Shown here piece after piece: positions 1-56,603 of a DNA stretch of 56,603 bases. The translations under genes were made by a program, and so were the position numbers. Source of the stretch: Pigmentiphaga sp. NML080357 (GTDB lineage Bacteria; Pseudomonadota; Gammaproteobacteria; Burkholderiales; Burkholderiaceae_B); assembly GCF_002188465.1 (NCBI RefSeq), contig NZ_NINW01000047.1, positions 1-56,603 of the forward strand, written 5' to 3'. A model generated the notes under the pieces. That model was not told the DNA's origin, searched no databases, and worked only from the letters and a program-made list of their open reading frames with translations. Position 1 is the first letter of the stretch. The number at the start of each line of letters is the position of its first letter.

Positions 1-226
1 CGACGGCGCCGACGATGCCGCCCTCGCGGTCGTCGCCGCCGAACAGGTCGGGCTGATTGATGGTGATCTGGCCGCTGGACGTCATCGATCCCGACCACGC
101 CGTGCGCTCGCCGACCACGATCTTGTTCAGCGAATCGACCGGCCCGTGGCACAGCGCCAGATGCATCCCGGCGTAGTAGCGGTAGCCGACCGTGACGCTC
201 TTGCTGCCTTTGCCGCCGCCGCTCAT
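1..226 (-). CDS. Phage tail tip/host-specificity protein, N-terminal fragment
   Basis: Partial gene running off the left edge; only about 75 N-terminal residues are present. It begins MSGGGKGSKSVTVGYRYYAG and includes a stretch INQPDLFGGDD, which resembles the N-terminus of large central tail-tip (gpJ-like) proteins of siphophages. Its position, last in the tape measure to tail-tip gene order, agrees. The ATG at 224-226 overlaps the end of the upstream 79-residue gene by four bases, as in a tightly coupled tail operon. Domain content of the rest cannot be seen. Family assignment is from residue pattern and gene order. Confidence 0.7.
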   Translation of the reverse strand, partial: MSGGGKGSKSVTVGYRYYAGMHLALCHGPVDSLNKIVVGERTAWSGSMTSSGQITINQPDLFGGDDREGGIVGAV

Positions 227-462
227 GCCTTGGCTCCCTCGTTCGTTATAGAAAGGGCCTGCTGCTCAACGTGCTCGGCCAGCCGGATGGCCATCGCATC
301 CCCGGTGGCCCGAAGCCAGCCAGTGGTCACGCCTTGTTGGCGAAAATCCTCGAAGGTCACGCCGTCGCGCGGAAACCAACGGCGCAGGCCAGCATTGCAA
401 TAGCCCAGCGCCTTGGCATCGAGGTGGGTGGCGATTTGCCGGGTACTGTGCTGTTCGCTCAT
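223..462 (-). CDS. Small phage tail-region protein, 79 aa, function unknown
   Basis: The start is MSEQHSTRQI at 462, whose ATG overlaps the stop of the preceding membrane protein in an ATGA junction; the open frame is longer but this start fits the operon. The protein is 79 residues, has no membrane segment, and contains aromatic and charged residues (RRWFPRDGVTFEDF) of a small folded domain. It sits between the membrane-anchored tail protein and the tail-tip protein, so a role in tail-tip assembly is possible. I do not recognise a named family. Coupled translation to both neighbours makes it very likely a real gene. Confidence 0.75.
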   Translation of the reverse strand: MSEQHSTRQIATHLDAKALGYCNAGLRRWFPRDGVTFEDFRQQGVTTGWLRATGDAMAIRLAEHVEQQALSITNEGAKA

Positions 463-689
463 TTCTTGCCGCCTCCCTTGGTCTTGATCGGCGTTGTCCG
501 CACATCGCCGAACCAGACGCAGTTCGGCTGCTTGATCGTCCGCGTGCCGAACAACACCGGGATCGGGCTGTCGGTCGCCGCGACCGGCGCATCGACATCG
601 CCGGGCTGCGGCGTGGTGGTCTTGGGCTTGGGGGCGAGCAGCGACGACAGGACCGTCGTGATCACCCACACGATCAGGTATTGCCACAT
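459..689 (-). CDS. Small membrane-anchored phage tail-region protein
   Basis: A 76-residue protein. Residues about 2-18 (WQYLIVWVITTVLSSLL) form one hydrophobic segment, followed by a proline/threonine-rich hinge and a C-terminal part ending in a lysine/glycine-rich tail. Short one-helix proteins at this place, between a BR0599-type protein and the tail-tip gene, are common in siphophage tail operons, but their role is not established. Ends with an ATGA overlap on the next gene and starts 9 bases after the preceding one. No enzymatic motif is visible. Confidence 0.7.
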   Translation of the reverse strand: MWQYLIVWVITTVLSSLLAPKPKTTTPQPGDVDAPVAATDSPIPVLFGTRTIKQPNCVWFGDVRTTPIKTKGGGKK

Positions 690-698
690 GGAAAAGCC

Positions 699-1502
699 TC
701 AAACGATGGCGTCGCCGGTGAAGGGGTTCTTCACCGGGATGTAGGGGAAACCGCCGTAGTTCAGCTGGTTGCCAAACTTGGCGGCGCAGGTCGCGAGCGT
801 GTGGTCGCAGCCCGGATACGCCTCGAAGGCGTCGCCGGCTTTCAGGCCGGGGATCGGCGCCGAGAGGGTCACCGCGCCGCCGGAGCTGGCGACGATCATC
901 CGTTGCGCCCCGGCGGCCATGAGGCGTCCGCCGACAAACCAGGCAATCGGCTTGGGCAGAAAGACGGACGCAGTCACCTCCAGCCCCGCCACGCTCTCGA
1001 CGATGCCGGCCGTTTTGTAATCGGCCGCGTTGACCTTGCAGCCGCCGTGGTAGAGCGGATGACGGCAGTTGATCTGGTAGTTCGCCCGCCGCCCCGAACG
1101 CTTGAGCGTCGTGAAAATCGGCTCGCAACGCATCTGCACCGTGACGCCACTGAATACCACCGACACGACACGGCCTTTCCACCAGGTGATGAACTCAGCG
1201 TTCGGGTCAGTCAGATGCTGGCGGAAGATCGTGAGCGACAGCACGCCATCGGGCGGGGTCACGATGAAGGACTGCACCACGCCGATATCGAGTGCCGCTT
1301 CCAGATTCAGCATTGCGCGGCCGAACTCCTGCGTCTGCTCGATCTCCGAGCGCCGTATCGGCGCCGGGATGTACGGCTCGCCATTGTAGGTCACGGCATC
1401 CCGCGCCGACGTGTAGCGCCAAATGGTGGTCCCCAGCGCGAAGCGATACAGCTCGATCGGCTGGCCGGCATGGAGGCTGTTTTCTTGGTTCTGATAGGTC
1501 AT
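699..1502 (-). CDS. Phage BR0599-family (DUF2163-like) tail protein
   Basis: 267 residues. The N-terminal half (IELYRFALG, YNGEPYIPAPIRR, GRAMLNLEAALD) and the C-terminal cysteine-bearing half (INCRHPLYHGGCKVNAADY, YPGCDHTLATCAAKFGN, NYGGFPYIP) match the layout of the phage BR0599 family (DUF2163), found downstream of tape-measure genes in siphophages and gene-transfer agents. The paired cysteines suggest metal binding, as known for gene-transfer-agent relatives that bind an Fe-S cluster in the baseplate hub; that detail is inference here. Its ATG overlaps the stop of the 560-residue gene. Confidence 0.85.
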   Translation of the reverse strand: MTYQNQENSLHAGQPIELYRFALGTTIWRYTSARDAVTYNGEPYIPAPIRRSEIEQTQEFGRAMLNLEAALDIGVVQSFIVTPPDGVLSLTIFRQHLTDPNAEFITWWKGRVVSVVFSGVTVQMRCEPIFTTLKRSGRRANYQINCRHPLYHGGCKVNAADYKTAGIVESVAGLEVTASVFLPKPIAWFVGGRLMAAGAQRMIVASSGGAVTLSAPIPGLKAGDAFEAYPGCDHTLATCAAKFGNQLNYGGFPYIPVKNPFTGDAIV

Positions 1503-3181
1503 CCGTTGATGCTCCGAAGCGGCAAGGTCACCCGCGCCACGCGATCCGTCTCGAAGAAGATCTCGACGGCATCGCTCTCCAGCCGGGCCAATTCCAGGAA
1601 GCAGACGATCCGGAAATCGGATGGCACGCAGGCCCGTCCCAGCGCGGCGTCGATCCGCATCCGCTCGACAACCCCGTCCACGAACTCGAACCCGGTGATG
1701 CGGCGCAAGAACCAGGTGCCGTCGTTGTGGAGGAAGGCCACGTCCTGCCTACCGGGCATGGCCTGGTAGTAGGTGGCGAAGCCCCGGCCCTGGACCAGAA
1801 TTTCCGTGGCATCCAAGGCGAAGGGCTGGGCGACTTCGAGGCCACGCTCCCAGGTCGGCACCCAGAAAGGCACCTGCCGCCCGGCGCGGGCGGCGAGCCA
1901 GCCTCGCATCGCAGTGAGCCGGGTGCGGTCCGGTAGCAAGTACTGATGGCGGCGCACGATGAAGGGGCGGTTCGGGATGTCGATCACCGCAGGCGTGCCG
2001 GTCTCAACGTCGAACACATCGACGAGTCGCTGATAGTCGATGCTGACGTCCTCGACCCGGTTCGGGTGCTGCAGCAGCGTGTCGTAATCCCGGTACTGGA
2101 TCGGCGAACTGATCGCCGTCACCGGCGAGGCCAGGTCCTCCAGCTCGAACCGGAGTTTGGCCTGGGAGATCGCCGCCGTTGGCCGGGTGACGGTCTGCTG
2201 GGCGGGCAACCGTCCCAGCCGTGCCGGGGCGATCCAGGAGCCTGCGGGCCAGTTCCCCAAGGCCGGGCGCTTGAGCGTGATCGTCCCGGCGGTCAGGGAC
2301 AGTACTTCCAGTGCCTCGCTGGCGCCAGCGCTTGAGCCGACGATGGCGAGCCCACCGGCGTGATAGTCCAGGTCCGTGGTACTCACGGCCAGCACCGTGT
2401 CGCCGGGATGGATGGCGGCCGCAAGCCAAGCCTTGTCGGTCCACACCGGCACGGCATAGACGCGCGACTGCCAGACGTTCATCAAGAGGTCCAGCTGCCC
2501 GCCGTTGCCGTACTCCAGCACGTCGAACTCGAACGAGCGCCGGGGATCGGTCCGCAGCCGCACCCGCTGCTCACCACCGTCGCGCATCGTCAGCACGTCG
2601 GTGAGCCATTCCAGCCGCTCGGTGAAGCCACCTTGCCAATCGTGCAGCAGACCCATGACCAGCACGCGGCCATAGCTGATCGCCAGATTCCGCGTGCCGC
2701 CAGCCGAGAAATGCAGCGTCAGCAGCGTATCAACGAAGCTCGGGCCGTCGAGCGTCGCCGTGACCTCGTAGAAGATGTCCTCCAGCGCCCGCATCCTCGC
2801 GGGCGGGAAGAAGCCCAGGGACAGCCCCTCGGTGTCGCCGTCGAGCTGGAAGATCGTCACCGGGTCCAGGAACGCGTTCCAGACTTCGACGGTACGGGTC
2901 GTGGGGATGACGAGGTTGCCGAACTCGATCCGGGCAGGCGCGAGGTAGATCCGGTGGTAGTAGTCGTCCGAGAACGAACCGCAGTGCGCGCCGGTCCGCA
3001 CGATGAGGGCCTCGGGCGAGGGCTGGCCGCTCGCGATGGCGCCCACCGCACCGACGATGGCGGCAACGGCGGTGGCCGGCTCGTAATACCCGGGACGGCC
3101 GCCGTCCCACAGGCTGTTCATCCCGGCGGCCGCTGCGCCGCCCAGAATGTTTGACGTGAAGGCTCCGACGAAGTCGGGCAT
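1499..3181 (-). CDS. Phage tail structural protein, 560 aa, distal tail/hub candidate
   Basis: A 560-residue protein starting MPDFVGAFTSNILGG, with an alanine/glycine-rich hydrophobic stretch at about 38-52 and then predominantly beta-type sequence with scattered aromatic residues. It lies between two putative tail proteins and the BR0599-type protein, which is the position of distal-tail or hub proteins in siphophages. I cannot name a domain with certainty. It ends in an ATGA overlap with the next gene and begins one base before the stop of the upstream gene, so the operon is tightly coupled. Function is inferred from position only. Confidence 0.75.
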   Translation of the reverse strand: MPDFVGAFTSNILGGAAAAGMNSLWDGGRPGYYEPATAVAAIVGAVGAIASGQPSPEALIVRTGAHCGSFSDDYYHRIYLAPARIEFGNLVIPTTRTVEVWNAFLDPVTIFQLDGDTEGLSLGFFPPARMRALEDIFYEVTATLDGPSFVDTLLTLHFSAGGTRNLAISYGRVLVMGLLHDWQGGFTERLEWLTDVLTMRDGGEQRVRLRTDPRRSFEFDVLEYGNGGQLDLLMNVWQSRVYAVPVWTDKAWLAAAIHPGDTVLAVSTTDLDYHAGGLAIVGSSAGASEALEVLSLTAGTITLKRPALGNWPAGSWIAPARLGRLPAQQTVTRPTAAISQAKLRFELEDLASPVTAISSPIQYRDYDTLLQHPNRVEDVSIDYQRLVDVFDVETGTPAVIDIPNRPFIVRRHQYLLPDRTRLTAMRGWLAARAGRQVPFWVPTWERGLEVAQPFALDATEILVQGRGFATYYQAMPGRQDVAFLHNDGTWFLRRITGFEFVDGVVERMRIDAALGRACVPSDFRIVCFLELARLESDAVEIFFETDRVARVTLPLRSING

Positions 3182-4324
3182 TTACACCACCTTGCGGTAG
3201 GCCAGGCCGTAGTCGTAGCTGATCGGTTCTGCCCCGAGCGTGTAGGCCTTGTTCCACAGCGGGAAGATCTTCCATACGTCGGTGCCGAGGGTCAGTTCGT
3301 CGCCCGGGTTGAAATTGGAGATGTTCAGGAAGCGCACATCGGGGAATTCACCGAGCAGCGTCCAGGTGCCGACGTAGGGCGTGCGATTGACGCCCACGTA
3401 GCAGGGCATCATCGGTGCCAGGCCGTTGTAGCTCTGCGGGGAGCAGTGGTAGGCCAGATCGTGTGCCAGGGTGTGGAAGGAAACCTGGGGTCCCCCCGAG
3501 ATATAGCCTGCGCGGTTGTTCACCGAGTTGGAAAAGGTCGTGCAGCCGTAGGCATCCAGGTTGGCCGTATCCCAGACACCGGTCGAAAGCAGGCGCCAGC
3601 CGACCGTCCAGCCGTCGATGTCGGCTCGGACGTAGGTACCGGGATAACCGTTCGACGCGAGCGCCGATCGCGACAGCCCTTGGCCGTTCGATCCGAACGG
3701 GACCATCTGATTCGAGCTGTTGAAGGCGTAGGCCGTGGTCGTGAACGATTCGATGGGGCATCCTGCGGTCAGATACTGGCCCCCGGCAAAGGCGCCGTAT
3801 TTGTTGATGAAGCCGAACGACAGGTGGCGGAATCGGCCCGGCGTTTCCTCGATCACCACGTGCACGAAGTCGCCGTTGGAAAACAGGTGGTAGGCATAGA
3901 GTGAGGTGGCCAAGGGACCTACCATCACGAACTTTCGGTTGTTGGTCTGCAGGTTGGCGGCCGTGCCGGCAGCGAAGCCGTCGCACACCCAGGCCTCCAG
4001 GCAGGCGTAGGTGCCATTGACGCCGTTCTTGTAGAGCTTCTTGTTGACCGCGAACAGCTGGTAGGACAAGCCGTTCTTGGTCAGCACGACCCGGTTCGCG
4101 ACGAGGCTCGTTTCCGACTGGTTCTTGTACGCATCGGAGCCACTGACCGAGGAAATCATCGACGTCGTGCCGGCGTGAGTGGCGCCACCATTCGATCCAT
4201 AGGTCGGAAAGGTCAGCGTAAAGGTGTCGGTTGCATTGGCCGTCCAGCCGTTGGCGACCGCGAAATTCTTGATGGCAGTCAGCAGCGTGTTGATGTCGGC
4301 CGACGCACCGGTGATGTAAGCCAT
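3182..4324 (-). CDS. Phage virion-associated protein, 380 aa, beta-rich
   Basis: I chose the start MAYITGASAD at 4324 because GAGG lies about six bases upstream; an in-frame ATG ten codons earlier lies inside the upstream gene. The product is about 380 residues, rich in Gly, Asn, Tyr and Thr, as in exposed virion or adhesion proteins. Its N-terminus (ADINTLLTAIKNFAVANGW) is similar in pattern to that of the next upstream gene, so the two may be diverged duplicates. No catalytic motif seen. A tail or tail-tip structural role is inferred from position and composition. Confidence 0.7.
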   Translation of the reverse strand: MAYITGASADINTLLTAIKNFAVANGWTANATDTFTLTFPTYGSNGGATHAGTTSMISSVSGSDAYKNQSETSLVANRVVLTKNGLSYQLFAVNKKLYKNGVNGTYACLEAWVCDGFAAGTAANLQTNNRKFVMVGPLATSLYAYHLFSNGDFVHVVIEETPGRFRHLSFGFINKYGAFAGGQYLTAGCPIESFTTTAYAFNSSNQMVPFGSNGQGLSRSALASNGYPGTYVRADIDGWTVGWRLLSTGVWDTANLDAYGCTTFSNSVNNRAGYISGGPQVSFHTLAHDLAYHCSPQSYNGLAPMMPCYVGVNRTPYVGTWTLLGEFPDVRFLNISNFNPGDELTLGTDVWKIFPLWNKAYTLGAEPISYDYGLAYRKVV

Positions 4325-4331
4325 GATCGCC

Positions 4332-5303
4332 TCAAGCGAGTTGGATGGCGGCAAAGCGCGCCGCGTTGGTGGAAGTCGCCGCCTGCACGACCAGATGGGA
4401 TTTGCCGGCCACGGTCACGGTGTCGCCAGCGGCCACTCCGAAGCCCGGCACGGCAAACACGCCTTGCAGCTCGCCCCATATCGAGAACGGACGAGTCGTC
4501 GCGCAGTCATAGAGGATCGCCGGCAGCAGCGGGCTCGCGCCGCTCGGCAACTGCGTGAGATTGCCCAGGTCGTAGCGCCCGGCGCTGTTTTTCCTGGTCT
4601 CCAACGACATCGCCCAGGGCCAGGCGCGACCGGTGTAGGTCGTATCGAAGCGGTTGGTGCCGACCCAGCCGCCGCTCGGTTGCAGGAGCGCCGCGCTGTA
4701 GCTGCCGTATTCACCATCGTTGCGCCAGAAGGCGCTGCCCGCGATATCGAGATCCGAACTCTGGTAGTTGTCGCCGCGCGATGTGTTGGCCCCGATGAAT
4801 AGCGGGTACGGATATTGGGTCGGGGTGCCGTAAGGCAGGATGAAGCCCGCGTAGAGCGCGCCCCAATACGCCGAGGACTTCGCCACCGCGATGAAGCGCC
4901 GGCCGTTGGCGACGAACCAGTAGCTGATCGCGCTGTTGAAGAGCGGCATCCTCGGCACGATGCCGAGCGAACCGGCACCCGAGAGCAGACTGCCCGGCTG
5001 GCCCTCGGGTGTGTTGATCGAAACGATGCTTTGCCAGGACTGTGACCCGAGCACCCGGATCGAATACGCGGGTGCCGCAGCGTCGGCAAACAGGGCCAGT
5101 TGGACGTAAATCGCATCGCCCGCCGAGGAACCTGGGCCCCGCAGTTCGGCCAGATCCCGCTTCGCGTCAAGCGTGAAGGTGTCACGGCGTAACAGCGTCC
5201 AGGCTTCGCCTCCGGCGACCAGCGTCGCGTCGGAGGTCAGAAACGTGATCAGCTTGTTGAACAGGTCGGCGGCATTGGTTGCGGTGCCAGAAGTCCAGGC
5301 CAT
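4332..5303 (-). CDS. Phage virion-associated protein, 323 aa, possible paralogue of downstream gene
   Basis: A 323-residue protein starting MAWTSGTATNAADLFNKL, right after the tape measure gene (2-base gap). It is Gly/Ser/Tyr/Ala-rich with many short hydrophobic stretches, like beta-structured virion proteins. The N-terminal pattern (ADLFNKLITFLT..GGEAW..RDTFTL) parallels the following gene (ADINTLLTAIKNFA..NGW..DTFTL). Stops 7 bases before the next start. I do not recognise a characterised family; a role at the tail tip is plausible from its place behind the tape measure. Confidence 0.7.
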   Translation of the reverse strand: MAWTSGTATNAADLFNKLITFLTSDATLVAGGEAWTLLRRDTFTLDAKRDLAELRGPGSSAGDAIYVQLALFADAAAPAYSIRVLGSQSWQSIVSINTPEGQPGSLLSGAGSLGIVPRMPLFNSAISYWFVANGRRFIAVAKSSAYWGALYAGFILPYGTPTQYPYPLFIGANTSRGDNYQSSDLDIAGSAFWRNDGEYGSYSAALLQPSGGWVGTNRFDTTYTGRAWPWAMSLETRKNSAGRYDLGNLTQLPSGASPLLPAILYDCATTRPFSIWGELQGVFAVPGFGVAAGDTVTVAGKSHLVVQAATSTNAARFAAIQLA

Positions 5304-5305
5304 TC

Positions 5306-8300
5306 TTATCTTCCAAGGATGTTGCGAACGGAGGCGGCATTGCGCTGGATGAGGTTCATCACCACGCGCTCGCCGGCGCTGCTGTTGAGGTAGTCGGCCG
5401 CCATCGTCGGGTCGATCACATTCACGATGCGGATGTTTTGGCCCGGGGTTGGCTGCGCGGGGGCTTCCGGCACGAGGCCGCCAACGGCAAAGGCCAAGCG
5501 CCCACCGGAAAAACGTGGCCCGGCAGACAGTCCGTTGATGGCGTTCAGGAAGGACACTCCGAGCCGGCTCACCGCGCGGGCGTTGACCACGTACTCGCCG
5601 TGGGACAGGCGCGCTGGAATGGAGTCGCTGGTCGAGGTACCGGGGCCGGTGACGTAGCCACCCGTGGCGAAGCCGCTGCTGAAGAACGAGGCGATCAACC
5701 CGCCCAGTCCACTCGCGCCGCCCGCGCTACCGCCGCCCATCAGGCTGCCGAACAAGGCCTCGGCCAGTTTCTGCGAGACGATGCGGTTGATCGTCTGCAG
5801 CACGGATCGACCGAAATCCGCGAATGCGTCCTTCGCCGACTTGGCGCCGCTGCCGATGTCCTGGAACAGTTGGGCGAATCCATCCTGGACCGCACCGTCG
5901 ATGGCGACGGCCACGTCGTCGACCACCAACTTCACCTGCGCAATCTCGTTCTTCCACGCTTGCACCCGGGCGACGGCGTCCGGGCCGATGGCTGTGGCGG
6001 TAGCCTCCAACTGCGGCAGCAGAGCATCGAGCGATTGGCCGGTCTGCTGGTGCAGCGCAAGGATCTGCTGGCGGGCCTGCGATTCCGTGAGCAGCCCCGA
6101 TTGGCGCTGCAGGTTGATCGACTCCTCGGAGGCACGCATCCGCGCGAGCGCATCATTGAACTGTCGCTCGTACTCGGCCAGATCGGCCGCCGCCGCTTTG
6201 ACGTCTATCAGCCGACCGACGGTGGCCACGCCCTCGGTGTCACCCTCGGCGCGCAGCCGCTCGATCAAGCTCTGGTACTGCCGCTCGATAGCCGCGCGGC
6301 GATCCTGGCTGGTCGCGGCACCGGTGAGATCGAGCAGTTCGTCGCGGACCTTAGCGAGTTCCTCGCGCAGCTCGCGCTCGGCTTGGACCGCTTTGCGGGC
6401 ATTGGCGACCTCGACGTCGGCGCGCTTGTTGTTGAGGACCGTGAGCTCCGCTTCGAGCTTGGCGACTTCGACCTTCGCCTTGATGCGGGTGGGTTCGTCC
6501 TTGCCCGTCTTGACCAAGCTTTGCTGCTGGGCGAGCGATACCTGCGCACGCTGGATTTCTGCATCGATCTCCTGCTGCTCGATCCGGGTCTTGGCCGCGT
6601 AGTAGTCCTTCAGCGAGATCAGCCGGCCTTCGAGTGCCGCATCCAGTTCGCGCGCCTGGCGATCCAGTGCGTCCTTGAGGATCTTGAGTTCCGCCTCGGC
6701 CTGCGCCTGTACCAGGGCCAGCTTGGCGGCCTCGACACCCTTGTCGGGCGTCGGCTTGGCCGGTGGTTGCGGGCGGCCGAATACGCCGGGCTGGTTCTTA
6801 TCGGGTCGGATGCGACCGGCGATGGCCTGAGCAGCTTCGCCAACGTAATCGCGCGTCACGGCGTCGCGCACGGTCCCCGCCAGTTGCTTGCCGAAGTCGC
6901 GCATCTCGCCAAGTCGGCGGCCGAGGACGGCACGCAGCGACTGCATCGAGAAGTCCCCGCTGAAGGCCGCTGCCACGTCCTGGCCCAAGGCCTTCGCCAG
7001 TTCCCCGATGTCGGAGAAGGCATTGCGAAAGCGCTCGACCATGAAGGCAGCCGTGACGCCGACGACGCTGCCGACCGCGTTGAAGGCGCCGATGACACCA
7101 TTGACCATCGTGCGGATGGCAGATCCGATGGCTCGGATCGCATTGAGCATTACCTCGCGCACGCGCGCCCAGCTCAGATTGTTGGCGCCGACCAGCCGCC
7201 CCAGGGCGCTGACGACGTCGCCGACCTTCTCGACCACCAGGTCCCAGGTGGCGCTGACGATCTGTTTGATCGAAGCGGTCTTGCCGCCGAACTCGACCAG
7301 GGCGTTGCGCGCTGAATAGAGGGCCCCGGCCAAAAGCGTCACCGTGGTCACGATCACGCCGATGGGGCCGCCCAGGAGTGCCAGTACCCCGCGCAACAGA
7401 CCCGCCGCGCGACCGAGCAGCGACGTGGAGGCCACGGCCTGCGTCACGGTGCCGGTGGCGGCGGTGGCTTGCAGCCGGGCCTTGGCCGCATCGACGACCA
7501 GTGCGCTGGTGGCGAGGCCTTGCGCCCGCGCCTGGGCCAGGGCCGCATCGGCGAGGCGAACCCGTGCCAGCGCCTCGGCTTCCAGCGTGCGCAGGTTGGC
7601 AAGCCGCGCCGCCGCTTCCGCTCGGGCGGCGGCGATGCTGGTCGCAAAGGCACTCACCATGCGGCCGAAGGCGGCGACCAGCACGACACCGGCCAGATCG
7701 ATCAGCAGTTCGAGATGCTGGGCGACGAGTTGGATCGCCTGCGCCAGACCTGCCGTCAGGCCGGAGCTCGTGTCGCGCTCGCCGAAGGCGCGCAGAAAGG
7801 CGTTCCTGAGACGGGTGAGCGCACCCGACACCGTATCGGGCAGGCTGCCGTACTCCTCGGCGAGCCGGCCACGCTGCTTGAGCAAGGCGTCGAGCACGGC
7901 CTTGGACGTGATCTTTCCTTCCTGCGCCAGGGCCCGCAGCGAGCCGAGCGGCACGCCCATCCCGTCGGCGATGGCCTGCGCCAGACGCGGCGTCTGCTCG
8001 ATGACCGAGTTGAATTCCTCGCCGCGCAGTTGTCCCGAGGCGAAGGCCTGGCCCAACTGCAACAGCGCCCCGGCCGCGGCCTCGCTGGAGGCGCCGGAGA
8101 GCGATACGGCCTGTCCGATGGCATCGGTCGCCGCCAGCACGTCCGCCTGCGAACGCCCCAGCGCCTGCACCGAGGGCGCCAGCCGCGCGTAGAGCGTGAC
8201 GGTTTCGGCGAGCGGTGCGCGGTTGCGCTGCGCGATCTCGAACAACGCCGCGTCGGCGCGGTTGAACTCCTCCTGGGAGGTGACCGCGAGCCGCAGGCGC

Positions 8301-8506
8301 GCCTGCAGGTTCTTGTACTGGTCGGCGACCTCGACCAGTTCGCGCACACCCAGTCCCACACCGATGGCACCGCCGATGCGGGACAGGACTTCTCCCACCT
8401 GGCCTGCTTCGCTGCGCAGGCGCGAGAGGCTGCCCTGGACGGACTGGAAGGCGCGTCGCGTCTCATCGACGGCGGTGATGAGGATCTGCGCGCGATTATT
8501 CGCCAT
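5306..8506 (-). CDS. Phage tail tape measure protein
   Basis: 1066 residues, the longest gene in the tail block; by the tape-measure rule this suggests a flexible tail of roughly 150 nm (family knowledge, not measured). Residues about 70-260 carry the typical tape-measure domain (TLYARLAPSVQALG, GALLQLGQAFASGQLRGEEF, ITSKAVLDALLKQ). Two hydrophobic regions follow at about 275-300 and 355-395, then a long charged coiled-coil region (about 590-800). The C-terminus has the characteristic FATGGYVTGPG..SDSIPARLSHGEYVV segment. It acts inside the tail tube to set length and is ejected with DNA. Starts 4 bases after the upstream gene. Confidence 0.95.
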   Translation of the reverse strand: MANNRAQILITAVDETRRAFQSVQGSLSRLRSEAGQVGEVLSRIGGAIGVGLGVRELVEVADQYKNLQARLRLAVTSQEEFNRADAALFEIAQRNRAPLAETVTLYARLAPSVQALGRSQADVLAATDAIGQAVSLSGASSEAAAGALLQLGQAFASGQLRGEEFNSVIEQTPRLAQAIADGMGVPLGSLRALAQEGKITSKAVLDALLKQRGRLAEEYGSLPDTVSGALTRLRNAFLRAFGERDTSSGLTAGLAQAIQLVAQHLELLIDLAGVVLVAAFGRMVSAFATSIAAARAEAAARLANLRTLEAEALARVRLADAALAQARAQGLATSALVVDAAKARLQATAATGTVTQAVASTSLLGRAAGLLRGVLALLGGPIGVIVTTVTLLAGALYSARNALVEFGGKTASIKQIVSATWDLVVEKVGDVVSALGRLVGANNLSWARVREVMLNAIRAIGSAIRTMVNGVIGAFNAVGSVVGVTAAFMVERFRNAFSDIGELAKALGQDVAAAFSGDFSMQSLRAVLGRRLGEMRDFGKQLAGTVRDAVTRDYVGEAAQAIAGRIRPDKNQPGVFGRPQPPAKPTPDKGVEAAKLALVQAQAEAELKILKDALDRQARELDAALEGRLISLKDYYAAKTRIEQQEIDAEIQRAQVSLAQQQSLVKTGKDEPTRIKAKVEVAKLEAELTVLNNKRADVEVANARKAVQAERELREELAKVRDELLDLTGAATSQDRRAAIERQYQSLIERLRAEGDTEGVATVGRLIDVKAAAADLAEYERQFNDALARMRASEESINLQRQSGLLTESQARQQILALHQQTGQSLDALLPQLEATATAIGPDAVARVQAWKNEIAQVKLVVDDVAVAIDGAVQDGFAQLFQDIGSGAKSAKDAFADFGRSVLQTINRIVSQKLAEALFGSLMGGGSAGGASGLGGLIASFFSSGFATGGYVTGPGTSTSDSIPARLSHGEYVVNARAVSRLGVSFLNAINGLSAGPRFSGGRLAFAVGGLVPEAPAQPTPGQNIRIVNVIDPTMAADYLNSSAGERVVMNLIQRNAASVRNILGR

Positions 8507-8509
8507 TGC

Positions 8510-9157
8510 TCAAACCTTCGACATTGCCTTGCTGATGGCCGCCGTCAGGCGGGGAAGATCGACCCGCACCGAACGGGTAAGGTCGAAACGTTTCTTGAGG
8601 GTCACGCGCCGCACCAGCATGGCGACAGGAATCTCCTGGCCACGCTTGATGCGCTTGGCGCCGGTGCGCTCCCGCTCGGCGCTGCGGAAGCGCGCCAGCG
8701 GCCGGGCGTTCTCGCCGATGTTCTCGGCCATTAGGATCTGCTGGCCGTTCTTTTCGACGAACCAGGCATTGCCGGATCGCATCAGCGCATCGATCACCCG
8801 GGCAAACGCCTTGCGTCCGATACGCCGGTGTTGCGGCAGCAGCGGGATCAGCATCCGCCCCCGAATCGTTCCTCCCTGTTCGTGCAGGCCCAGCCAGGAC
8901 ACCTTCGAGCCGATGTAGAGCGCCGGAAATTCCGTGGCTTTACGGTCGAACACCTTGGCGTGCATCGACCGGAGGAACTTGGGACTTGCAACCTTGAAGC
9001 TGGCGCGCATTTCGCCCCGCACCCGCTCGGCCATCTCTTTGCCGGAATCCCGCATCGCGCGGGCGACGGCGGTGTGGATCGTTTTGTGGGTATCGGTTTG
9101 CCAGGCGTTGAAGCGACGACGATCCAGCAAGCCCTCAGCGACCAGATCGATCTTCAT
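8510..9157 (-). CDS. Phage tail completion/neck-type protein (DUF6441-like)
   Basis: 215 residues starting MKIDLVAEGLLDRRRF. It is basic, with the look of HK97 gp10-like or DUF6441 proteins (ALYIGSKVSWLGLHEQGGTI, FVEKNGQQILMAE), which work in head-tail or tail completion. I favour DUF6441 from the residue pattern but cannot confirm it. Its start overlaps the end of the frameshifted chaperone extension by 23 bases, and it lies between the chaperones and tape measure, an unusual place for a connector, so a tape-measure-linked role is also possible. Confidence 0.65.
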   Translation of the reverse strand: MKIDLVAEGLLDRRRFNAWQTDTHKTIHTAVARAMRDSGKEMAERVRGEMRASFKVASPKFLRSMHAKVFDRKATEFPALYIGSKVSWLGLHEQGGTIRGRMLIPLLPQHRRIGRKAFARVIDALMRSGNAWFVEKNGQQILMAENIGENARPLARFRSAERERTGAKRIKRGQEIPVAMLVRRVTLKKRFDLTRSVRVDLPRLTAAISKAMSKV

Positions 9158-9439
9158 CGCGCATTCCCTGTTGGAGTTCGGCCTGGAGCTGACGGATGCC
9201 TTCGCGGTTGCCCTGGGCGGCGGTGGTCATGACCGCGAGCTGGGTGGAGAGCCGTTCGCGCTCGAGACGGCTGTCGGCGGCCAGAAACGCGTTCAGCTGG
9301 CCCAGCGTGTAGCCGAGGATGTCCGGGTAGCGGTGGCCACTGCGGATCAGGCGGGCGATGGCGTCGCTCCAGCCAACCGTCCGCTCAGAGACTGCGCGAG
9401 CGTGCTGACCTTCGGCGCGACCCGGTGCACGAAAAAATC
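9135..9439 (-). CDS. Tail assembly chaperone extension (T-like part of a -1 frameshift product)
   Basis: This frame has no convincing start of its own: no good ribosome site or ATG precedes the conserved-looking part (GWSDAIARLIRSGHRYPDI through QQGMRDEDRSGR). It lies in the -1 frame of the 129-residue chaperone gene and overlaps it. The heptamer T TTT TTC at 9437-9431 is in the right phase (GAT TTT TTC in the upstream gene) to slip ribosomes into this frame. The fused product would be about 200 residues: 102 from the upstream gene plus 98 from here. This repeats the lambda G/GT arrangement before the tape measure gene. Confidence 0.75.
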
Positions 9440-9736
9440 CGCGTTCACCTCGAACACCGTGGCGGCGAGCGTGATCGCGTCGTCGAGCGCCAGCGCGTCC
9501 ACCCATTCACGCGGGCGTCGGCTGGCCAACGCCAGAGCGGTGAGCAAGGAATCGCCGTGTTCACAGAGCAAAGCCAGCCAGTCCGGCTCGCCGGTCAGCT
9601 GCTCGGCAAAGGGCCGCACGGCCTTGAGCATCGCGGGCAGCTCGCCGATTACCAGCGGGCTGATCGTCAGGCGCTGCCCGGCGATCTCCAGGGATTGGGT
9701 TTGCGGGACGAGAACATCCAGGTCAGAGGTGGTCAT
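9347..9736 (-). CDS. Tail assembly chaperone (G-like)
   Basis: 129 residues starting MTTSDLDVLVPQTQSLEIAG, mostly helical, acidic, with no membrane segment. It lies right after the tail tube gene and just before the tape measure region, where lambda carries gpG. It contains the slippery T TTT TTC at codons 100-102, so a minority of ribosomes should produce the longer G-T fusion. Such chaperones bind the tape measure and recruit tube subunits during tail assembly and are absent from virions (lambda knowledge). Ten bases separate it from the tube gene. Confidence 0.8.
   Translation of the reverse strand: MTTSDLDVLVPQTQSLEIAGQRLTISPLVIGELPAMLKAVRPFAEQLTGEPDWLALLCEHGDSLLTALALASRRPREWVDALALDDAITLAATVFEVNADFFVHRVAPKVSTLAQSLSGRLAGATPSPA
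9431..9437 (-). promoter_or_regulatory. Programmed -1 ribosomal frameshift heptamer (T TTT TTC)
   Basis: On the minus strand the bases read T TTT TTC, preceded by GA so that the zero-frame codons are GAT TTT TTC (Asp100-Phe101-Phe102 of the chaperone). This fits the X XXY YYZ rule. The -1 frame is open from upstream of the site to 9135, while the zero frame stops at 9347. Slippage before a tape measure gene is the known way many tailed phages make two tail-assembly chaperones. Confidence 0.75.
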
Positions 9737-9746
9737 CGTGTACTCC

Positions 9747-10499
9747 TCACAGCAGCACGATGCGGCCGAACTGACCGAGGTCGCCGGCAGCGGGCTTGAG
9801 CGTGTCCGCCAGCACCTGTCCGGAAAGCTCGAACTTCAGCAGTTCGTCGGTGATCACCGACAGTTCCTTGGCCGGGTTGATCGCCACGCGGTACAGGTCG
9901 ATCACCACCTCGCGGTTGCTGTCGGCGATGTTCAGGCCTTCGAAACGCACCCAGCGCTCCGGCAGCGGCTGCGTGAACAACGCGGTGGATTGCGCGGTTC
10001 CATAGGCGTAGTCGACCTTGAACGGCTCCACGTAGGGGCCGCCCGTCGTCTTGTCGTTGATGACCAGCGATCCGTGCTTCGCATTGAGGCTGTACTGGGC
10101 GGTGGGCAGCGTCTTGGGCGTGCCCGAGGCGTCCTTGACCACCACAGAGGAGACGTTCTGCTTGGCGAGCAGGTACAGGCTTCCTGCCGTGACCGGGTTG
10201 GGCAGTGCCTCGGCCGTCACCGTGCCGCTGACCTGTTCGATGGTCGTGCCGTAGAGCGCCAGGCCCAGATTCACCGCGATCAGCTCTTCCAGCGTGCAGG
10301 CGAATTCGCCCTTCTTGGTCTTGATCAGCTGCAGGTCGGTCAGGCGTTGTCCGCTGGTGGACTCCTGGTGCTCCAACGTCTCCACGGACAGCGATACCTT
10401 GAGCTCGGGCACGTTGCCGACAAAACTCAGGCCTTGCGGGTTGCCGGCAGTGTCGCGGGCGCCGATGTAGACGCGGCCTTGTCCAGAAAAGTACGGCAT
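9747..10499 (-). CDS. Major tail tube protein
   Basis: 250 residues starting MPYFSGQGRVYIGARD. The pattern (GNPQGLSFVGNVPELKVSLS, ETLEHQESTSGQRLTD, KKGEFACTLEELIAVNLGLA, RFEGLNIADSNREVVIDLYR) is that of siphophage/myophage tube proteins whose beta-barrel subunits stack as rings. It is followed by the tail chaperones and tape measure, the standard order. It should be one of the most abundant late proteins. The assignment is by pattern and synteny. Confidence 0.85.
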   Translation of the reverse strand: MPYFSGQGRVYIGARDTAGNPQGLSFVGNVPELKVSLSVETLEHQESTSGQRLTDLQLIKTKKGEFACTLEELIAVNLGLALYGTTIEQVSGTVTAEALPNPVTAGSLYLLAKQNVSSVVVKDASGTPKTLPTAQYSLNAKHGSLVINDKTTGGPYVEPFKVDYAYGTAQSTALFTQPLPERWVRFEGLNIADSNREVVIDLYRVAINPAKELSVITDELLKFELSGQVLADTLKPAAGDLGQFGRIVLL

Positions 10500-10501
10500 G
10501 G

Positions 10502-10681
10502 TCAGTCTCCCTTGCGTGCGGTGGATTGCGGTTTGACGCCCGGCTCATCGGGCGCCTCGGTAGGTTTGGCGACGCCGCGTTCGATCAGCCAGCGTGCGGT
10601 GGCCTCGTCGACATCGAGGCGCGTGCCGGGGACGCACTGCACGCCGGCATGGGTGTGGGGTTTGATGAGTTCAACGGTCAT
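10502..10681 (-). CDS. Short phage protein upstream of the tail tube gene (DUF7210-like)
   Basis: A 59-residue gene on the minus strand starting MTVELIKPHTHAGVQC and ending QSTARKGD. It shows a short beta-type segment followed by DEATARWLIERGVAKPTE, a pattern seen in small phage proteins between minor tail and tube genes (I think DUF7210). It fills the otherwise empty gap between the tail terminator-like gene and the tube gene, with spacings of 6 and 2 bases, which supports it as real. Function unknown. Confidence 0.65.
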   Translation of the reverse strand: MTVELIKPHTHAGVQCVPGTRLDVDEATARWLIERGVAKPTEAPDEPGVKPQSTARKGD

Positions 10682-10687
10682 GGCAAG

Positions 10688-11113
10688 TCATCCTTTCTGG
10701 GTCAGGTCCATGGCATGGGTGCGGTAGCGGATCTCGTAGCGGGCCGGCAGCGCGACGGCGCCAGCGTCGGCATCCTCGGCATCCCACTCGGCATCGACCT
10801 CGTGCAGCAGGAGCGCGAGGCCGCCGAGGGTCGCGTCAGGCATCAGCGCCGAGTGGGCGTCTACCATCGCCCGGTCGGCCTGGTCGAACGCGTCATCGCC
10901 GCGCGCCACCACGGTGAGGCGCAGCGTCAGCACCCGGTCGACGAGGTGGTTGGCGTAGCCGGTGATGCGGTCGCTCTCGGCGAAGAGCAGCAGCGCGGGG
11001 CTCGCGTCGCGGGTGACCGGCACGGCCGGTTGTCGCAGCACTGGAACGGGTGCGACAGCGGCCGACAGACGGGCCACGACCTCCCGCAAGATGCGCTCAC
11101 GGATGGAGTTCAT
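10688..11113 (-). CDS. Minor tail protein/tail terminator-like (gpU/gpZ position)
   Basis: I place the start at 11113 (MNSIRERILREVVARL) because GAGGA precedes it by eight bases; an in-frame TTG at 11128 overlapping the previous stop is the alternative. About 141 residues, alternating helix and strand (LTLRLTVVARG, RYEIRYRTHAMD), like tail-terminator or minor tail proteins of lambda gpU type. It is located between the head-tail joining protein and the tube genes, which is where such proteins lie. Function is inferred from order and secondary-structure pattern. Confidence 0.7.
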   Translation of the reverse strand: MNSIRERILREVVARLSAAVAPVPVLRQPAVPVTRDASPALLLFAESDRITGYANHLVDRVLTLRLTVVARGDDAFDQADRAMVDAHSALMPDATLGGLALLLHEVDAEWDAEDADAGAVALPARYEIRYRTHAMDLTQKG

Positions 11114-11124
11114 AGGCAGAGTCC

Positions 11125-11409
11125 TCAAATGCGGGTGAGATCGGCACGCCGCTCGCTGCCATCACCGATGGCCCGCACGTCGCGCACGCGGTAGCTCGTG
11201 CCACCGATGCTCACGACCTGGCCCACGGCCAGATCGGGCAGAGCCGAGGCGAGGAAGCGCATCGTGTAGTCGGTGGAGAGCGCGAGGCCATCGAGCACGG
11301 TCTCGTCCGGGGCAAGGAAGTCCACCATGACGATCTGCCCGCCGACCTCTGCATCCACCAGCAGCCCCGCGTCCGCGGCCGCCGCGTACAGCTCCTCGAC
11401 GCGCACCAT
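11125..11409 (-). CDS. Head-tail joining protein (gpFII-like position)
   Basis: The open frame is longer, but the start MVRVEELYAAAADAG at 11409 overlaps the capsid stop in a TAATG junction and gives a sensible 94-residue protein. It is beta-rich (QIVMVDFLAPDE, GQVVSIGGTSYRVRDVR), like small head-tail joining proteins. In lambda-type maps the gene after the capsid gene codes for gpFI or FII. I do not see a diagnostic motif, so the name rests on position, size and strand pattern. Confidence 0.65.
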   Translation of the reverse strand: MVRVEELYAAAADAGLLVDAEVGGQIVMVDFLAPDETVLDGLALSTDYTMRFLASALPDLAVGQVVSIGGTSYRVRDVRAIGDGSERRADLTRI

Positions 11410-12410
11410 TAGACGGTCAGCTTCACCAGCACGCCCGGGCGGTGGCACATGGGCAGCGGGTTCGACTGGGTGTGCAGGTCCGTGCCCCGGTCGAACTTGC
11501 GCGGCTCCTGCTTGGCATACAGTGGCTGGCCGACCGTGTTGACGGTCTCGTTGAAGTCCGCCGGCGCGAAGTAGGTGCCGAAGGTGTCGATGGTGCCCAG
11601 CGGAAAGGCGTGCGCCTCACCGGCGGCGATGAAGCGGCGCGCGGTGCCGCTGGCGTCCGTAGCCTGGCCCCGGTACTCCTCGAAGGTGATGCCGCCGTAG
11701 GTGAAGCCGCGACGGATGTCGTTGATGAGGATGGCTCCGTTCTGCCAGTTCTCGAACGCCTTCTCGACCTTGGCGTGGCCGGTGAGCGCGGCGAAGAACT
11801 CCGGCGAGCACAGGCAGTGGACGCCGTTCATGAACTCGCCCTTGAGGTTTTCCTCGATGGTCGCCAGCACCGTGCCGCACTTGGCTTTGACGTTGGTGCC
11901 CGCCGTGCCTAGCTCGAAGGACACCGTCTGCTGCGCGATCTCGAAGGCATCGAACAGGTCGTAGAGCACCGAGCCGTCCGCGTCGAGGATCACGCCCTTG
12001 AGCGCGCCGACACGCAGGTGCTCCAGCGTGATCGCGTGCTTGTTGCGCATCGTCTCCAGATGGCGCGCGACCACGCCCGCGACCGTCTCGGTTTCGGTTT
12101 CCGAACCGAAGGCGCGGATGCCTTGCACCTCCTCGGGCAGCACCACGTCGTCGTGCGGGATGTGCGGCACGACGAAGGAGCGCAGCTTGCGCTTGCCGCG
12201 CACGCCGACCGTGCCGGGCGAACCCGGCGGCAGCGTGGGCAGCAGGTTGAGCACGCCGTTCATTTCCTCGACGACGATCTGGCGCTGGCGCACCGGCTTG
12301 GGTGGCATCAGGTTCAGTTCTTCCAGACGCCCGTAGCGGTTGGGCAGGATGTTGATGGCGGCGGTCAGCGCGGCCATCGAGAACGCGGGATTGCTGAAGG
12401 GGTTATTCAT
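11409..12410 (-). CDS. Major capsid protein (lambda gpE family)
   Basis: Start at MNNPFSNPAF (12410), right behind the decoration gene, gives 333 residues, close to lambda gpE (341). Family-type segments are FSMAALTAAINILPNRYGRL near the N-terminus, the EELNLMPPKPVRQRQIVVEE stretch, LRSFVVPHIPHDD and the C-terminal PLYAKQEPRK and HTQSNPLPMCHRPG regions. The protein would form the HK97-fold icosahedral shell, after scaffold-directed assembly. The upstream open frame before 12410 overlaps the decoration gene and is not used. Confidence 0.92.
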   Translation of the reverse strand: MNNPFSNPAFSMAALTAAINILPNRYGRLEELNLMPPKPVRQRQIVVEEMNGVLNLLPTLPPGSPGTVGVRGKRKLRSFVVPHIPHDDVVLPEEVQGIRAFGSETETETVAGVVARHLETMRNKHAITLEHLRVGALKGVILDADGSVLYDLFDAFEIAQQTVSFELGTAGTNVKAKCGTVLATIEENLKGEFMNGVHCLCSPEFFAALTGHAKVEKAFENWQNGAILINDIRRGFTYGGITFEEYRGQATDASGTARRFIAAGEAHAFPLGTIDTFGTYFAPADFNETVNTVGQPLYAKQEPRKFDRGTDLHTQSNPLPMCHRPGVLVKLTV

Positions 12411-12412
12411 GG

Positions 12413-12790
12413 TCAGGCTCCTTGACGGACGAGCACGCCCAGCGCCTTGAGCTGCGCCACGGCGCTGAGTTTTTCGGCGTTGGTGATGGCCGCGGGCCAC
12501 GCGAGCGCGTGGTCGGCGACGATGGCGTGGCGCGCGACAATCAGGCCGTCGTCGCGGTCGGCGAGCGTCGCGTCGCAAGCTTGCAGCAGAACGCCGGCGG
12601 CGACCTGCGTGCCGTCGGTGGCGGACGGGTCGATCCGTGTGACTTTTCCGGTGGCGGTGACGATGCCGATGACCGCGCCCAGCGGGAGGTTCTGGCCGGC
12701 GGCGACCGTGACGCGGTCGCGCGAGTAGAGGTTGGGCGCCTCAAACTTGAGCAGGTCGCCCAGATTCAGCGGTTCGGCGAGAACGGACAT
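12413..12790 (-). CDS. Head decoration protein (lambda gpD-like)
   Basis: 125 residues starting MSVLAEPLNLGDLLKFEAPN. The segments YSRDRVTVAAGQNLPLGAVI, GVLLQACDATLADRDDGLIV and RHAIVADHALAWPA match the HDPD/gpD head-decoration family, whose trimers bind the expanded capsid and stabilise it. It lies directly between protease/scaffold and major capsid genes, as in lambda (C-Nu3-D-E), two bases from the capsid start. Confidence 0.9.
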   Translation of the reverse strand: MSVLAEPLNLGDLLKFEAPNLYSRDRVTVAAGQNLPLGAVIGIVTATGKVTRIDPSATDGTQVAAGVLLQACDATLADRDDGLIVARHAIVADHALAWPAAITNAEKLSAVAQLKALGVLVRQGA

Positions 12791-12791
12791 T

Positions 12792-13130
12792 TCAGATCTC
12801 CTTCTTGGTGGACTGGGCCGCGAGCTGCTTGGCCGCGTCGATCAGCGGATTGCTGGCCGCAGGACGCGCGGCATCGGGCGCGATGCGGCTGACGATTTCG
12901 GGGCTGGCCTCGGCCTGCGCCGCGAGCAGTCGGCTGCGCACCTGGGCGGGCGCGGTGTTGGTTTCGAGGAAGCCCGCGATCAGGTCGGCGCGATTGGCGA
13001 GCGTGCAGGTCTGCGCGATCTCGATGGCGTCGGCCACGCTCAACGCGGTGGCGGCGGACGGTTGAGGAGAACTGCCAGCGGGATCGGCAAGAGGCCGATC
13101 AAGAGCAGCGGGGTCGGATCGTTCATTCAT
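12792..13130 (-). CDS. Nested scaffold protein from an internal start (Nu3-like)
   Basis: Within the protease gene, in the same frame, ATG at 13130 (MNERSDPAAL) is preceded by GGAG with a six-base gap, a good internal ribosome site. Initiation there would give a 112-residue protein: the proline/alanine-rich linker and the helical C-terminus (VADAIEIAQTCTLANRADLI, then RSRLLAAQAEASPEIVSRI). Lambda makes Nu3 from gene C by the same device. The start is visible; its use is inference. Confidence 0.6.
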   Translation of the reverse strand: MNERSDPAALDRPLADPAGSSPQPSAATALSVADAIEIAQTCTLANRADLIAGFLETNTAPAQVRSRLLAAQAEASPEIVSRIAPDAARPAASNPLIDAAKQLAAQSTKKEI

Positions 13131-14024
13131 GGAAGACTCCATCTGGTGGTTGCGAAGAAGGCCCGCTTGGCTGGCCGGAGTCACCAGAGTCGGGAGTGGG
13201 GAAAGCGATTGCGTGAGCTGGGCGAGCGCGTCGTCGAAACCTCCGACGGCATCGGCCAGTCCGGTGGCGACGGCATTCGGGCCGAAGAACAGGCCGGCTT
13301 CGGTGGCGCGCACGGCACCCGCGTCGAGGCCGCGATGGCGCGCGACGGTCTCGACGAACAGCTCGTAGACGCGATCCACCTCGGCCTTGAGCACCGCGTG
13401 CGCGGCGTCGGAAATCGGCTCGTGCGGGTTGAGGTCGTTCTTGCGCTCGCCCGCGAACACGGCGGTGTAGCGAACGCCGTCTTTGGCGTCCTTGGCGGAC
13501 TGATCGACGTGCATCGCAATGACGCCAATCGAACCGACACCACCGGTGCGCGCGACGAACACGCGGGTGGCGGCGGACGCCAGCGCATAGGCGGCCGAGA
13601 ATGCCATGTCGTTGGCCACGGCCCAGACCGGCTTCAGCTGCGACGCCGCCCGGATGCGGTCGGCCAGATCGAACACGCCGCCCGACTCGCCGCCCGGTGA
13701 ATCGATGTCGAGCAGGATGGCCGCGACCTCGGGGCTGGCGAGCGCGGCGTCCAGTTGCGCGGCGATGCCGGCGTAGCTGGCGAGGCCCGACTCGGCTTCG
13801 AGGCCAGAGGTGCGGCGCACCAGCGTGCCGTGGATCGGGATGACAGCGACCTTGCCGCTGACCGGCGTGGGCGCGCGCGCCGTTGGCGTGTAACCCACGG
13901 GCGCGGCGAGATCGGCGAGGCCGATGCGTGCGCCGAGCACGGAGAGGATGACGTCGAGTTTCGGGCGATGGATCGCCAGCGGCACGCCGAACAGGCGAGC
14001 CGCCAGATGAGGCAGCACGGTCAT
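12792..14024 (-). CDS. Capsid maturation protease of the S49 family with C-terminal scaffold
   Basis: Start MTVLPHLAARLFGVP at 14024 (410 residues). Residues about 58-260 form an S49 (SppA/protein C-like) ClpP-fold protease: VAVIPIHGTLV, ILLDIDSPGGESGG, then AFSAAYALASAA with the likely nucleophile Ser143, GVGSIGVIAMH, and GERKNDLNP with the likely general-base Lys195. After about residue 290 the sequence is low-complexity and helical, like the lambda Nu3 scaffold part. The lambda order protease, scaffold, decoration, capsid is kept. It should degrade the scaffold during prohead maturation. Catalytic residues are assigned by analogy. Confidence 0.9.
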   Translation of the reverse strand: MTVLPHLAARLFGVPLAIHRPKLDVILSVLGARIGLADLAAPVGYTPTARAPTPVSGKVAVIPIHGTLVRRTSGLEAESGLASYAGIAAQLDAALASPEVAAILLDIDSPGGESGGVFDLADRIRAASQLKPVWAVANDMAFSAAYALASAATRVFVARTGGVGSIGVIAMHVDQSAKDAKDGVRYTAVFAGERKNDLNPHEPISDAAHAVLKAEVDRVYELFVETVARHRGLDAGAVRATEAGLFFGPNAVATGLADAVGGFDDALAQLTQSLSPLPTLVTPASQAGLLRNHQMESSMNERSDPAALDRPLADPAGSSPQPSAATALSVADAIEIAQTCTLANRADLIAGFLETNTAPAQVRSRLLAAQAEASPEIVSRIAPDAARPAASNPLIDAAKQLAAQSTKKEI

Positions 14025-14046
14025 GGGAATCCTTCGGGGAAAGCGG

Positions 14047-15573
14047 TCAGGCGGAGGAGTCGCCGCCGGTGGCGTCGGGCGCGATGGCGTTGCGGTTGGG
14101 TTCCGCCCCATCACGCACATTCGCGCCGTCCTTCGACGTGTAGCGAGGGTCGGAATCGAAGATCAGGCCGAGGTCGTCGGCGCGCTTGTTGTCTGCGGCG
14201 ATCTCGCGGTCGACGTCTTCGGCGTCGTAACCGTTGGCCGAGATGGCTTCCGAGCGGCTCATCAGGCCCGCACGGATCGCCAGCAGCATGGCCTTGTATT
14301 CCTTCTCGGGATCGACCCACTGCCAGCCCTGCGGAATCCACTTGGCTTGCAGGTACTGGCGGCGGCGCGCCGGCCCACCGCGCGCGAAACCCGGCGCATC
14401 GAGCGAGCCGGCGAGCACGGCCTGCTTCATCCACGTCGCCCACACCGGGCGACACATCTGATGGACCAGCACCGAGTGCTGCACCATCTCGCAGCGGCGG
14501 CGGAACTCAAGCAGTCCGGCGCGGATGGACGAGTAGTTCACGCCCGTCAGGTCGCCGGTCAGTTGCTCGTAGGTGATGCCGATGGCGGCGGCGACCGCGC
14601 GGAACTGCGTGCGCAGGAACTCCGAATACGAGCCGCCCACGTCCGCCGGATCGGAGAACTTGATGTCCTCGCCCGGCTCCAGAATCTGCAGCGTGCCCGG
14701 CTCCAGCCCGGCGAGCGCGATGCCGTCGCCATCGGCCGGGCCTTCGCCCATCAGGTTGTCCTCGGGGTTCTGGCGCGTGACGAAGCCCGCGAACATCGCG
14801 GCGGTCTTCTTGCGCACCAGTTCGGCGTCGTCGTACTGGTCGAGTTCGTTGAGCTTGACCAGCGCGCGCGACAGCCACGGCTCGCCGCGGATCTGGCCGG
14901 GACGCAGCACGCGGTAGAGGTGGATGACCTCGCGCGCGTCCACGCGCACGGTCTCCATCCCGCCCTGGCCCGACATCGGCGCGAGCCGTCCGTCCTCGGG
15001 GTGCGAGCGGTACAGGTGGTAGGCCACACGGCGGCCCAGCGCGTCGAACTCGATGCCCGAGCGCACCACGTTGCCGGAGGGCAGATCGGTGGTGAGGTGG
15101 ATCGGCAGGTGCTCCGACTCCAGCAGTTGAAGCTGCAAGGGCACGACCAAGCCATCCTCGACACGGCGCGGCCGTAGCCGGATCAGGCATTCGCCGCCTT
15201 CGAGCATCGAACGGCAGGCCAAGGCTTGCAGGCCGTAGAAATCGGTTTGGCCCGCCGCGTCGGCTTCCTCGGTCCAGTCGCGCCACAGCGCCTGCACGTC
15301 GGCCTTGAAGTCTTCGTCGTCCGACAGGCTCTGCGGCTTGATGCCGGTGCCGACCGCGTTGGCGACGAAGGCGTCGAGCGCGGCCTGCGCCCACGCATTG
15401 CGGCGCACGAGGTCGCGGCTCTTGACGCGCAGGTCGGTGTGGGTGGCCAGCATCGCGGCGACCGCGCCGGGATTGCCGGGCATCCACGCCAGCGCGCGGC
15501 GGCCACGGCCGGCGGCTTCATGGACGGGCGATTGGCCGAACAGGCGGCGCACGGTTTGGGAGAACCACGCCAT
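14047..15573 (-). CDS. Phage portal protein (lambda gpB family)
   Basis: Start MAWFSQTVRRLFGQSP at 15573 (508 residues; lambda gpB has 533). Typical segments are RDLVRRNAWAQAALDAFVAN and VGTGIKPQ near the N-terminus, REVIHLYRVLRPGQIRGEPW in the middle and LTGDLTGVNYSSIRAGLLEF followed by RRRCEMVQHSV. The portal is the dodecameric ring at one capsid vertex through which the terminase pumps DNA. It sits between the gpW-like gene (one base away) and the protease gene, as in lambda. Confidence 0.93.
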   Translation of the reverse strand: MAWFSQTVRRLFGQSPVHEAAGRGRRALAWMPGNPGAVAAMLATHTDLRVKSRDLVRRNAWAQAALDAFVANAVGTGIKPQSLSDDEDFKADVQALWRDWTEEADAAGQTDFYGLQALACRSMLEGGECLIRLRPRRVEDGLVVPLQLQLLESEHLPIHLTTDLPSGNVVRSGIEFDALGRRVAYHLYRSHPEDGRLAPMSGQGGMETVRVDAREVIHLYRVLRPGQIRGEPWLSRALVKLNELDQYDDAELVRKKTAAMFAGFVTRQNPEDNLMGEGPADGDGIALAGLEPGTLQILEPGEDIKFSDPADVGGSYSEFLRTQFRAVAAAIGITYEQLTGDLTGVNYSSIRAGLLEFRRRCEMVQHSVLVHQMCRPVWATWMKQAVLAGSLDAPGFARGGPARRRQYLQAKWIPQGWQWVDPEKEYKAMLLAIRAGLMSRSEAISANGYDAEDVDREIAADNKRADDLGLIFDSDPRYTSKDGANVRDGAEPNRNAIAPDATGGDSSA

Positions 15574-15574
15574 G

Positions 15575-15781
15575 TCAGAAGCCCTTGCCCGTGGTGACAC
15601 GGATCTGACGCTTGGTGCTCCGACCGACGCTGCGCGCAAGTTCCGCTTCGACGATGCGAATAGCGACCTGCAGTTCCTCGACCGAGCGGTACTCGACCGT
15701 CTTGTCGCCGAAGCTCACGCGGCGCTCGCCAGTGGCCAGCGCGCGCTTGAGCGCATCGAGTTGGGTGGTGGTGTAGGTCAA
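15575..15781 (-). CDS. Head-to-tail connector gpW-like protein
   Basis: 68 residues, the same size as lambda gpW: MTYTTTQLDALKRALATGER, then RVSFGDKTVEYRSVEELQVA and IRIVEAELARSV, a helix-hairpin-helix layout with a basic tail. The family joins the portal ring and is needed before tail attachment. Gene order terminase large subunit, W, portal is the lambda order, which strengthens the call. Confidence 0.9.
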   Translation of the reverse strand: MTYTTTQLDALKRALATGERRVSFGDKTVEYRSVEELQVAIRIVEAELARSVGRSTKRQIRVTTGKGF

Positions 15782-15791
15782 AGGTCTTCTC

Positions 15792-17762
15792 TCATCGGGT
15801 CAGCCAGCGGCTCTTGATCACGCGCCGGCTGCCGTTGCGGGTTCCAGAAGCAGAAAGGCCACCGCTGTGGGTGGCCTCGTTGGGATGTGTCGGTTCGAGC
15901 GGCGGCGAATCGTCCGGTGGACGCTCCATGCCGAGTTGTCGCTCCAGTTCGCGCCAGTGACGCTCCTCGAAGCGATCCAGGCCCGCCGCCGCTGCGGCGG
16001 CGCGGGCATAGACGTAGCAGTCGAGCGCCTCGTTGCGCTCGCGCATCTTTTGCCATTCGCGCACGGGGAAACCGTTGCGGTCGCGGCGGGTGATCAGTTG
16101 TTCGGCACAGAGCTGCTGGGTGAACTCCGCGTCGATCTTGGGCAGGTGGACGAAGCCTGCGGGGAACGTCGTGGTGACGCCGTCCTCGCCGACGTTGGCC
16201 GCCTTGCGCAGGTTGTTGTAAAGCTCCAGCTTGGCGATGCCGACCGCGACGGTGAATACCTTGATGCCACGGCGCAGCTTCTTCCCGTCGCGCGAGACAT
16301 CGACCGCCGTCGGCGTGCCGATCAGCGCCGCGCCGCGCGATGCGCCCTTGACGGCCATCACGCGCGCATCGCGGCAGGCGCGCACGAAGGCGTAGGCTTC
16401 CTGCGTGGCAAAGCCGGTGTCGAGCGCGAAGCGTGCCAGCGGCATCGCCGCGCCCGTGGCGTGCGTCCAGGTTTCGTCGAGCATCTCGGCCAGACGCTTC
16501 CACACCTGCTCACGCGCGGTGTCGCCCATCAGCACGCGGTGCTCGACGAGCCATGCTTCCTTACCGCGTCCGAAGGCCCAGACCGAGACTTCGATGCGAT
16601 CCTTCTGCACGTCCGCGCCGCCCACCAGCAGCAGACCGCCTTGCGGCACCGTGCCGATGCGGTAATCCTCGCGGCGTTCGACCAGCCGCTGCCAGTCGGG
16701 CGCTTCACCTTCCTCGACCCACGTTTCGCCGAGTTCGGTGTTCTTGAAGGTCTTGATCGCGGCGGCGGAACCGGATTCCTTGCTGACCGCCGCTTCCCAC
16801 GCGGCGGCGATGTCGCGCCACGCGCGCCAGCCGACCGGGCTGTATAGCGAGGACAGGTGAAAGCCCGCCGTGCGCGGCGCACCGTCCTCGACCATCGCGC
16901 GCCACTCGCCGTGTTCGAGCATCCACGTCTTGTGGTGCTCCGCAATCGCGGTGTCGCAGGATTCGCAGACATAGGCCGCCGTCTCCGGCGCGCCCTTGTC
17001 CCAGCGCAACTGCTCGAAGCGCAGCCACTGCCGGTGCGAGCAATGCGGGCACGGCACGAAGTAGCGGCGCTGGTCGCTGGCCTCGTACTCGCGCTCGATG
17101 GCCGATGCGCCCGAGATCGTCGGCGTGGAAACGATGAAGATCTTCCGGCGCGCGAAGGTGCGCGTGCGCGCCTCCGCCAGCGAGATCGCGTCGCCTTCGC
17201 CCTCGACGTCCAGCGGGTAGCCGTCCACCTCGTCGAGGAACAGGTAGCGCACCGGCATCGAGCGCAGGCCGACCGCGCTGTTCGCGCCGGTCATCACCAG
17301 CACGCCGCCGCGAAACTCCTTGGCCAGAATCGTGTTGCCCGAATCGCGCGAGCGAGCCGGAGCGATCAACTCGGCCAGCACGCCCGATTCCTCGATCAGC
17401 GGGTCGATGCGCTGCTTGGAGTTGCGCTTGGCCATCTCGACCGTCGGCCAGACCGCCATCATCGGGCCCGGCGCATGGTGGATGACGTAGCCGATCCAGT
17501 TCGATCCCATCTCGGTCGCGCCGAGCTGGGCAGCCTTCATGAACACCACGCGCTCGACCGGCGAGGTCGGGGACAGGCAATCCATGATGGCCTTCAGGTA
17601 CGGCGTGCGGCTGGTGCGCCAGCGGCCCGGTTCGGCGGATGCCTTGCTGGAGAGCATCCGATGCCGATCCGACCATTCGGACACCGTGAGCAGCGGATCG
17701 GGCGTCAAGCCCTCGCGCCACGCGCGTTCGATTTCGGCTGCGCCTTCGTAATCGACGTCCAT
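15792..17762 (-). CDS. Terminase large subunit (GpA family)
   Basis: Start MDVDYEGAAEIERAW at 17762 with AGGA just upstream; 656 residues (lambda gpA 641). The ATPase half shows a GpA-type P-loop region at about 75-86 (MKAAQLGATEMG) and Walker B YLFLDEVDGYP (Asp177, Glu178). A zinc-ribbon-like insert has CPHC (238-241) and CESC (266-269). The C-terminal half should be the nuclease that cuts concatemers (VGGADVQKDRIEVSVWAFG with a likely metal-binding Asp). It packages DNA through the portal. The upstream ORF extension lies inside the small-subunit gene and is not used. Confidence 0.95.
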   Translation of the reverse strand: MDVDYEGAAEIERAWREGLTPDPLLTVSEWSDRHRMLSSKASAEPGRWRTSRTPYLKAIMDCLSPTSPVERVVFMKAAQLGATEMGSNWIGYVIHHAPGPMMAVWPTVEMAKRNSKQRIDPLIEESGVLAELIAPARSRDSGNTILAKEFRGGVLVMTGANSAVGLRSMPVRYLFLDEVDGYPLDVEGEGDAISLAEARTRTFARRKIFIVSTPTISGASAIEREYEASDQRRYFVPCPHCSHRQWLRFEQLRWDKGAPETAAYVCESCDTAIAEHHKTWMLEHGEWRAMVEDGAPRTAGFHLSSLYSPVGWRAWRDIAAAWEAAVSKESGSAAAIKTFKNTELGETWVEEGEAPDWQRLVERREDYRIGTVPQGGLLLVGGADVQKDRIEVSVWAFGRGKEAWLVEHRVLMGDTAREQVWKRLAEMLDETWTHATGAAMPLARFALDTGFATQEAYAFVRACRDARVMAVKGASRGAALIGTPTAVDVSRDGKKLRRGIKVFTVAVGIAKLELYNNLRKAANVGEDGVTTTFPAGFVHLPKIDAEFTQQLCAEQLITRRDRNGFPVREWQKMRERNEALDCYVYARAAAAAAGLDRFEERHWRELERQLGMERPPDDSPPLEPTHPNEATHSGGLSASGTRNGSRRVIKSRWLTR

Positions 17763-17772
17763 TTGTTCCTGT

Positions 17773-18324
17773 TCAGTCCACGCGCGGGCGCAGATCGCCA
17801 AGTTCCTGCAAGTGCTCGCGCACGGCGGCCTCGAGCGCGACATGCATCGTGTGCGGGGCGACCCCGAGCTTGGCCGCCATCTGCGCGGAGATGCGAGCGG
17901 GCCAGTTCAGCCACGCATCGCGCTCGGAGCGCGCCAGCTTGAAGACATGGGCGATGGCCTGCGGCCGATCCACCAGCTCGCCCTTGAGCCGGGCCAGCCG
18001 CACCTTGTTCGTCTGCGCCTTGACCACCTCGTTGACCGTGCGCGCCTGAAGCAGCGACGCACCGCCAGCAGGAAGGGCGGCGGGACCGTCGCCACCGCCT
18101 TCCGGTACGGCGACCTTCGTGGCCTTGGCGCGCGTCCCCGCCTTGGGAGCATCCGAGTTGCGTGCCCACTCCCGATCCGCGCGGTCGGCGTCGATGGTGC
18201 CGTCAGCTTCCGGCGTGATGCGCCCAGCCCGGATGGCCTTGTGAACAGCGGTGTCGGTTACGCCCCGGTGGCGGGCGTAAGCGCGTATCGAGATGCCCAT
18301 TTTGAGAACCAGCGGCCCCTTCAT
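17773..18324 (-). CDS. Terminase small subunit (Nu1-like DNA-binding)
   Basis: 183 residues from the ATG at 18324; a second in-frame ATG at 18300 (MGISIRAYARHRGVTD) may be the real start, since the helix-turn-helix begins there and neither has a strong ribosome site. The N-terminus (ISIRAYARHRGVTDTAVHKA) is a winged HTH as in lambda Nu1, for recognising the packaging site. The C-terminal half is helical (RLARLKGELVDRPQAIAHVF, DAWLNWPARISAQMAAKLG) and probably oligomerises and binds the large subunit. First gene of the leftward late block. Confidence 0.88.
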   Translation of the reverse strand: MKGPLVLKMGISIRAYARHRGVTDTAVHKAIRAGRITPEADGTIDADRADREWARNSDAPKAGTRAKATKVAVPEGGGDGPAALPAGGASLLQARTVNEVVKAQTNKVRLARLKGELVDRPQAIAHVFKLARSERDAWLNWPARISAQMAAKLGVAPHTMHVALEAAVREHLQELGDLRPRVD

Positions 18325-18352
18325 TCATTTGTTCGTCATTCCCCCGGAATCA

Positions 18353-18418
18353 GCTTGGCTTCTCTCTGGAACAGCGCGTTCATCACGTCACCCATCAACC
18401 ACCCCGAAGGAGCAGCAA
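18353..18418 (+). promoter_or_regulatory. Leader shared with the next plus-strand gene
   Basis: The bases before the gene at 18419 share with those before 19029 the blocks gcttggcttctc, cagcgcgtt, ccgaaggag and atgaccacc, in the same order and nearly the same spacing. The ribosome site ccgaaggag is part of it. The repeated leader suggests a duplicated expression unit or a common regulator or RNA element. No clear -10/-35 pair is seen. Confidence 0.5.
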
Positions 18419-18931
18419 ATGACCACCAGCCAACTGACCCCGGCCCAGCACGCGATCCTGGCCTACGCCCTCGAACACACCGGCGGCAAGATCGACTGGT
18501 TCCCTGACAACATCAAAGGCGGCGCACGCAAGAAAGTGCTAGACGGCCTGTTCAACCGCGCCCTGATCACCACCGACGGCAACGACTGGTTCGTCGCCGC
18601 CGAGGGCTACGACGCGATGGGTCGCGCCCGTCCCGCGCCCCTGGACGCCGACCCGGAGATCGAGGCCGCCGTGACGGCCGCCGAGGCCGAGTGGGCCCAG
18701 GACAAGACCACGCAGGCCAAGCCGCGCACCCGCGAAAACAGCAAGCAGGCCGAAGTCATCCGGATGCTGCAGCGCGCAGAGGGCGCGACGGTGCGCCAGA
18801 TCTGCGACGCCACGGGCTGGCAGGCGCACACGGTGCGCGGCACCTTCGCCGGAGCCTTCAAGAAGAAGCTCGGCCTGACCATCGTCTCGGACAAGGCTCA
18901 GGGCGGCGAGCGGGTCTACCGCATCGCCTGA
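18419..18931 (+). CDS. DUF3489 family protein
   Basis: Start MTTSQLTPAQHAILAYALEH at 18419 behind ccgaaggag; 170 residues. The N-terminal half resembles a winged helix (GKIDWFPDNIKGGARKKVLD). The C-terminal half (NSKQAEVIRMLQRAEGATVR, QICDATGWQAHTVRGTFAGA, FKKKLGLTIVSDK..ERVYRI) is the DUF3489 domain, a predicted HTH. It is one of two genes oriented against the phage late and methylase genes, so it may be an accessory gene with its own control. A DNA-binding regulator is plausible but untested for the family. Confidence 0.85.
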   Translation: MTTSQLTPAQHAILAYALEHTGGKIDWFPDNIKGGARKKVLDGLFNRALITTDGNDWFVAAEGYDAMGRARPAPLDADPEIEAAVTAAEAEWAQDKTTQAKPRTRENSKQAEVIRMLQRAEGATVRQICDATGWQAHTVRGTFAGAFKKKLGLTIVSDKAQGGERVYRIA

Positions 18932-18961
18932 TCAGAAAGATCGAGAAAGAGGCCAAGCGGC

Positions 18962-19028
18962 GCTTGGCTTCTCAATCGAGCAGCGCGTTACTACGGACGT
19001 CGCAACGATCAACCCGAAGGAGCCCGAG
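18962..19028 (+). promoter_or_regulatory. Second copy of the plus-strand leader
   Basis: Begins gcttggcttctc and continues with gagcagcgcgtt and cccgaaggagcc before ATGACCACC. It parallels 18353-18418 block by block, while the bases between the blocks differ, so the blocks appear to be kept by selection or the copy is old. Confidence 0.5.
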
Positions 19029-19394
19029 ATGACCACCAACCAGATCCCTGCCACCCAGAACGAAGCCTGGGGCTTTTGGGGCACGATGAACGAGCACGCC
19101 AGCGCTGCGTGGCCCTTGGCGATGAACGCCATTTCGGACGCCACCGGCCAGCCCCTCGAATCGGTGCGGATCTTCCTCGACAGCCGACACGGCCGCCACT
19201 TTGCCGACGAGGTTCAGAACGGGCTGTACCGGGGCCAGACCTTGACGGACGCGATCAACGCCGCCACCCGACAGTGGATGGGCTGGACGATTGGACGCCA
19301 GACCAGCAAGCAATACGGCATCCCGCGCGGTCTGCCCTACCTGACGGGCTTCGTGATTCACTGCGAGATCACCGACGAGTCGCGGGCCGCCTGA
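19029..19394 (+). CDS. Hypothetical protein, 121 aa, plus-strand accessory gene
   Basis: 121 residues starting MTTNQIPATQNEAWGFWGTM. The middle (ESVRIFLDSRHGRHFADEV, QNGLYRGQTLTDAINAATRQ, WMGWTIGRQTSKQYGIPRG) suggests a compact helical protein. I do not recognise a family. It shares its leader with the DUF3489 gene upstream, so the two are probably expressed together or under one control. Its last 37 bases overlap the end of the convergent methyltransferase gene, so the transcripts would be antisense at their 3' ends. Confidence 0.75.
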   Translation: MTTNQIPATQNEAWGFWGTMNEHASAAWPLAMNAISDATGQPLESVRIFLDSRHGRHFADEVQNGLYRGQTLTDAINAATRQWMGWTIGRQTSKQYGIPRGLPYLTGFVIHCEITDESRAA

Positions 19395-20626
19395 TCGAAC
19401 GCCATGCCATCCGCCTCGCGGGTGGCACGTTTCCCAGTCCAGTCCTGCCAGCGGCGCACAATCACGTCGACGTACTTCGGGTCGAGTTCGATCAGCCGCG
19501 CCAGCCGCCCCGATTTCTCGGCGGCGATCAGCGTCGTGCCAGAGCCGCCGAACGGGTCCAGCACCACGTTGCCGGGGCGGCTCGAATTGCGGATCGCCCG
19601 CTCGACCAGCTCCACCGGTTTCATCGTCGGGTGCAGGTCGTTCTTCTGCGGCTTCTTGATTTGCCACACGTCGCCCTGATCACGGTCGCCGCACCAGTGG
19701 CGTTGCACCCCTTCGGGCCATCCGTACAGAATCGGCTCGTACTGGCGCTGGTAGTCGGCGCGACCCAGCGTGAAGGTGTTCTTCGCCCAGATGATGAACG
19801 TCGACCAGTGGCCACCGGCGGCGCGGAACGCCGCCTGCAGCACGTCGAGTTCGCTGGAGGACATCGCCACGTAGATGCCGCCCCGGCAATGCGCGACGGT
19901 GGGCGTCAGCGCCGCCAGCAGGAAGTCGCAGAAGCCGTCGCCCAGGTTGTCGTTCAGGATCGCGCGATCCTTGCCGCGCATCTTGTCCTTGGCACTGTTG
20001 GCGTAGTTCACGTTGTACGGCGGATCGGTGAAGACCATGTCCACCTGCTCGCCTTCCAGTAGTCGCTCGTAGCTTTCGGCCAGAGTGGAGTCGCCGCACA
20101 GCAGGCGGTGACCACCGAGCAGCCAGACGTCGCCCGGACGCGAGACCGGCGTCTCGCTGACCTCGGGCACCGCATCGTCATCGGCTTCGCCCTCAGTATC
20201 CGGCTCGTCGCCCGCCATCAACTCGGCCAGCGCGTCGGCATCGAAGCCGGTGAGCGACAGGTCAAAGTCATCGTCCTGCAGGGCCGCGATCTCGATGCGC
20301 AGCATCGCGTCATCCCACCCGGCGTTCTCGGCGATGCGGTTGTCCGCGATGACCAGCGCCCGGCGCTGGGTCGGGCTCAGATGGTCGAGCACGACCACCG
20401 GCACCACCTCCAACCCGAGTTTCTGCGCGGCGGCGAGCCGACCGTGCCCGGCGACGATCACGCCGTCGCTACCCGCCAGGATCGGATTGGTGAACCCGAA
20501 CTCGGCAATCGACGCAGCGATTTGCGCCACCTGTTCATCCGAGTGGGTGCGCGCGTTGCGGGCGTAGGGCAGCAGCTTGCCTGTGGGCCACTGCTCGATC
20601 TTGTCGGCCAACCAGGAGGCGTTCAT
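19358..20626 (-). CDS. ParB-domain DNA methyltransferase, DPPY type
   Basis: 422 residues. Residues about 15-110 form a ParB/Srx-like domain (KLLPYARNARTHSDEQVAQI, IVAGHGRLAAAQKLG, PTQRRALVIADNRIAENAGW). A short acidic linker leads to the methyltransferase: MVFTDPPYNVNY (catalytic motif IV, near 199) comes before LDPFGGSGTTLIAAEKSGR (AdoMet motif I, near 360), the beta-class order. DPPY favours N6-adenine methylation, though N4-cytosine enzymes also exist. No restriction partner lies nearby, so anti-restriction or regulatory methylation of phage DNA is likely. It overlaps the next methylase by four bases. Confidence 0.9.
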   Translation of the reverse strand: MNASWLADKIEQWPTGKLLPYARNARTHSDEQVAQIAASIAEFGFTNPILAGSDGVIVAGHGRLAAAQKLGLEVVPVVVLDHLSPTQRRALVIADNRIAENAGWDDAMLRIEIAALQDDDFDLSLTGFDADALAELMAGDEPDTEGEADDDAVPEVSETPVSRPGDVWLLGGHRLLCGDSTLAESYERLLEGEQVDMVFTDPPYNVNYANSAKDKMRGKDRAILNDNLGDGFCDFLLAALTPTVAHCRGGIYVAMSSSELDVLQAAFRAAGGHWSTFIIWAKNTFTLGRADYQRQYEPILYGWPEGVQRHWCGDRDQGDVWQIKKPQKNDLHPTMKPVELVERAIRNSSRPGNVVLDPFGGSGTTLIAAEKSGRLARLIELDPKYVDVIVRRWQDWTGKRATREADGMAFDQAARDSSVISQ

Positions 20627-22044
20627 TGCTCGGCCTCCGTGGTGGCCAGACGCTCGTTGGCGACGTGGTCGAAGGACTGGCCTGTGGCCAGCAGTGTGAC
20701 GGGCACGCCAGGGTGGTTCTGCTGGAAGCGCTTGATCGCAACATCCACGTACTCCGGCGCGATTTCGACCGTGCGACAGATCCGACCGGTGCGCTCTGCA
20801 GCCAGCATCGTCGTGCCGCTGCCACCGAAGGGCTCGAACACGATGTCGCCCGAATCGGTGTAGGCCTCGATGACGAACTCCGGCAGCGCGACCGGGAACA
20901 CGGCCGGGTGGTCGATGTCCTGCCCGATCTTGCCCTTGTGGCGCATCACGCGGATCACCGAGTCGGGAATGCGGGTGTCCTGTGTCGGCTGGCCCTTGTG
21001 CGTCCAGCCGCCCACCTCGCCATCCTTGCCGCGCATTGCCGTGGACGACCCGTCAGCACGCAGGTGCGATTCCTGGCCAGCATGCTTGCACGGCACGATC
21101 TTGTTCGGCTTGCGGCTCTGGCGGTTGAAGTGAAAAACGAATTCGAAGCTTGGCGCGAAGCGGCCCGCCCAGTCGCCGGGCATGCCCGGGCCCTGATCCC
21201 AGACGTACCACGCGAAACGCCGCCAGCCCTGCTGGCGCATCCAACCGAGCCACGCATCCCAATACGGGATGACCTCGTTGTCGCGGTGGATCAGCCCGAG
21301 GTTGACCAGCACCTGGCCATCCTGAGCCATCGGCAGATGGGCGAACACGCCGCGCATCAGGCCATCCCAGTCGGCGATGCCGCCCGAGGTGTAGTCACGC
21401 TGATTGCCGTAAGGCGGTGAGGTGAAGCACAGGCGAGCCATGTCGCCTTGCATCAGCGTGCCGACCACGGCACGGTCGGTCGCGTCGCCGCAGATCAGGC
21501 GATGCTGGCCGATGGCCCAGACATCGCCGGTGCGCGACACCGGCACCACGGGTGCATCCGGCACGTCGTCAGCGGCGTCCGGTTCGTCGCCGTCCGTTGC
21601 GTCCTGCTGCTCCTGGTCGGCCTCATCGGAGACCACGTCGTCGGCGAGCAGTGCCTCGATCTCGGCATCCTCGAAACCGGTCAGCCCAAGGTCGTACCCG
21701 GCCTCGGACAGCTCGGCCAGTTCCAGTGCCAGTAGTTCCCCGTTCCATCCCGCATCGAGCGCCAGCCGGTTGTCGGAGATGACGTAGGCGCGCTTCTGCG
21801 TCGGCGACAAGTGCGCCAGTTCGATGACCGGCACCTGATCCAGTCCCAGCTTGCGCGCGGCAGCCAAACGGCCGTGGCCCGCGATGATGCCGTTGTCGCC
21901 GTCCACCAGCACCGGGTTCGTCCAGCCGTACTCGACAATGCTGGCCGCGATCTTGGCCACCTGCTCGTCGGTGTGCGTGCGCGGGTTGCGGGCGTAGGGA
22001 ATCAGCGCCTCGACCTTGCGGTACTCGACGTTGAGCGTGTTCAG
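20623..22044 (-). CDS. ParB-domain DNA methyltransferase, SPPY type, with a non-ATG start
   Basis: The ParB domain begins NTLNVEYRKVEALIPYARNP, but no ATG, GTG or TTG precedes it in frame. The first standard start (GTG at 21960) would cut the domain. I therefore place the start at CTG 22044, eight bases after AGGA/GAGG (473 residues); ATT at 22047 is an alternative. The methylase part has TSPPYGNQRDY (motif IV, near 208) and FEPFGGSGTTMLAAERTGR (motif I, near 404). SPPY suggests N4-cytosine methylation. It is a diverged relative of the next gene, with a different recognition region. Confidence 0.88.
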   Translation of the reverse strand: MNTLNVEYRKVEALIPYARNPRTHTDEQVAKIAASIVEYGWTNPVLVDGDNGIIAGHGRLAAARKLGLDQVPVIELAHLSPTQKRAYVISDNRLALDAGWNGELLALELAELSEAGYDLGLTGFEDAEIEALLADDVVSDEADQEQQDATDGDEPDAADDVPDAPVVPVSRTGDVWAIGQHRLICGDATDRAVVGTLMQGDMARLCFTSPPYGNQRDYTSGGIADWDGLMRGVFAHLPMAQDGQVLVNLGLIHRDNEVIPYWDAWLGWMRQQGWRRFAWYVWDQGPGMPGDWAGRFAPSFEFVFHFNRQSRKPNKIVPCKHAGQESHLRADGSSTAMRGKDGEVGGWTHKGQPTQDTRIPDSVIRVMRHKGKIGQDIDHPAVFPVALPEFVIEAYTDSGDIVFEPFGGSGTTMLAAERTGRICRTVEIAPEYVDVAIKRFQQNHPGVPVTLLATGQSFDHVANERLATTEAEQ

Positions 22045-22121
22045 AATCGGTTCCTCGAAAAAGGAAAACCCGCCGACGGAAAACCGCGGGCGGGCTCGTG
22101 ATGGGTGCGGACTGGTGCGGG

Positions 22122-22156
22122 TGCAAACTGCAAACCCTGCAAACCTTGGTTTGCAG
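22122..22156. repeat. TGCAAAC(C) repeat cluster with inverted copy
   Basis: Direct copies of tgcaaac(c) start at 22122, 22129 and 22138, and an inverted copy ggtttgca lies at 22148-22155. The last two form ctgcaaacc-tt-ggtttgcag, a perfect 9-base inverted repeat. Likely a protein-binding site upstream of the second methylase. Confidence 0.6.
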
Positions 22157-22303
22157 TCGGACGCTAGGCGAATGCCGCGCTCGCGCCCCCCGCATGGGCT
22201 ATTGGCCAGGAAGGACCCGTGAATGCCCGGGCGGCTTCCTCGACCGTCACCGCTGTCCAGAAGATAGCTGCAATCCTACCCCCGGACCGGCGAATCTGTT
22301 GCA

Positions 22304-22327
22304 GCGGCGAAAGCCGCATTTCGCCGC
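22304..22327. repeat. Perfect 9-bp hairpin
   Basis: gcggcgaaa and tttcgccgc are perfectly complementary around a six-base loop (gccgca). No T-run follows on either strand, so it is not a standard terminator. It could be an RNA hairpin in the untranslated region between the DUF6362 gene and the methylase, or an operator. Confidence 0.45.
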
Positions 22328-22374
22328 CGATGCGCGCGGATGCGCGACCGCACCCGCCAAATCACGCCAAAACA

Positions 22375-22761
22375 CTACGCCGTCAAGGCGACGCCGTTGA
22401 GGTGATCGGCCACCAAATGCAACGCCCGCTGCCACCGCCGCCAGGCGGTGGTCCGGTCGCAGCCGAAGCGGGCGCAGATCTCGCGCCAGCGGTGGCGCTC
22501 GGCGCGCATCCATACCAGGTGGCGTTCCTCTTCCTCCAGCCACAAGACCCAGCGCATGGTCTCGAGCATCCGCTCGACCGTCTCGGGTGCGGGCGGGAAG
22601 CGCCGGATCGAGGGTTCGGCCCCCAGCGTCTCCCAGGGCATGCGCCGGATCGCGGGCCAGGTGTTGAAGTAGCCCTGCACGCGCACGGGCGGCAGGCGGT
22701 GGGCGGTGATGGCCGCCTCCCGGAAGCGTTCGGCCACACGCTCGACGGTCCACTCAGCCAT
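22375..22761 (-). CDS. DUF6362 family protein with sigma-like HTH C-terminus
   Basis: 128 residues: MAEWTVERVAERFREAAITA, then HRLPPVRVQGYFNTWPAIRR and a C-terminal helix-turn-helix-like part (RHRWREICARFGCDRTTAWR, RWQRALHLV). The layout is that of DUF6362 phage proteins. The C-terminus resembles sigma-70 region 4 or terminase small-subunit HTHs. It is the last gene of the early leftward operon before the late genes, so a late-transcription regulator is an attractive but unproved role. The ATG overlaps the stop of the previous gene by 8 bases. Confidence 0.75.
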   Translation of the reverse strand: MAEWTVERVAERFREAAITAHRLPPVRVQGYFNTWPAIRRMPWETLGAEPSIRRFPPAPETVERMLETMRWVLWLEEEERHLVWMRAERHRWREICARFGCDRTTAWRRWQRALHLVADHLNGVALTA

Positions 22762-22963
22762 GGCGCGCCTCCCGTGCGCCGTAGAGCCGCTCGCCGATTC
22801 GGCGGATCAGCTCGCGTTCCATCCAGTCGAGCCGGTCGTCGTCGAGGCAGACGACGAGCAGGCGCTGCTCGCGCCAGCCGCGGCGTTTGACGGCCTCCAC
22901 GTCCATCGGCTCGGGCTGCAGGCGCCCCAGCGGGCAGCGGTAGCGAGGGGTCGGGACGTCCAT
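22754..22963 (-). CDS. Small hypothetical phage protein, 69 aa
   Basis: 69 residues: MDVPTPRYRCPLGRLQPEPM, then a basic region and LLVVCLDDDRLDWMERELIR. No family is recognised. It begins one base after the stop of the RuvC-like gene and ends inside the start of the DUF6362 gene, so it is translated as part of the same message. The single Cys and many Arg/Asp pairs give no clear functional hint. Confidence 0.65.
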   Translation of the reverse strand: MDVPTPRYRCPLGRLQPEPMDVEAVKRRGWREQRLLVVCLDDDRLDWMERELIRRIGERLYGAREARHG

Positions 22964-22964
22964 C

Positions 22965-23441
22965 TCACGCCTCCTGCGCCGCGTCGTGATGCTGGATGGC
23001 CCAGTGCAACAGCGCCAAGGCGTCGGCCTCGTTGTCGTCCGCCGGGGCGTGACCCCGGCGACGCACGGCCGCCATCACCGCGTCCTTGCGGGCGTTGCCT
23101 TTGCCGGTGGCGTGCTTCTTGATCGTGCCCACCGGCACGCCCTGGTAGGGAATGCCGTGGTGCTCGCACCAGGCCGTGAGCGTGGCCAGGAACCCGCCGT
23201 AGGCGTGCGCCGCGTCGGTCGAGACGTGGCGGCGCACTTCCTCGAAGACCAGCGCGTCGATCCCCTCGGCGTGGGCCTTGAGTTCGGTGAGCCAGCCCTT
23301 GAAGCGCAGGAAACGCATGCCGCCGCCTTCGAAGCGTCGGGGCTTGAAGGATTCGGTGCCGCTGGTGATTCGGCCCGTGCGGTCGCGCAGCGCCCAGCCG
23401 GTGGTGGTGCCCAGGTCCAGGGCCAGGATCGTGGTGTGCAT
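22965..23441 (-). CDS. RuvC-like Holliday junction resolvase (phage type)
   Basis: 158 residues with an RNase H fold pattern: ILALDLGTTTGWALRD with Asp9, a second acid in IDALVFEEVRRH (Glu67/68) and a C-terminal pair in ADDNEADALALLHW (Asp136 and Asp140). These are the four acidic positions expected for RuvC-type metal-dependent cleavage. It sits after the primase-helicase in the replication block, where it would resolve branched or concatemeric phage DNA before packaging. Size matches bacterial RuvC (about 170). Confidence 0.82.
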   Translation of the reverse strand: MHTTILALDLGTTTGWALRDRTGRITSGTESFKPRRFEGGGMRFLRFKGWLTELKAHAEGIDALVFEEVRRHVSTDAAHAYGGFLATLTAWCEHHGIPYQGVPVGTIKKHATGKGNARKDAVMAAVRRRGHAPADDNEADALALLHWAIQHHDAAQEA

Positions 23442-23583
23442 GGTGTCAGTCCTCGTTCGGTGGGGACTGACGCATCCGACGCACGATATCGATAGTTCCC
23501 GTGAGGCGCGCGCACGCGCGCGCGCGTAGAGACTTACGATGGACAGCGTCAGATGCGTCAGTCCTGTCGGTGGTCACGGGTGT
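23442..23583. other. Replication-block intergenic region with inverted repeats and a GC-alternating tract
   Basis: Between the resolvase and primase genes. It contains tcagtcc/ggactga (23446-23452 and 23464-23470), a 13-base perfect inverted pair ggactgacgcatc (23464-23476) and gatgcgtcagtcc (23552-23564), an AT-containing acgatatcgat element, and a 23-base strictly alternating purine-pyrimidine tract at 23506-23528. It could be a phage origin or the operator of the resolvase transcript; the sequence does not decide. Confidence 0.5.
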
Positions 23584-25866
23584 TCAGTCGTCGGCATAGG
23601 GGGTGTAGGCGGGCTGCATCGGGTGCTTGAGACCCACGCCACGGAAGCCCCGGATGCCGGCGGCGTTGCGCCATTTCTCGACGCCGCGGGTGATCAAGAG
23701 GTCGGAGAAGCGGCGCTGTGAGCCGACGAACTCGCCGGCGGCCTCCGCCCACTGCTTCCAGTCGGTGAACAGTTCGGCGGTCAGTGACTTGGCATTGGCC
23801 TCGCGCACGCAGCGCTCCTCCAGCCAGCGGCCCAGCGCGTCCTCGGCCTCGAAGTACTCCTCGGTGGCCGCCACCACCTGCGGCGGCGGATCGAGCCGGC
23901 CCAGGCGCTGCCAGGCCAGGCACCCTTCCAGCGCCCAGGCCAGGATGCCGTCCCGCTCGGCCAGCAACTTCTGCTGCAGGTGTTTGTCGCGCCGCTCGGG
24001 CGGCACGGTGATCGTGAAGGGGATCAGGTGCAGCCGGCGCTTCATCGCCTCGTCCACGTTGCGGATCGCGGGCTTGTGGTTGCCGGCGATGACCAGCTTG
24101 AACTGGGGCGTGTACTCGAAGAAGTCCTGGCGCATGAAGCGCGCCGAGACCTTGTCGCCGCCGGTGATGGCCTTGACCTTGGACTCGTTCCAGCGCCGGC
24201 CCTGCTCGGTCTCGATGGAGGAGACGAAGCGCGCCCCGCGCAGGCCCGCCATGTCGGTCGGATGCCGGTCGCCGCGCGCCTCCATGAAGGTGTCCATCGG
24301 CGCGCTGGCGGCGTAGTCGCCGAGGATCGTGGCCAGGGTGTTCACGAACACCGACTTGCCGTTGGCGCCGGTGCCGTAGAGGAAGAACAGCGCATGCTCC
24401 CGGGTCGAGCCGGTCAAGCAGTAGCCGCTGACGCGCTGCAAATAGGCTTGCAGGTCCGCGTCGCCGCCGGTGACTTCGGCAAGGAAGCGCCGCCAGGTCG
24501 GGCAGTCGCCGCCGGGCGTGGCGGTGGTGATCTTGGTCATGCGGTCGGCGCGGTCGTGTGCGCGCAGGCGGCCCGTCCTGAGGTCGACCACGCCGCCTGG
24601 GGTGTTGAGCAGCCAGGGATCGGCGTCCCACTCGGCGGTGGTCGCGGCATGACGTCGGTCTGCGCGAGCCAGGCGTTCGACGCCGCCGACGGTGCCGGAG
24701 GTGGCCAGCTTGGCCGCCAGCTTGGGGTTGTCGGCCTGGAGGGCCGCGTGTCGGCAGACACCGCGGATCAAGTCGGTGGCCGCCAGCGTTTCCTCGTTGC
24801 GCCAACGCCGGCCATCCCACACCAACCAGCGGCCCCAGGCCGCCACGTAGCGCCAGTCGCGGTGGTAGCGGCGGGTGAAGGCCAGCGCCAGGGCATCTTC
24901 GGTGCCCCACACCGATTCATCCGCGCCGATCACCGGCTCGCCGGGGTCCGCAATGTCATGCACCTGCACACGCGGGCCGTGGGCGAGGAAGGCCGCGACG
25001 TCGAAGCCCTCGGCCACGGCATCGGCCGCATCCCAGCCCTCGGCGGCTTCCTCGGGTGGGTAGAGGATGTGGCAGGTCTTCGCGCCCGCCGACAGAATCG
25101 CCTGGGCCGCCTGCACGGCGTACTCCCAGCCCGGCTTGTCGCGGTCGGGCCAGATCAGCACGGCCTTTCCCGCCAGCGGCGACCAGTCGGTCTTGTCCAC
25201 GGGCGCATTCGCCCCGTGCATCGCGGTGGTGGCCACGATCCCGAGCTCGATCAAGGCCTGGGCGCATTTCTCGCCCTCGACCAGCACGACCTGGGCGGCG
25301 TCCTGGATCCCCGGCTGGTTGTACAGCGGCCGCGGCTCGGGCGGTGCCATCTTGCGCCGTTTGGCGTCCCAGGGCCGGAATTCCTTCTTGCGCCCGGGCG
25401 GGTCGTAGCGGTAGACCACGGCGATGAGGCGCCCTTGTGCGTCGAGGTAGTCCCACTTGGCGGTGGCCGGGCCGAGGTCGTCGATCGAGGCCTTCTTGGC
25501 CGCCTTGCGCGGCGGCGCCGTGAGCGCTCGGCCGACGAGGTCCTCGGCCAGGTCGAGGACGCGGGCGAAGTCGCCGTGCACGTCCACGCCGAAGTGAGCG
25601 CCGATCAGGTGGAACACATCGCCGCCGGAGCCTTCGGCGCGGTCGGTCCACAGTCCCGCCTTGTCGCCGTCGAGCACGACTTCCAGGCTGTCGCCCGGGC
25701 TGCCGAGCACGTCGCCGATGACGAACTTGCCGCGGCGCTTCTTTCCAGCGGGGAACAGGGTGAACAGCACCGACTCCAGCCTCGCGAGCAGCGCGGCGCG
25801 CACGGCCTCGCGGCGCTCGGACGCCGGGATCTCGGGCGCGGGTGCGGTGTCATTGAAGTCCAGCAT
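23584..25866 (-). CDS. P4-type primase-helicase (Toprim-like plus D5/SF3 helicase)
   Basis: 760 residues. The N-terminal part (GKKRRGKFVIGDVLGSPGDS, GLWTDRAEGSGGDVFHLIGA) is like zinc-free phage primase N-domains. A Toprim-like segment follows (VVLVEGEKCAQAL near 200, AVLIWPDRDKPGW near 240). After the D5-N region the SF3 helicase shows FFLYGTGANGKSVFVNT (Walker A, near 495) and the family segments KAITGGDKVSARFMRQDFFE and FKLVIAGNHKPAIRN. It should prime and unwind phage DNA. It starts within the 3' end of the HTH gene (17-base overlap). Confidence 0.9.
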   Translation of the reverse strand: MLDFNDTAPAPEIPASERREAVRAALLARLESVLFTLFPAGKKRRGKFVIGDVLGSPGDSLEVVLDGDKAGLWTDRAEGSGGDVFHLIGAHFGVDVHGDFARVLDLAEDLVGRALTAPPRKAAKKASIDDLGPATAKWDYLDAQGRLIAVVYRYDPPGRKKEFRPWDAKRRKMAPPEPRPLYNQPGIQDAAQVVLVEGEKCAQALIELGIVATTAMHGANAPVDKTDWSPLAGKAVLIWPDRDKPGWEYAVQAAQAILSAGAKTCHILYPPEEAAEGWDAADAVAEGFDVAAFLAHGPRVQVHDIADPGEPVIGADESVWGTEDALALAFTRRYHRDWRYVAAWGRWLVWDGRRWRNEETLAATDLIRGVCRHAALQADNPKLAAKLATSGTVGGVERLARADRRHAATTAEWDADPWLLNTPGGVVDLRTGRLRAHDRADRMTKITTATPGGDCPTWRRFLAEVTGGDADLQAYLQRVSGYCLTGSTREHALFFLYGTGANGKSVFVNTLATILGDYAASAPMDTFMEARGDRHPTDMAGLRGARFVSSIETEQGRRWNESKVKAITGGDKVSARFMRQDFFEYTPQFKLVIAGNHKPAIRNVDEAMKRRLHLIPFTITVPPERRDKHLQQKLLAERDGILAWALEGCLAWQRLGRLDPPPQVVAATEEYFEAEDALGRWLEERCVREANAKSLTAELFTDWKQWAEAAGEFVGSQRRFSDLLITRGVEKWRNAAGIRGFRGVGLKHPMQPAYTPYADD

Positions 25867-26104
25867 CCGACTCCTCCTCGTGCCCTGCGTCGGCCGTGAG
25901 CAGGGCTTGACGTTCCTCCATCCACGCCATCAGTTCGGAGAGCTTGAAACGCAGCAGCTTGCCCACCCGGTAGTGCGGCAGGCGCAGACGCCGGCGCTCC
26001 TTCGCGTGCGTGAGCCAGTAGTGCGGCAGATTGAGCGCCAGTGCCGCCTCGCGTGCGTCGATCAGGCGCTCCCCGAGCACCTGGTGCAGCGGTGTCTCGT
26101 TCAT
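25850..26104 (-). CDS. Small helix-turn-helix protein (excisionase/AlpA-like)
   Basis: Start MNETPLHQVLGERLIDAREA at 26104, overlapping the stop of the nuclease gene; 84 residues. The core LIDAREAALALNLPHYWLTH followed by HYRVGKLLRFKLSELMAWME is the winged-helix pattern of excisionase and AlpA-like proteins. In the early operon just before the primase it may act as a regulator or origin-binding protein rather than as an excisionase, since the integrase is of the serine class. Function is inferred. Confidence 0.75.
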   Translation of the reverse strand: MNETPLHQVLGERLIDAREAALALNLPHYWLTHAKERRRLRLPHYRVGKLLRFKLSELMAWMEERQALLTADAGHEEESDAGLQ

Positions 26105-26847
26105 GCCGCAGCCCTCCAGCACCGGTCCTGCCACGGACACATCCGGCACTCGACATGGGTGGGATCGGAGAACGAGCGCGGCAGCAGTTCGCCCGCCTCG
26201 GTGGCCGTGATGACCTTCACGGCCCGGTCGGACATGCGCTGCGCCAACGCCGCATCGAACGGCACCAGCTCGGCGTGAATCTCCATGGTGTCGGCGTTCA
26301 CCGCCGTGAACAGGGCCGGGTGCGCGTGCAGTTCGAGGTAGGCCTGGTAGAGCGCCACTTGCGCGGCGTAGACCGGGCGGGCAGACGCGAGCCGGTGCTT
26401 CTCCAGCTCGCGCCACGACTTCGCTCCCAAGCACTTGTTCTCCCACAGCGCCGGGTAGCCGCAACCGAACCCCAGGTCGGGCCCGGCGACGAGCACGCCA
26501 TCGACGTGGCCCTGCAGGCGCCCGTCCAGCGCCGAGAAGCCGAATTGCTCCTCCGCGTCGTTACGCGTGCGCAGATCGAAGCCCGCGGCACGCAGCCATC
26601 CGACCATGCAGTCCTCGATGAGGTGGCCGCGCTCGAAGACGCGCAGCATGCGGCCGTCGGTCTCGCGACCCGGATCGACCGGGGCGTCGGCGAACTCGTA
26701 CTGCAGCGCGCGCTCGCAGGCGACCCCGAGGCGCGAGGCGCCGAGGTAGGTGCGGCGAGGCTGCGCCGCGCGAGACTGCTGCAGCCCGGCGTCGATCAGC
26801 GCCGTGAGCTGACCCGACAGGCTCTTGGAGGCGTTGAAGTCCATCAT
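26101..26847 (-). CDS. PD-(D/E)XK nuclease, Cas4/RecB-like, with Fe-S cysteines
   Basis: Start MMDFNASKSLSGQL at 26847 with GGAGG upstream; 248 residues. The nuclease core shows GHVDGVL (Asp116) and ALWENKCLGAKSW (Glu136-x-Lys138), followed by a helix with QVALYQAYL. Cys44 (GVACERALQYEF) and the C-terminal C234, C237 and C243 (CRMCPWQDRCW) are arranged as in Cas4/AddB enzymes that hold a 4Fe-4S cluster. Probably a 5'-3' exonuclease for phage recombination. No CRISPR array or other cas gene is near, so it is not part of a CRISPR system. Confidence 0.85.
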   Translation of the reverse strand: MMDFNASKSLSGQLTALIDAGLQQSRAAQPRRTYLGASRLGVACERALQYEFADAPVDPGRETDGRMLRVFERGHLIEDCMVGWLRAAGFDLRTRNDAEEQFGFSALDGRLQGHVDGVLVAGPDLGFGCGYPALWENKCLGAKSWRELEKHRLASARPVYAAQVALYQAYLELHAHPALFTAVNADTMEIHAELVPFDAALAQRMSDRAVKVITATEAGELLPRSFSDPTHVECRMCPWQDRCWRAAA

Positions 26848-27365
26848 CGCCGCGCCTCCTTGGGTGCTGCCGTGCGTGCCGTCTGCGCTTGAGCCTTCGG
26901 CTCCTCCCACGGCAGATCGTCCTCGAGGTCGGCGAAGGGGTCGGACACCGGGTCTTTCAAGCCCCGCACCGGCGGATACTTGGTCGCCTCGTGGTGCTCG
27001 ACCATCGCCTCCGTGTAGCAGGTGACGATGGCGTCGACCACCTGGAGCGCCTCGGCCTCGGAATACTCGCCCAGCGGCTTGGCAAAGCCGATCTCGCCCG
27101 CGACCTCGCCGAAGGCCTTGAGGCACTTCTTCATCGCGGCCAGTTCGACGTCAGACGGGTCGATCATGGCCACCTCCGTCTTGGGCGTGCGTCCTTCCTG
27201 CACCCGCAGCCACTGACCGTAGAGCGCGTGAAACGCCTGCTGGCAACGCCGCGAGCAGAACACCCAGTCGATCGGATAGCGCCGGGCATCGCCCACCGGA
27301 TGCCGAAGGTCCGAGTGGCCGTAGCCGCCCGCCTGTCGTTTGCAGACCCAGCACTTGCCGCTCAT
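26844..27365 (-). CDS. DUF6511-like zinc-finger phage protein
   Basis: 173 residues. The N-terminal third has CWVCKRQAGGYGHSD and WVFCSRRCQQAFH, a C2-C2 zinc-binding pattern similar to DUF6511. A later helical region (ELAAMKKCLKAFGEVAGEIG, EALQVVDAIVTCYTEAMVEH) and a Pro/Ala-rich tail follow. It overlaps the nuclease start by four bases, so the two are coupled and may work together on DNA. The start is the ATG at 27365; its ribosome site is weak. The exact role is unknown. Confidence 0.75.
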   Translation of the reverse strand: MSGKCWVCKRQAGGYGHSDLRHPVGDARRYPIDWVFCSRRCQQAFHALYGQWLRVQEGRTPKTEVAMIDPSDVELAAMKKCLKAFGEVAGEIGFAKPLGEYSEAEALQVVDAIVTCYTEAMVEHHEATKYPPVRGLKDPVSDPFADLEDDLPWEEPKAQAQTARTAAPKEARR

Positions 27366-27428
27366 TGCATTCGCTCTCGCCTTCGGCTTCGCGAAACTTC
27401 GCTTCGCTCGTTTTCATCGCCCCTCCTC

Positions 27429-28058
27429 TCACTGCGCCCAGGCCGGCTTGCCCGGCACGGCGGGGCGTTGCGGGGCAACCGGTGCGGGCATCGCACGGGG
27501 CGGGGCGACCGCCGCCGGCGCGCCGGAGTGGGCGGTGCCGGGGTTCTTCGGCGGCAGCCCCATCAGGCGGGCGTAGTCCGGGTGGTCGGGCTCGACGGCG
27601 TTTCGGATGACGTTCTTCAAGTCGCCGCGGCCGTCCTTCTCGATGTCGATGCGGGCCGCAAACTCGATGCCGTCGAGCTCGTGGAAGCCCTGGATGCGCC
27701 GCGCGGCGGCGGCCTGCGGGCTCATGTCCTGCGGATGGACGTTGCGGGCGGAATTGAGCACGGCGCGCACGAAGCTGCGCCCCATCTGGCCCCAAGCCGG
27801 GCCCTTCGGGGAATGCAGGCCGATGTTGCTCCAGAGCTTGCGCCGGGCGTACTCGCCCTCCAGCACCACGAACTCGGCCGCCAGATAGACCGAGCCAGTT
27901 CCAAAGCTCTGCGTGGCGTAGCCGCCGGTCCAGCCCTGGGCCGGGTCATCAAAGCCCCCGGGCTTGAGCGTCATGCGCACGCGGGCGAGCGTGCCCTTGG
28001 GGATGAGGTCGAAACTGGGCTGCTGCTGCGCGTCGTTGAAATCGTTCCAGGCGGTCAT
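27429..28058 (-). CDS. DUF669-like phage protein, candidate ssDNA-binding protein
   Basis: 209 residues: MTAWNDFNDAQQQPSFDLIP, then LARVRMTLKPGG, VYLAAEFVVLEGEYARRKLW and SNIGLHSPKGPAWGQMGRSF. This 'expandable beta-barrel then long Pro/Ala tail' pattern resembles DUF669, proposed to be OB-fold ssDNA-binding proteins, and it lies next to the AAA ATPase and upstream of the nuclease, as in recombination modules of phages. The C-terminal tail ends PAWAQ and is not the acidic tail of bacterial SSB. Assignment is tentative. Confidence 0.6.
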   Translation of the reverse strand: MTAWNDFNDAQQQPSFDLIPKGTLARVRMTLKPGGFDDPAQGWTGGYATQSFGTGSVYLAAEFVVLEGEYARRKLWSNIGLHSPKGPAWGQMGRSFVRAVLNSARNVHPQDMSPQAAAARRIQGFHELDGIEFAARIDIEKDGRGDLKNVIRNAVEPDHPDYARLMGLPPKNPGTAHSGAPAAVAPPRAMPAPVAPQRPAVPGKPAWAQ

Positions 28059-28061
28059 GGC

Positions 28062-28892
28062 TCACTCCTCGAAGGCGGTAGCGGATGGCGGAAGGCGGGT
28101 GGCGGCGGCGCACTTGTCGATCAGCGCGCGCAGGTTCGGCGGCTCCAGCAACTCGAGCTGGCCGGAGCGGTCCTTGGCCGGGACGCCGTAGGGGTTCAGC
28201 GTGTGGCAGACGAAGGCGCGGTAGATTGATCCGTCCTCGGCCTTGATCTCGGCCAAGGTGACCACCTCGTCGACGATGCCGGGCAGTTCCGCCGCGGTCT
28301 TGGCGCCCTCGATCTGCGGCACGAAGACCTTGCGGTTGAAGTCGTCCAGGCGCTCGTCGAGGATGGCGACGAACACGACGTGCTTGCCGCGCGCGTGCTG
28401 CAGATGGGTCAGCGCCCCGATCAGTTCCGAGCCGAGCAGGCCGTAGGCGCCCCGGGTGTCGGGCTTGCCGGTGCGCTCGCTGTAGGCTTGCGGCTGGGTC
28501 TTGGCCCAGACGAGCGCCAGGCGCGCGAGTACCGTGATCGAGTCGACGAAGTAGGTGTCGTACTTGGCCAGTTGCGCGGGATCGCCGTAGCGCTCGCACA
28601 CATGCCGGTAATGCGCCTCGGAGTACGGCGCATCCGCCGGCAACGCCGGGTTCGGGCCGGCCAGGAACACCACGAGATCGCGGAACTCCGGCCAGGTGCT
28701 CGGGCGCACGCAGTCGCCGCGCCAGTCCTTGACGGCCAAGTCGCCAGCCTCGAGGTCGACGAACAGGGTCGAGGCTTCGGGCAGGGTCTTCAACTGGCTG
28801 GTCTTGCCGATGCCGCTCTTGCCTAGAAGCACGAGCTTCACGCCCTGCTTCTCGCGCAGCCGCTGATCGGCGGTGATGATGGGGAGGGCCAT
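28062..28892 (-). CDS. Phage AAA/RecA-like ATPase (AAA_24 type)
   Basis: Start MALPIITADQRLREKQGVKL at 28892, overlapping the stop of the BRO-N gene; 276 residues. Walker A is LLGKSGIGKTSQL (residues about 22-34), STLFVDLEAGD follows, and the Walker B region is YDTYFVDSITVLARLALVW. This is the AAA_24 fold of phage nucleotide-binding proteins, which pair with an ssDNA-binding protein and a nuclease in recombination blocks. The DUF669-like partner begins three bases downstream of its stop. Confidence 0.85.
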   Translation of the reverse strand: MALPIITADQRLREKQGVKLVLLGKSGIGKTSQLKTLPEASTLFVDLEAGDLAVKDWRGDCVRPSTWPEFRDLVVFLAGPNPALPADAPYSEAHYRHVCERYGDPAQLAKYDTYFVDSITVLARLALVWAKTQPQAYSERTGKPDTRGAYGLLGSELIGALTHLQHARGKHVVFVAILDERLDDFNRKVFVPQIEGAKTAAELPGIVDEVVTLAEIKAEDGSIYRAFVCHTLNPYGVPAKDRSGQLELLEPPNLRALIDKCAAATRLPPSATAFEE

Positions 28893-29665
28893 CACGCCAC
28901 CTCCTTCAGCCGCTCCGCGACCGCCGGGTTCCAGAGGATCTGGTAGCCGCTGTGCCCGTTGCGCGAGTACGGCATGGCTTCGGCCCAAGCCTCGCCGGCT
29001 TCGGTCAGTTCCCACTCGTCCCGCTCGTTGCGCAACTGCAGGCCGTGGTGGGCCAGGCGCTGGTTGATGGCCTTGGCCGACAGGCCGAGCAGCCTGCCGA
29101 GCTGGGTGGCGTTGAGCGAGCAGATCGCCTCGTTCGCCGCAGTGTCCCGGGCAGGAAGGGCGCGGCGCAGCGTCTCGACCGCCAGGCCCGTGTTCTCCTG
29201 GATGCAGGAGAGCGTGGCCGCCATCGCGATGCCGGGTTTGACCCCCGGCACCTTGGCCACGGCCTCGCCGATCAGCAGCAGAGCGGCGATGCGGTCCTGG
29301 GTGGGTGCCGGCAGGGTCGGGCGTGCACTTGGCGCCGTGTAGCTGCCCGTCTTGCGGATCGCCGGCAGCACCTCGTGGGTGACCCAGCGCTTGAAGCGCT
29401 TGGCCTCGCGCTTGCGGCTGCCGAGGACCAGGCTGTACAGCCCGGGCTCGTTGACGACGTTGACCTGGTCATTGCCGCGCGAGATGCCCTGAATTGAGAT
29501 CAGGGCTTGCTCGTCAGGGTCCAGTCGCGCCAGGGCGCGGGTGGTGTTCGGCAGTTCAAGAACCGCGCACACATCCACCGCGACGAACCACGGTTCGCCT
29601 TGGGCATCCGTGACGACCCGGACCGGACGGCCTTCGAAATCAAACGGGATCAGTTCGGTGCTCAT
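28892..29665 (-). CDS. BRO-N domain protein (phage antirepressor family)
   Basis: 257 residues. Residues about 1-105 are a BRO-N domain (IPFDFEGRPVRVVTDAQGEP, WFVAVDVCAVLELPNTTRAL, NVVNEPGLYSLVLGSRKREA, KRFKRWVTHEVLPAIRKTGS). The C-terminal part is helical with an HTH-like segment (LNATQLGRLLGLSAKAINQR). Such proteins act as phage antirepressors or DNA-binding early regulators. It sits in the leftward early operon, with an ATGA junction to the ATPase. Confidence 0.88.
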   Translation of the reverse strand: MSTELIPFDFEGRPVRVVTDAQGEPWFVAVDVCAVLELPNTTRALARLDPDEQALISIQGISRGNDQVNVVNEPGLYSLVLGSRKREAKRFKRWVTHEVLPAIRKTGSYTAPSARPTLPAPTQDRIAALLLIGEAVAKVPGVKPGIAMAATLSCIQENTGLAVETLRRALPARDTAANEAICSLNATQLGRLLGLSAKAINQRLAHHGLQLRNERDEWELTEAGEAWAEAMPYSRNGHSGYQILWNPAVAERLKEVA

Positions 29666-29668
29666 GGA

Positions 29669-30148
29669 TCACTCCTCCGAGACGAGGGCCAGCCGGAACG
29701 TGGGCTTGCCGGGCTTGACGGTGCGGGCGGCATCGAACCCGGCGCGCAGTGCCGGCGGCCAGTTGGAGAAGCGCGATTCCGAGACGGAGTACTCGACGTC
29801 CAGGTAGTCCTCGACCTTCTCGCCGGCGGCGGCGATGCGCCGGGCGATGGCGGCCAGTTGCGCCTGGTCCCAGGACACGCGCTTCGGGACATCGACCGTC
29901 ACGCGAAGCAGCCCGTCCTTCAGGTGCACGACGCCGAAGTCCTTGCCCGCCTCGAGGCGGGCAGCACGGGCCTGCTCGCCGTAGGCGGCCTCCAGCGCAG
30001 CGTCGAACTTGGCGCGGGCCTGCTTGAGCCAGGCGAGCGCTTCGTCCAGGTGGCGGCTGATCTCCGCCTTCTGGGCGGGCGGAAGTTGAGCCAGCTGGCC
30101 GACGGACATCGCGGCGATGTCGGCGGGGTAGAGGGTCAAATCGCTCAT
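29669..30148 (-). CDS. Conserved-looking early phage protein, 159 aa, unknown
   Basis: 159 residues. The N-terminal half is helical (VGQLAQLPPAQKAEISRHLD, EALAWLKQARAKFDAALEAA). The C-terminal half is mixed (VVHLKDGLLRVTVDVPKRVS, IARRIAAAGEKVEDYLDVEY, PTFRLALVSEE). I do not recognise the family. It is the second gene of the early operon, 3 bases from the BRO-N gene and 11 bases from the HTH gene, so co-expression is likely. Confidence 0.7.
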   Translation of the reverse strand: MSDLTLYPADIAAMSVGQLAQLPPAQKAEISRHLDEALAWLKQARAKFDAALEAAYGEQARAARLEAGKDFGVVHLKDGLLRVTVDVPKRVSWDQAQLAAIARRIAAAGEKVEDYLDVEYSVSESRFSNWPPALRAGFDAARTVKPGKPTFRLALVSEE

Positions 30149-30159
30149 CGCATCCCCCT

Positions 30160-30423
30160 TCAGCGCGCCGCGCGCTCGGAGGTCGAGTCGTGCAGGGCGC
30201 CACGCTCGAACTCGATGACCGACTCCAGGGGGTAGCTGACGCGCTTGGACAGCTTCAGGTAGCGCGGGCCCCGCCCTTCGCTGCGCCAGCGCTGCAGGGT
30301 CTTGGGGCTCAGGCCCCAGCGCTGCGCGAGCTCGTTCTCGTTGAGGACCCGACGGTCGCCGGGAGACAGGCCGTTGATCGCATCGACCGGCGACCGGGGG
30401 ATGGTGCTTGCCGTTGTCGGCAT
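30160..30423 (-). CDS. Helix-turn-helix protein, AlpA/excisionase-like, first gene of the early operon
   Basis: 87 residues, start ATG at 30423 with a strong AGGAGG five bases upstream. The core LNENELAQRWGLSPKTLQRW followed by RGPRYLKLSKRVSYPLESV is the MerR/AlpA-type winged helix common in excisionases and small phage activators. It follows the 23-bp spaced operator-like repeats (30475-30529), which it or the repressor may bind. As the first early gene it is a good candidate for the early regulator. Confidence 0.8.
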   Translation of the reverse strand: MPTTASTIPRSPVDAINGLSPGDRRVLNENELAQRWGLSPKTLQRWRSEGRGPRYLKLSKRVSYPLESVIEFERGALHDSTSERAAR

Positions 30424-30474
30424 GGAAGCCTCCTATGACGCTGTTGAGGAACAGGTGTCATTGCAGGCTTCGGG

Positions 30475-30529
30475 TGGCGAACCTTGGAGGGACCGAATGG
30501 CGAACCACGCGGGAACTTCGGGTTCGCCA
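30475..30529. repeat. Three 9-bp operator-like repeats at exact 23-bp spacing
   Basis: tggcgaacc at 30475-30483 and 30498-30506, and its reverse complement ggttcgcca at 30521-30529. The start-to-start distances are both 23 bases, close to two helical turns, so bound proteins would be on about the same face. They lie upstream of the first early gene (minus strand) and after the merR terminator. Confidence 0.65.
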
Positions 30530-30544
30530 AAGTTCTCGCCGATA

Positions 30545-30572
30545 CGAAAACGGCGGGCACAAGGCCCGCCGT
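30545..30572 (-). terminator. Intrinsic terminator of merR
   Basis: Perfect 9-bp stem (acggcgggc at 30550-30558, gcccgccgt at 30564-30572) with a five-base loop. On the minus strand it is followed by TTTTCG. It lies 34 bases after the merR stop and insulates the merR transcript from the early operon. Confidence 0.7.
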
Positions 30573-30605
30573 CATGGTCGAGGATCAGTCAAGGACGGCT
30601 GTGCG

Positions 30606-31019
30606 TCACTCCGCCTGCAAGGCGGCGATCAAGGGGCAGCGCACCCGGCCGCGAATGGCATTGCAGCGCTGCACGAGCTCGGACAGCGCCGCTTCGATGC
30701 GCTGCAGGTCAGCCAGTCGTTCGCGAACGTCAACGAGTTTGCGCTGAGCCTGCGCACGCGCCTCGGCGCAGTGCGATCCGTCCTCGAGCTTGAGCAGTTC
30801 GGACACCTCGTCGAGACTGAAGCCCAGCCGCTGTGCCGACTTGATGAAGCGGACGCGGCCAAGCTCGTCGGCGCCGTAACGGCGGATACTTCCCTGCGGC
30901 CGATCTGGTTCGGGCAACAGCCCCTTGCGCTGGTAGAAGCGGATGGTTTCGACATTGACGCCAGCCGCGCGCGCCAGCGCGCCGATCGTCATCGCCTCGA
31001 TCTCGGGCGTGCTGTTCAT
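30606..31019 (-). CDS. merR: MerR, mercury-responsive transcriptional regulator
   Basis: Start [20 protein letters not shown] at 31019 (137 residues). The HTH spans about 11-60 ([20 protein letters not shown]). The three Hg(II) ligands of MerR are present: C84 (GSHCAEA), C119 (QRCNA) and C128 ([10 protein letters not shown]). As for Tn501/Tn21 MerR, it should bend DNA at the dyad of the divergent mer promoter, repress it without metal and activate with Hg(II). It is divergent from merT with a 41-base gap holding that promoter. Confidence 0.95.
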
Positions 31020-31023
31020 GGTC

Positions 31024-31054
31024 TTGACTCCGTACTTAAGTACGGAAGTAAGCT
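31024..31054 (+). promoter_or_regulatory. mer promoter-operator with 19-bp spacer
   Basis: -35 TTGACT at 31024-31029 and -10 TAAGCT at 31049-31054, separated by 19 bases, the over-long spacer typical of MerR-controlled promoters. A perfect palindrome CCGTACTTAAGTACGG (31030-31045) lies between them as the MerR site. The start of transcription predicted at about 31061 coincides with the merT start codon. Confidence 0.9.
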
Positions 31055-31060
31055 TACTCC

Positions 31061-31435
31061 ATGAAACCAGACACCCCAACTGCGCAAGGCAGTACCGGAG
31101 GCGGCCGTGCGGCGCTCGCGGCCGGATTCGTCTCGGCCATCCTCGCATCGACCTGCTGCCTCGGGCCATTGGTGCTGATCACGCTGGGCTTCTCAGGGGC
31201 ATGGATCAGCAACCTGACGGCCCTCGAACCCTACCGCCCGATCTTCATCGGCGCGGCCCTCGTCGCGTTGTTCCTCGCCGGGCGACGCATATGGGCGAAA
31301 GCCCCGGCGTGCGAACCCGGACAGGCCTGCGCGGTGCCGTCGGTTCGGCGCGGCTACGAGCTGCTGTTCGGGATCGTGGTCGCCCTGGTGATCGTGGCGC
31401 TCGGCTTCCCGCTGGTCGCGCCCTGGTTTTACTGA
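31061..31435 (+). CDS. merT: MerT, inner-membrane mercuric ion transporter
   Basis: 124 residues with three membrane helices (about 17-40, 60-76, 98-122). The cysteine pairs known to move Hg(II) are present: C32-C33 ([11 protein letters not shown]) in helix 1 and C84/C90 ([11 protein letters not shown]) in the cytoplasmic loop. It takes Hg(II) from MerP in the periplasm into the cytoplasm. No ribosome site precedes the ATG, and the predicted +1 is at or next to the ATG, so leaderless translation is possible. No merA follows. Confidence 0.95.
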
Positions 31436-31446
31436 ACGGAGGTTTT

Positions 31447-31740
31447 ATGAAGAGATTGCTTGGTTTTCCGATGCTGACGCTCGCCCTGATCGTGAGCGTG
31501 CCAGTCATCGCCGCGACAAAGACCGTCACCCTGTCAGTGCCGGGCATGAACTGCGCCGCCTGCCCGATTACGGTCAAGAAGGCGCTCGGCAAGGTGCCGG
31601 GCGTGGCCAAGACGGACGTGAACCTCGACAAACGACAGGCGACCGTGACGTTCGACGACGCGCGGGCGAATGTAGAGGCGCTGACGCGGGCGACCCAGGA
31701 TGCTGGCTACCCCTCGACGGTGGTCGGGAGCGTGAAGTGA
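31447..31740 (+). CDS. merP: MerP, periplasmic mercuric ion-binding protein
   Basis: 97 residues starting MKRLLGFPMLTLALIVSVPV, a signal peptide that ends near ALA/AAT (about 23). The heavy-metal-associated domain follows with the GMNCAACP site (C36, C39), then ITVKKALGKVPGVAKTDVNL. GGAGG lies six bases before the ATG. It hands Hg(II) to MerT. It lies 11 bases after merT, and the next gene starts inside its last codons. Confidence 0.95.
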   Translation: MKRLLGFPMLTLALIVSVPVIAATKTVTLSVPGMNCAACPITVKKALGKVPGVAKTDVNLDKRQATVTFDDARANVEALTRATQDAGYPSTVVGSVK

Positions 31741-31958
31741 CTGCCGTCGTTCTGGAATCGACGTTGACTTGTCCGGAGTGCGGTCACACCAAGACCGAGA
31801 CCATGCCTACCGATGCCTGCCAGTGGTTCTATGAGTGCGAGGCCTGCCACGCCATACTCAAGCCCAAGCCCGGGGACTGCTGCGTCTATTGCTCCTACGG
31901 CACTGTGCCGTGCCCACCAATCCAGGAGCGTGGCAGAGGTAGTTGTTGCGCCAGCTGA
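31737..31958 (+). CDS. GDCCVxC-motif small protein, mer-associated
   Basis: 73 residues with eleven cysteines: LTCPECGHTKTE, FYECEACHAILKPKPG, the signature GDCCVYCSYGTVPCPP and a CC near the C-terminus. This is the GDCCVxC family, in which some members have selenocysteine; this one has only cysteines. A start overlapping the last codons of merP (ATGA-like GTGACT) shows it belongs to the mer operon. Thiol-rich metal binding is likely. The N-terminal zinc-ribbon-like CPEC..CEAC agrees. The exact role is unknown. Confidence 0.85.
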   Translation: MTAVVLESTLTCPECGHTKTETMPTDACQWFYECEACHAILKPKPGDCCVYCSYGTVPCPPIQERGRGSCCAS

Positions 31959-31967
31959 GCGCCAGTC

Positions 31968-32432
31968 TCAAGCTGAAGGAAAGCCCAGCAGCCGACGCTG
32001 CTCGCCCCAGTCGCGAGGCAGCAGGTCTTGGCGGCCACGCAGCGTGTGCAGATTCAGATGCCGGGGCTGGCGGCCCTCGAAAATCGCCTCGACGATGTCC
32101 GGTGCCAGCATGGTCATGCGCAGCACCTCGGCCGCCCAGCCTGGCTCCAGTTTCAGCGCGCGCGCCAGGTCGGCGGTCGTCGGATAGACGCCTTCGTCGA
32201 TCAGCCGCTTCCAGTAGAACGCCTTGCCGAGCGTCTTGATCATCGGCACGTCGAAGCCACCCGTCACAGTGGCGGCATCGGGCGCGGGCGGGATCAGCAG
32301 CTTGCGGTTCTGGCGGCGCTTGATCGTCAGCGGCACCAGCGTGACGCGCTGGCCATCGCTGACGTAGCTGCGGGCATCGGTTCCGACCTCGACGCGGATA
32401 GCGCGCTTGCGCGGGTTCGTCGTGGTGCTCAT
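31968..32432 (-). CDS. Recombinase-associated protein (KorB/ParB-HTH-like)
   Basis: 154 residues. The N-terminal part is basic (NPRKRAIRVEVGTDARSYVS, TIKRRQNRKLLIPP). The central part looks like a ParB/KorB-type HTH (DEGVYPTTADLARALKLEPG, VLRMTMLAPDIVEAIFEG). Genes of this type sit directly after large serine recombinases in phages and islands. It overlaps the recombinase stop/start by four bases and probably assists it or controls its expression. The name is by association. Confidence 0.7.
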   Translation of the reverse strand: MSTTTNPRKRAIRVEVGTDARSYVSDGQRVTLVPLTIKRRQNRKLLIPPAPDAATVTGGFDVPMIKTLGKAFYWKRLIDEGVYPTTADLARALKLEPGWAAEVLRMTMLAPDIVEAIFEGRQPRHLNLHTLRGRQDLLPRDWGEQRRLLGFPSA

Positions 32433-33859
32433 GCCGGTGTTTCCTCGGTCTGTGCGCTGGATTCCTCGACCAGCGGATGCGCGCCGATCTCGGGCCCCAA
32501 TCCCAGCCAGCCGTCCTCGCGCCAGAGGATGTCGAGTCCGTGCTCATGCAGTTGGACCCGCTCGATCAGCAGCCGCGCGATGCGTTGCTGCTCGGCCGGG
32601 AACAACTGCGCCCACACGTCGCCGATGCGTCGCATCGCCACCACCACCTGCGCTTCATCGAGGGCAGCACCGGCCGGGTGGCGCTGGCACGCCCGCCAGG
32701 TGCCGATCAGCACCTCCGGCGCCGAGAGCGCCGCGTGGATCTGCGTCAACACCGCGTTCTCGATCTCGGCCGCGGGCAGATGCCCGACGTCCGGGGCGTC
32801 CGGCGCCAGGCTCGCGCCCGCGTTGCGGCGCTTGTGCAGGTAGGGGACGTAGTAGCGGTAGGTGCGTCCGCTCTTCTTCTTGACGAAGGTGTGCAGCATG
32901 CGCTGCCCATCGGGCGCGAACAGCAGCCCCGCGAGCAGGGCCGGATGCTTGGCGCGGTGCTCGCGCGGCGCCTGCTTGCGGCGCGCGATGAACGCGTGCG
33001 CGGCGTCCCACAGGTCTTGCGGCACGATCGCTTCGTGTTGGCCGGGATACCACGTGCCGTGGTTGCGGATCTCACCCAGGTAGATGCGGTTGCGCAGCAG
33101 CGCGAAGATGAACTGCTGGTCGATGGGTCGGCCCGTGCGCCGGCGCCCGCCTTGGGTCACCCAGGCCTTGGTGGTGTGCCCCTCGACCGCCATCTCCCGC
33201 ACCAGCCGTGCAGCCGAGCCATGCTCGGCGTAGCGCCGGAAGATGTCACGCACGAGTGCGGCCTCGCGCTCGTTGACGACGAGCTTGCGATCGACGACGT
33301 CATAGCCCAGCGGCGGCATGCCGCCCATCCACATGCCCTTCGCCTTGGAGGCGGCGATCTTGTCGCGGATGCGCTCGCCGGTGACCTCGCGCTCGAACTG
33401 CGCGAAGGACAGCAGGATGTTGAGCGTGAGCCGCCCCATCGAGGTGGTGGTGTTGAACTGCTGCGTGACCGAGACGAAGGAGACGCCGTTGCGGTCGAAC
33501 ACCTCCACCAGCTTGGCGAAGTCCGCGAGGCTTCGCGTCAATCGGTCGATCTTGTAGACGACCACGATGTCGATCCTGCCGGCATCGATGTCGGCGAGCA
33601 GCCGTTTGAGCGCCGGGCGGTCGAGATTACCGCCGGAGTAGCCGCCGTCGTCATAACCCTCCTCGACGGCGATCCAGCCCTCGTGGCGTTGGCTGGCGAT
33701 GAAGGCCAGCCCCGCGTCGCGTTGGGCCTCCAGGCTGTTGTACTCCTGGTCCAGTCCCTCGTCGGTGGACTTGCGGGTGTAGACCGCACAGCGCCTCGAT
33801 GGCGTGACGGGACCAGGCGTCGGCATGGTCGACGGGGATGCGGGCCATCGTGATCTCAT
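32429..33859 (-). CDS. Large serine recombinase (phage integrase)
   Basis: Start MRSRWPASPSTMPTPG at 33859 with AAGGAG five bases upstream; 476 residues. The resolvase/invertase catalytic domain (about 21-165) has CAVYTRKSTDEGL with nucleophile Ser31, and DIVVVYKIDRLTRSLADFA. The recombinase domain follows (GMPPLGYDVVDRKLVVNERE, GEIRNHGTWYPGQHEAIV). It probably integrates and excises this prophage; no tyrosine integrase is seen. It needs only short att cores, so the exact prophage ends are not visible by repeats. It starts in an ATGA overlap with DUF2924. Confidence 0.93.
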   Translation of the reverse strand: MRSRWPASPSTMPTPGPVTPSRRCAVYTRKSTDEGLDQEYNSLEAQRDAGLAFIASQRHEGWIAVEEGYDDGGYSGGNLDRPALKRLLADIDAGRIDIVVVYKIDRLTRSLADFAKLVEVFDRNGVSFVSVTQQFNTTTSMGRLTLNILLSFAQFEREVTGERIRDKIAASKAKGMWMGGMPPLGYDVVDRKLVVNEREAALVRDIFRRYAEHGSAARLVREMAVEGHTTKAWVTQGGRRRTGRPIDQQFIFALLRNRIYLGEIRNHGTWYPGQHEAIVPQDLWDAAHAFIARRKQAPREHRAKHPALLAGLLFAPDGQRMLHTFVKKKSGRTYRYYVPYLHKRRNAGASLAPDAPDVGHLPAAEIENAVLTQIHAALSAPEVLIGTWRACQRHPAGAALDEAQVVVAMRRIGDVWAQLFPAEQQRIARLLIERVQLHEHGLDILWREDGWLGLGPEIGAHPLVEESSAQTEETPA

Positions 33860-34329
33860 GCCGGCTCCTTCTGGCCGTGCTTGGTCTTGAGGCCGAAGAA
33901 CGCGGGGCCCGACCAAGGCGTGCCGGTGATGTGGCGGGCAATCGCCGTCAGGCTCTTGAACCGCTGCCCCTGATACTCGAAGTCGTTCGGGCCGCGCACC
34001 AGGACGCGGTGCTCGACGTCGTCGAAGATCCGCGTGAGCACGGTGCCCGGTAGCAGCCGACTCGCGTCGCGGCGCAGTTGGCGCGGCAGGATGCCCGTCT
34101 CACCGATCTCCTCGAGCTTGCGGCGGGTCGCGGGCTTCAACCCGCCGAAGGCGCGCTCCTGGATCCTGTAGGCGAGCCGACTCTCCAGCCACGTGCGGTG
34201 GTGATGCTTGGGCCGCTCCTCGAAGTACTCGTCCCACAGCGCCCAGAGGCTGTCCATCGGCAGGTGGGGCAGCTGGGCGATGCGAGCGGCGATGGTGGTA
34301 GCGTCGACTGTGGGTGCGTGTGCCGTCAT
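33856..34329 (-). CDS. DUF2924 family protein, serine-recombinase companion
   Basis: 157 residues, start at 34329 with GGAG seven bases upstream. The pattern IARIAQLPHLPMDSLWALWD, WLESRLAYRIQERAFGG, RLLPGTVLTRIFDDVEHRV and SLTAIARHITGTPWSGPAFF is DUF2924, which nearly always precedes a serine recombinase in phages. It may act as a DNA-binding accessory or directionality factor; this is inference from constant association. Four-base overlap with the integrase start. Confidence 0.9.
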   Translation of the reverse strand: MTAHAPTVDATTIAARIAQLPHLPMDSLWALWDEYFEERPKHHHRTWLESRLAYRIQERAFGGLKPATRRKLEEIGETGILPRQLRRDASRLLPGTVLTRIFDDVEHRVLVRGPNDFEYQGQRFKSLTAIARHITGTPWSGPAFFGLKTKHGQKEPA

Positions 34330-34638
34330 GGGCGAACTCCGTTGTTGTTATCGGGGTTCGCATTCACGCGCTGTTGGCCGACAAAGCCAAGGCCAACTTC
34401 GTCTCTGGTGTCGGAAAGCGGGAGTTCGCGGCGGGCGCGAAGCCGCAGAAGGCCTGCGGCGAGGAGATCAACGACTTCCTGGTGCGCGTGCCTTGGCTGA
34501 TCGGCGGCAGGAGAAAGGGAGAAAGGTTCGAGTTCGTGCATCGCAAGCGTTCCTATGGAAAACGCTTGTCATGCTAGGAATCGATGGGGCTCCGCGTAAC
34601 GTGTTCTGGCGGGGATGCGCGGGCTACGGCGCCCTGCG
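34330..34638. other. Gene-free stretch before the integrase operon
   Basis: 309 bases. Near the start are ggcgaac (34331-34337) and ggttcgc (34355-34361), partial matches in inverted order to the 30475-30529 repeats, 24 bases apart. An 8-base inverted repeat caagcgtt/aacgcttg lies at 34544-34568. The leftward promoter of the integrase operon is expected here, but I do not see a convincing one. Confidence 0.5.
34544..34568. repeat. Inverted repeat caagcgtt / aacgcttg
   Basis: Perfect 8-base arms around a 9-base loop, 71 bases beyond the ImmA stop. Without a T-run it is more likely an operator or att-like site than a terminator. Confidence 0.4.
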
Positions 34639-35568
34639 TCATCGCATCGGGTGCTGGCCTGTCGAGACGAACCGGTCATCGCAGTCGTTGCTTTCGCCAT
34701 CCTGCCAGGATCGATCCCAAGCGCGCGGCTCGGCGCTCTCCAACAGCAGCAGGGTCAGGACGCGATCTCTCGAGGCGTAGCTGTGCTTGAACTCGCGCAG
34801 CTTCATGTAGGGCGCCTCCTCGGGGCACCAGATCGCAGCAGACATCTCGACGCCGTCCCATGCCTGCTCGACGCTCGCGTCGGCGGCGAGCGTGCCGGGT
34901 AAGGGCTCTTGCGGATCGCCGGTGCGCCGGATGCGCGCCCGGGTTCTCACGGCGCTGCTGCTGCGCCATTCGTACTTCGCGTAGCCGTTGTCCCAGTAGA
35001 CCAAGATGGCGCGCTGCGGGGTGAACTTGATGAAGCGGATGCACAGCGCCTCGAACGACACCTGGAAGCGCTCGGCAATGGCGCTGAGGACGTGCAGATC
35101 GATGCGTCGGTTCGAGATCCACTCGCGCAGCCGATCACCGGGCATCAGCAAGTTGCCGGCGAAATCGTCGGCCTCGCGCTCGATCAGGCGCATCGTCTCG
35201 TGGCCGGAGTGGACGCTTTCCTTGTCACAGTTGAAACGCGGCTGCCGGTCGCGGTGCAGGACGAAGTGCCCGAGCTCGTGAGCGATGGTGAATCGCTGGC
35301 GCTGCGGGCTGACCGTGCCGTTGTAGGCGATACCCCAGACCTGAGGGTCACCGGGGTCCCGCGCCAGCAGGCCCTCGAAGGCATCGTCGTTGAACTGCAC
35401 CGGGGGACGAATTTCCCGAACCCCTTTGCCGTAGGGCGTGGTCGGCAGCATCTGCCGCACGACATCGAGATCGATGGCCTCGGGCACGTCCGCGCCGTAC
35501 CAAGCCCGCAACCAGTGGTGGACTTTGTTGGCGGCGATCGCGCCGTTGAGGGCCGGGGGCGTGTTCAC
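34639..35568 (-). CDS. ImmA/IrrE-type metallopeptidase
   Basis: 309 residues. The zinc site is FTIAHELGHFVLHRD (H97, E98, H101), with the downstream acid probably in IEREADDFAGNLLMP (near 135). This is the ImmA/IrrE family. In ICEBs1, ImmA cleaves the ImmR repressor upon signal to induce excision. Here the same pairing is seen: the XRE repressor is directly upstream with an ATGA overlap. So repressor cleavage as the induction switch is a reasonable inference. Confidence 0.9.
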   Translation of the reverse strand: MNTPPALNGAIAANKVHHWLRAWYGADVPEAIDLDVVRQMLPTTPYGKGVREIRPPVQFNDDAFEGLLARDPGDPQVWGIAYNGTVSPQRQRFTIAHELGHFVLHRDRQPRFNCDKESVHSGHETMRLIEREADDFAGNLLMPGDRLREWISNRRIDLHVLSAIAERFQVSFEALCIRFIKFTPQRAILVYWDNGYAKYEWRSSSAVRTRARIRRTGDPQEPLPGTLAADASVEQAWDGVEMSAAIWCPEEAPYMKLREFKHSYASRDRVLTLLLLESAEPRAWDRSWQDGESNDCDDRFVSTGQHPMR

Positions 35569-35912
35569 CTTTTGCTTTCCGGCAGATCCTTGTCCGGGAA
35601 GATGATCTTCAGCGCTTGGCGCACCCGGTCCTTCTCAGCTTCGGTCATGCCGGCATAGGCACGGAAGAAGGCCACATCCTCGGGGCTGGCCTCGGGGACC
35701 TGGGGCATGGGCTCGCCCATGATGTCTTCCATCGTGACGCCCAGCACCTTGGCCAGCGCCTGCACGCGCTCAGCCGAGGGGCGTTGACCCTCCTTCATCT
35801 CCAGTTCCCAGATGTAGGCCTTGGTGCAGCCGACCGCGTCGGCCACCTGCTGCAGGGTCAACTTCTTCGCCTCGCGGAATCGCCGCAGGCGTACTCCAAA
35901 CGCCGAAGCCAT
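35565..35912 (-). CDS. XRE-family prophage repressor
   Basis: Start MASAFGVRLRRFREAKKLTL at 35912 (115 residues). Residues about 8-62 form a Cro/CI-type HTH (QQVADAVGCTKAYIWELEM, AERVQALAKVLGVTMEDIMG). The C-terminal part (EDVAFFRAYAGMTEAEKDRV) is helical, probably for dimerisation or the ImmA cut site. It is divergent from the 36156 gene. A 17-base dyad GTATA-N7-TATAC at 35964-35980 sits in the gap. Confidence 0.9.
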   Translation of the reverse strand: MASAFGVRLRRFREAKKLTLQQVADAVGCTKAYIWELEMKEGQRPSAERVQALAKVLGVTMEDIMGEPMPQVPEASPEDVAFFRAYAGMTEAEKDRVRQALKIIFPDKDLPESKR

Positions 35913-35963
35913 GGCGATGTCCCGTCTCGAATCGACTGTCAGTGTAGGAAAACAGACCCAAAA

Positions 35964-35980
35964 GTATAGCCACGATATAC
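35964..35980. promoter_or_regulatory. Candidate repressor operator, GTATA-N7-TATAC
   Basis: A 17-base dyad in the 243-base gap between the repressor and the divergent plus-strand gene, 52 bases from the repressor start. Its placement fits autoregulation. On the minus strand the left arm falls within TATACT, which could serve as a -10 for the repressor. Confidence 0.5.
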
Positions 35981-36007
35981 CAAAAAGCGCCAGACGTGCC
36001 GCGATGA

Positions 36008-36036
36008 TTGACAGGCGGAATGGGGCGGGACACAAT
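36008..36036 (+). promoter_or_regulatory. Candidate sigma-70 promoter of the plus-strand cassette
   Basis: TTGACA at 36008-36013, 17-base spacer, CACAAT at 36031-36036 (4 of 6 matches). It lies 120 bases upstream of the ATG at 36156 and about 28 bases from the GTATA dyad, so it could be active in the lysogen or under the repressor's control. Confidence 0.55.
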
Positions 36037-36155
36037 CGCGCTGTATCTCGCTGCTTTACGCTGGTGAGAGCCCTGTTCGGTAACCCCGTCGCCGGCCCGC
36101 GAACCCGCCCCTCGGTCCGCAGCCCTCGACACCTCTTGCGGAAAGGACCGAGAAG

Positions 36156-37409
36156 ATGAAGAAGACCTTCGTCGACGTGCTGCTCGAACTGCCGGTGGAC
36201 GCGACGCTCAGCGCTTTCCTGGCCTCGCACGGCCTGCCCGTGGCCGACGATTTCGACTGGGAGGACACGCCGCGCACCTCGCAGGCGCTGGTGGAGGCCG
36301 TTCGCGCCTGGCCCGACGTCGCCGCCCGCGACCGTCTGATCGGCAACCTCATGGCCAGCGTCCAGTTGGCCGACCCGGCCGGCAAGCAGGCGATGTTCCA
36401 GGCCGCCGCCGGGGACGGCGCCGCGCTGCTGGGCCTGGTGGGATGCCGGAGCGACACCCACCGCTCCTTCTGGCTGTATGCCAGCCACCCGGCGCTGTTC
36501 GAGCGGGCCTGTGAGTTCGACTACCTGGAGCGCCACGGATCGCAGGCCCAGCAGCACGACCTCGGCGTGAAGCGTCGGCCGAACACCTCGGATGCCGCGC
36601 TGGCCGCGCTGCGCCAGGCCATCTCGGCCTTCTATCAGCGCGAACTGCAGTGCGGCGACGGCAGCGTGGCTTACTTGGTGGAACGCCGCCCCGGCATGTT
36701 CCTGCTGACGGTCCACGTCAAGGACCTGGCCATGCTGCGCCTGGAGTTCGAGGGCGCCCATCTCACCCGTCGCGTCGGCAACCCGAACATCCACATGGTG
36801 CTGGAGTACGCCGTGGCCACTGGGGTCGTTCGCACCCTCGTGCGCGGTGGCGCCAAGTACCACCAGATGCTCGTGGACGCCTTCGCCGAGCACCTGCTGG
36901 GCGTCAAGGTGGACGCGCACCGTATCAAGCCGCCGACGCTGGACCTGTCGGTCTTGCGCCTCGGCTTCGACGTGCCGCAGGCCGTGGCGGACGGCTTCGT
37001 GGCGCTGCAGGTCAAGTCCCTCTCGGTGTTGAGTCCGAGCACGGCATTGAAGCTCGATTGCACGGCGATGGCGTCGAGCGAGCAGCGCTGCGTCACCGAA
37101 CTGCTGCGCGAGGAGTTCCCCGGTGAGGACCCGCTGGCCCGCGGCTGGTTGATCACGGCGGCACGCATCAACCTCTACTACCCGCCCGAACCCGGAAAGG
37201 CTCGTTCCAAGGTCGTCACGGTCGAGGTGACGCGTCGCGGACGGCTGAACCTGCACAAGTTCGATGCCGCGTTGCAGGCGCAGTTGGAGGGCTACCTGGT
37301 CTCGCTGGGCATCTTGCAGCCCGGCCAGACGCTGAACGTCCGGGAAGCGCCGCCGGAAGCGGGAACTGCCAATCCTGAGCCGCATCGCTCCACGATTGGC
37401 GAGGACTAA
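36156..37409 (+). CDS. Unassigned 417-aa protein, first gene of a prophage-end cassette
   Basis: 417 residues, start MKKTFVDVLLELPVDATLSA behind ggaaaggaccgag. No motif I can name. It has an acidic N-terminus (ADDFDWEDTPRTSQAL), a middle region with alternating strands (YLVERRPGMFLLTVHVKDLA, MLRLEFEGAHLTRRVGNPNI) and repeated 'K-PPTLDLSVLRLGFDVP' style strands. It has no signal peptide and no membrane segment. It pairs with the Zn-ribbon protein three bases downstream. Situated at the prophage end, expressed against the lytic genes, it has the position of a lysogenic-conversion or defence gene. Function unknown. Confidence 0.8.
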   Translation: MKKTFVDVLLELPVDATLSAFLASHGLPVADDFDWEDTPRTSQALVEAVRAWPDVAARDRLIGNLMASVQLADPAGKQAMFQAAAGDGAALLGLVGCRSDTHRSFWLYASHPALFERACEFDYLERHGSQAQQHDLGVKRRPNTSDAALAALRQAISAFYQRELQCGDGSVAYLVERRPGMFLLTVHVKDLAMLRLEFEGAHLTRRVGNPNIHMVLEYAVATGVVRTLVRGGAKYHQMLVDAFAEHLLGVKVDAHRIKPPTLDLSVLRLGFDVPQAVADGFVALQVKSLSVLSPSTALKLDCTAMASSEQRCVTELLREEFPGEDPLARGWLITAARINLYYPPEPGKARSKVVTVEVTRRGRLNLHKFDAALQAQLEGYLVSLGILQPGQTLNVREAPPEAGTANPEPHRSTIGED

Positions 37410-37412
37410 CCG

Positions 37413-38378
37413 GTGGCCACGCACGACGCCTGGGCCTTGGTGTGCCGCTTGTTCGCGGGCGGCACGCCCATCCTTCGAGCGGCGCTCTCTCCCCGCGAGA
37501 TCGCCGCCTTGCCGGCCCTCGGGCAGGCGGTGAAGCCCACGGCCCTGGACCAGCGGTTCGTGCTGTGCCCCTACTGCCACCAGCACCGGGCGCAGGTCTG
37601 GGGCAACGGGCACCAGGGGCGTACCTGCCATTGCCCCGAGTGCGGGCCGGTGGACGTCGCGGCCGACGACATGGCCGCGTTGGCGCTGGACGAGGACTGG
37701 CTGCGCCGAAAGCTGCGGCTGGCGCTTTCGATCGAGAGCCGCGACGGCATCGACGCCCTCGGCGATGGCGTGTGGCGCCTTGGCGATTCCCGGTGCTCGC
37801 CAGTCCTGCTGGCGCGCGATCTGATCCGGCTATGGCGCGAGCCGGCCCTGCTGGAGCGGGTGCGGGTCGCAGGCGGGCCGATCCGCGTCATCACGCCGAA
37901 GCCGCGCGAGACGCGCGGGGCGCCCTTCGGCCCGGGCGTGGAGTGGTTGGCTCTGGAGGATCGGTTCGCCTTCTACGGCGGCGGCATCTCGTTCATCGGC
38001 ATGTCGGGTGAGCCACCAGGCCCGCAGGCCAGCGATCCAACGACGCCGGTGAAGGGGCCTTTCTCGGCGGATTTCCGCTGGGTCACGCTGCCCGAGGGGC
38101 CGCACGGCCCGATCCGGCTGACCGAGGCTCAGGCAGCAGTGTTCGAGGCCCTGTGGTCGTTCAAGGGGGAGCCCCGCACCGCCGAACAGGTCATGCGGCG
38201 TGCCGGGCTCGACAGCGCCAAGCCCATCGACGTGTTCAAGGTCAAGACGCGCGACAAGGGCAAGCCGGAAGCCGAAGGGCCACTCGTTGCATACCGGGCC
38301 CTCGTCCAGGTCGTGCAGGGGCGCCCGGGGCTGTACTCGATGCCCTGTGCTGCAGCATTGAGCCCCGTGCAGGCTTGA
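37413..38378 (+). CDS. Unassigned zinc-ribbon/winged-helix protein, second gene of the cassette
   Basis: GTG start at 37413 with GAGGA (37401-37405) seven bases upstream; 321 residues. Cysteines LCPYCHQH (about 50-53) and CHCPECGP (about 72-76) form a zinc ribbon. The C-terminal third reads like a winged helix (LTEAQAAVFEALWSFKGEPR, TAEQVMRRAGLDSAKPIDVF). So it may bind nucleic acid. Three bases separate it from the 417-residue gene, showing an operon. I cannot assign a family; a sensor/effector pair for phage defence or superinfection exclusion is only a guess. Confidence 0.8.
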   Translation: MATHDAWALVCRLFAGGTPILRAALSPREIAALPALGQAVKPTALDQRFVLCPYCHQHRAQVWGNGHQGRTCHCPECGPVDVAADDMAALALDEDWLRRKLRLALSIESRDGIDALGDGVWRLGDSRCSPVLLARDLIRLWREPALLERVRVAGGPIRVITPKPRETRGAPFGPGVEWLALEDRFAFYGGGISFIGMSGEPPGPQASDPTTPVKGPFSADFRWVTLPEGPHGPIRLTEAQAAVFEALWSFKGEPRTAEQVMRRAGLDSAKPIDVFKVKTRDKGKPEAEGPLVAYRALVQVVQGRPGLYSMPCAAALSPVQA

Positions 38379-38608
38379 TGCCTTGCTCTTCCAAGCACGA
38401 TGAACAACCGCTGGCCGTGACGCACGCGCAAGTCATTGACGTACGAGGCCGCCTGCGTGCGCTTCCGCCAAGAAGTTGGCGCCGGTTTTGAGAGAAGAGA
38501 GAGCAAAAGAGAGTCGAACTGGGCGACTTTCGGGCGGTGCGGCTTCACTGCGTGGCACACGCAGAACGCCGCCGAACCCCGCGCGGCGTCGGGGAACCCG
38601 GAAACGAA
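38379..38608. other. Prophage-chromosome junction region
   Basis: 230 bases with no supported gene between the cassette and the tRNA-Phe terminator. The right prophage end probably lies here. A weak hairpin cgccaa-gaag-ttggcg (38466-38481) followed by TTTT at 38486-38489 could end the cassette transcript. No direct repeat marking att is visible, as expected for a serine integrase. Confidence 0.4.
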
Positions 38609-38636
38609 AACGCCCAACCGATAGAGGTTGGGCGTT
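38609..38636 (-). terminator. Intrinsic terminator of tRNA-Phe
   Basis: Perfect 11-bp stem (aacgcccaacc at 38609-38619, ggttgggcgtt at 38626-38636), loop gataga. On the minus strand it is followed by TTCG and TTT. It lies seven bases past the tRNA 3' end and is intact, so the prophage has not disrupted the tRNA unit. Confidence 0.8.
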
Positions 38637-38642
38637 GAAAAG

Positions 38643-38718
38643 TGGTGGCCTGGGGCGGAATCGAACCACCGACACGCGGATTTTCAATCCGCTGCTCTAC
38701 CAACTGAGCTACCAGGCC
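38643..38718 (-). tRNA. tRNA-Phe (GAA)
   Basis: 76 bases on the minus strand. Acceptor arms GGCCTGG and CCAGGCC pair, the discriminator A and an encoded CCA follow. D-arm TAGCTCAGTTGGTAGAGC, anticodon loop TTGAAAA with anticodon GAA between GCGGA/TCCGC stems, and the T-arm GGTTCGATTCC are all intact. tRNA genes often mark island borders, but the encoded 3' end and terminator are undisturbed here. Confidence 0.97.
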
Positions 38719-38792
38719 AGTGTCGCAACGAGCGCTGCAACGAAACGCTTTACGGCTACGCGAAATTAAGCGCGTCCCGTAAAGAACGCAGG

Positions 38793-38821
38793 ATATTACA
38801 CACTTTTTTCCCGCTTGGCAA
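38793..38821 (-). promoter_or_regulatory. Sigma-70 promoter of tRNA-Phe
   Basis: On the minus strand TTGCCA (38821-38816), a 17-base spacer, and TAATAT (38798-38793). It is 75 bases upstream of the tRNA 5' end, a likely 5' leader processed by RNase P. Confidence 0.7.
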
Positions 38822-38873
38822 AGCGCTCGGCCCTATGCGACCGCCCGTCGCACCCTCCCCCGCCCCGACCCTT

Positions 38874-38879
38874 TATAAT
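38874..38879 (+). promoter_or_regulatory. Candidate -10 element of hemA (TATAAT)
   Basis: A perfect TATAAT 40 bases before the hemA ATG. There is no good -35 at the right spacing (the region is a C-run). The upstream sequence faces the tRNA promoter in opposite direction. Confidence 0.45.
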
Positions 38880-38918
38880 GGCGGGTGGCCCTCCTCATCC
38901 GGGCCCTTTTTCCTGCCC

Positions 38919-40196
38919 ATGTCCGTCGACGTCCTTACATTCGGCCTGAACCACGTCTCCGCCCCGGTCTCGGTGCGGGAACGGGTGTCGCTACCGCTGG
39001 AGCTGGTTCGCCCGGCGCTGGCGGGGTTGCGGTCGGCGTTCGGGGGCGCGGTGCGCGAAGCGGCCATCCTGTCCACCTGTAATCGCACCGAGATCTACTG
39101 TGCGGCCGAACCGGGTGTGGCCGAGCATCTGCCGGCCTGGCTGGCGGACTATCGCCAGTTCGACAACCGGTCGCTGCAGCCGCATTTGTATCGGCATATC
39201 CATCACGACGCCGTCCGGCACGCGTTCCGCGTGGCCAGCGGGCTGGATTCGATGGTGCTGGGCGAGCCGCAAATCCTCGGGCAGATGAAGGACGCCGTGC
39301 GCGCCGCCGAGGAAGCCGGGGCGATGGGCACGCTGCTGCACCAGTTGTTCCAGCGCACGTTCTCGGTGGCCAAGGAGGTCCGTTCGCAGACCGCGATCGG
39401 CGCGCAGTCGGTGTCGATGGCCGCGGCGGCGGCGCGGCTGGCCGAGCGGGTGTTCGGCGACCTGGCCGAGGTCAATGTGCTGCTGATCGGCGCGGGCGAG
39501 ATGATCGAGCTCTGTGCGACGCACCTGGCCGCGCATCATCCGAAGAAGATGGTGGTGGCCAATCGCACGGTGGAACGGGCCGAGACGCTGGCCTCGAAGT
39601 TCTCGGCCGGTGCGATGCGGCTGTCGGAACTGCCCGAGAAGCTGGCGGATTTCGACGTGGTGGTGTCCAGCACCGCGAGTTCGCTGCCCATCCTGGGGCT
39701 GGGCATGGTGGAACGCGCCACCAAGACGCGGCGCCACCGGCCGATGGTGATGATCGACCTGGCAGTGCCGCGCGACATCGAACCCGAGGTCGGCCGGCTG
39801 GACGACGTCTACCTGTATTCGGTGGACGACCTGGGCCGCCTGGTGCAGAACGCGTCCGACGCGCGCAAGGCGGCGGTGGTGCAGGCCGAGGCCATCATCG
39901 AGACCCGGGTACAGAATTTCATGCACTGGATGGATACGCGCACCATCGTGCCGGTCATCCGTGACCTGCACCAGGCGGCCGACGCGATGCGGCAGGCCGA
40001 ACTGGATCGCGCCCGCAAGGCGCTGGCCCGGGGCGATGCGCCGGAGCAAGTCCTGGAACAATTGGCGCATGGCCTGACGCAGAAGTACCTGCACGGTCCG
40101 CTGTCCGCCCTCAACCATAGCGAAGGCGCCGACCGCCAGCAGCTGCTGGCCTGGTTGCCGCGCCTGTTCTCGTCGCGCTCTGAGCGCAACCACTAG
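38919..40196 (+). CDS. hemA: Glutamyl-tRNA reductase
   Basis: Start [20 protein letters not shown] at 38919 (425 residues; the family has about 420). Makes glutamate-1-semialdehyde from Glu-tRNA, the first step of C5 tetrapyrrole synthesis, supplying heme and the siroheme needed by NirB. Catalytic Cys54 is in [12 protein letters not shown]. The substrate-binding region [15 protein letters not shown] and the NADPH motif VLLIGAGEM (near 188) follow, then the dimerisation domain. prfA starts six bases after it, so the two are co-transcribed. The conserved gene order with prfA and prmC is typical of beta-proteobacteria. Confidence 0.97.
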
Positions 40197-40202
40197 CCTT
40201 TC

Positions 40203-41282
40203 ATGAAAGCATCGATGCGGGCCCGGCTCGAGCAATTGACTCGACGCCTCGCCGAACTGGACGCGTTGCTCGCGGCCCCCGAGACCGCCAGCGACATGGA
40301 CACTTTCCGCAAGCTGTCCCGGGAGCGCTCGGAGATCGAACCGGTCGCCAATGGCTTCAAGCAGTACGAAGGCACCGAGGCGGACATCGAGACGGCCCAG
40401 GAGATGCTGGGCGATCCCGACATGAAGGCGATGGCCGAGGAAGAGCTGCGCGCGGGCCGGGACCGGCTGGACGAACTGGAAGGCGAGCTGCGCATCCTGC
40501 TGCTGCCGCGCGACCCGGACGACAACCGCAGCCTGTTCCTGGAAATCCGGGCGGGCACGGGCGGCGACGAGAGCGCGCTGTTCGCGGGCGACCTGCTGCG
40601 CATGTATACCCGCTATGCCGAGCGCAATCGCTGGCAGGTTGAGATCATGTCGATGAGCGAATCGGAGCTTGGCGGCTACAAGGAAGTGATCGCGCGCATC
40701 GCGGGCGACGGCGCCTACGGCAAGCTCAAGTTCGAATCGGGCGGCCATCGCGTGCAGCGCGTGCCGGCCACCGAAACGCAAGGCCGCATCCATACGTCCG
40801 CCTGCACGGTGGCCATCATGCCGGAAGCGGACGAGGTGGCCGAGGTGCAGATCAATCCCGCCGACCTGCGCATCGACACTTTCCGCGCCAGCGGCGCGGG
40901 CGGGCAGCACATCAACAAGACCGATTCGGCCGTGCGCATCACCCACCTGCCCACGGGCATCGTGGTCGAATGCCAGGACGACCGATCGCAGCACCGCAAC
41001 CGCGACAAGGCGATGAAGGTGCTGGCCGCCCGCATCAAGGACAAGGAGCAGCGCGAGCGCCACGCCAAGGAAGCGGCGCACCGCAAGAGCCTGGTCGGCT
41101 CGGGTGACCGTTCCGAGCGCATCCGCACCTATAACTTCCCGCAGGGCCGGGTGACCGACCACCGCATCAACCTGACCCTGTACAAGCTGCAGAACGTGCT
41201 GGACGGCGACCTGGAGGAGCTGATCTCCGCCCTGGCCTCGGAACACCAGGCCGAGCTGCTGGCCGCGCTGGGCGACGACTGA
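40203..41282 (+). CDS. prfA: Peptide chain release factor 1
   Basis: 359 residues (usual 360). It recognises UAA/UAG: the anticodon-like tripeptide PAT is in [16 protein letters not shown]. The GGQ motif for ester hydrolysis is in [16 protein letters not shown] (near 233). The N-terminal helix bundle [20 protein letters not shown] leads in. Located between hemA and prmC, whose product methylates the Gln of the GGQ motif; this pairing is conserved in bacteria. Starts 6 bases after hemA. Confidence 0.97.
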
Positions 41283-41287
41283 ACGCC

Positions 41288-42112
41288 ATGGCGGCCTGCG
41301 CGCGCGAGCTGATCGCCGGCAGCGGGCTGCCGCTGCTGGAGGCGCGCATGCTGCTCGAGCGTGCACTGGGCGCGAGCCGGACCTGGCTCATCGCCCATGA
41401 CGACGAGGCGCTGCCGGATGCGCAGGTGGCGGTCTTCCAGGACTGGGCGGCGCGGCGCCGGCGAGGCGAGCCCATGGCTTACCTGCTGGGCGAGCGCGAG
41501 TTCATGGGCCATCTCTTCCACGTATCGCCCGCGGTGCTGATCCCGCGCCCCGAGACGGAGCTGCTGGTGGAAACCGCGCTCGCGCACGTCCGGGACATTC
41601 CGGCCCCGCGCGTGCTGGACCTGGGCACGGGCAGCGGTGCCATCGCCGTCTCGATTGCGCTGGCCCGGCCCGATGCGCGGGTGGACGCCACGGACCTCAG
41701 TCCGCAGGCCCTGGAGGTGGCCGGTGACAACGCCAGGCGCCTTGGCGCCGTGGTGGCGCTGCACGAGGGCGACTGGTACGGGGCCTTGAACGGCGGCGCC
41801 GCGGCACCCATCTATGACGTGATCGTTTCCAACCCGCCGTATATCGCCGCCGGCGATCCGCATTTGTCGCAGGGGGACCTGCGCCACGAGCCGGGCATGG
41901 CGCTGACGGACCGCTCAGACGGCCTCGAGGCCCTGCGCGCCATCGTCCGCGGCGCCCCGGCATGGCTCAAGCCCGGCGGCGCGCTGTGGATGGAACATGG
42001 CTGGGACCAGGCCGGGCGGGTGCGGGATTTGCTGCGGGCCGCCGGCTTCGGCGGCGCCACGAGCCGCCGCGACCTGGCCGGCATCGAGCGGATTTCCGGC
42101 GGGTCCCTATAA
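41288..42112 (+). CDS. prmC: Release factor glutamine methyltransferase
   Basis: 274 residues. The AdoMet-binding region is RVLDLGTGSGAIAVSIALAR, and the active-site NPPY is in VIVSNPPYIAAGDPHL (near 182), specific for glutamine N5 methylation. The N-terminal helical domain (LLEARMLLERALGASRTWLI) binds the release factor. It methylates the GGQ of PrfA, coded just upstream (5-base gap). The TATAAT near its stop (42108-42113) may be a promoter element for grxD, without a clear -35. Confidence 0.96.
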   Translation: MAACARELIAGSGLPLLEARMLLERALGASRTWLIAHDDEALPDAQVAVFQDWAARRRRGEPMAYLLGEREFMGHLFHVSPAVLIPRPETELLVETALAHVRDIPAPRVLDLGTGSGAIAVSIALARPDARVDATDLSPQALEVAGDNARRLGAVVALHEGDWYGALNGGAAAPIYDVIVSNPPYIAAGDPHLSQGDLRHEPGMALTDRSDGLEALRAIVRGAPAWLKPGGALWMEHGWDQAGRVRDLLRAAGFGGATSRRDLAGIERISGGSL

Positions 42113-42149
42113 TCGACTTCATCACCTTTCACCCTGTACGAGGATCGCC

Positions 42150-42476
42150 ATGAGCGACGTGCAAGATTTCATCCGGCAGACCGTTACCGAAAACCCTGTC
42201 GTGCTGTTCATGAAGGGCACTGCCCAGTTCCCGCAATGCGGCTTCTCGGGCCGCGCCATCCAGTTGCTGAAGGCCAATGGCGTGCGCCAGGTGACCACCG
42301 TCAACGTGCTGGAAGACGACGAGGTGCGCCAGGGCATCAAGGAATACTCGAACTGGCCGACCATTCCGCAGCTCTACATCAAGGGCGAATTCATCGGCGG
42401 CTCGGACATCCTGGCCGAGCTGCACGAAACGGGCGAGCTCAAGCAGTTGCTGGCGGACGCCGGCGTACTGGCCTGA
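42150..42476 (+). CDS. grxD: Monothiol glutaredoxin
   Basis: Start MSDVQDFIRQTVTENPVVLF at 42150 behind CGAGGATCGCC; 108 residues. The monothiol CGFS site is at Cys30 (FPQCGFSGRAIQLL), with the glutathione-binding NWPTIPQLYIKGEFIGGSD. Such glutaredoxins carry and deliver 2Fe-2S clusters in the cytosol, usually with BolA. In the beta-proteobacterial hemA-prfA-prmC-grxD order. Confidence 0.96.
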   Translation: MSDVQDFIRQTVTENPVVLFMKGTAQFPQCGFSGRAIQLLKANGVRQVTTVNVLEDDEVRQGIKEYSNWPTIPQLYIKGEFIGGSDILAELHETGELKQLLADAGVLA

Positions 42477-42495
42477 GGCGTCCCGCCGGCGCGCC

Positions 42496-43014
42496 ATGAA
42501 GATCTACCTTGCCGGGCCGGACGTGTTCCGGCCCGACGCCCAGGCCCATGGCGAGCGGCTCAAGCAACTCTGCGCGCGCCACGGCTTCCAGGGCCTGTTT
42601 CCGCTCGATGCCCCCGCGCCGCGCGAGGCCGGCGCCGAAGCGGCCCGTGCCATCTATCGCGCCAACATCGCCCTGCTGGGCGAGGCCGACCTGGTGATGG
42701 CCAACCTGGCGCCTTTCCGCGGACAGGAGCCGGATTCGGGCACCGCCTTCGAAGTCGGCTATGCGGCCGCCTGCGGCAAGCCGGTCTGGGCCTACACTGA
42801 CGAAGACCGCCCGCTCGCGCAGCGCCTCGCCGCGGGCCGCGGCGCGGACGGCGAACCCGTGGACGACCGCGGTTACCGGGTCGAGGACTTCGGCCTGACC
42901 CTGAACCTGATGCTGGCGTGCAGCGCCACGGTGGTCCATGGCGGGCCGGAAGCCTGCCTGCGTGGCATCGCCGCGGCGCATGCGCCCGCCCCCTCATTTC
43001 CGGAGTCCCCATGA
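42496..43014 (+). CDS. Nucleoside 2-deoxyribosyltransferase family protein
   Basis: 172 residues. MKIYLAGPDVFRPDAQAHGE at the N-terminus, ADLVMANLAPFRGQEPDSGT in the middle (with Asp and Glu of the family) and AFEVGYAAACGKPVWAYTDE are the family patterns. It exchanges or hydrolyses the N-glycosidic bond of deoxynucleosides or nucleotides, in salvage or nucleotide-pool cleaning. The precise substrate is not predictable. Starts 19 bases after grxD; its end overlaps the next start (ATGA). Confidence 0.85.
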   Translation: MKIYLAGPDVFRPDAQAHGERLKQLCARHGFQGLFPLDAPAPREAGAEAARAIYRANIALLGEADLVMANLAPFRGQEPDSGTAFEVGYAAACGKPVWAYTDEDRPLAQRLAAGRGADGEPVDDRGYRVEDFGLTLNLMLACSATVVHGGPEACLRGIAAAHAPAPSFPESP

Positions 43015-43391
43015 ACTTTCCGCGCAAAGCGATCCTGGGCCTGGCGCTTGCCGCCGCCCTGCATGCCCCGCTGGCGCTCGCCGCCGACATCGCGACCGAG
43101 ACGCAGATGCTCAGGACGCTGCTGGGCGCGATCGAATCCAACGACTACCAGCAATTCGTGGCCGCCGGCAGCAACGATTTCGCCAAGCTGGACCGGGCGC
43201 AGTTCGACGCCGTGGCGACGCAGCTCGGGCCGCGGCTGAAGGCGGGCTACCAGGTGCAGCGCCTGGGCGACTACCGCCAGCAGGCCTACGAGTTCTCGCT
43301 GTGGAAGATCACCTTCAAGGACGGCGGCGACGATCTGGTCGGCACGCTGAACCTGCAGGACGGCAAGGTCGGCGGCTTCGTGCTGCGCTGA
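43011..43391 (+). CDS. Small secreted protein of unknown function
   Basis: Start MNFPRKAILGLALAAALHAP at 43011, with CGGAG five bases upstream; 126 residues. A Sec signal peptide ends at ALA-AD (about 24-26). The mature part (AIESNDYQQFVAAGSNDFAK, YEFSLWKITFKDGGDDLVGT, LNLQDGKVGGFVLR) resembles small NTF2-like/DUF3887-like periplasmic domains. Coupled to the deoxyribosyltransferase by a 4-base overlap. No catalytic motif. Confidence 0.75.
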   Translation: MNFPRKAILGLALAAALHAPLALAADIATETQMLRTLLGAIESNDYQQFVAAGSNDFAKLDRAQFDAVATQLGPRLKAGYQVQRLGDYRQQAYEFSLWKITFKDGGDDLVGTLNLQDGKVGGFVLR

Positions 43392-44609
43392 TCAGGCCTG
43401 CCTGGGGGCGGGCGCCGGCAGGCGCCGCACCCAGAAGGCGTAGATGGCCAGCGCCGACAGCGTGCACGCCGCCATCACGCCGGTGATGGCCCGGGCGCTG
43501 TGGCCGTCGTAGAGGAAGGTCACGAGGGATCCCGACAGCGCGCCCGTGGCCATCATCACGCAGCTCACCACGGCCGAGGCCACGCCGGCCACTTCGGGCA
43601 GCGGCTCCACCGCCGCATGCGAGGCGTTCGGCGCGATCATGCCGAACGAAAAAGTATTGATCATCAACAGGGGCACCAGGGTCCAGGCCGACAAGGCGTC
43701 GGCGAACCCCAGTATCGCCAGCAGCACGCTGGTCGAGCTCGACAGCGCCAGGCCGGTCCACAGCAGCTTGTGCGGGGCGATGCCGCGGGCATTGAGGCGG
43801 CCGTTGATGAGCGAGGCCGCCATGATGCCGAAGGCGGTCATGGCGAAGACCAGGCCGAAGGCCTGGGGCGACATGCCCAGCAGCTGCATCATCAGCAGCG
43901 GCGAGCCGGTGATGTAGGCGAACTGGCACCCGAAGGTCAGCGCATTGACCAGCGTGTTGCCCAGGCACACGGGATTGCCCAGCACGCGCGCATAGGCCCG
44001 CATCAGCGCACCCGCCGTGGGGCGCGCGGCGATCGTGGCGGACGGACGGGTCTCGGCCATGCCCAGGTACACCGCCACGGTCGTCGCCACGCCGGCCAGC
44101 GCCATCACCCCGTAGATCGAGCGCCATCCGGCGAAATACATCACCCAGCTGCCCAGCGTGGGGGCGATCATAGGCGCGACGATGCGCATGCTGGCGACAT
44201 ACGACAGGCGGGCGCGCGCGACGTGGCCCTGGAAAAGGTCGCGCACGATGGTGAGCGACATCACCGATCCCGCCCCGGCGCCGACGCCCTGCAGGACACG
44301 GAACACCAGCAGCGAACCCAGGTTGGGCGCCAGCGCGCAGGCGGCGCTCGCCAGCGAGAACAGCACGCCGCCGAACAGCACGATGGGCCGCCTGCCGTAG
44401 CGGTCGGCCAGCGGACCGTACGCCAGGGGCGCGATGGCGAATCCGGCCAGGAACAGGCTCAGGGTCAAGGCGGCGCTGGACGGCGGGACGTGGAGATCCA
44501 GGCCGATGGCCGCCAGCGCGGGCAGCGCCATGTCGGTGGAGAGAGCCGGCAACGCGGACAGGGAAGCCAGGAGCAGGACGAATGCCGCGGAGTCGGGACG
44601 TATGCGCAT
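43392..44609 (-). CDS. MFS drug efflux transporter, Bcr/CflA type
   Basis: Start MRIRPDSAAFVLLLASLSAL at 44609; 405 residues with about 12 membrane segments. The MFS motif GPLADRYGRRPIVLFGG lies after helix 2, and FRVLQGVGAGAGSVMSLTIV is the family's helix-4/5 signature. The early TDMALPALAAIG segment is typical of DHA1 Bcr/CflA. It exports small toxic compounds by proton antiport; the substrate is not predictable. It is convergent to the small secreted protein gene (one-base gap). Its 5' end faces the nitrate promoter region. Confidence 0.9.
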   Translation of the reverse strand: MRIRPDSAAFVLLLASLSALPALSTDMALPALAAIGLDLHVPPSSAALTLSLFLAGFAIAPLAYGPLADRYGRRPIVLFGGVLFSLASAACALAPNLGSLLVFRVLQGVGAGAGSVMSLTIVRDLFQGHVARARLSYVASMRIVAPMIAPTLGSWVMYFAGWRSIYGVMALAGVATTVAVYLGMAETRPSATIAARPTAGALMRAYARVLGNPVCLGNTLVNALTFGCQFAYITGSPLLMMQLLGMSPQAFGLVFAMTAFGIMAASLINGRLNARGIAPHKLLWTGLALSSSTSVLLAILGFADALSAWTLVPLLMINTFSFGMIAPNASHAAVEPLPEVAGVASAVVSCVMMATGALSGSLVTFLYDGHSARAITGVMAACTLSALAIYAFWVRRLPAPAPRQA

Positions 44610-44681
44610 GGCCCGCAGTTTACCGTGTCCGCACGTGGCGAGCCGGCCGTCCAAGAGCGGCCAGGCTTCGGAAATGCGGAA

Positions 44682-44696
44682 GCACCCGCTTGGTGC
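44682..44696. promoter_or_regulatory. NtrC-type binding site (GCACC-N5-GGTGC)
   Basis: GCACC at 44682-44686 and GGTGC at 44692-44696, a perfect dyad with the NtrC spacing. It is about 160 bases upstream of the predicted start of transcription. A weaker relative, gcgcc..ggcgc, lies at 44716-44729. Confidence 0.7.
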
Positions 44697-44825
44697 GGCG
44701 CACAAGATTGGGCACGCGCCATGGGGCGCAAGCGCCAGCCAGGCGCGGCGACGCCGGCCCCACCCCAGCTTCAACCCCTTGTTCCATAAGCGGTTTTCCT
44801 GCGCCAGCGAAGACCGTCCCACCCA

Positions 44826-44841
44826 TGGCACAGCTATTGCT
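44826..44841 (+). promoter_or_regulatory. Sigma-54 promoter of nrtA
   Basis: TGGCAC-N5-TTGCT, with GG (44827-44828) and GC (44839-44840) exactly ten bases apart, as required at -24/-12. The predicted +1 is at about 44852, precisely the first base of the first leader hairpin. Confidence 0.88.
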
Positions 44842-44851
44842 TGAAAGGCTT

Positions 44852-44904
44852 GCCGGCCAACGCAGGCCGGCGACACGACTGAGCGGTAGGAACAACGGCG
44901 TTCC
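44852..44904 (+). promoter_or_regulatory. ANTAR (NasT) RNA target: two hexaloop hairpins
   Basis: Hairpin 1: 7-bp stem gccggcc/ggccggc (44852-44871) with loop AACGCA. Hairpin 2: stem ggaac/gttcc (44889-44904) with loop AACGGC. Both loops have the A1 and G4 that ANTAR proteins require. The 3' side of hairpin 2 overlaps the terminator's 5' arm, so binding would prevent termination. NasT is encoded in the same operon. Confidence 0.82.
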
Positions 44905-44948
44905 GCAGTGACCAAGGCGAAGCCTTCGTTGCGCGGGACGCTTTTTTT
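44898..44948 (+). terminator. Leader terminator of the nrt operon (attenuator)
   Basis: 9-bp stem gcgttccgc (44898-44906) with gcgggacgc (44933-44941), including one G-T pair and an inner small hairpin aaggc-gaa-gcctt, followed by seven T (44942-44948). It is mutually exclusive with hexaloop hairpin 2. Confidence 0.82.
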
Positions 44949-44963
44949 CGCCTGGAGCGCCGG

Positions 44964-46262
44964 ATGAAACTGAATACCTCGCCTGACTCTTGCCCCCCGG
45001 CGGCCACCGCCGCCACCTCGTCCGGCCCGGACGCCCAGCGCCGCAGGCTGCTGGGGGCCGGAGCGGCCGCGGGCATCATGAGCCTGGTGGATCCCATGGT
45101 GCGCGCGGGAGCGTGGGCGGCCGGCTCGGACGCTCCCGAGAAGCCCGAGGTCAGGATCGGCTTCATTCCGCTGACCGACTGCGCCTCCGTCGTGATGGCG
45201 GCGACGCTGGGCCTGGACAAGAAATACGGCGTGAAGATCACGCCCGTCAAGGAAGCCTCCTGGCCGGGCGTGCGCGACAAGCTGGTCAACGGCGAACTGG
45301 ATCTCGCCCACGTGCTGTACGGTCTGGTCTACGGCGTGCAGCTGGGCATAGGCGGCCCGCGCAAGGACATGGCGGTGCTGATGAACCTGAACAACAACGG
45401 CCAGGCCATCACGATATCCAACAAGCTCCGGGACAAGGGCGCGCGCGATGGCGCGTCGCTGGCCAAGCTGATGAAAAGCGAGAAGGCCGAATACACCTTC
45501 GCCCAGACCTTCCCGACCGGCACCCACGCCATGTGGATCTATTACTGGCTGGCCGCCCATGGCATCAATCCGATGCGCGATGCCAAGGTTATTACCGTGC
45601 CGCCGCCCCAGATGGTGGCGAACATGCGGGTCGGCAACATGGACGGGTTCTGCGTGGGCGAGCCTTGGAACGCGCGCGCCATCATGGACAACATCGGCTT
45701 TACCGCCACCACCACGCAGGCAATCTGGACCGATCATCCGGAGAAGGTGCTGGGCACGACCGCCGAGTTCGTGCAGCGCTATCCGAATACGGCGCGCGCC
45801 GTGACGGCGGCGGTGCTGGAAGCGGGCAAGTTCATCGACGCGTCGGCTTCCAACCGCCGCAAGACCGCGGAGACCATCGCCGCCAAGTCCTACGTCAACA
45901 CGGACATGGACGTGATCCTGGACCGGATGCTCGGCCGCTATACCGACGGCCTGGGCAAGACCTGGGACGACCCGAACGCGATGAAGTTCTTCAACGACGG
46001 CGGCGCCAACTTCCCCTACCTGTCGGACGGCATGTGGTTCCTCACCCAGCACAAGCGCTGGGGGCTGCTCAAGAGCCATCCCGACTACCTGGCGGTCGCC
46101 AGGCAGGTCAACCGCATCGACGTCTACAAGCAGGCCGCGAGCGCGGCGGGCGTGGCGGTGCCCAAGTCGGACATGCGCACGTCCAGGCTCGTCGACGGCG
46201 TGGTCTGGGATGGCAAGAACCCGGCCGCCTATGCCGACGGCTTCAAGGTCAACGTTTCCTAA
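44964..46262 (+). CDS. nrtA: Nitrate ABC transporter substrate-binding protein
   Basis: 432 residues. A Tat-type signal QRRRLLGAGAAAGIMSL (about 25-41) leads to the mature part beginning near AGSDAPEKPEVRIGFIPLTD. The NrtA/CmpA family segments are ASWPGVRDKLVNGELDLAHV, TFPTGTHAMWIYYWLAAHGI, PPPQMVANMRVGNMDGFCVG and EPWNARAI. It captures nitrate (possibly nitrite) in the periplasm for the NrtB/NrtC transporter coded downstream. It is homologous to NasS of the same operon. Confidence 0.93.
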   Translation: MKLNTSPDSCPPAATAATSSGPDAQRRRLLGAGAAAGIMSLVDPMVRAGAWAAGSDAPEKPEVRIGFIPLTDCASVVMAATLGLDKKYGVKITPVKEASWPGVRDKLVNGELDLAHVLYGLVYGVQLGIGGPRKDMAVLMNLNNNGQAITISNKLRDKGARDGASLAKLMKSEKAEYTFAQTFPTGTHAMWIYYWLAAHGINPMRDAKVITVPPPQMVANMRVGNMDGFCVGEPWNARAIMDNIGFTATTTQAIWTDHPEKVLGTTAEFVQRYPNTARAVTAAVLEAGKFIDASASNRRKTAETIAAKSYVNTDMDVILDRMLGRYTDGLGKTWDDPNAMKFFNDGGANFPYLSDGMWFLTQHKRWGLLKSHPDYLAVARQVNRIDVYKQAASAAGVAVPKSDMRTSRLVDGVVWDGKNPAAYADGFKVNVS

Positions 46263-46285
46263 GCATCGCACCAGGAGTCTCCATC

Positions 46286-47212
46286 ATGACCGCCACGGCT
46301 CGCTCCTTCAACGCCGGTCCTGCCGCCTCCCCGCCCGTTGCGGAGGTCATCGACCTGCACGCCGCAGGCGCCCACGCCCCCGCAGCGCCCGCGGCCACGG
46401 CGCCGCGCCCGCCGCTGCTGGCGCGCGTGGACTGGCGCAGCGCCTGGGAAACCTTCGTCAAGGCAGTGGCCGGCCCATGCCTGGGTTTCGCGCTGCTGAT
46501 CCTGGGCTGGCAACTGGTGGCCGACACCATCCCGGAGATTCCTTCGCCGGGCGTGACCGGGCGAGCGGCGGTGGCGCTGTTCTCCGACCCGTTCTACGAC
46601 AACGGCCCCAACGACCAGGGCATAGGCTGGAACCTGCTTTCGTCCCTGCGGCGCGTGGCCATCGGTTTCGGGCTGGCGGCGCTGGTCGGCATCCCGGCGG
46701 GTTTCGTCATCGGACGCTTCGCGGCGGTCAGTGCGGTGCTCTCCCCTCTCATCAGCCTGCTGCGTCCGGTGTCGCCGCTGGCCTGGCTGCCGCTGGGACT
46801 GCTGCTGTTCAAGTCCGCCAACCTGGCCGCGGTATGGGCCATCTTCATCTGCTCGATCTGGCCGATGATCATCAATACCGCGGTCGGCGTGACGCGCGTG
46901 CCGCAGGACTACATGAACGTGGCGCGAGTGCTGAAGCTGTCGGAATGGAAGATCATGACGCGGGTGCTGTTCCCGGCCGTCCTGCCCTACATGCTGACCG
47001 GCGTGCGGCTGTCCATCAGCACGGCCTGGCTGGTGATCGTCGCGGCCGAGATGCTGACCGGCGGCGTGGGCATCGGCTTCTGGCTGTGGGACGAATGGAA
47101 CAACCTGAAGGTGGAACACATCGTCATCGCCATCTTCGTGATCGGCATCGTCGGCCTGGTCCTGGAAGTCTTGCTGACCCAGCTGGTCCGGCGCTTCACC
47201 TACGCCGACTGA
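46286..47212 (+). CDS. nrtB: Nitrate ABC transporter permease
   Basis: Start [20 protein letters not shown] at 46286 behind AGGAG; 308 residues. An N-terminal cytoplasmic Pro/Ala-rich region (1-50) is followed by about six membrane segments. The BPD-transport signature is [19 protein letters not shown] (EAA-loop, near 215), which docks on NrtC, and [20 protein letters not shown]. It is the membrane channel of the NrtABC importer. 23 bases after nrtA; 19 bases before nrtC. Confidence 0.93.
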
Positions 47213-47231
47213 CACGCGCAAGGAGCGCATC

Positions 47232-48032
47232 GTGGACAAGTTCCTCAGCATCGAAAACGTGGGCCAGGTCTTCAAGACCCGCAAGGGAGACTTCATTGCC
47301 CTGCGCGACATCAACCTGACCGTCGCCAAGGGCGAGTTCATCTCGCTGATCGGCCATTCCGGATGCGGCAAGTCGACACTGCTCAACCTGGTGGCGGGCC
47401 TGACACGCCCCACGTCCGGCGCGCTCATCTGCGCCGGCCGGGAGATCGACGGGCCAGGGCCCGAACGCGCCGTGGTCTTCCAGAACCACTCGCTGCTGCC
47501 CTGGTTCAGCTGCTACAAGAACATCCATCTCGGCGTGGAGCGCGTATTCGGCGCCACCGAGAGCAAGGCCAGGCTGCGCGAGCGTACGTTGGCGGCGCTG
47601 CAGCTGGTGGGGCTGGCGCATGCGGAGCACAAGCTGCCGCACGAGATATCGGGCGGCATGAAGCAGCGCGTGGGCATCGCCCGCGCCCTGGCGATCGAAC
47701 CCGACGTGCTGCTGATGGACGAACCCTTCGGCGCGCTCGATGCGCTGACCCGCGCCCACTTGCAGGACGAGCTGCTGGAAATCGTCGCCAAGACGCAGAG
47801 CTCCGTCATCATGGTCACGCATGACGTGGACGAGGCGGTGCTGCTGTCGGACCGGATCGTGATGCTGACCAACGGCCCGGCCGCCACCATAGGCGAGATC
47901 CTGGACGTGCGCCTGCCGCGGCCGCGCAGCCGGATCGAGCTGGCCGACGACGAGCGCTATCACGCGTGCCGCACCGCGGTCATCGATTTCCTCTACCGCA
48001 AGCAAAGCCATCCGGCGCGCCAGGCGGCGTAA
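47232..48032 (+). CDS. nrtC: Nitrate ABC transporter ATP-binding protein
   Basis: GTG start at 47232 with AGGAG (47221) just ahead; 266 residues. Walker [16 protein letters not shown], the signature [15 protein letters not shown], Walker [13 protein letters not shown] and the switch [12 protein letters not shown] are intact. This is a short single-domain NrtD/NasD-type ATPase without the NrtA-like C-terminal domain of cyanobacterial NrtC. It forms the homodimer that drives NrtB. I use nrtC for the gene order; nrtD is an equally fair symbol. Confidence 0.92.
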
Positions 48033-48041
48033 CATTCTTCC

Positions 48042-48617
48042 ATGCCCCGAGTCCTGCTGGTCAACGATACCGACAAGCCCATCGCCGAGTTGCGCGAGGC
48101 GCTGCAGCGCGCGGGATACGAGATCATGGCGGACGTGGCGCATGCCCGGGCGCTGCTCCATGCGGTGGAAACGCAGCGTCCCGACGTGATCATCATCGAT
48201 ACCGAATCGCCCACGCGCGACACCCTGGAGCAGTTGGCGGTCATGAACGCCGCCGCTCCCCGGCCGGTGGTCATGTTCTCGGACGTGGCCGACCAGTCCA
48301 TCATCCGCGCGGCGGTCCGGGCCGGCGTCACGACCTATGTGGTGGATGGCATGGCGCCCGAGAAACTGGCCCCCATCCTGGAAGTCGCCTGTGCCCGCTT
48401 CGACGAGGAAGACAAGCTGCGGCGCCGGCTGGCCGAAGTCGAACAGCAGTTGGCGGACCGCAAGGACATCGACCGGGCCAAGGGCTGGCTGATGGACAGG
48501 CACGGGCTGAGCGAAGCCGAGGCGTTCGAACTCCTGCGCAGCCAGGCCATGAAACAAGGCGCCCGGCTGGGCGACGTCGCGCGGCAGTTGCTGTCGATGT
48601 CCGACCCGCCTGGCTAA
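48042..48617 (+). CDS. nasT: ANTAR-domain antitermination regulator NasT
   Basis: 191 residues. The receiver-like domain (PRVLLVNDTDKPIAELREAL, DVIIIDTESPTRDTLEQLAV, Asp53 at the phospho-acceptor place) is followed by the ANTAR domain (DRKDIDRAKGWLMDRHGLSE, AEAFELLRSQAMKQGARLGD). It should bind the hexaloop hairpins in the nrt and nir leaders and prevent termination. In the known NasS-NasT system NasS holds NasT inactive until nitrate binds. Ten bases before nasS; order nasT-nasS. Confidence 0.93.
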   Translation: MPRVLLVNDTDKPIAELREALQRAGYEIMADVAHARALLHAVETQRPDVIIIDTESPTRDTLEQLAVMNAAAPRPVVMFSDVADQSIIRAAVRAGVTTYVVDGMAPEKLAPILEVACARFDEEDKLRRRLAEVEQQLADRKDIDRAKGWLMDRHGLSEAEAFELLRSQAMKQGARLGDVARQLLSMSDPPG

Positions 48618-48633
48618 CCGATCGGAGATGCCG

Positions 48634-49800
48634 ATGTCCCTTCCCTTTTCTTCCGCGGCGCATCCGGGCGGCCACCTGGTCGCGGGCTCCGATGCGCCGG
48701 AGAAGCGCCAGCTGCGCGTGGGCTTCATCGCGCTGACCGACTGCGCGCCGCTGGTCATCGCGGTCGCCAAAGGGTATGACCGCAAGTACGGCCTCGAAAT
48801 CGTGCTGCAGCGCCAGCCGTCCTGGGCGGCGGTGCGCGACAAGCTGCTGGCCGGCGAGCTCGACGCCTCGCACGCGCTGTACGGGCTGGGCTACGGCATC
48901 CAGCTGGGCCTGGGCGGCCCGCAGCACGACATGGCGATATTGATGTCGCTGAACCAGGGCGGCCAGGCCATCACGCTGTCGCAGGCGCTGGCTCCCCAGG
49001 TGCGCGACGGCGCCTCGCTGGCGCGCCTGGTCCACGGTTCCGAGACGCGCTACACCTTCGCCCATACTTTTCCGACGGGCTCGCACGCCATGCTGCTTTA
49101 TTACTGGCTGGCGGCGCACGACATCCATCCGCTGTACGACGTGCGCAGCGTGGTGATCCCCCCGCCGCAGATGGCCGAGGGCCTGCGGCGGGGGGACGTC
49201 GACGGCTACTGCGTGGGCGAACCGTGGAACGCGCTGGCGCAAAGCGAGGGCAAGGGTTTTACCGTCGCGCTGACCTCGGAAGTCTGGCCCAATCACCCCG
49301 AGAAGGTGCTGGCCTGCACCCGGGACTTCGCCGACCGCCATCCCAACACGGCGCGCGCGCTGGTCATGGCCCTGCTGGAAGCCTGCCGCTACCTGGACGT
49401 GCCCGCCAACCGGGAAGAAGCCGCGTCCTGGCTGGCGCTGCCGGACTACGTCGACGCGCCGCGCGACGTCATCGCGTCGCGGCTGCTGCCGGAGAAGGCG
49501 GCGGACGGCAGCACGCCCGGCATCCGTTTCTTCGGCGACGGCGAGGCCAATTTCCCGTACCTGTCAGACGGGATGTGGCTGATCGCGCAATACCGGCGCT
49601 GGGGCATGCTGCGCGACGAGCCCGACTACGAGGCGGTCGCGCAGGGCATCCACCGGCTCGACCTGTATCGCGAAGCGGCGGCGCAGCTGGGCGTCGCCGT
49701 GCCGGACGCCACCCGGCGATCGAGCCGGCTCATCGACGGCAAGACCTGGGACGGCGGCGACGCCGCCGCCTATGCGCGGAGCTTCGACATCAAGGCCTAG
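48634..49800 (+). CDS. nasS: Nitrate sensor NasS (cytoplasmic NrtA-like)
   Basis: I choose the ATG at 48634 because GGAG lies six bases upstream; an ATG at 48628 sits right on the ribosome site. 388 residues, no signal peptide. After the start, AGSDAPEKRQLRVGFIALTD matches the mature N-terminus of NrtA in this operon. TFPTGSHAMLLYYWLAAHDI and PPPQMAEGLRRGDVDGYCVG show the kept nitrate-binding core. It binds nitrate or nitrite in the cytoplasm and releases NasT. Confidence 0.92.
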   Translation: MSLPFSSAAHPGGHLVAGSDAPEKRQLRVGFIALTDCAPLVIAVAKGYDRKYGLEIVLQRQPSWAAVRDKLLAGELDASHALYGLGYGIQLGLGGPQHDMAILMSLNQGGQAITLSQALAPQVRDGASLARLVHGSETRYTFAHTFPTGSHAMLLYYWLAAHDIHPLYDVRSVVIPPPQMAEGLRRGDVDGYCVGEPWNALAQSEGKGFTVALTSEVWPNHPEKVLACTRDFADRHPNTARALVMALLEACRYLDVPANREEAASWLALPDYVDAPRDVIASRLLPEKAADGSTPGIRFFGDGEANFPYLSDGMWLIAQYRRWGMLRDEPDYEAVAQGIHRLDLYREAAAQLGVAVPDATRRSSRLIDGKTWDGGDAAAYARSFDIKA

Positions 49801-49845
49801 CACGAGACGACCGCGCCCTGCGCCAGTGCGCCGGCCTGGCCCGAC

Positions 49846-49860
49846 GCACTAGGCTGGTGC
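49846..49860. promoter_or_regulatory. NtrC-type binding site (GCACT-N5-GGTGC)
   Basis: GCACT at 49846-49850 and GGTGC at 49856-49860 with the NtrC five-base spacing, one mismatch from a perfect dyad. It is about 120 bases upstream of the predicted nirB transcription start. Confidence 0.65.
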
Positions 49861-49945
49861 CCTGCCGCCCCCACCGTGGCGCCCTCGCCGGCGCTTCGTC
49901 CCCGAACTCCCTGGCGCACCGCATTCCCGACACCGGCAAGCGGCC

Positions 49946-49962
49946 CGGCACGCCCTTTGCTT
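49946..49962 (+). promoter_or_regulatory. Sigma-54 promoter of nirB
   Basis: CGGCAC-N5-TTGCTT, GG at 49947-49948 and GC at 49959-49960, ten bases apart. The predicted +1 is at about 49972, which leaves a leader of about 130 bases. Confidence 0.82.
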
Positions 49963-50025
49963 AATCATGAATGCGCCCATGCGGCGCGCGAACCAGGGCC
50001 GGGGCAATCGCCACGGCCCGCACCA

Positions 50026-50039
50026 GGACAACGGCGTCC
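50026..50039 (+). promoter_or_regulatory. Hexaloop hairpin in the nirB leader (ANTAR-type)
   Basis: Stem ggac/gtcc with the loop AACGGC, identical to the loop of hairpin 2 in the nrt leader (A1, G4). A second upstream hairpin (gggccg..cggccc, 49996-50018) is present but its apical loop does not show a clean A1/G4 hexaloop. So the ANTAR target here is less complete than at nrtA. Confidence 0.6.
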
Positions 50040-50073
50040 CCTCGCAGCCAGGCTGCGGCGGGACGCCGTTGTC
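50027..50073 (+). terminator. Leader hairpin of nirB (attenuator-like)
   Basis: gacaacggcgtccc (50027-50040) and gggacgccgttgtc (50060-50073) form a perfect 14-bp stem with an inner gcagcc/ggctgc hairpin. Only a short T-run (gttt, 50074-50077) follows, so termination efficiency is uncertain. The 5' arm contains the hexaloop hairpin. Confidence 0.65.
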
Positions 50074-50102
50074 GTTTCCGGAACTGTCTGACCGAGTCGA
50101 AC

Positions 50103-52550
50103 ATGATGAACAGATCGAAACTGGTTGTGGTGGGCAACGGCATGGCCGGCATACGCACGCTGGAAGAACTGCTGGCGCTGGCGCCCGACCGATACGACAT
50201 CACGGTCTTCGGCGCCGAGCCGCATCCGAACTACAACCGCATCCTGCTGTCGCCGGTGCTCGCGGGCGAGCAGAACTTCCAGGACATCGTGCTCAACCCG
50301 CTGTCGTGGTACGAGGAAAACGGCATTACGCTGCACACCGGCAAGCCGGTGGTCCGCATCGACCGCCGCCGCCGCGTGGTCGTGGCCGAGGACGGCAGCG
50401 AAGCGCCCTACGACCGCCTGCTGCTGGCGACCGGTTCCAATCCCTTCATCCTGCCCATACCCGGCAAGGACCTGGACGGCGTCATTACCTATCGCGACAT
50501 CCACGACACGCAGCGGATGATCGACGCGGCCCGGACCAAGCGGCGGGCGATCGTCATCGGCGGAGGCCTGCTCGGACTGGAGGCCGCCAACGGCTTGAAG
50601 CTGCGCGGGATGGAGGTGAGCGTGGTGCACCTGGGCGACTGGCTGCTCGAGCGCCAGCTCGACCGCACCGCGGGCAAGCTGCTGGAAGCCTCGCTGGCGG
50701 CGCGCGGGCTCGATTTCTTGCTGGGGCGGTCGACCGCCGAGATCCTTGGCGACGACGCCGGCCGCGTGCGGGGCGTGCGCTTCAAGGACGGCGAGGAAGT
50801 CGAGGCCGAATTGGTCGTCATGGCCGTGGGCATACGGCCCAATACCGCGCTGGCCGAGGCGGCGGGGCTGCACTGCCGCAACGGCATCGTGGTCAACGAC
50901 GTGCTGCAGACCTTCGATCCGCGCATCTACGCGGTGGGCGAATGCGTCAACCATCGCGGCACCGCCTACGGCCTGGTGGCGCCCCTGTTCGAGATGGCCA
51001 AGGTCGCCGCCAATCACCTGGCCGAGCTCGGCTACGGCAGCTACAAGGGCTCGGTACTGTCGACCAAGCTCAAGGTCACCGGCATCGACCTGTTCTCGGC
51101 GGGGGACTTCGCCGGCGGCGCCGATACCGAGGACATCGTGCTGTCGGATCCGGCCGGCGGCGTCTACAAGCGGCTGGTGATCAAGGACGACAAGCTGGTG
51201 GGCGCCTGCCTGTACGGCGACACGGTGGACGGCGCCTGGTACTTCAAGCTTCTGCGCGAAGGACGCGCGATCGGCGAGCTGCGCGACAGGCTGATGTTCG
51301 GCGAATCCAGCGTGGGCGATGCCGGCGTGCAGGGGCAGAGCCGCGCCGCCGCCATGCAGGACAGCGACGAGGTCTGCGGCTGCAACGGCGTCTGCAAGGG
51401 CACCATCGTGCGCGCCATCCAGGACAAGGGCCTGTTCACCGTGGACGACGTCAAGAAGCACACCAAGGCCGCGAGTTCCTGCGGCTCGTGCACCGGCCTG
51501 GTGGAACAGATCCTGATGAACACCCTGGGCTCCAATTTCCAGGAAGCTCCCAAGACCAAGGCGGTATGCGGCTGTACCGACCACAGCCATGCGGCGCTGC
51601 GCCAGGCCATCCGCGAGCACAGGCTGCTGAGCCACGCCGAGGTCTATGCCTTCATGGATTGGCGCACGCCCAACGGCTGCGCCACCTGCCGGCCGGCCGT
51701 CAACTACTACCTGATCTCGACCTGGCCGCGCGAGGCCGTGGACGATCCGCAAAGCCGCTTCATCAACGAGCGCGCGCACGCCAACATCCAGAAAGACGGC
51801 ACGTTCTCGGTCGTGCCGCAGATGAAGGGCGGCGTGACGAACCCGTCGGAACTGCGGCGCATCGCCGATGTGGCCGACAAATACGCCGTGCCCATGATCA
51901 AGGTGACCGGCGGTCAGCGCATCGACCTGCTGGGCGTGAAGAAGGAAGACCTGGTTTCCGTCTGGCGCGACCTGGGAATGAATTCCGGCCATGCCTACGG
52001 CAAGTCCATCCGCACGGTGAAGACCTGCGTGGGCATGGAGTTTTGCCGCTTCGGCACCCAGAACAGCACGCAGATGGGCATCGAGCTCGAGACCATGCTG
52101 GCCAATATGTGGAGTCCGCACAAGGTCAAGCTCGCGGTGTCGGGCTGCCCGCGCAATTGCGCCGAATCGGGCATCAAGGACGTGGGCGTGATCGCGGTCG
52201 ACAGCGGCTGGGAGCTCTACGTGGGCGGCAATGGCGGCATCAAGACCGAGGTCGCGCAATTCCTGGTGAAGGTCAAGACGCCCGAAGAGGTCAAGGAGTA
52301 CGCCGGTGCTTTCCTGCAGCTGTACCGGGAGGAGGCCTATTACCTCGACCGCACCGTGCACTACATCGAGCGCGTGGGCCTGGACTACGTCAAGCGCAAG
52401 ATCGTGGAGGACGCTCCCGGCCGCAAGGCGCTCTACGAACGCCTGCTGTACTCGCTCGAAGGCCTGCGCGACCCCTGGGCCGAACGCGTGCAGGGCAAGG
52501 CCGGGCGCGAATACATCCCCCTGAAACTGGTGTCCGAAGAGGTTGCATGA
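50103..52550 (+). CDS. nirB: Assimilatory nitrite reductase, large subunit
   Basis: Start MMNRSKLVVVGNGMAGIRTL at 50103 (or 50106); 815 residues. Order: FAD domain (VVVGNGMAGIRTLEEL), NADH-binding part (AIVIGGGLLGLEAANGLKL), BFD-type 2Fe-2S motif (CGCNGVCKGT..CGSCTGL), a second Cys site (NGCATCRPAVN) and the siroheme/4Fe-4S region with CVGMEFCRFG and SGCPRNCAESGIKD. It reduces nitrite to ammonium with NAD(P)H in the cytoplasm, with NirD. The siroheme pathway enzyme is coded downstream. Four-base overlap with nirD. Confidence 0.97.
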   Translation: MMNRSKLVVVGNGMAGIRTLEELLALAPDRYDITVFGAEPHPNYNRILLSPVLAGEQNFQDIVLNPLSWYEENGITLHTGKPVVRIDRRRRVVVAEDGSEAPYDRLLLATGSNPFILPIPGKDLDGVITYRDIHDTQRMIDAARTKRRAIVIGGGLLGLEAANGLKLRGMEVSVVHLGDWLLERQLDRTAGKLLEASLAARGLDFLLGRSTAEILGDDAGRVRGVRFKDGEEVEAELVVMAVGIRPNTALAEAAGLHCRNGIVVNDVLQTFDPRIYAVGECVNHRGTAYGLVAPLFEMAKVAANHLAELGYGSYKGSVLSTKLKVTGIDLFSAGDFAGGADTEDIVLSDPAGGVYKRLVIKDDKLVGACLYGDTVDGAWYFKLLREGRAIGELRDRLMFGESSVGDAGVQGQSRAAAMQDSDEVCGCNGVCKGTIVRAIQDKGLFTVDDVKKHTKAASSCGSCTGLVEQILMNTLGSNFQEAPKTKAVCGCTDHSHAALRQAIREHRLLSHAEVYAFMDWRTPNGCATCRPAVNYYLISTWPREAVDDPQSRFINERAHANIQKDGTFSVVPQMKGGVTNPSELRRIADVADKYAVPMIKVTGGQRIDLLGVKKEDLVSVWRDLGMNSGHAYGKSIRTVKTCVGMEFCRFGTQNSTQMGIELETMLANMWSPHKVKLAVSGCPRNCAESGIKDVGVIAVDSGWELYVGGNGGIKTEVAQFLVKVKTPEEVKEYAGAFLQLYREEAYYLDRTVHYIERVGLDYVKRKIVEDAPGRKALYERLLYSLEGLRDPWAERVQGKAGREYIPLKLVSEEVA

Positions 52551-52876
52551 TGAGTGCCAATGATCCGCATCCCTGGGTCCGCCTGTGCGAGGTGGACGAC
52601 ATCCCGAAACTGGGCAGCCGCGTGGTGGAACGCGCGGGCGGCAACCTGGCGGTGTTCCGTACCGCCCAGGACAAGGTCTTCGCGCTGCTCGACCGCTGCC
52701 CCCACAAGAACGGTCCCTTGTCGCAAGGCATCGTCCACGGGGAATCGGTCACCTGCCCCCTGCATGGCTGGCAGATCGGCCTGGAGAACGGGCAGGCCAA
52801 GGCGCCCGACGAGGGGTGCGCGCGCCGTTTCCCGGTGCGCGTGGACAAGGGCGTGGTCTATCTCGGACTGAGCTGA
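52547..52876 (+). CDS. nirD: Nitrite reductase small subunit
   Basis: 109 residues. A Rieske-type fold with DRCPHKNGPLSQG and VTCPLHGWQIGLENGQA, so the Cys-X-His and Cys-X2-His pairs of a 2Fe-2S site are retained, while in many NirD proteins they are lost. It pairs with NirB. The ATG overlaps the nirB stop (ATGATG), a coupled start. The next gene follows after 16 bases. Confidence 0.95.
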   Translation: MMSANDPHPWVRLCEVDDIPKLGSRVVERAGGNLAVFRTAQDKVFALLDRCPHKNGPLSQGIVHGESVTCPLHGWQIGLENGQAKAPDEGCARRFPVRVDKGVVYLGLS

Positions 52877-52892
52877 ACGGCGGGAGCACGTC

Positions 52893-55601
52893 ATGGGCGA
52901 GCCACGAACCACCGCGTCGACCTGCTGCTATTGCGGCGTGGGCTGCGGCGTCCTGATCGACAGCGTTGGCGATCGCATCGTCGGCGTCCGGGGCGACCCC
53001 CATCATCCGGCCAATGCCGGCAAGCTCTGCTCGAAGGGGCTGTCGCTCGCGCTGACCGCGCAAAGCACGGCCGGACGCGCCCTGCATCCATCCTGGCGTC
53101 CCCAGCGCGGCGCGCCGCTGCAGCCGGTGGAATGGGAGTCGGCCTTCGACCACGTCGCGACCCGCCTGGCGGAGATCGTCCGCCGGCATGGCCCCGATGC
53201 GGTGGCCTTCTACGTGTCGGGTCAACTGCTGACCGAGGACTACTACATCTTCAACAAGCTGGCCAAGGGCCTGGTGGGCACCAACAACATCGACACCAAC
53301 TCGCGCCTGTGCATGTCGAGCGCCGTGACGGGCTACAAGCTGTCGCTGGGCGCCGACGGGCCGCCCACCTGCTACGAAGATCTGGACCACGCCCATACGG
53401 TGCTGATCGCCGGCAGCAACATGGCATACGCCCACCCGGTGCTGTACCGCCGGCTCGAAGCGGCACGCGAGGCCCGGCCCGGCACGCGCTGGATCGTCGT
53501 GGATCCGCGCCGCACCGACACCGCGGCCATGGCCGACCTGCACCTGCAAATACAGCCGGGCACCGACGTCGCGCTGTTCAACGGCATGCTGCACCACCTG
53601 ATCTGGGAAGGCTGGCTCGACCACGGCCACATCGCCGGGCATACCGAAGGCTTCGATGCGGTCAAGCGCATAGTGCGCGACACCACGCCGGCCGCCGCCG
53701 CGGCGGTGTGCGGCATTTCCGAGCGGGACCTGTGCCAGGCCGCCGAATGGTTTGCGCGCAGCCCGGCCACGCTGTCGCTCTACTGCATGGGCCTGAACCA
53801 GTCCAGCCACGGCACCGACAAGAACCTCGCGCTGGTCAATCTGCACCTGGCGACGGGCCAGATCGGCCGCGCCGGCGCGGGCCCGTTCTCGCTGACGGGC
53901 CAGCCCAACGCCATGGGCGGCCGCGAAGTGGGCGGCATGGCCACCATGCTGGCGGCCCATCGGGACATCGGCAATGCCGCCCATCGCGCCGAGGTGGCGG
54001 CGTTCTGGAAAGTGGACGCGGTATCCGGCCGCCCCGGCCTGGCCGCCGTCGACATGTTCGACGCGCTGGCCGCGGGCAAGGTGAAAGCGGTGTGGATCGT
54101 CTGTACCAACCCGGCCCATTCGCTGCCCCGCATCGAAGCCGTGCGCCAGGCGCTGCGGCGCGCCGAACTGGTCGTGGTGCAGGAAGCCTACGCCGACACC
54201 GACACCGTGGCGTTCGCCGACGTGCTCCTGCCCGCCGCCAGCTGGGGGGAGAAGGACGGCACCGTCACCAACTCGGAACGGCGCATATCGCGCGTGCGCG
54301 CCGCCATCGCGCCACCGGGCGAGGCGCGGGCCGACTGGCGCATCGCGGCCGAGATCGGCCGGCGCATGCAACGCCTGCTCAAGCCGGACGCCCCCGACCT
54401 GTTTCCCTACCAAACGCCGCGCGAGATCTTCGACGAGCACCGGGCGCTCACGCAAGGCCGCGACCTCGACATCGGCGGGCTGGACTACGACATCCTGGAG
54501 GCGCGCGGGCCGCAGCAATGGCCATTCCCGGCCGGCAGCGCGCAGGGCCTGGCCCGTCGCTATGTCGATCGGCGCTACGCCACCGAATCGGGCCGCGCAT
54601 GCTTCCAGCCCGTCTCCTACCGCCCCGTGGCCGTGGCGACGAGCCCGCGCTATCCCTTCCACCTGACCACCGGGCGGCTGCGGGACCAATGGCACGGCAT
54701 GAGCCGCACCGGCCGCCTCGCGCAAGCATTCTCGCACGCGCCGGAGCCCACGCTCGACATGCATCCGGCGGACGCCGCGCGCCGCGGCCTGTCGGATGGC
54801 GACCTGGTGCAGGTCGAGAGCCGCGACGGCGCCCTCGTGCTGCCGCTCAGGCTGACCGAGGACCTGGCCTCGGGAACCGTGTTTGCCGCCATGCATTGGA
54901 ACGGCCAGTTCATGAACAGCGGCGGTGTCAATGAAGTCTGCAACGCGGCGGTGGACGGCAAGTCGTTCCAGCCGGAGCTCAAGCACACCGCGGTCAGGAT
55001 CGACAAGGCGGAACTGGGATGGCGGGTACGCGCCGCCATCGACGTGGACGGGCAGGAAGAAGCTCTGGCCCGGCGCGCGGCGCTGCAGCCGCTGCTGGCG
55101 GCATGCGGCTATGCCGCGCTGGGCCTGCGCGCCGCCGGCGACCGCACGGTGCTGGCGTTGACCGCCGCCCTGGCCGCGCCCGACGAAGCCTGGCTCGGGG
55201 CGTTGGCCGAGGCCCTGGACATGGGCGCCGGCCCCGACGTCCTGGACTACCGGGACCGGCGGCAGGGCGTACGCAAGTGCGCACGCTGGCAGGCCGACCG
55301 CCTGCTTGCCTTCGTCCTGGCGGGTGACGTGGCACAGGCGGAAGCGCTGCTGGCGCGCCTTGCGGCGGGCAAGCCGTGGGAAGGCTCCCGGCTGCGCGTG
55401 TTCACCCCGGACGCGGCCCCGGTGGTCCGCGACCGCACCGTCTGCCAGTGCAAGGGCGTCGCGGCATCGGCCATCAACGCCGCCATCGCGCGGGGCGCCG
55501 ACGTGGCGGCCCTGAAGGCCACGCTGGGCTGCGGCACCGTGTGCGGCTCTTGCGTGCCGGAACTGTCGCGGATGTGCGGCGCGTCGCGAATGTCGGCATG
55601 A
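52893..55601 (+). CDS. nasA: Assimilatory nitrate reductase, molybdopterin catalytic subunit
   Basis: 902 residues. The N-terminal 4Fe-4S site is CCYCGVGCGV..LCSKG. Molybdopterin domains follow (TNSRLCMSSAVTGYKLSLGA, SLYCMGLNQSSHGTDKNLAL, FSLTGQPNAMGGREVGGMA), and the C-terminal dinucleotide-binding domain (RYPFHLTTGRLRDQWHGMSR). At the C-terminus a BFD-like 2Fe-2S domain is fused (VCQCKGVAASAINAAI, GCGTVCGSCVPEL). It reduces nitrate to nitrite in the cytoplasm; there is no Tat signal. The electron donor is not coded here. ATGA overlap with cobA. Confidence 0.96.
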   Translation: MGEPRTTASTCCYCGVGCGVLIDSVGDRIVGVRGDPHHPANAGKLCSKGLSLALTAQSTAGRALHPSWRPQRGAPLQPVEWESAFDHVATRLAEIVRRHGPDAVAFYVSGQLLTEDYYIFNKLAKGLVGTNNIDTNSRLCMSSAVTGYKLSLGADGPPTCYEDLDHAHTVLIAGSNMAYAHPVLYRRLEAAREARPGTRWIVVDPRRTDTAAMADLHLQIQPGTDVALFNGMLHHLIWEGWLDHGHIAGHTEGFDAVKRIVRDTTPAAAAAVCGISERDLCQAAEWFARSPATLSLYCMGLNQSSHGTDKNLALVNLHLATGQIGRAGAGPFSLTGQPNAMGGREVGGMATMLAAHRDIGNAAHRAEVAAFWKVDAVSGRPGLAAVDMFDALAAGKVKAVWIVCTNPAHSLPRIEAVRQALRRAELVVVQEAYADTDTVAFADVLLPAASWGEKDGTVTNSERRISRVRAAIAPPGEARADWRIAAEIGRRMQRLLKPDAPDLFPYQTPREIFDEHRALTQGRDLDIGGLDYDILEARGPQQWPFPAGSAQGLARRYVDRRYATESGRACFQPVSYRPVAVATSPRYPFHLTTGRLRDQWHGMSRTGRLAQAFSHAPEPTLDMHPADAARRGLSDGDLVQVESRDGALVLPLRLTEDLASGTVFAAMHWNGQFMNSGGVNEVCNAAVDGKSFQPELKHTAVRIDKAELGWRVRAAIDVDGQEEALARRAALQPLLAACGYAALGLRAAGDRTVLALTAALAAPDEAWLGALAEALDMGAGPDVLDYRDRRQGVRKCARWQADRLLAFVLAGDVAQAEALLARLAAGKPWEGSRLRVFTPDAAPVVRDRTVCQCKGVAASAINAAIARGADVAALKATLGCGTVCGSCVPELSRMCGASRMSA

Positions 55602-56374
55602 GCATGATGGAAATGACGAGGATGAAGATGGGCAAAGGACGAGTGATCCTGATGGGCGCCGGCCCCGGCGACCTGGAACTGCTGACCCGCAAGGCGGTGC
55701 GTGCGCTCGCCGCGGCCGACGTGCTGCTGCTCGACGAACTGGTGGCGCCGGACATCGTCGAGCTGGCGCCGCGAGCGCGCGTGCTGCGCGTCGGCAAGCG
55801 CGGCGGCTGTCGCTCCACGCCGCAGGCCTTCATCCAGCGATTGATGCGACGCCACGCGCTGCAGGGCCGGACCGTGGTCAGGGTCAAGGGTGGCGAGGCG
55901 CTGCTGTTCGGCCGTGCGGGCGAGGAGATCGCCTTCCTGGAACAGGCCGGCATCGAGGTGGAATTGGTCAATGGCATCAGCTCGGGACTCGCGGCCGCCA
56001 CTGCCCTCGGCATCTCGCTGACCCACCGGGACCACTGCCACGGCGTGAGCTTCGTCACCGCCCACACCCAGGACGGCGAGCCTCCCAACTGGGCGGCCCT
56101 GGCGCAAAGCCGGACCACGCTGGTGATCTACATGGGCATGCAACGCATCGAGGAAGCGGCGGCCGGCCTGCTGGCGCACCTGCCCGGCACGACCCCTGCG
56201 GCAGTGGTGCAATGGGCCTCGACACCGCGAGAAGCCCGGCTGGTGACACGGCTCGAGCGGCTCGCCGTGGACGCGCGGCAGGCGGGGCTGGGCAGCCCGG
56301 CCATCATCCTCGTCGGCGAGGCGATCGGCCTGGCGCGGGCGGAGGCGGTTCTATCGATGCAGCAAAGCGCCTAG
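55598..56374 (+). CDS. cobA: Uroporphyrinogen-III C-methyltransferase
   Basis: 258 residues from the ATG at 55598 (overlap with the nasA stop); in-frame ATGs at 55604, 55613, 55622 and 55628 are alternatives, MGKGRVILMGAGPGDLELLT being the conserved start. SUMT motifs: GAGPGDLELLTRKAV, VVRVKGGEALLFGRAGEEI, NGISSGLAAATALGISLTHR, TLVIYMGM. It makes precorrin-2 from uroporphyrinogen III, the first step to the siroheme of NirB. Its place in the nir operon couples cofactor and enzyme supply. Could also be called nirE. Confidence 0.95.
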   Translation: MSMMEMTRMKMGKGRVILMGAGPGDLELLTRKAVRALAAADVLLLDELVAPDIVELAPRARVLRVGKRGGCRSTPQAFIQRLMRRHALQGRTVVRVKGGEALLFGRAGEEIAFLEQAGIEVELVNGISSGLAAATALGISLTHRDHCHGVSFVTAHTQDGEPPNWAALAQSRTTLVIYMGMQRIEEAAAGLLAHLPGTTPAAVVQWASTPREARLVTRLERLAVDARQAGLGSPAIILVGEAIGLARAEAVLSMQQSA

Positions 56375-56603
56375 GAGGGGTGATCGATTACGTTGGGAGT
56401 TTGGTTTCTTAACACGGTCTTGTCCGATGCGCGGGCCGGGCGGGCGGTGGAGCGCAGCGAAGCCGGTCCCGCTGCGCGGGACTTCCCGGAGTTGGCGCGG
56501 TCGGCGGGGCGGGCGTGAACTCGCGCGGGAACAGCCCCCCGGGCTGTTCCTACTGCCGCGCTCAAACATGCACGCCCTTGCTTCCCCGCCGACCGCCCCC
56601 ACC
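56375..56603. other. Downstream region of the nir operon with palindromes
   Basis: 229 bases with no supported gene. gtcccgc-tgc-gcgggac (about 56467-56483) and ggaacagccc-ccc-gggctgttcc (56528-56550) are strong palindromes without T-runs. They could be chromosomal repeat elements or a factor-dependent termination region. Confidence 0.5.
56528..56550. repeat. Perfect 10-bp palindrome downstream of cobA
   Basis: ggaacagccc and gggctgttcc with a three-base ccc loop, 154 bases after the cobA stop. No T-run follows. Resembles short dispersed palindromic elements, but copy number cannot be seen in this window. Confidence 0.5.

Follow-up and report, generated by a model that had tools for sequence, protein, structure and literature searches.

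Predicted NtrC/sigma-54 initiation followed by NasT antitermination at a nitrate-assimilation operon of Pigmentiphaga

The nasF leader of Klebsiella oxytoca lies behind an NtrC/sigma-54 promoter, as the leader described here is predicted to do. To our knowledge, the Pseudomonas aeruginosa operon amiECBRS is not controlled by NtrC/sigma-54, and the Enterococcus eut system, which has a Gram-positive host, has no sigma-54 promoter; in this respect, both are unlike the present locus. The nasF/NasR system further resembles this locus in that its leader forms two hexaloop hairpins with A at loop position 1 and G at position 4 (A1 and G4), the second hairpin (P2) overlaps a terminator, and antitermination is operated by nitrate. 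NasR alone senses nitrate and binds the RNA in that system, whereas here NasS should sense nitrate and NasT should bind. Published accounts describe the NasS-NasT pairs of Paracoccus denitrificans and Bradyrhizobium, in which, as proposed here, a nitrate-binding sensor is combined with an ANTAR protein that acts on leader RNA, and they name Azotobacter and Pseudomonas putida alongside as bearers of NasS-NasT. In Paracoccus, however, nasTS precedes the nasA leader, with nasT under an NtrC-dependent control region of its own, whereas here both genes lie behind the nrtA attenuator. A likeness in topology is found in amiECBRS, where the ANTAR regulator AmiR and the sensor AmiC are encoded within the operon whose leader AmiR targets, although the signal is an amide and the proteins are AmiC/AmiR (PMC3369936). 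The Enterococcus eut leaders targeted by EutV share the dual hexaloop ANTAR motif with terminator overlap, but EutV is activated by phosphorylation (PMC3369936). Further literature was also drawn on (PMC3369931, PMC7496416, PMC8164766, PMC5424462, PMC3795266, PMC4724949, PMC8467165).

The window, which is the whole analysed stretch of 56,603 nucleotides from Pigmentiphaga sp. NML080357, contains a control region at 44682-44948, flanked by an MFS transporter gene that runs divergently (43392-44609, minus strand) and by nrtA (44964-46262, plus strand). We propose, with a probability of about 0.8, that initiation by NtrC and sigma-54 is followed at this nitrate-assimilation operon by NasT antitermination. 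The control region is ordinary in kind, as it belongs to the class that combines NtrC/sigma-54 with an ANTAR leader, and it offers a compact natural case of two serial signals at one operon. What is added here is the position of nasT-nasS inside the operon and a comparative set of leaders.

Promoter elements, leader RNA and regulator proteins

The earlier note on this DNA had claimed a perfect NtrC dyad, a sigma-54 element, two hexaloop hairpins with A1 and G4, and a T7 terminator whose 5' arm overlaps the second hairpin. Each of these was found again on the plus strand, at the same place and with the same bases. Pattern matching located the NtrC-type dyad GCACC-N5-GGTGC at 44682-44696, 5' of the sigma-54 element TGGCAC-N5-TTGC at 44826-44840, which carries GG at -24 and GC at -12 and matches at 10/10 positions. 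From the sigma-54 spacing (12 nt past the C of -12), transcription is predicted to start at 44852. The first hairpin, P1, has 7 bp and the loop AACGCA and spans 44852-44871, so that the note's placement of +1 on its first base holds for this form; it does not hold for the extended hairpin, as one G-U and one U-A pair can be added to give 44850-44873, which begins 5' of the predicted start.

The single DNA motifs occur near chance level and thus prove little alone. The NtrC pattern is present once in the window (mean of 0.24 in shuffled windows), as is the sigma-54 pattern (mean of 0.20), and allowing one mismatch in the latter gives five occurrences against 5.4 expected, which is the chance level. 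The weight therefore rests on order and conservation. Of 79 nrtA upstream regions long enough to be scored, the window's among them, 77 carry a sigma-54 element of at least 9/10, a count made without shuffle control, and an NtrC dyad of at least 9/10 lies within 200 bp 5' of the sigma-54 site in 39/80 regions compared with 1.4 expected. The distance of the dyad from the sigma-54 element varies, from -76 in four loci (L003, L111, L112, L113) to -144 in the window and -158 in L110, and we count this variability against the proposed reading. The genome encodes NtrC, which together with a neighbouring piece scores 685 bits, over the curated cut-off of 558.6, and two RpoN proteins. Genome-wide predictions place nitrate transport genes, nirB and nasT of Pseudomonadota under sigma-54 (PMC12316311).

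The second hairpin, P2, the predicted antiterminator, has 5 bp and the loop AACGGC and occupies 44889-44904. The 5' arm of the next element, an intrinsic terminator stem-loop at 44898-44941 (-29.5 kcal/mol as an isolated fold), overlaps P2; the two terminator arms, 44898-44906 and 44933-44941, form nine pairs (eight Watson-Crick and one G-U) and are followed by the T7 tract at 44942-44948. The arrangement is that of an ANTAR leader, with two stem-loops of at least 3 bp, A1 and G4 in both hexaloops, P2 overlapping the 5' arm of a terminator with a T tract, and, as described below, stem covariation among relatives. When the leader was folded freely, the terminator fold reached -48.9 kcal/mol, 7.9 kcal/mol below the fold in which P1 and P2 were forced; in these models, the terminator is favoured in unbound RNA. 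In folds of partial RNAs, P1 was present throughout, P2 belonged to the minimum-energy fold of the growing RNA to +53 and was replaced by another pairing at +60 to +85, and the terminator had formed by +90. A protein would have to catch P2 early, and this displacement also counts against the proposed reading.

Could nitrogen limitation and nitrate act in series on this region, as the earlier note had suggested? The motifs, their conservation, the covariation and the partner proteins support such a scheme. Under nitrogen shortage, phosphorylated NtrC at 44682-44696 would activate the sigma-54 polymerase at 44826-44840. The RNA would start at or close to 44852, directly with P1, after which P2 would form. 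Without nitrate, NasS would hold NasT, and the terminator (44898-44948) would form. With nitrate or nitrite, on the other hand, NasT would be released to bind the loops of P1 and P2 and hold P2, so that the terminator would be blocked and the polymerase would read through into nrtABC-nasT-nasS and perhaps beyond.

The genes behind the leader, all on the plus strand, fit these roles. The product of nrtA, the binding protein of a nitrate ABC transporter, matches PF13379 and falls among the NrtA rows of the tree; its best match in the named genome collection, from which the window's own record was possibly excluded, is that of Pigmentiphaga sp. NML030171 (90% identity). An open frame that contains nrtB (permease, PF00528) spans 46271-47212, and the ATPase gene nrtC/D (TIGR01184, over cut-off) lies at 47232-48032. 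Inside the operon, nasT (48042-48617; PF03861, PF00072) encodes a receiver and ANTAR antiterminator and adjoins nasS (48628-49800; PF13379), which encodes an NrtA-like sensor. By eye, the NasS N-terminus lacks the twin-arginine stretch of NrtA and shows no export signal, and in the tree NasS groups with other paralogues of the genus in a 10-row clade separate from NrtA, with support of 99/99. We read the NasT residues against the EutV structure 6wsh, with the RNA contacts as named in PMC8934654. In our reading, NasT keeps 7/11 of the EutV contact residues (R142, K143, K149, E160, R168, M172 and R177) and has F for Y164, R for K147, K for N173 and G for R175.

The genome contains two ANTAR matches, whose open frames are 194 and 221 aa long; the first, NasT, was scanned for domains. 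Both are too short for NIT and ANTAR domains together, and no NasR-type protein (NIT plus ANTAR, about 400 aa) was found in this genome. The second match, on contig 37 (L002/L118; 335-937 of L002), is an AmiR-sized protein whose gene is convergent with a nitrilase-like gene (by eye) and near ABC transporter genes. As a separate observation on the partner proteins, eight loci (L004, L011, L013, L020, L021, L026, L044, L058) contain nasT with no close NasS found in the genome: in these 8/18 genomes searched, the window NasS matches NrtA only (E 1e-10), and no second NMT1_2 protein of at least 100 bits was found.

Conservation and covariation of the leader

The comparison rests on the best 80 of at least 590 nrtA relatives, titled mostly Betaproteobacteria; as these are kin, the counts are not independent. 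We assembled 81 leaders, namely the window, 76 of the 80 nrtA loci and four added loci of the genus; among the 80, the upstream sequence was too short in two (L029, L043), and a sigma-54 site of at least 9/10 was absent from two others (L052, L054). In 56/81 leaders, a hexaloop hairpin of the ANTAR type begins no later than +14, compared with a mean of 0.5 in 200 mononucleotide shuffles, and one is present at +20 to +110 in 73/81 compared with 3.5 (200 shuffles). Both hairpins together are found in 51/81, whereas these shuffles gave 0.02 on average. The P2 pattern is present in 68/77 leaders. P2 and the terminator are also kept in relatives whose genome has no NasT, so that P2 may be conserved in part because of the terminator, a point that weighs against the proposed reading.

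Covariation was counted in 31 distinct natural rows representing 37/81 leaders, the other 44/81 having been dropped beforehand; P1 was preselected for at least four Watson-Crick pairs, which favours the pairs adjoining the loop. Within this set, standard pairs fill 89.0% of the cells of 12 pairs, compared with a mean of 69.8 and a maximum of 75.0 in 500 shuffles and with 23-46% when the partners are slid. Double changes number 67, in 10/12 pairs (shuffles: mean 22.7, maximum 39), and occur in the stems of both P1 and P2. The loop-closing pair is an invariant C-G in both hairpins in all rows, a feature shared with the published NasR selection.

These results bear on the possibility that an ordinary constitutive terminator merely happens to be accompanied by chance hairpins, without ANTAR control. 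Single motifs do arise by chance at about 0.2 per window; the joint conservation and covariation, however, are far above shuffles, nasT lies in the operon, and its product keeps RNA-contact residues. We consider this explanation very improbable.

Searches with general and leader-specific RNA models were also made. The sole Rfam match in the window at gathering scores was a tRNA, so that the nrtA leader has no curated Rfam hit. In the window's own genome, the leader model R1 gave eight matches up to E 5, among them the nrtA leader, which was part of the training set (45.1 bits), the leader of nirB (22.4 bits, E 0.2) and five other, weaker matches. The remaining match, C58:176-223 (26.6 bits, E 0.03), was taken as chance, as it lies 3' of an ectoine-hydroxylase-like gene (by eye), which is not a leader position.

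Position of nasT-nasS in the operon

The earlier note was silent on nasT-nasS inside the operon. Among the 81 leaders, nasT is upstream on the same strand in 51, upstream and divergent in 5, in the operon in 6 and absent from the locus in 18, and one locus is too short; placement was scored at a cut-off of 80 bits, and the interrupted copy in L005 was thus scored as none. The six in-operon cases are the window and five other loci of the genus, and outside these six, nasT precedes the leader in 56/75. When 268 genomes of the family were searched with NasT at E 1e-42, 17 matched, seven from the genus (93-100% identity) and ten others (42-45%). All seven genus genomes with the window-type NasT have the order nrtB-nrtC-nasT-nasS, and in 6/7 this NasT is the sole ANTAR match. 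Together, these two results indicate that the gene for the predicted antiterminator of this lineage lies behind the attenuator on which its product would act. A different NasT (38-41%), encoded either upstream of its leader or divergently from it, is found in three further genomes of the genus, and the remaining one of the 11 genus genomes gave no ANTAR match.

Since nasT-nasS lie behind the terminator, readthrough would make more of both NasT and NasS, closing an autoregulatory loop that leaky readthrough would prime. The topology has a precedent in amiECBRS, so that the principle as such is known. In the titles and abstract beginnings of the literature consulted, we recognised no case of nasT-nasS inside their own target operon and none of nas regulation in Pigmentiphaga. 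The position of the two genes makes the feedback testable within one genus.

Feedback through the nrtA leader would be lost if nasT-nasS had a separate promoter, which we regard as a possibility well short of even odds. The control region of Paracoccus nasT mentioned above speaks for it, as does a sigma-54-like site about 40 bp before the other nasT in L116 and L117. At the present locus, however, the gap between nrtC and nasT is nine bases, and no sigma-54-like site with at most one mismatch is found in 44841-49945. A sigma-70-like pair is likewise absent from 44500-55700, but as shuffles give just 1.1, this absence says little. In L116 and L117, the sites (at 8478 and 8522, respectively, minus strand) precede a nasT that is itself upstream of its leader.

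Leaders with a single ANTAR loop

A second candidate leader, which the earlier note had not mentioned either, precedes nirB (50103-52550, plus strand; TIGR02374 over cut-off; the start is our reading of an open frame at 49971-52550), the gene for the large subunit of nitrite reductase, which is followed by a nitrate-reductase-like gene (52893-55601, plus strand). On the plus strand, it comprises a second sigma-54-like element, CGGCACGCCCTTTGC (CGGCAC-N5-TTGC, 9/10 match), at 49946-49960, a hairpin of the P2 type (GGAC-AACGGC-GTCC, 50026-50039), and a terminator-like stem at 50027-50073 that overlaps this hairpin and has a weak T tract. As the window contains about as many 9/10 matches as expected by chance, support for the element comes from its conservation: a 9/10 CGGCAC-type element also precedes nirB in six other genus loci examined. 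The same P2-type hairpin is present in 7/7 genus loci examined, no other ANTAR loop hairpin of at least 3 bp precedes it in any of the seven, and the T tract is poor in 6/7. By sequence, nirB is thus preceded by a second sigma-54/ANTAR-type leader with a single ANTAR loop.

Some nrtA leaders are similar in this respect. In 9/81 (L016, L018, L019, L022, L025, L027, L047, L048, L110), P2 is not preceded by an A1/G4 hairpin of at least three uninterrupted pairs, though in L019 the P1 loop proved to be present on an interrupted stem. Six of them have a hairpin near +1 with a 3- or 4-base loop: L016, L018, L025 and L047 (Achromobacter), L048 (Bordetella) and L027 (an uncultured betaproteobacterium). 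In L018 this hairpin appears in the short fold and the longer fold differs; in L047 it is seen in the longer-fold set only. In L022, with nasT upstream, the loop reads AACATG where G4 is expected.

A first hairpin near the start is general among the leaders. It starts by +7 in 80/81, and when the start is limited to +1 to +6 and the energy to -8 kcal/mol or lower, 64/81 pass, compared with 33 to 45 in 20 shuffles; as shuffles of such GC-rich leaders already give this many, the near-+1 position is enriched and yet weak evidence alone. The automatic choice of first hairpin differs from P1 in some rows, e.g., L005, L009, L019, L111 and L112.

Is the loss of the P1 loop tied to the absence of NasT? 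Whole-genome searches covered the genomes of 24 (NasT) and 26 (ANTAR) of the 80 loci. No NasT was found at E 1e-8 in the genomes of L016, L018, L025, L047, L048 and L027, and in all six an ANTAR match falls in an open frame 414 to 545 aa long; domain scans of two of these proteins (from L121 and L123, in the genomes of L025 and L048) showed the NIT and ANTAR domains of the NasR type. Achromobacter loci with a divergent upstream nasT (L015, L019, L021, L035) keep the A1/G4 loop. The 18 leaders without nasT in the locus, however, split into nine with both hairpins, six with P2 only and three with neither, and in L110, a locus of the genus with an intact NasT encoded inside the operon, the P1 loop is CATTCC, without A1/G4, which also counts against the proposed reading. 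Together with L022, these cases indicate that no simple rule ties loss of the P1 loop to absence of NasT.

An alternative is that nitrate acts mostly through P2 alone, with P1 serving mainly as a structured 5' end, an element for the start site or RNA stability whose loop is dispensable. The near-+1 hairpin kept without an A1/G4 hexaloop in the six leaders above and in L110 would fit this explanation, as would the single ANTAR loop (P2) of the nirB leaders in 7/7 genus loci, and a single hexaloop was proposed as the minimal target from the EutV structure (PMC8934654). Against this, A1, A2 and G4 dominate the five-prime hexaloop hairpins (57, 59 and 57 of 67), and 6/7 of the leaders named come from genomes without NasT at E 1e-8. 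Moreover, PMC3369936 describes the P1 stem and A1/G4 of its loop as essential for nasF, and both hairpins and residues of their loops as important for eutP. We therefore consider action through P2 alone unlikely and prefer binding of NasT to both loops at the nrtA leader.

It is tempting to go further and to regard the near-+1 hairpin and the ANTAR loop as separable modules, such that a plain hairpin replaces P1 in natural single-hexaloop leaders, including that of nirB, P1 is not a fixed second site, and in Pigmentiphaga nasT-nasS behind a two-loop leader form an autocatalytic, possibly bistable nitrate switch. This combined proposal is tentative, and we would sooner doubt it than rely on it. 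The reason for two hairpins was left open by the EutV-RNA structure paper (PMC8934654). Leaders that have a hairpin near +1 without the P1 A1/G4 hexaloop bear on this question, and natural leaders with and without the P1 loop could test why ANTAR antitermination usually has two hairpins.

The number of hairpins also varies upward. Three tandem ANTAR-type hexaloop hairpins lie between the predicted +1 and the terminator in Cupriavidus (L004, L005, L006, L012, L017) and Variovorax (L053), and three are seen by eye in L072, L077 and L078 as well. In L049, L057, L058, L071, L074 and L076, a tetraloop hairpin comes first, near +4, followed by two ANTAR hairpins; by eye, the tetraloop is of the GNRA type in 5/6.
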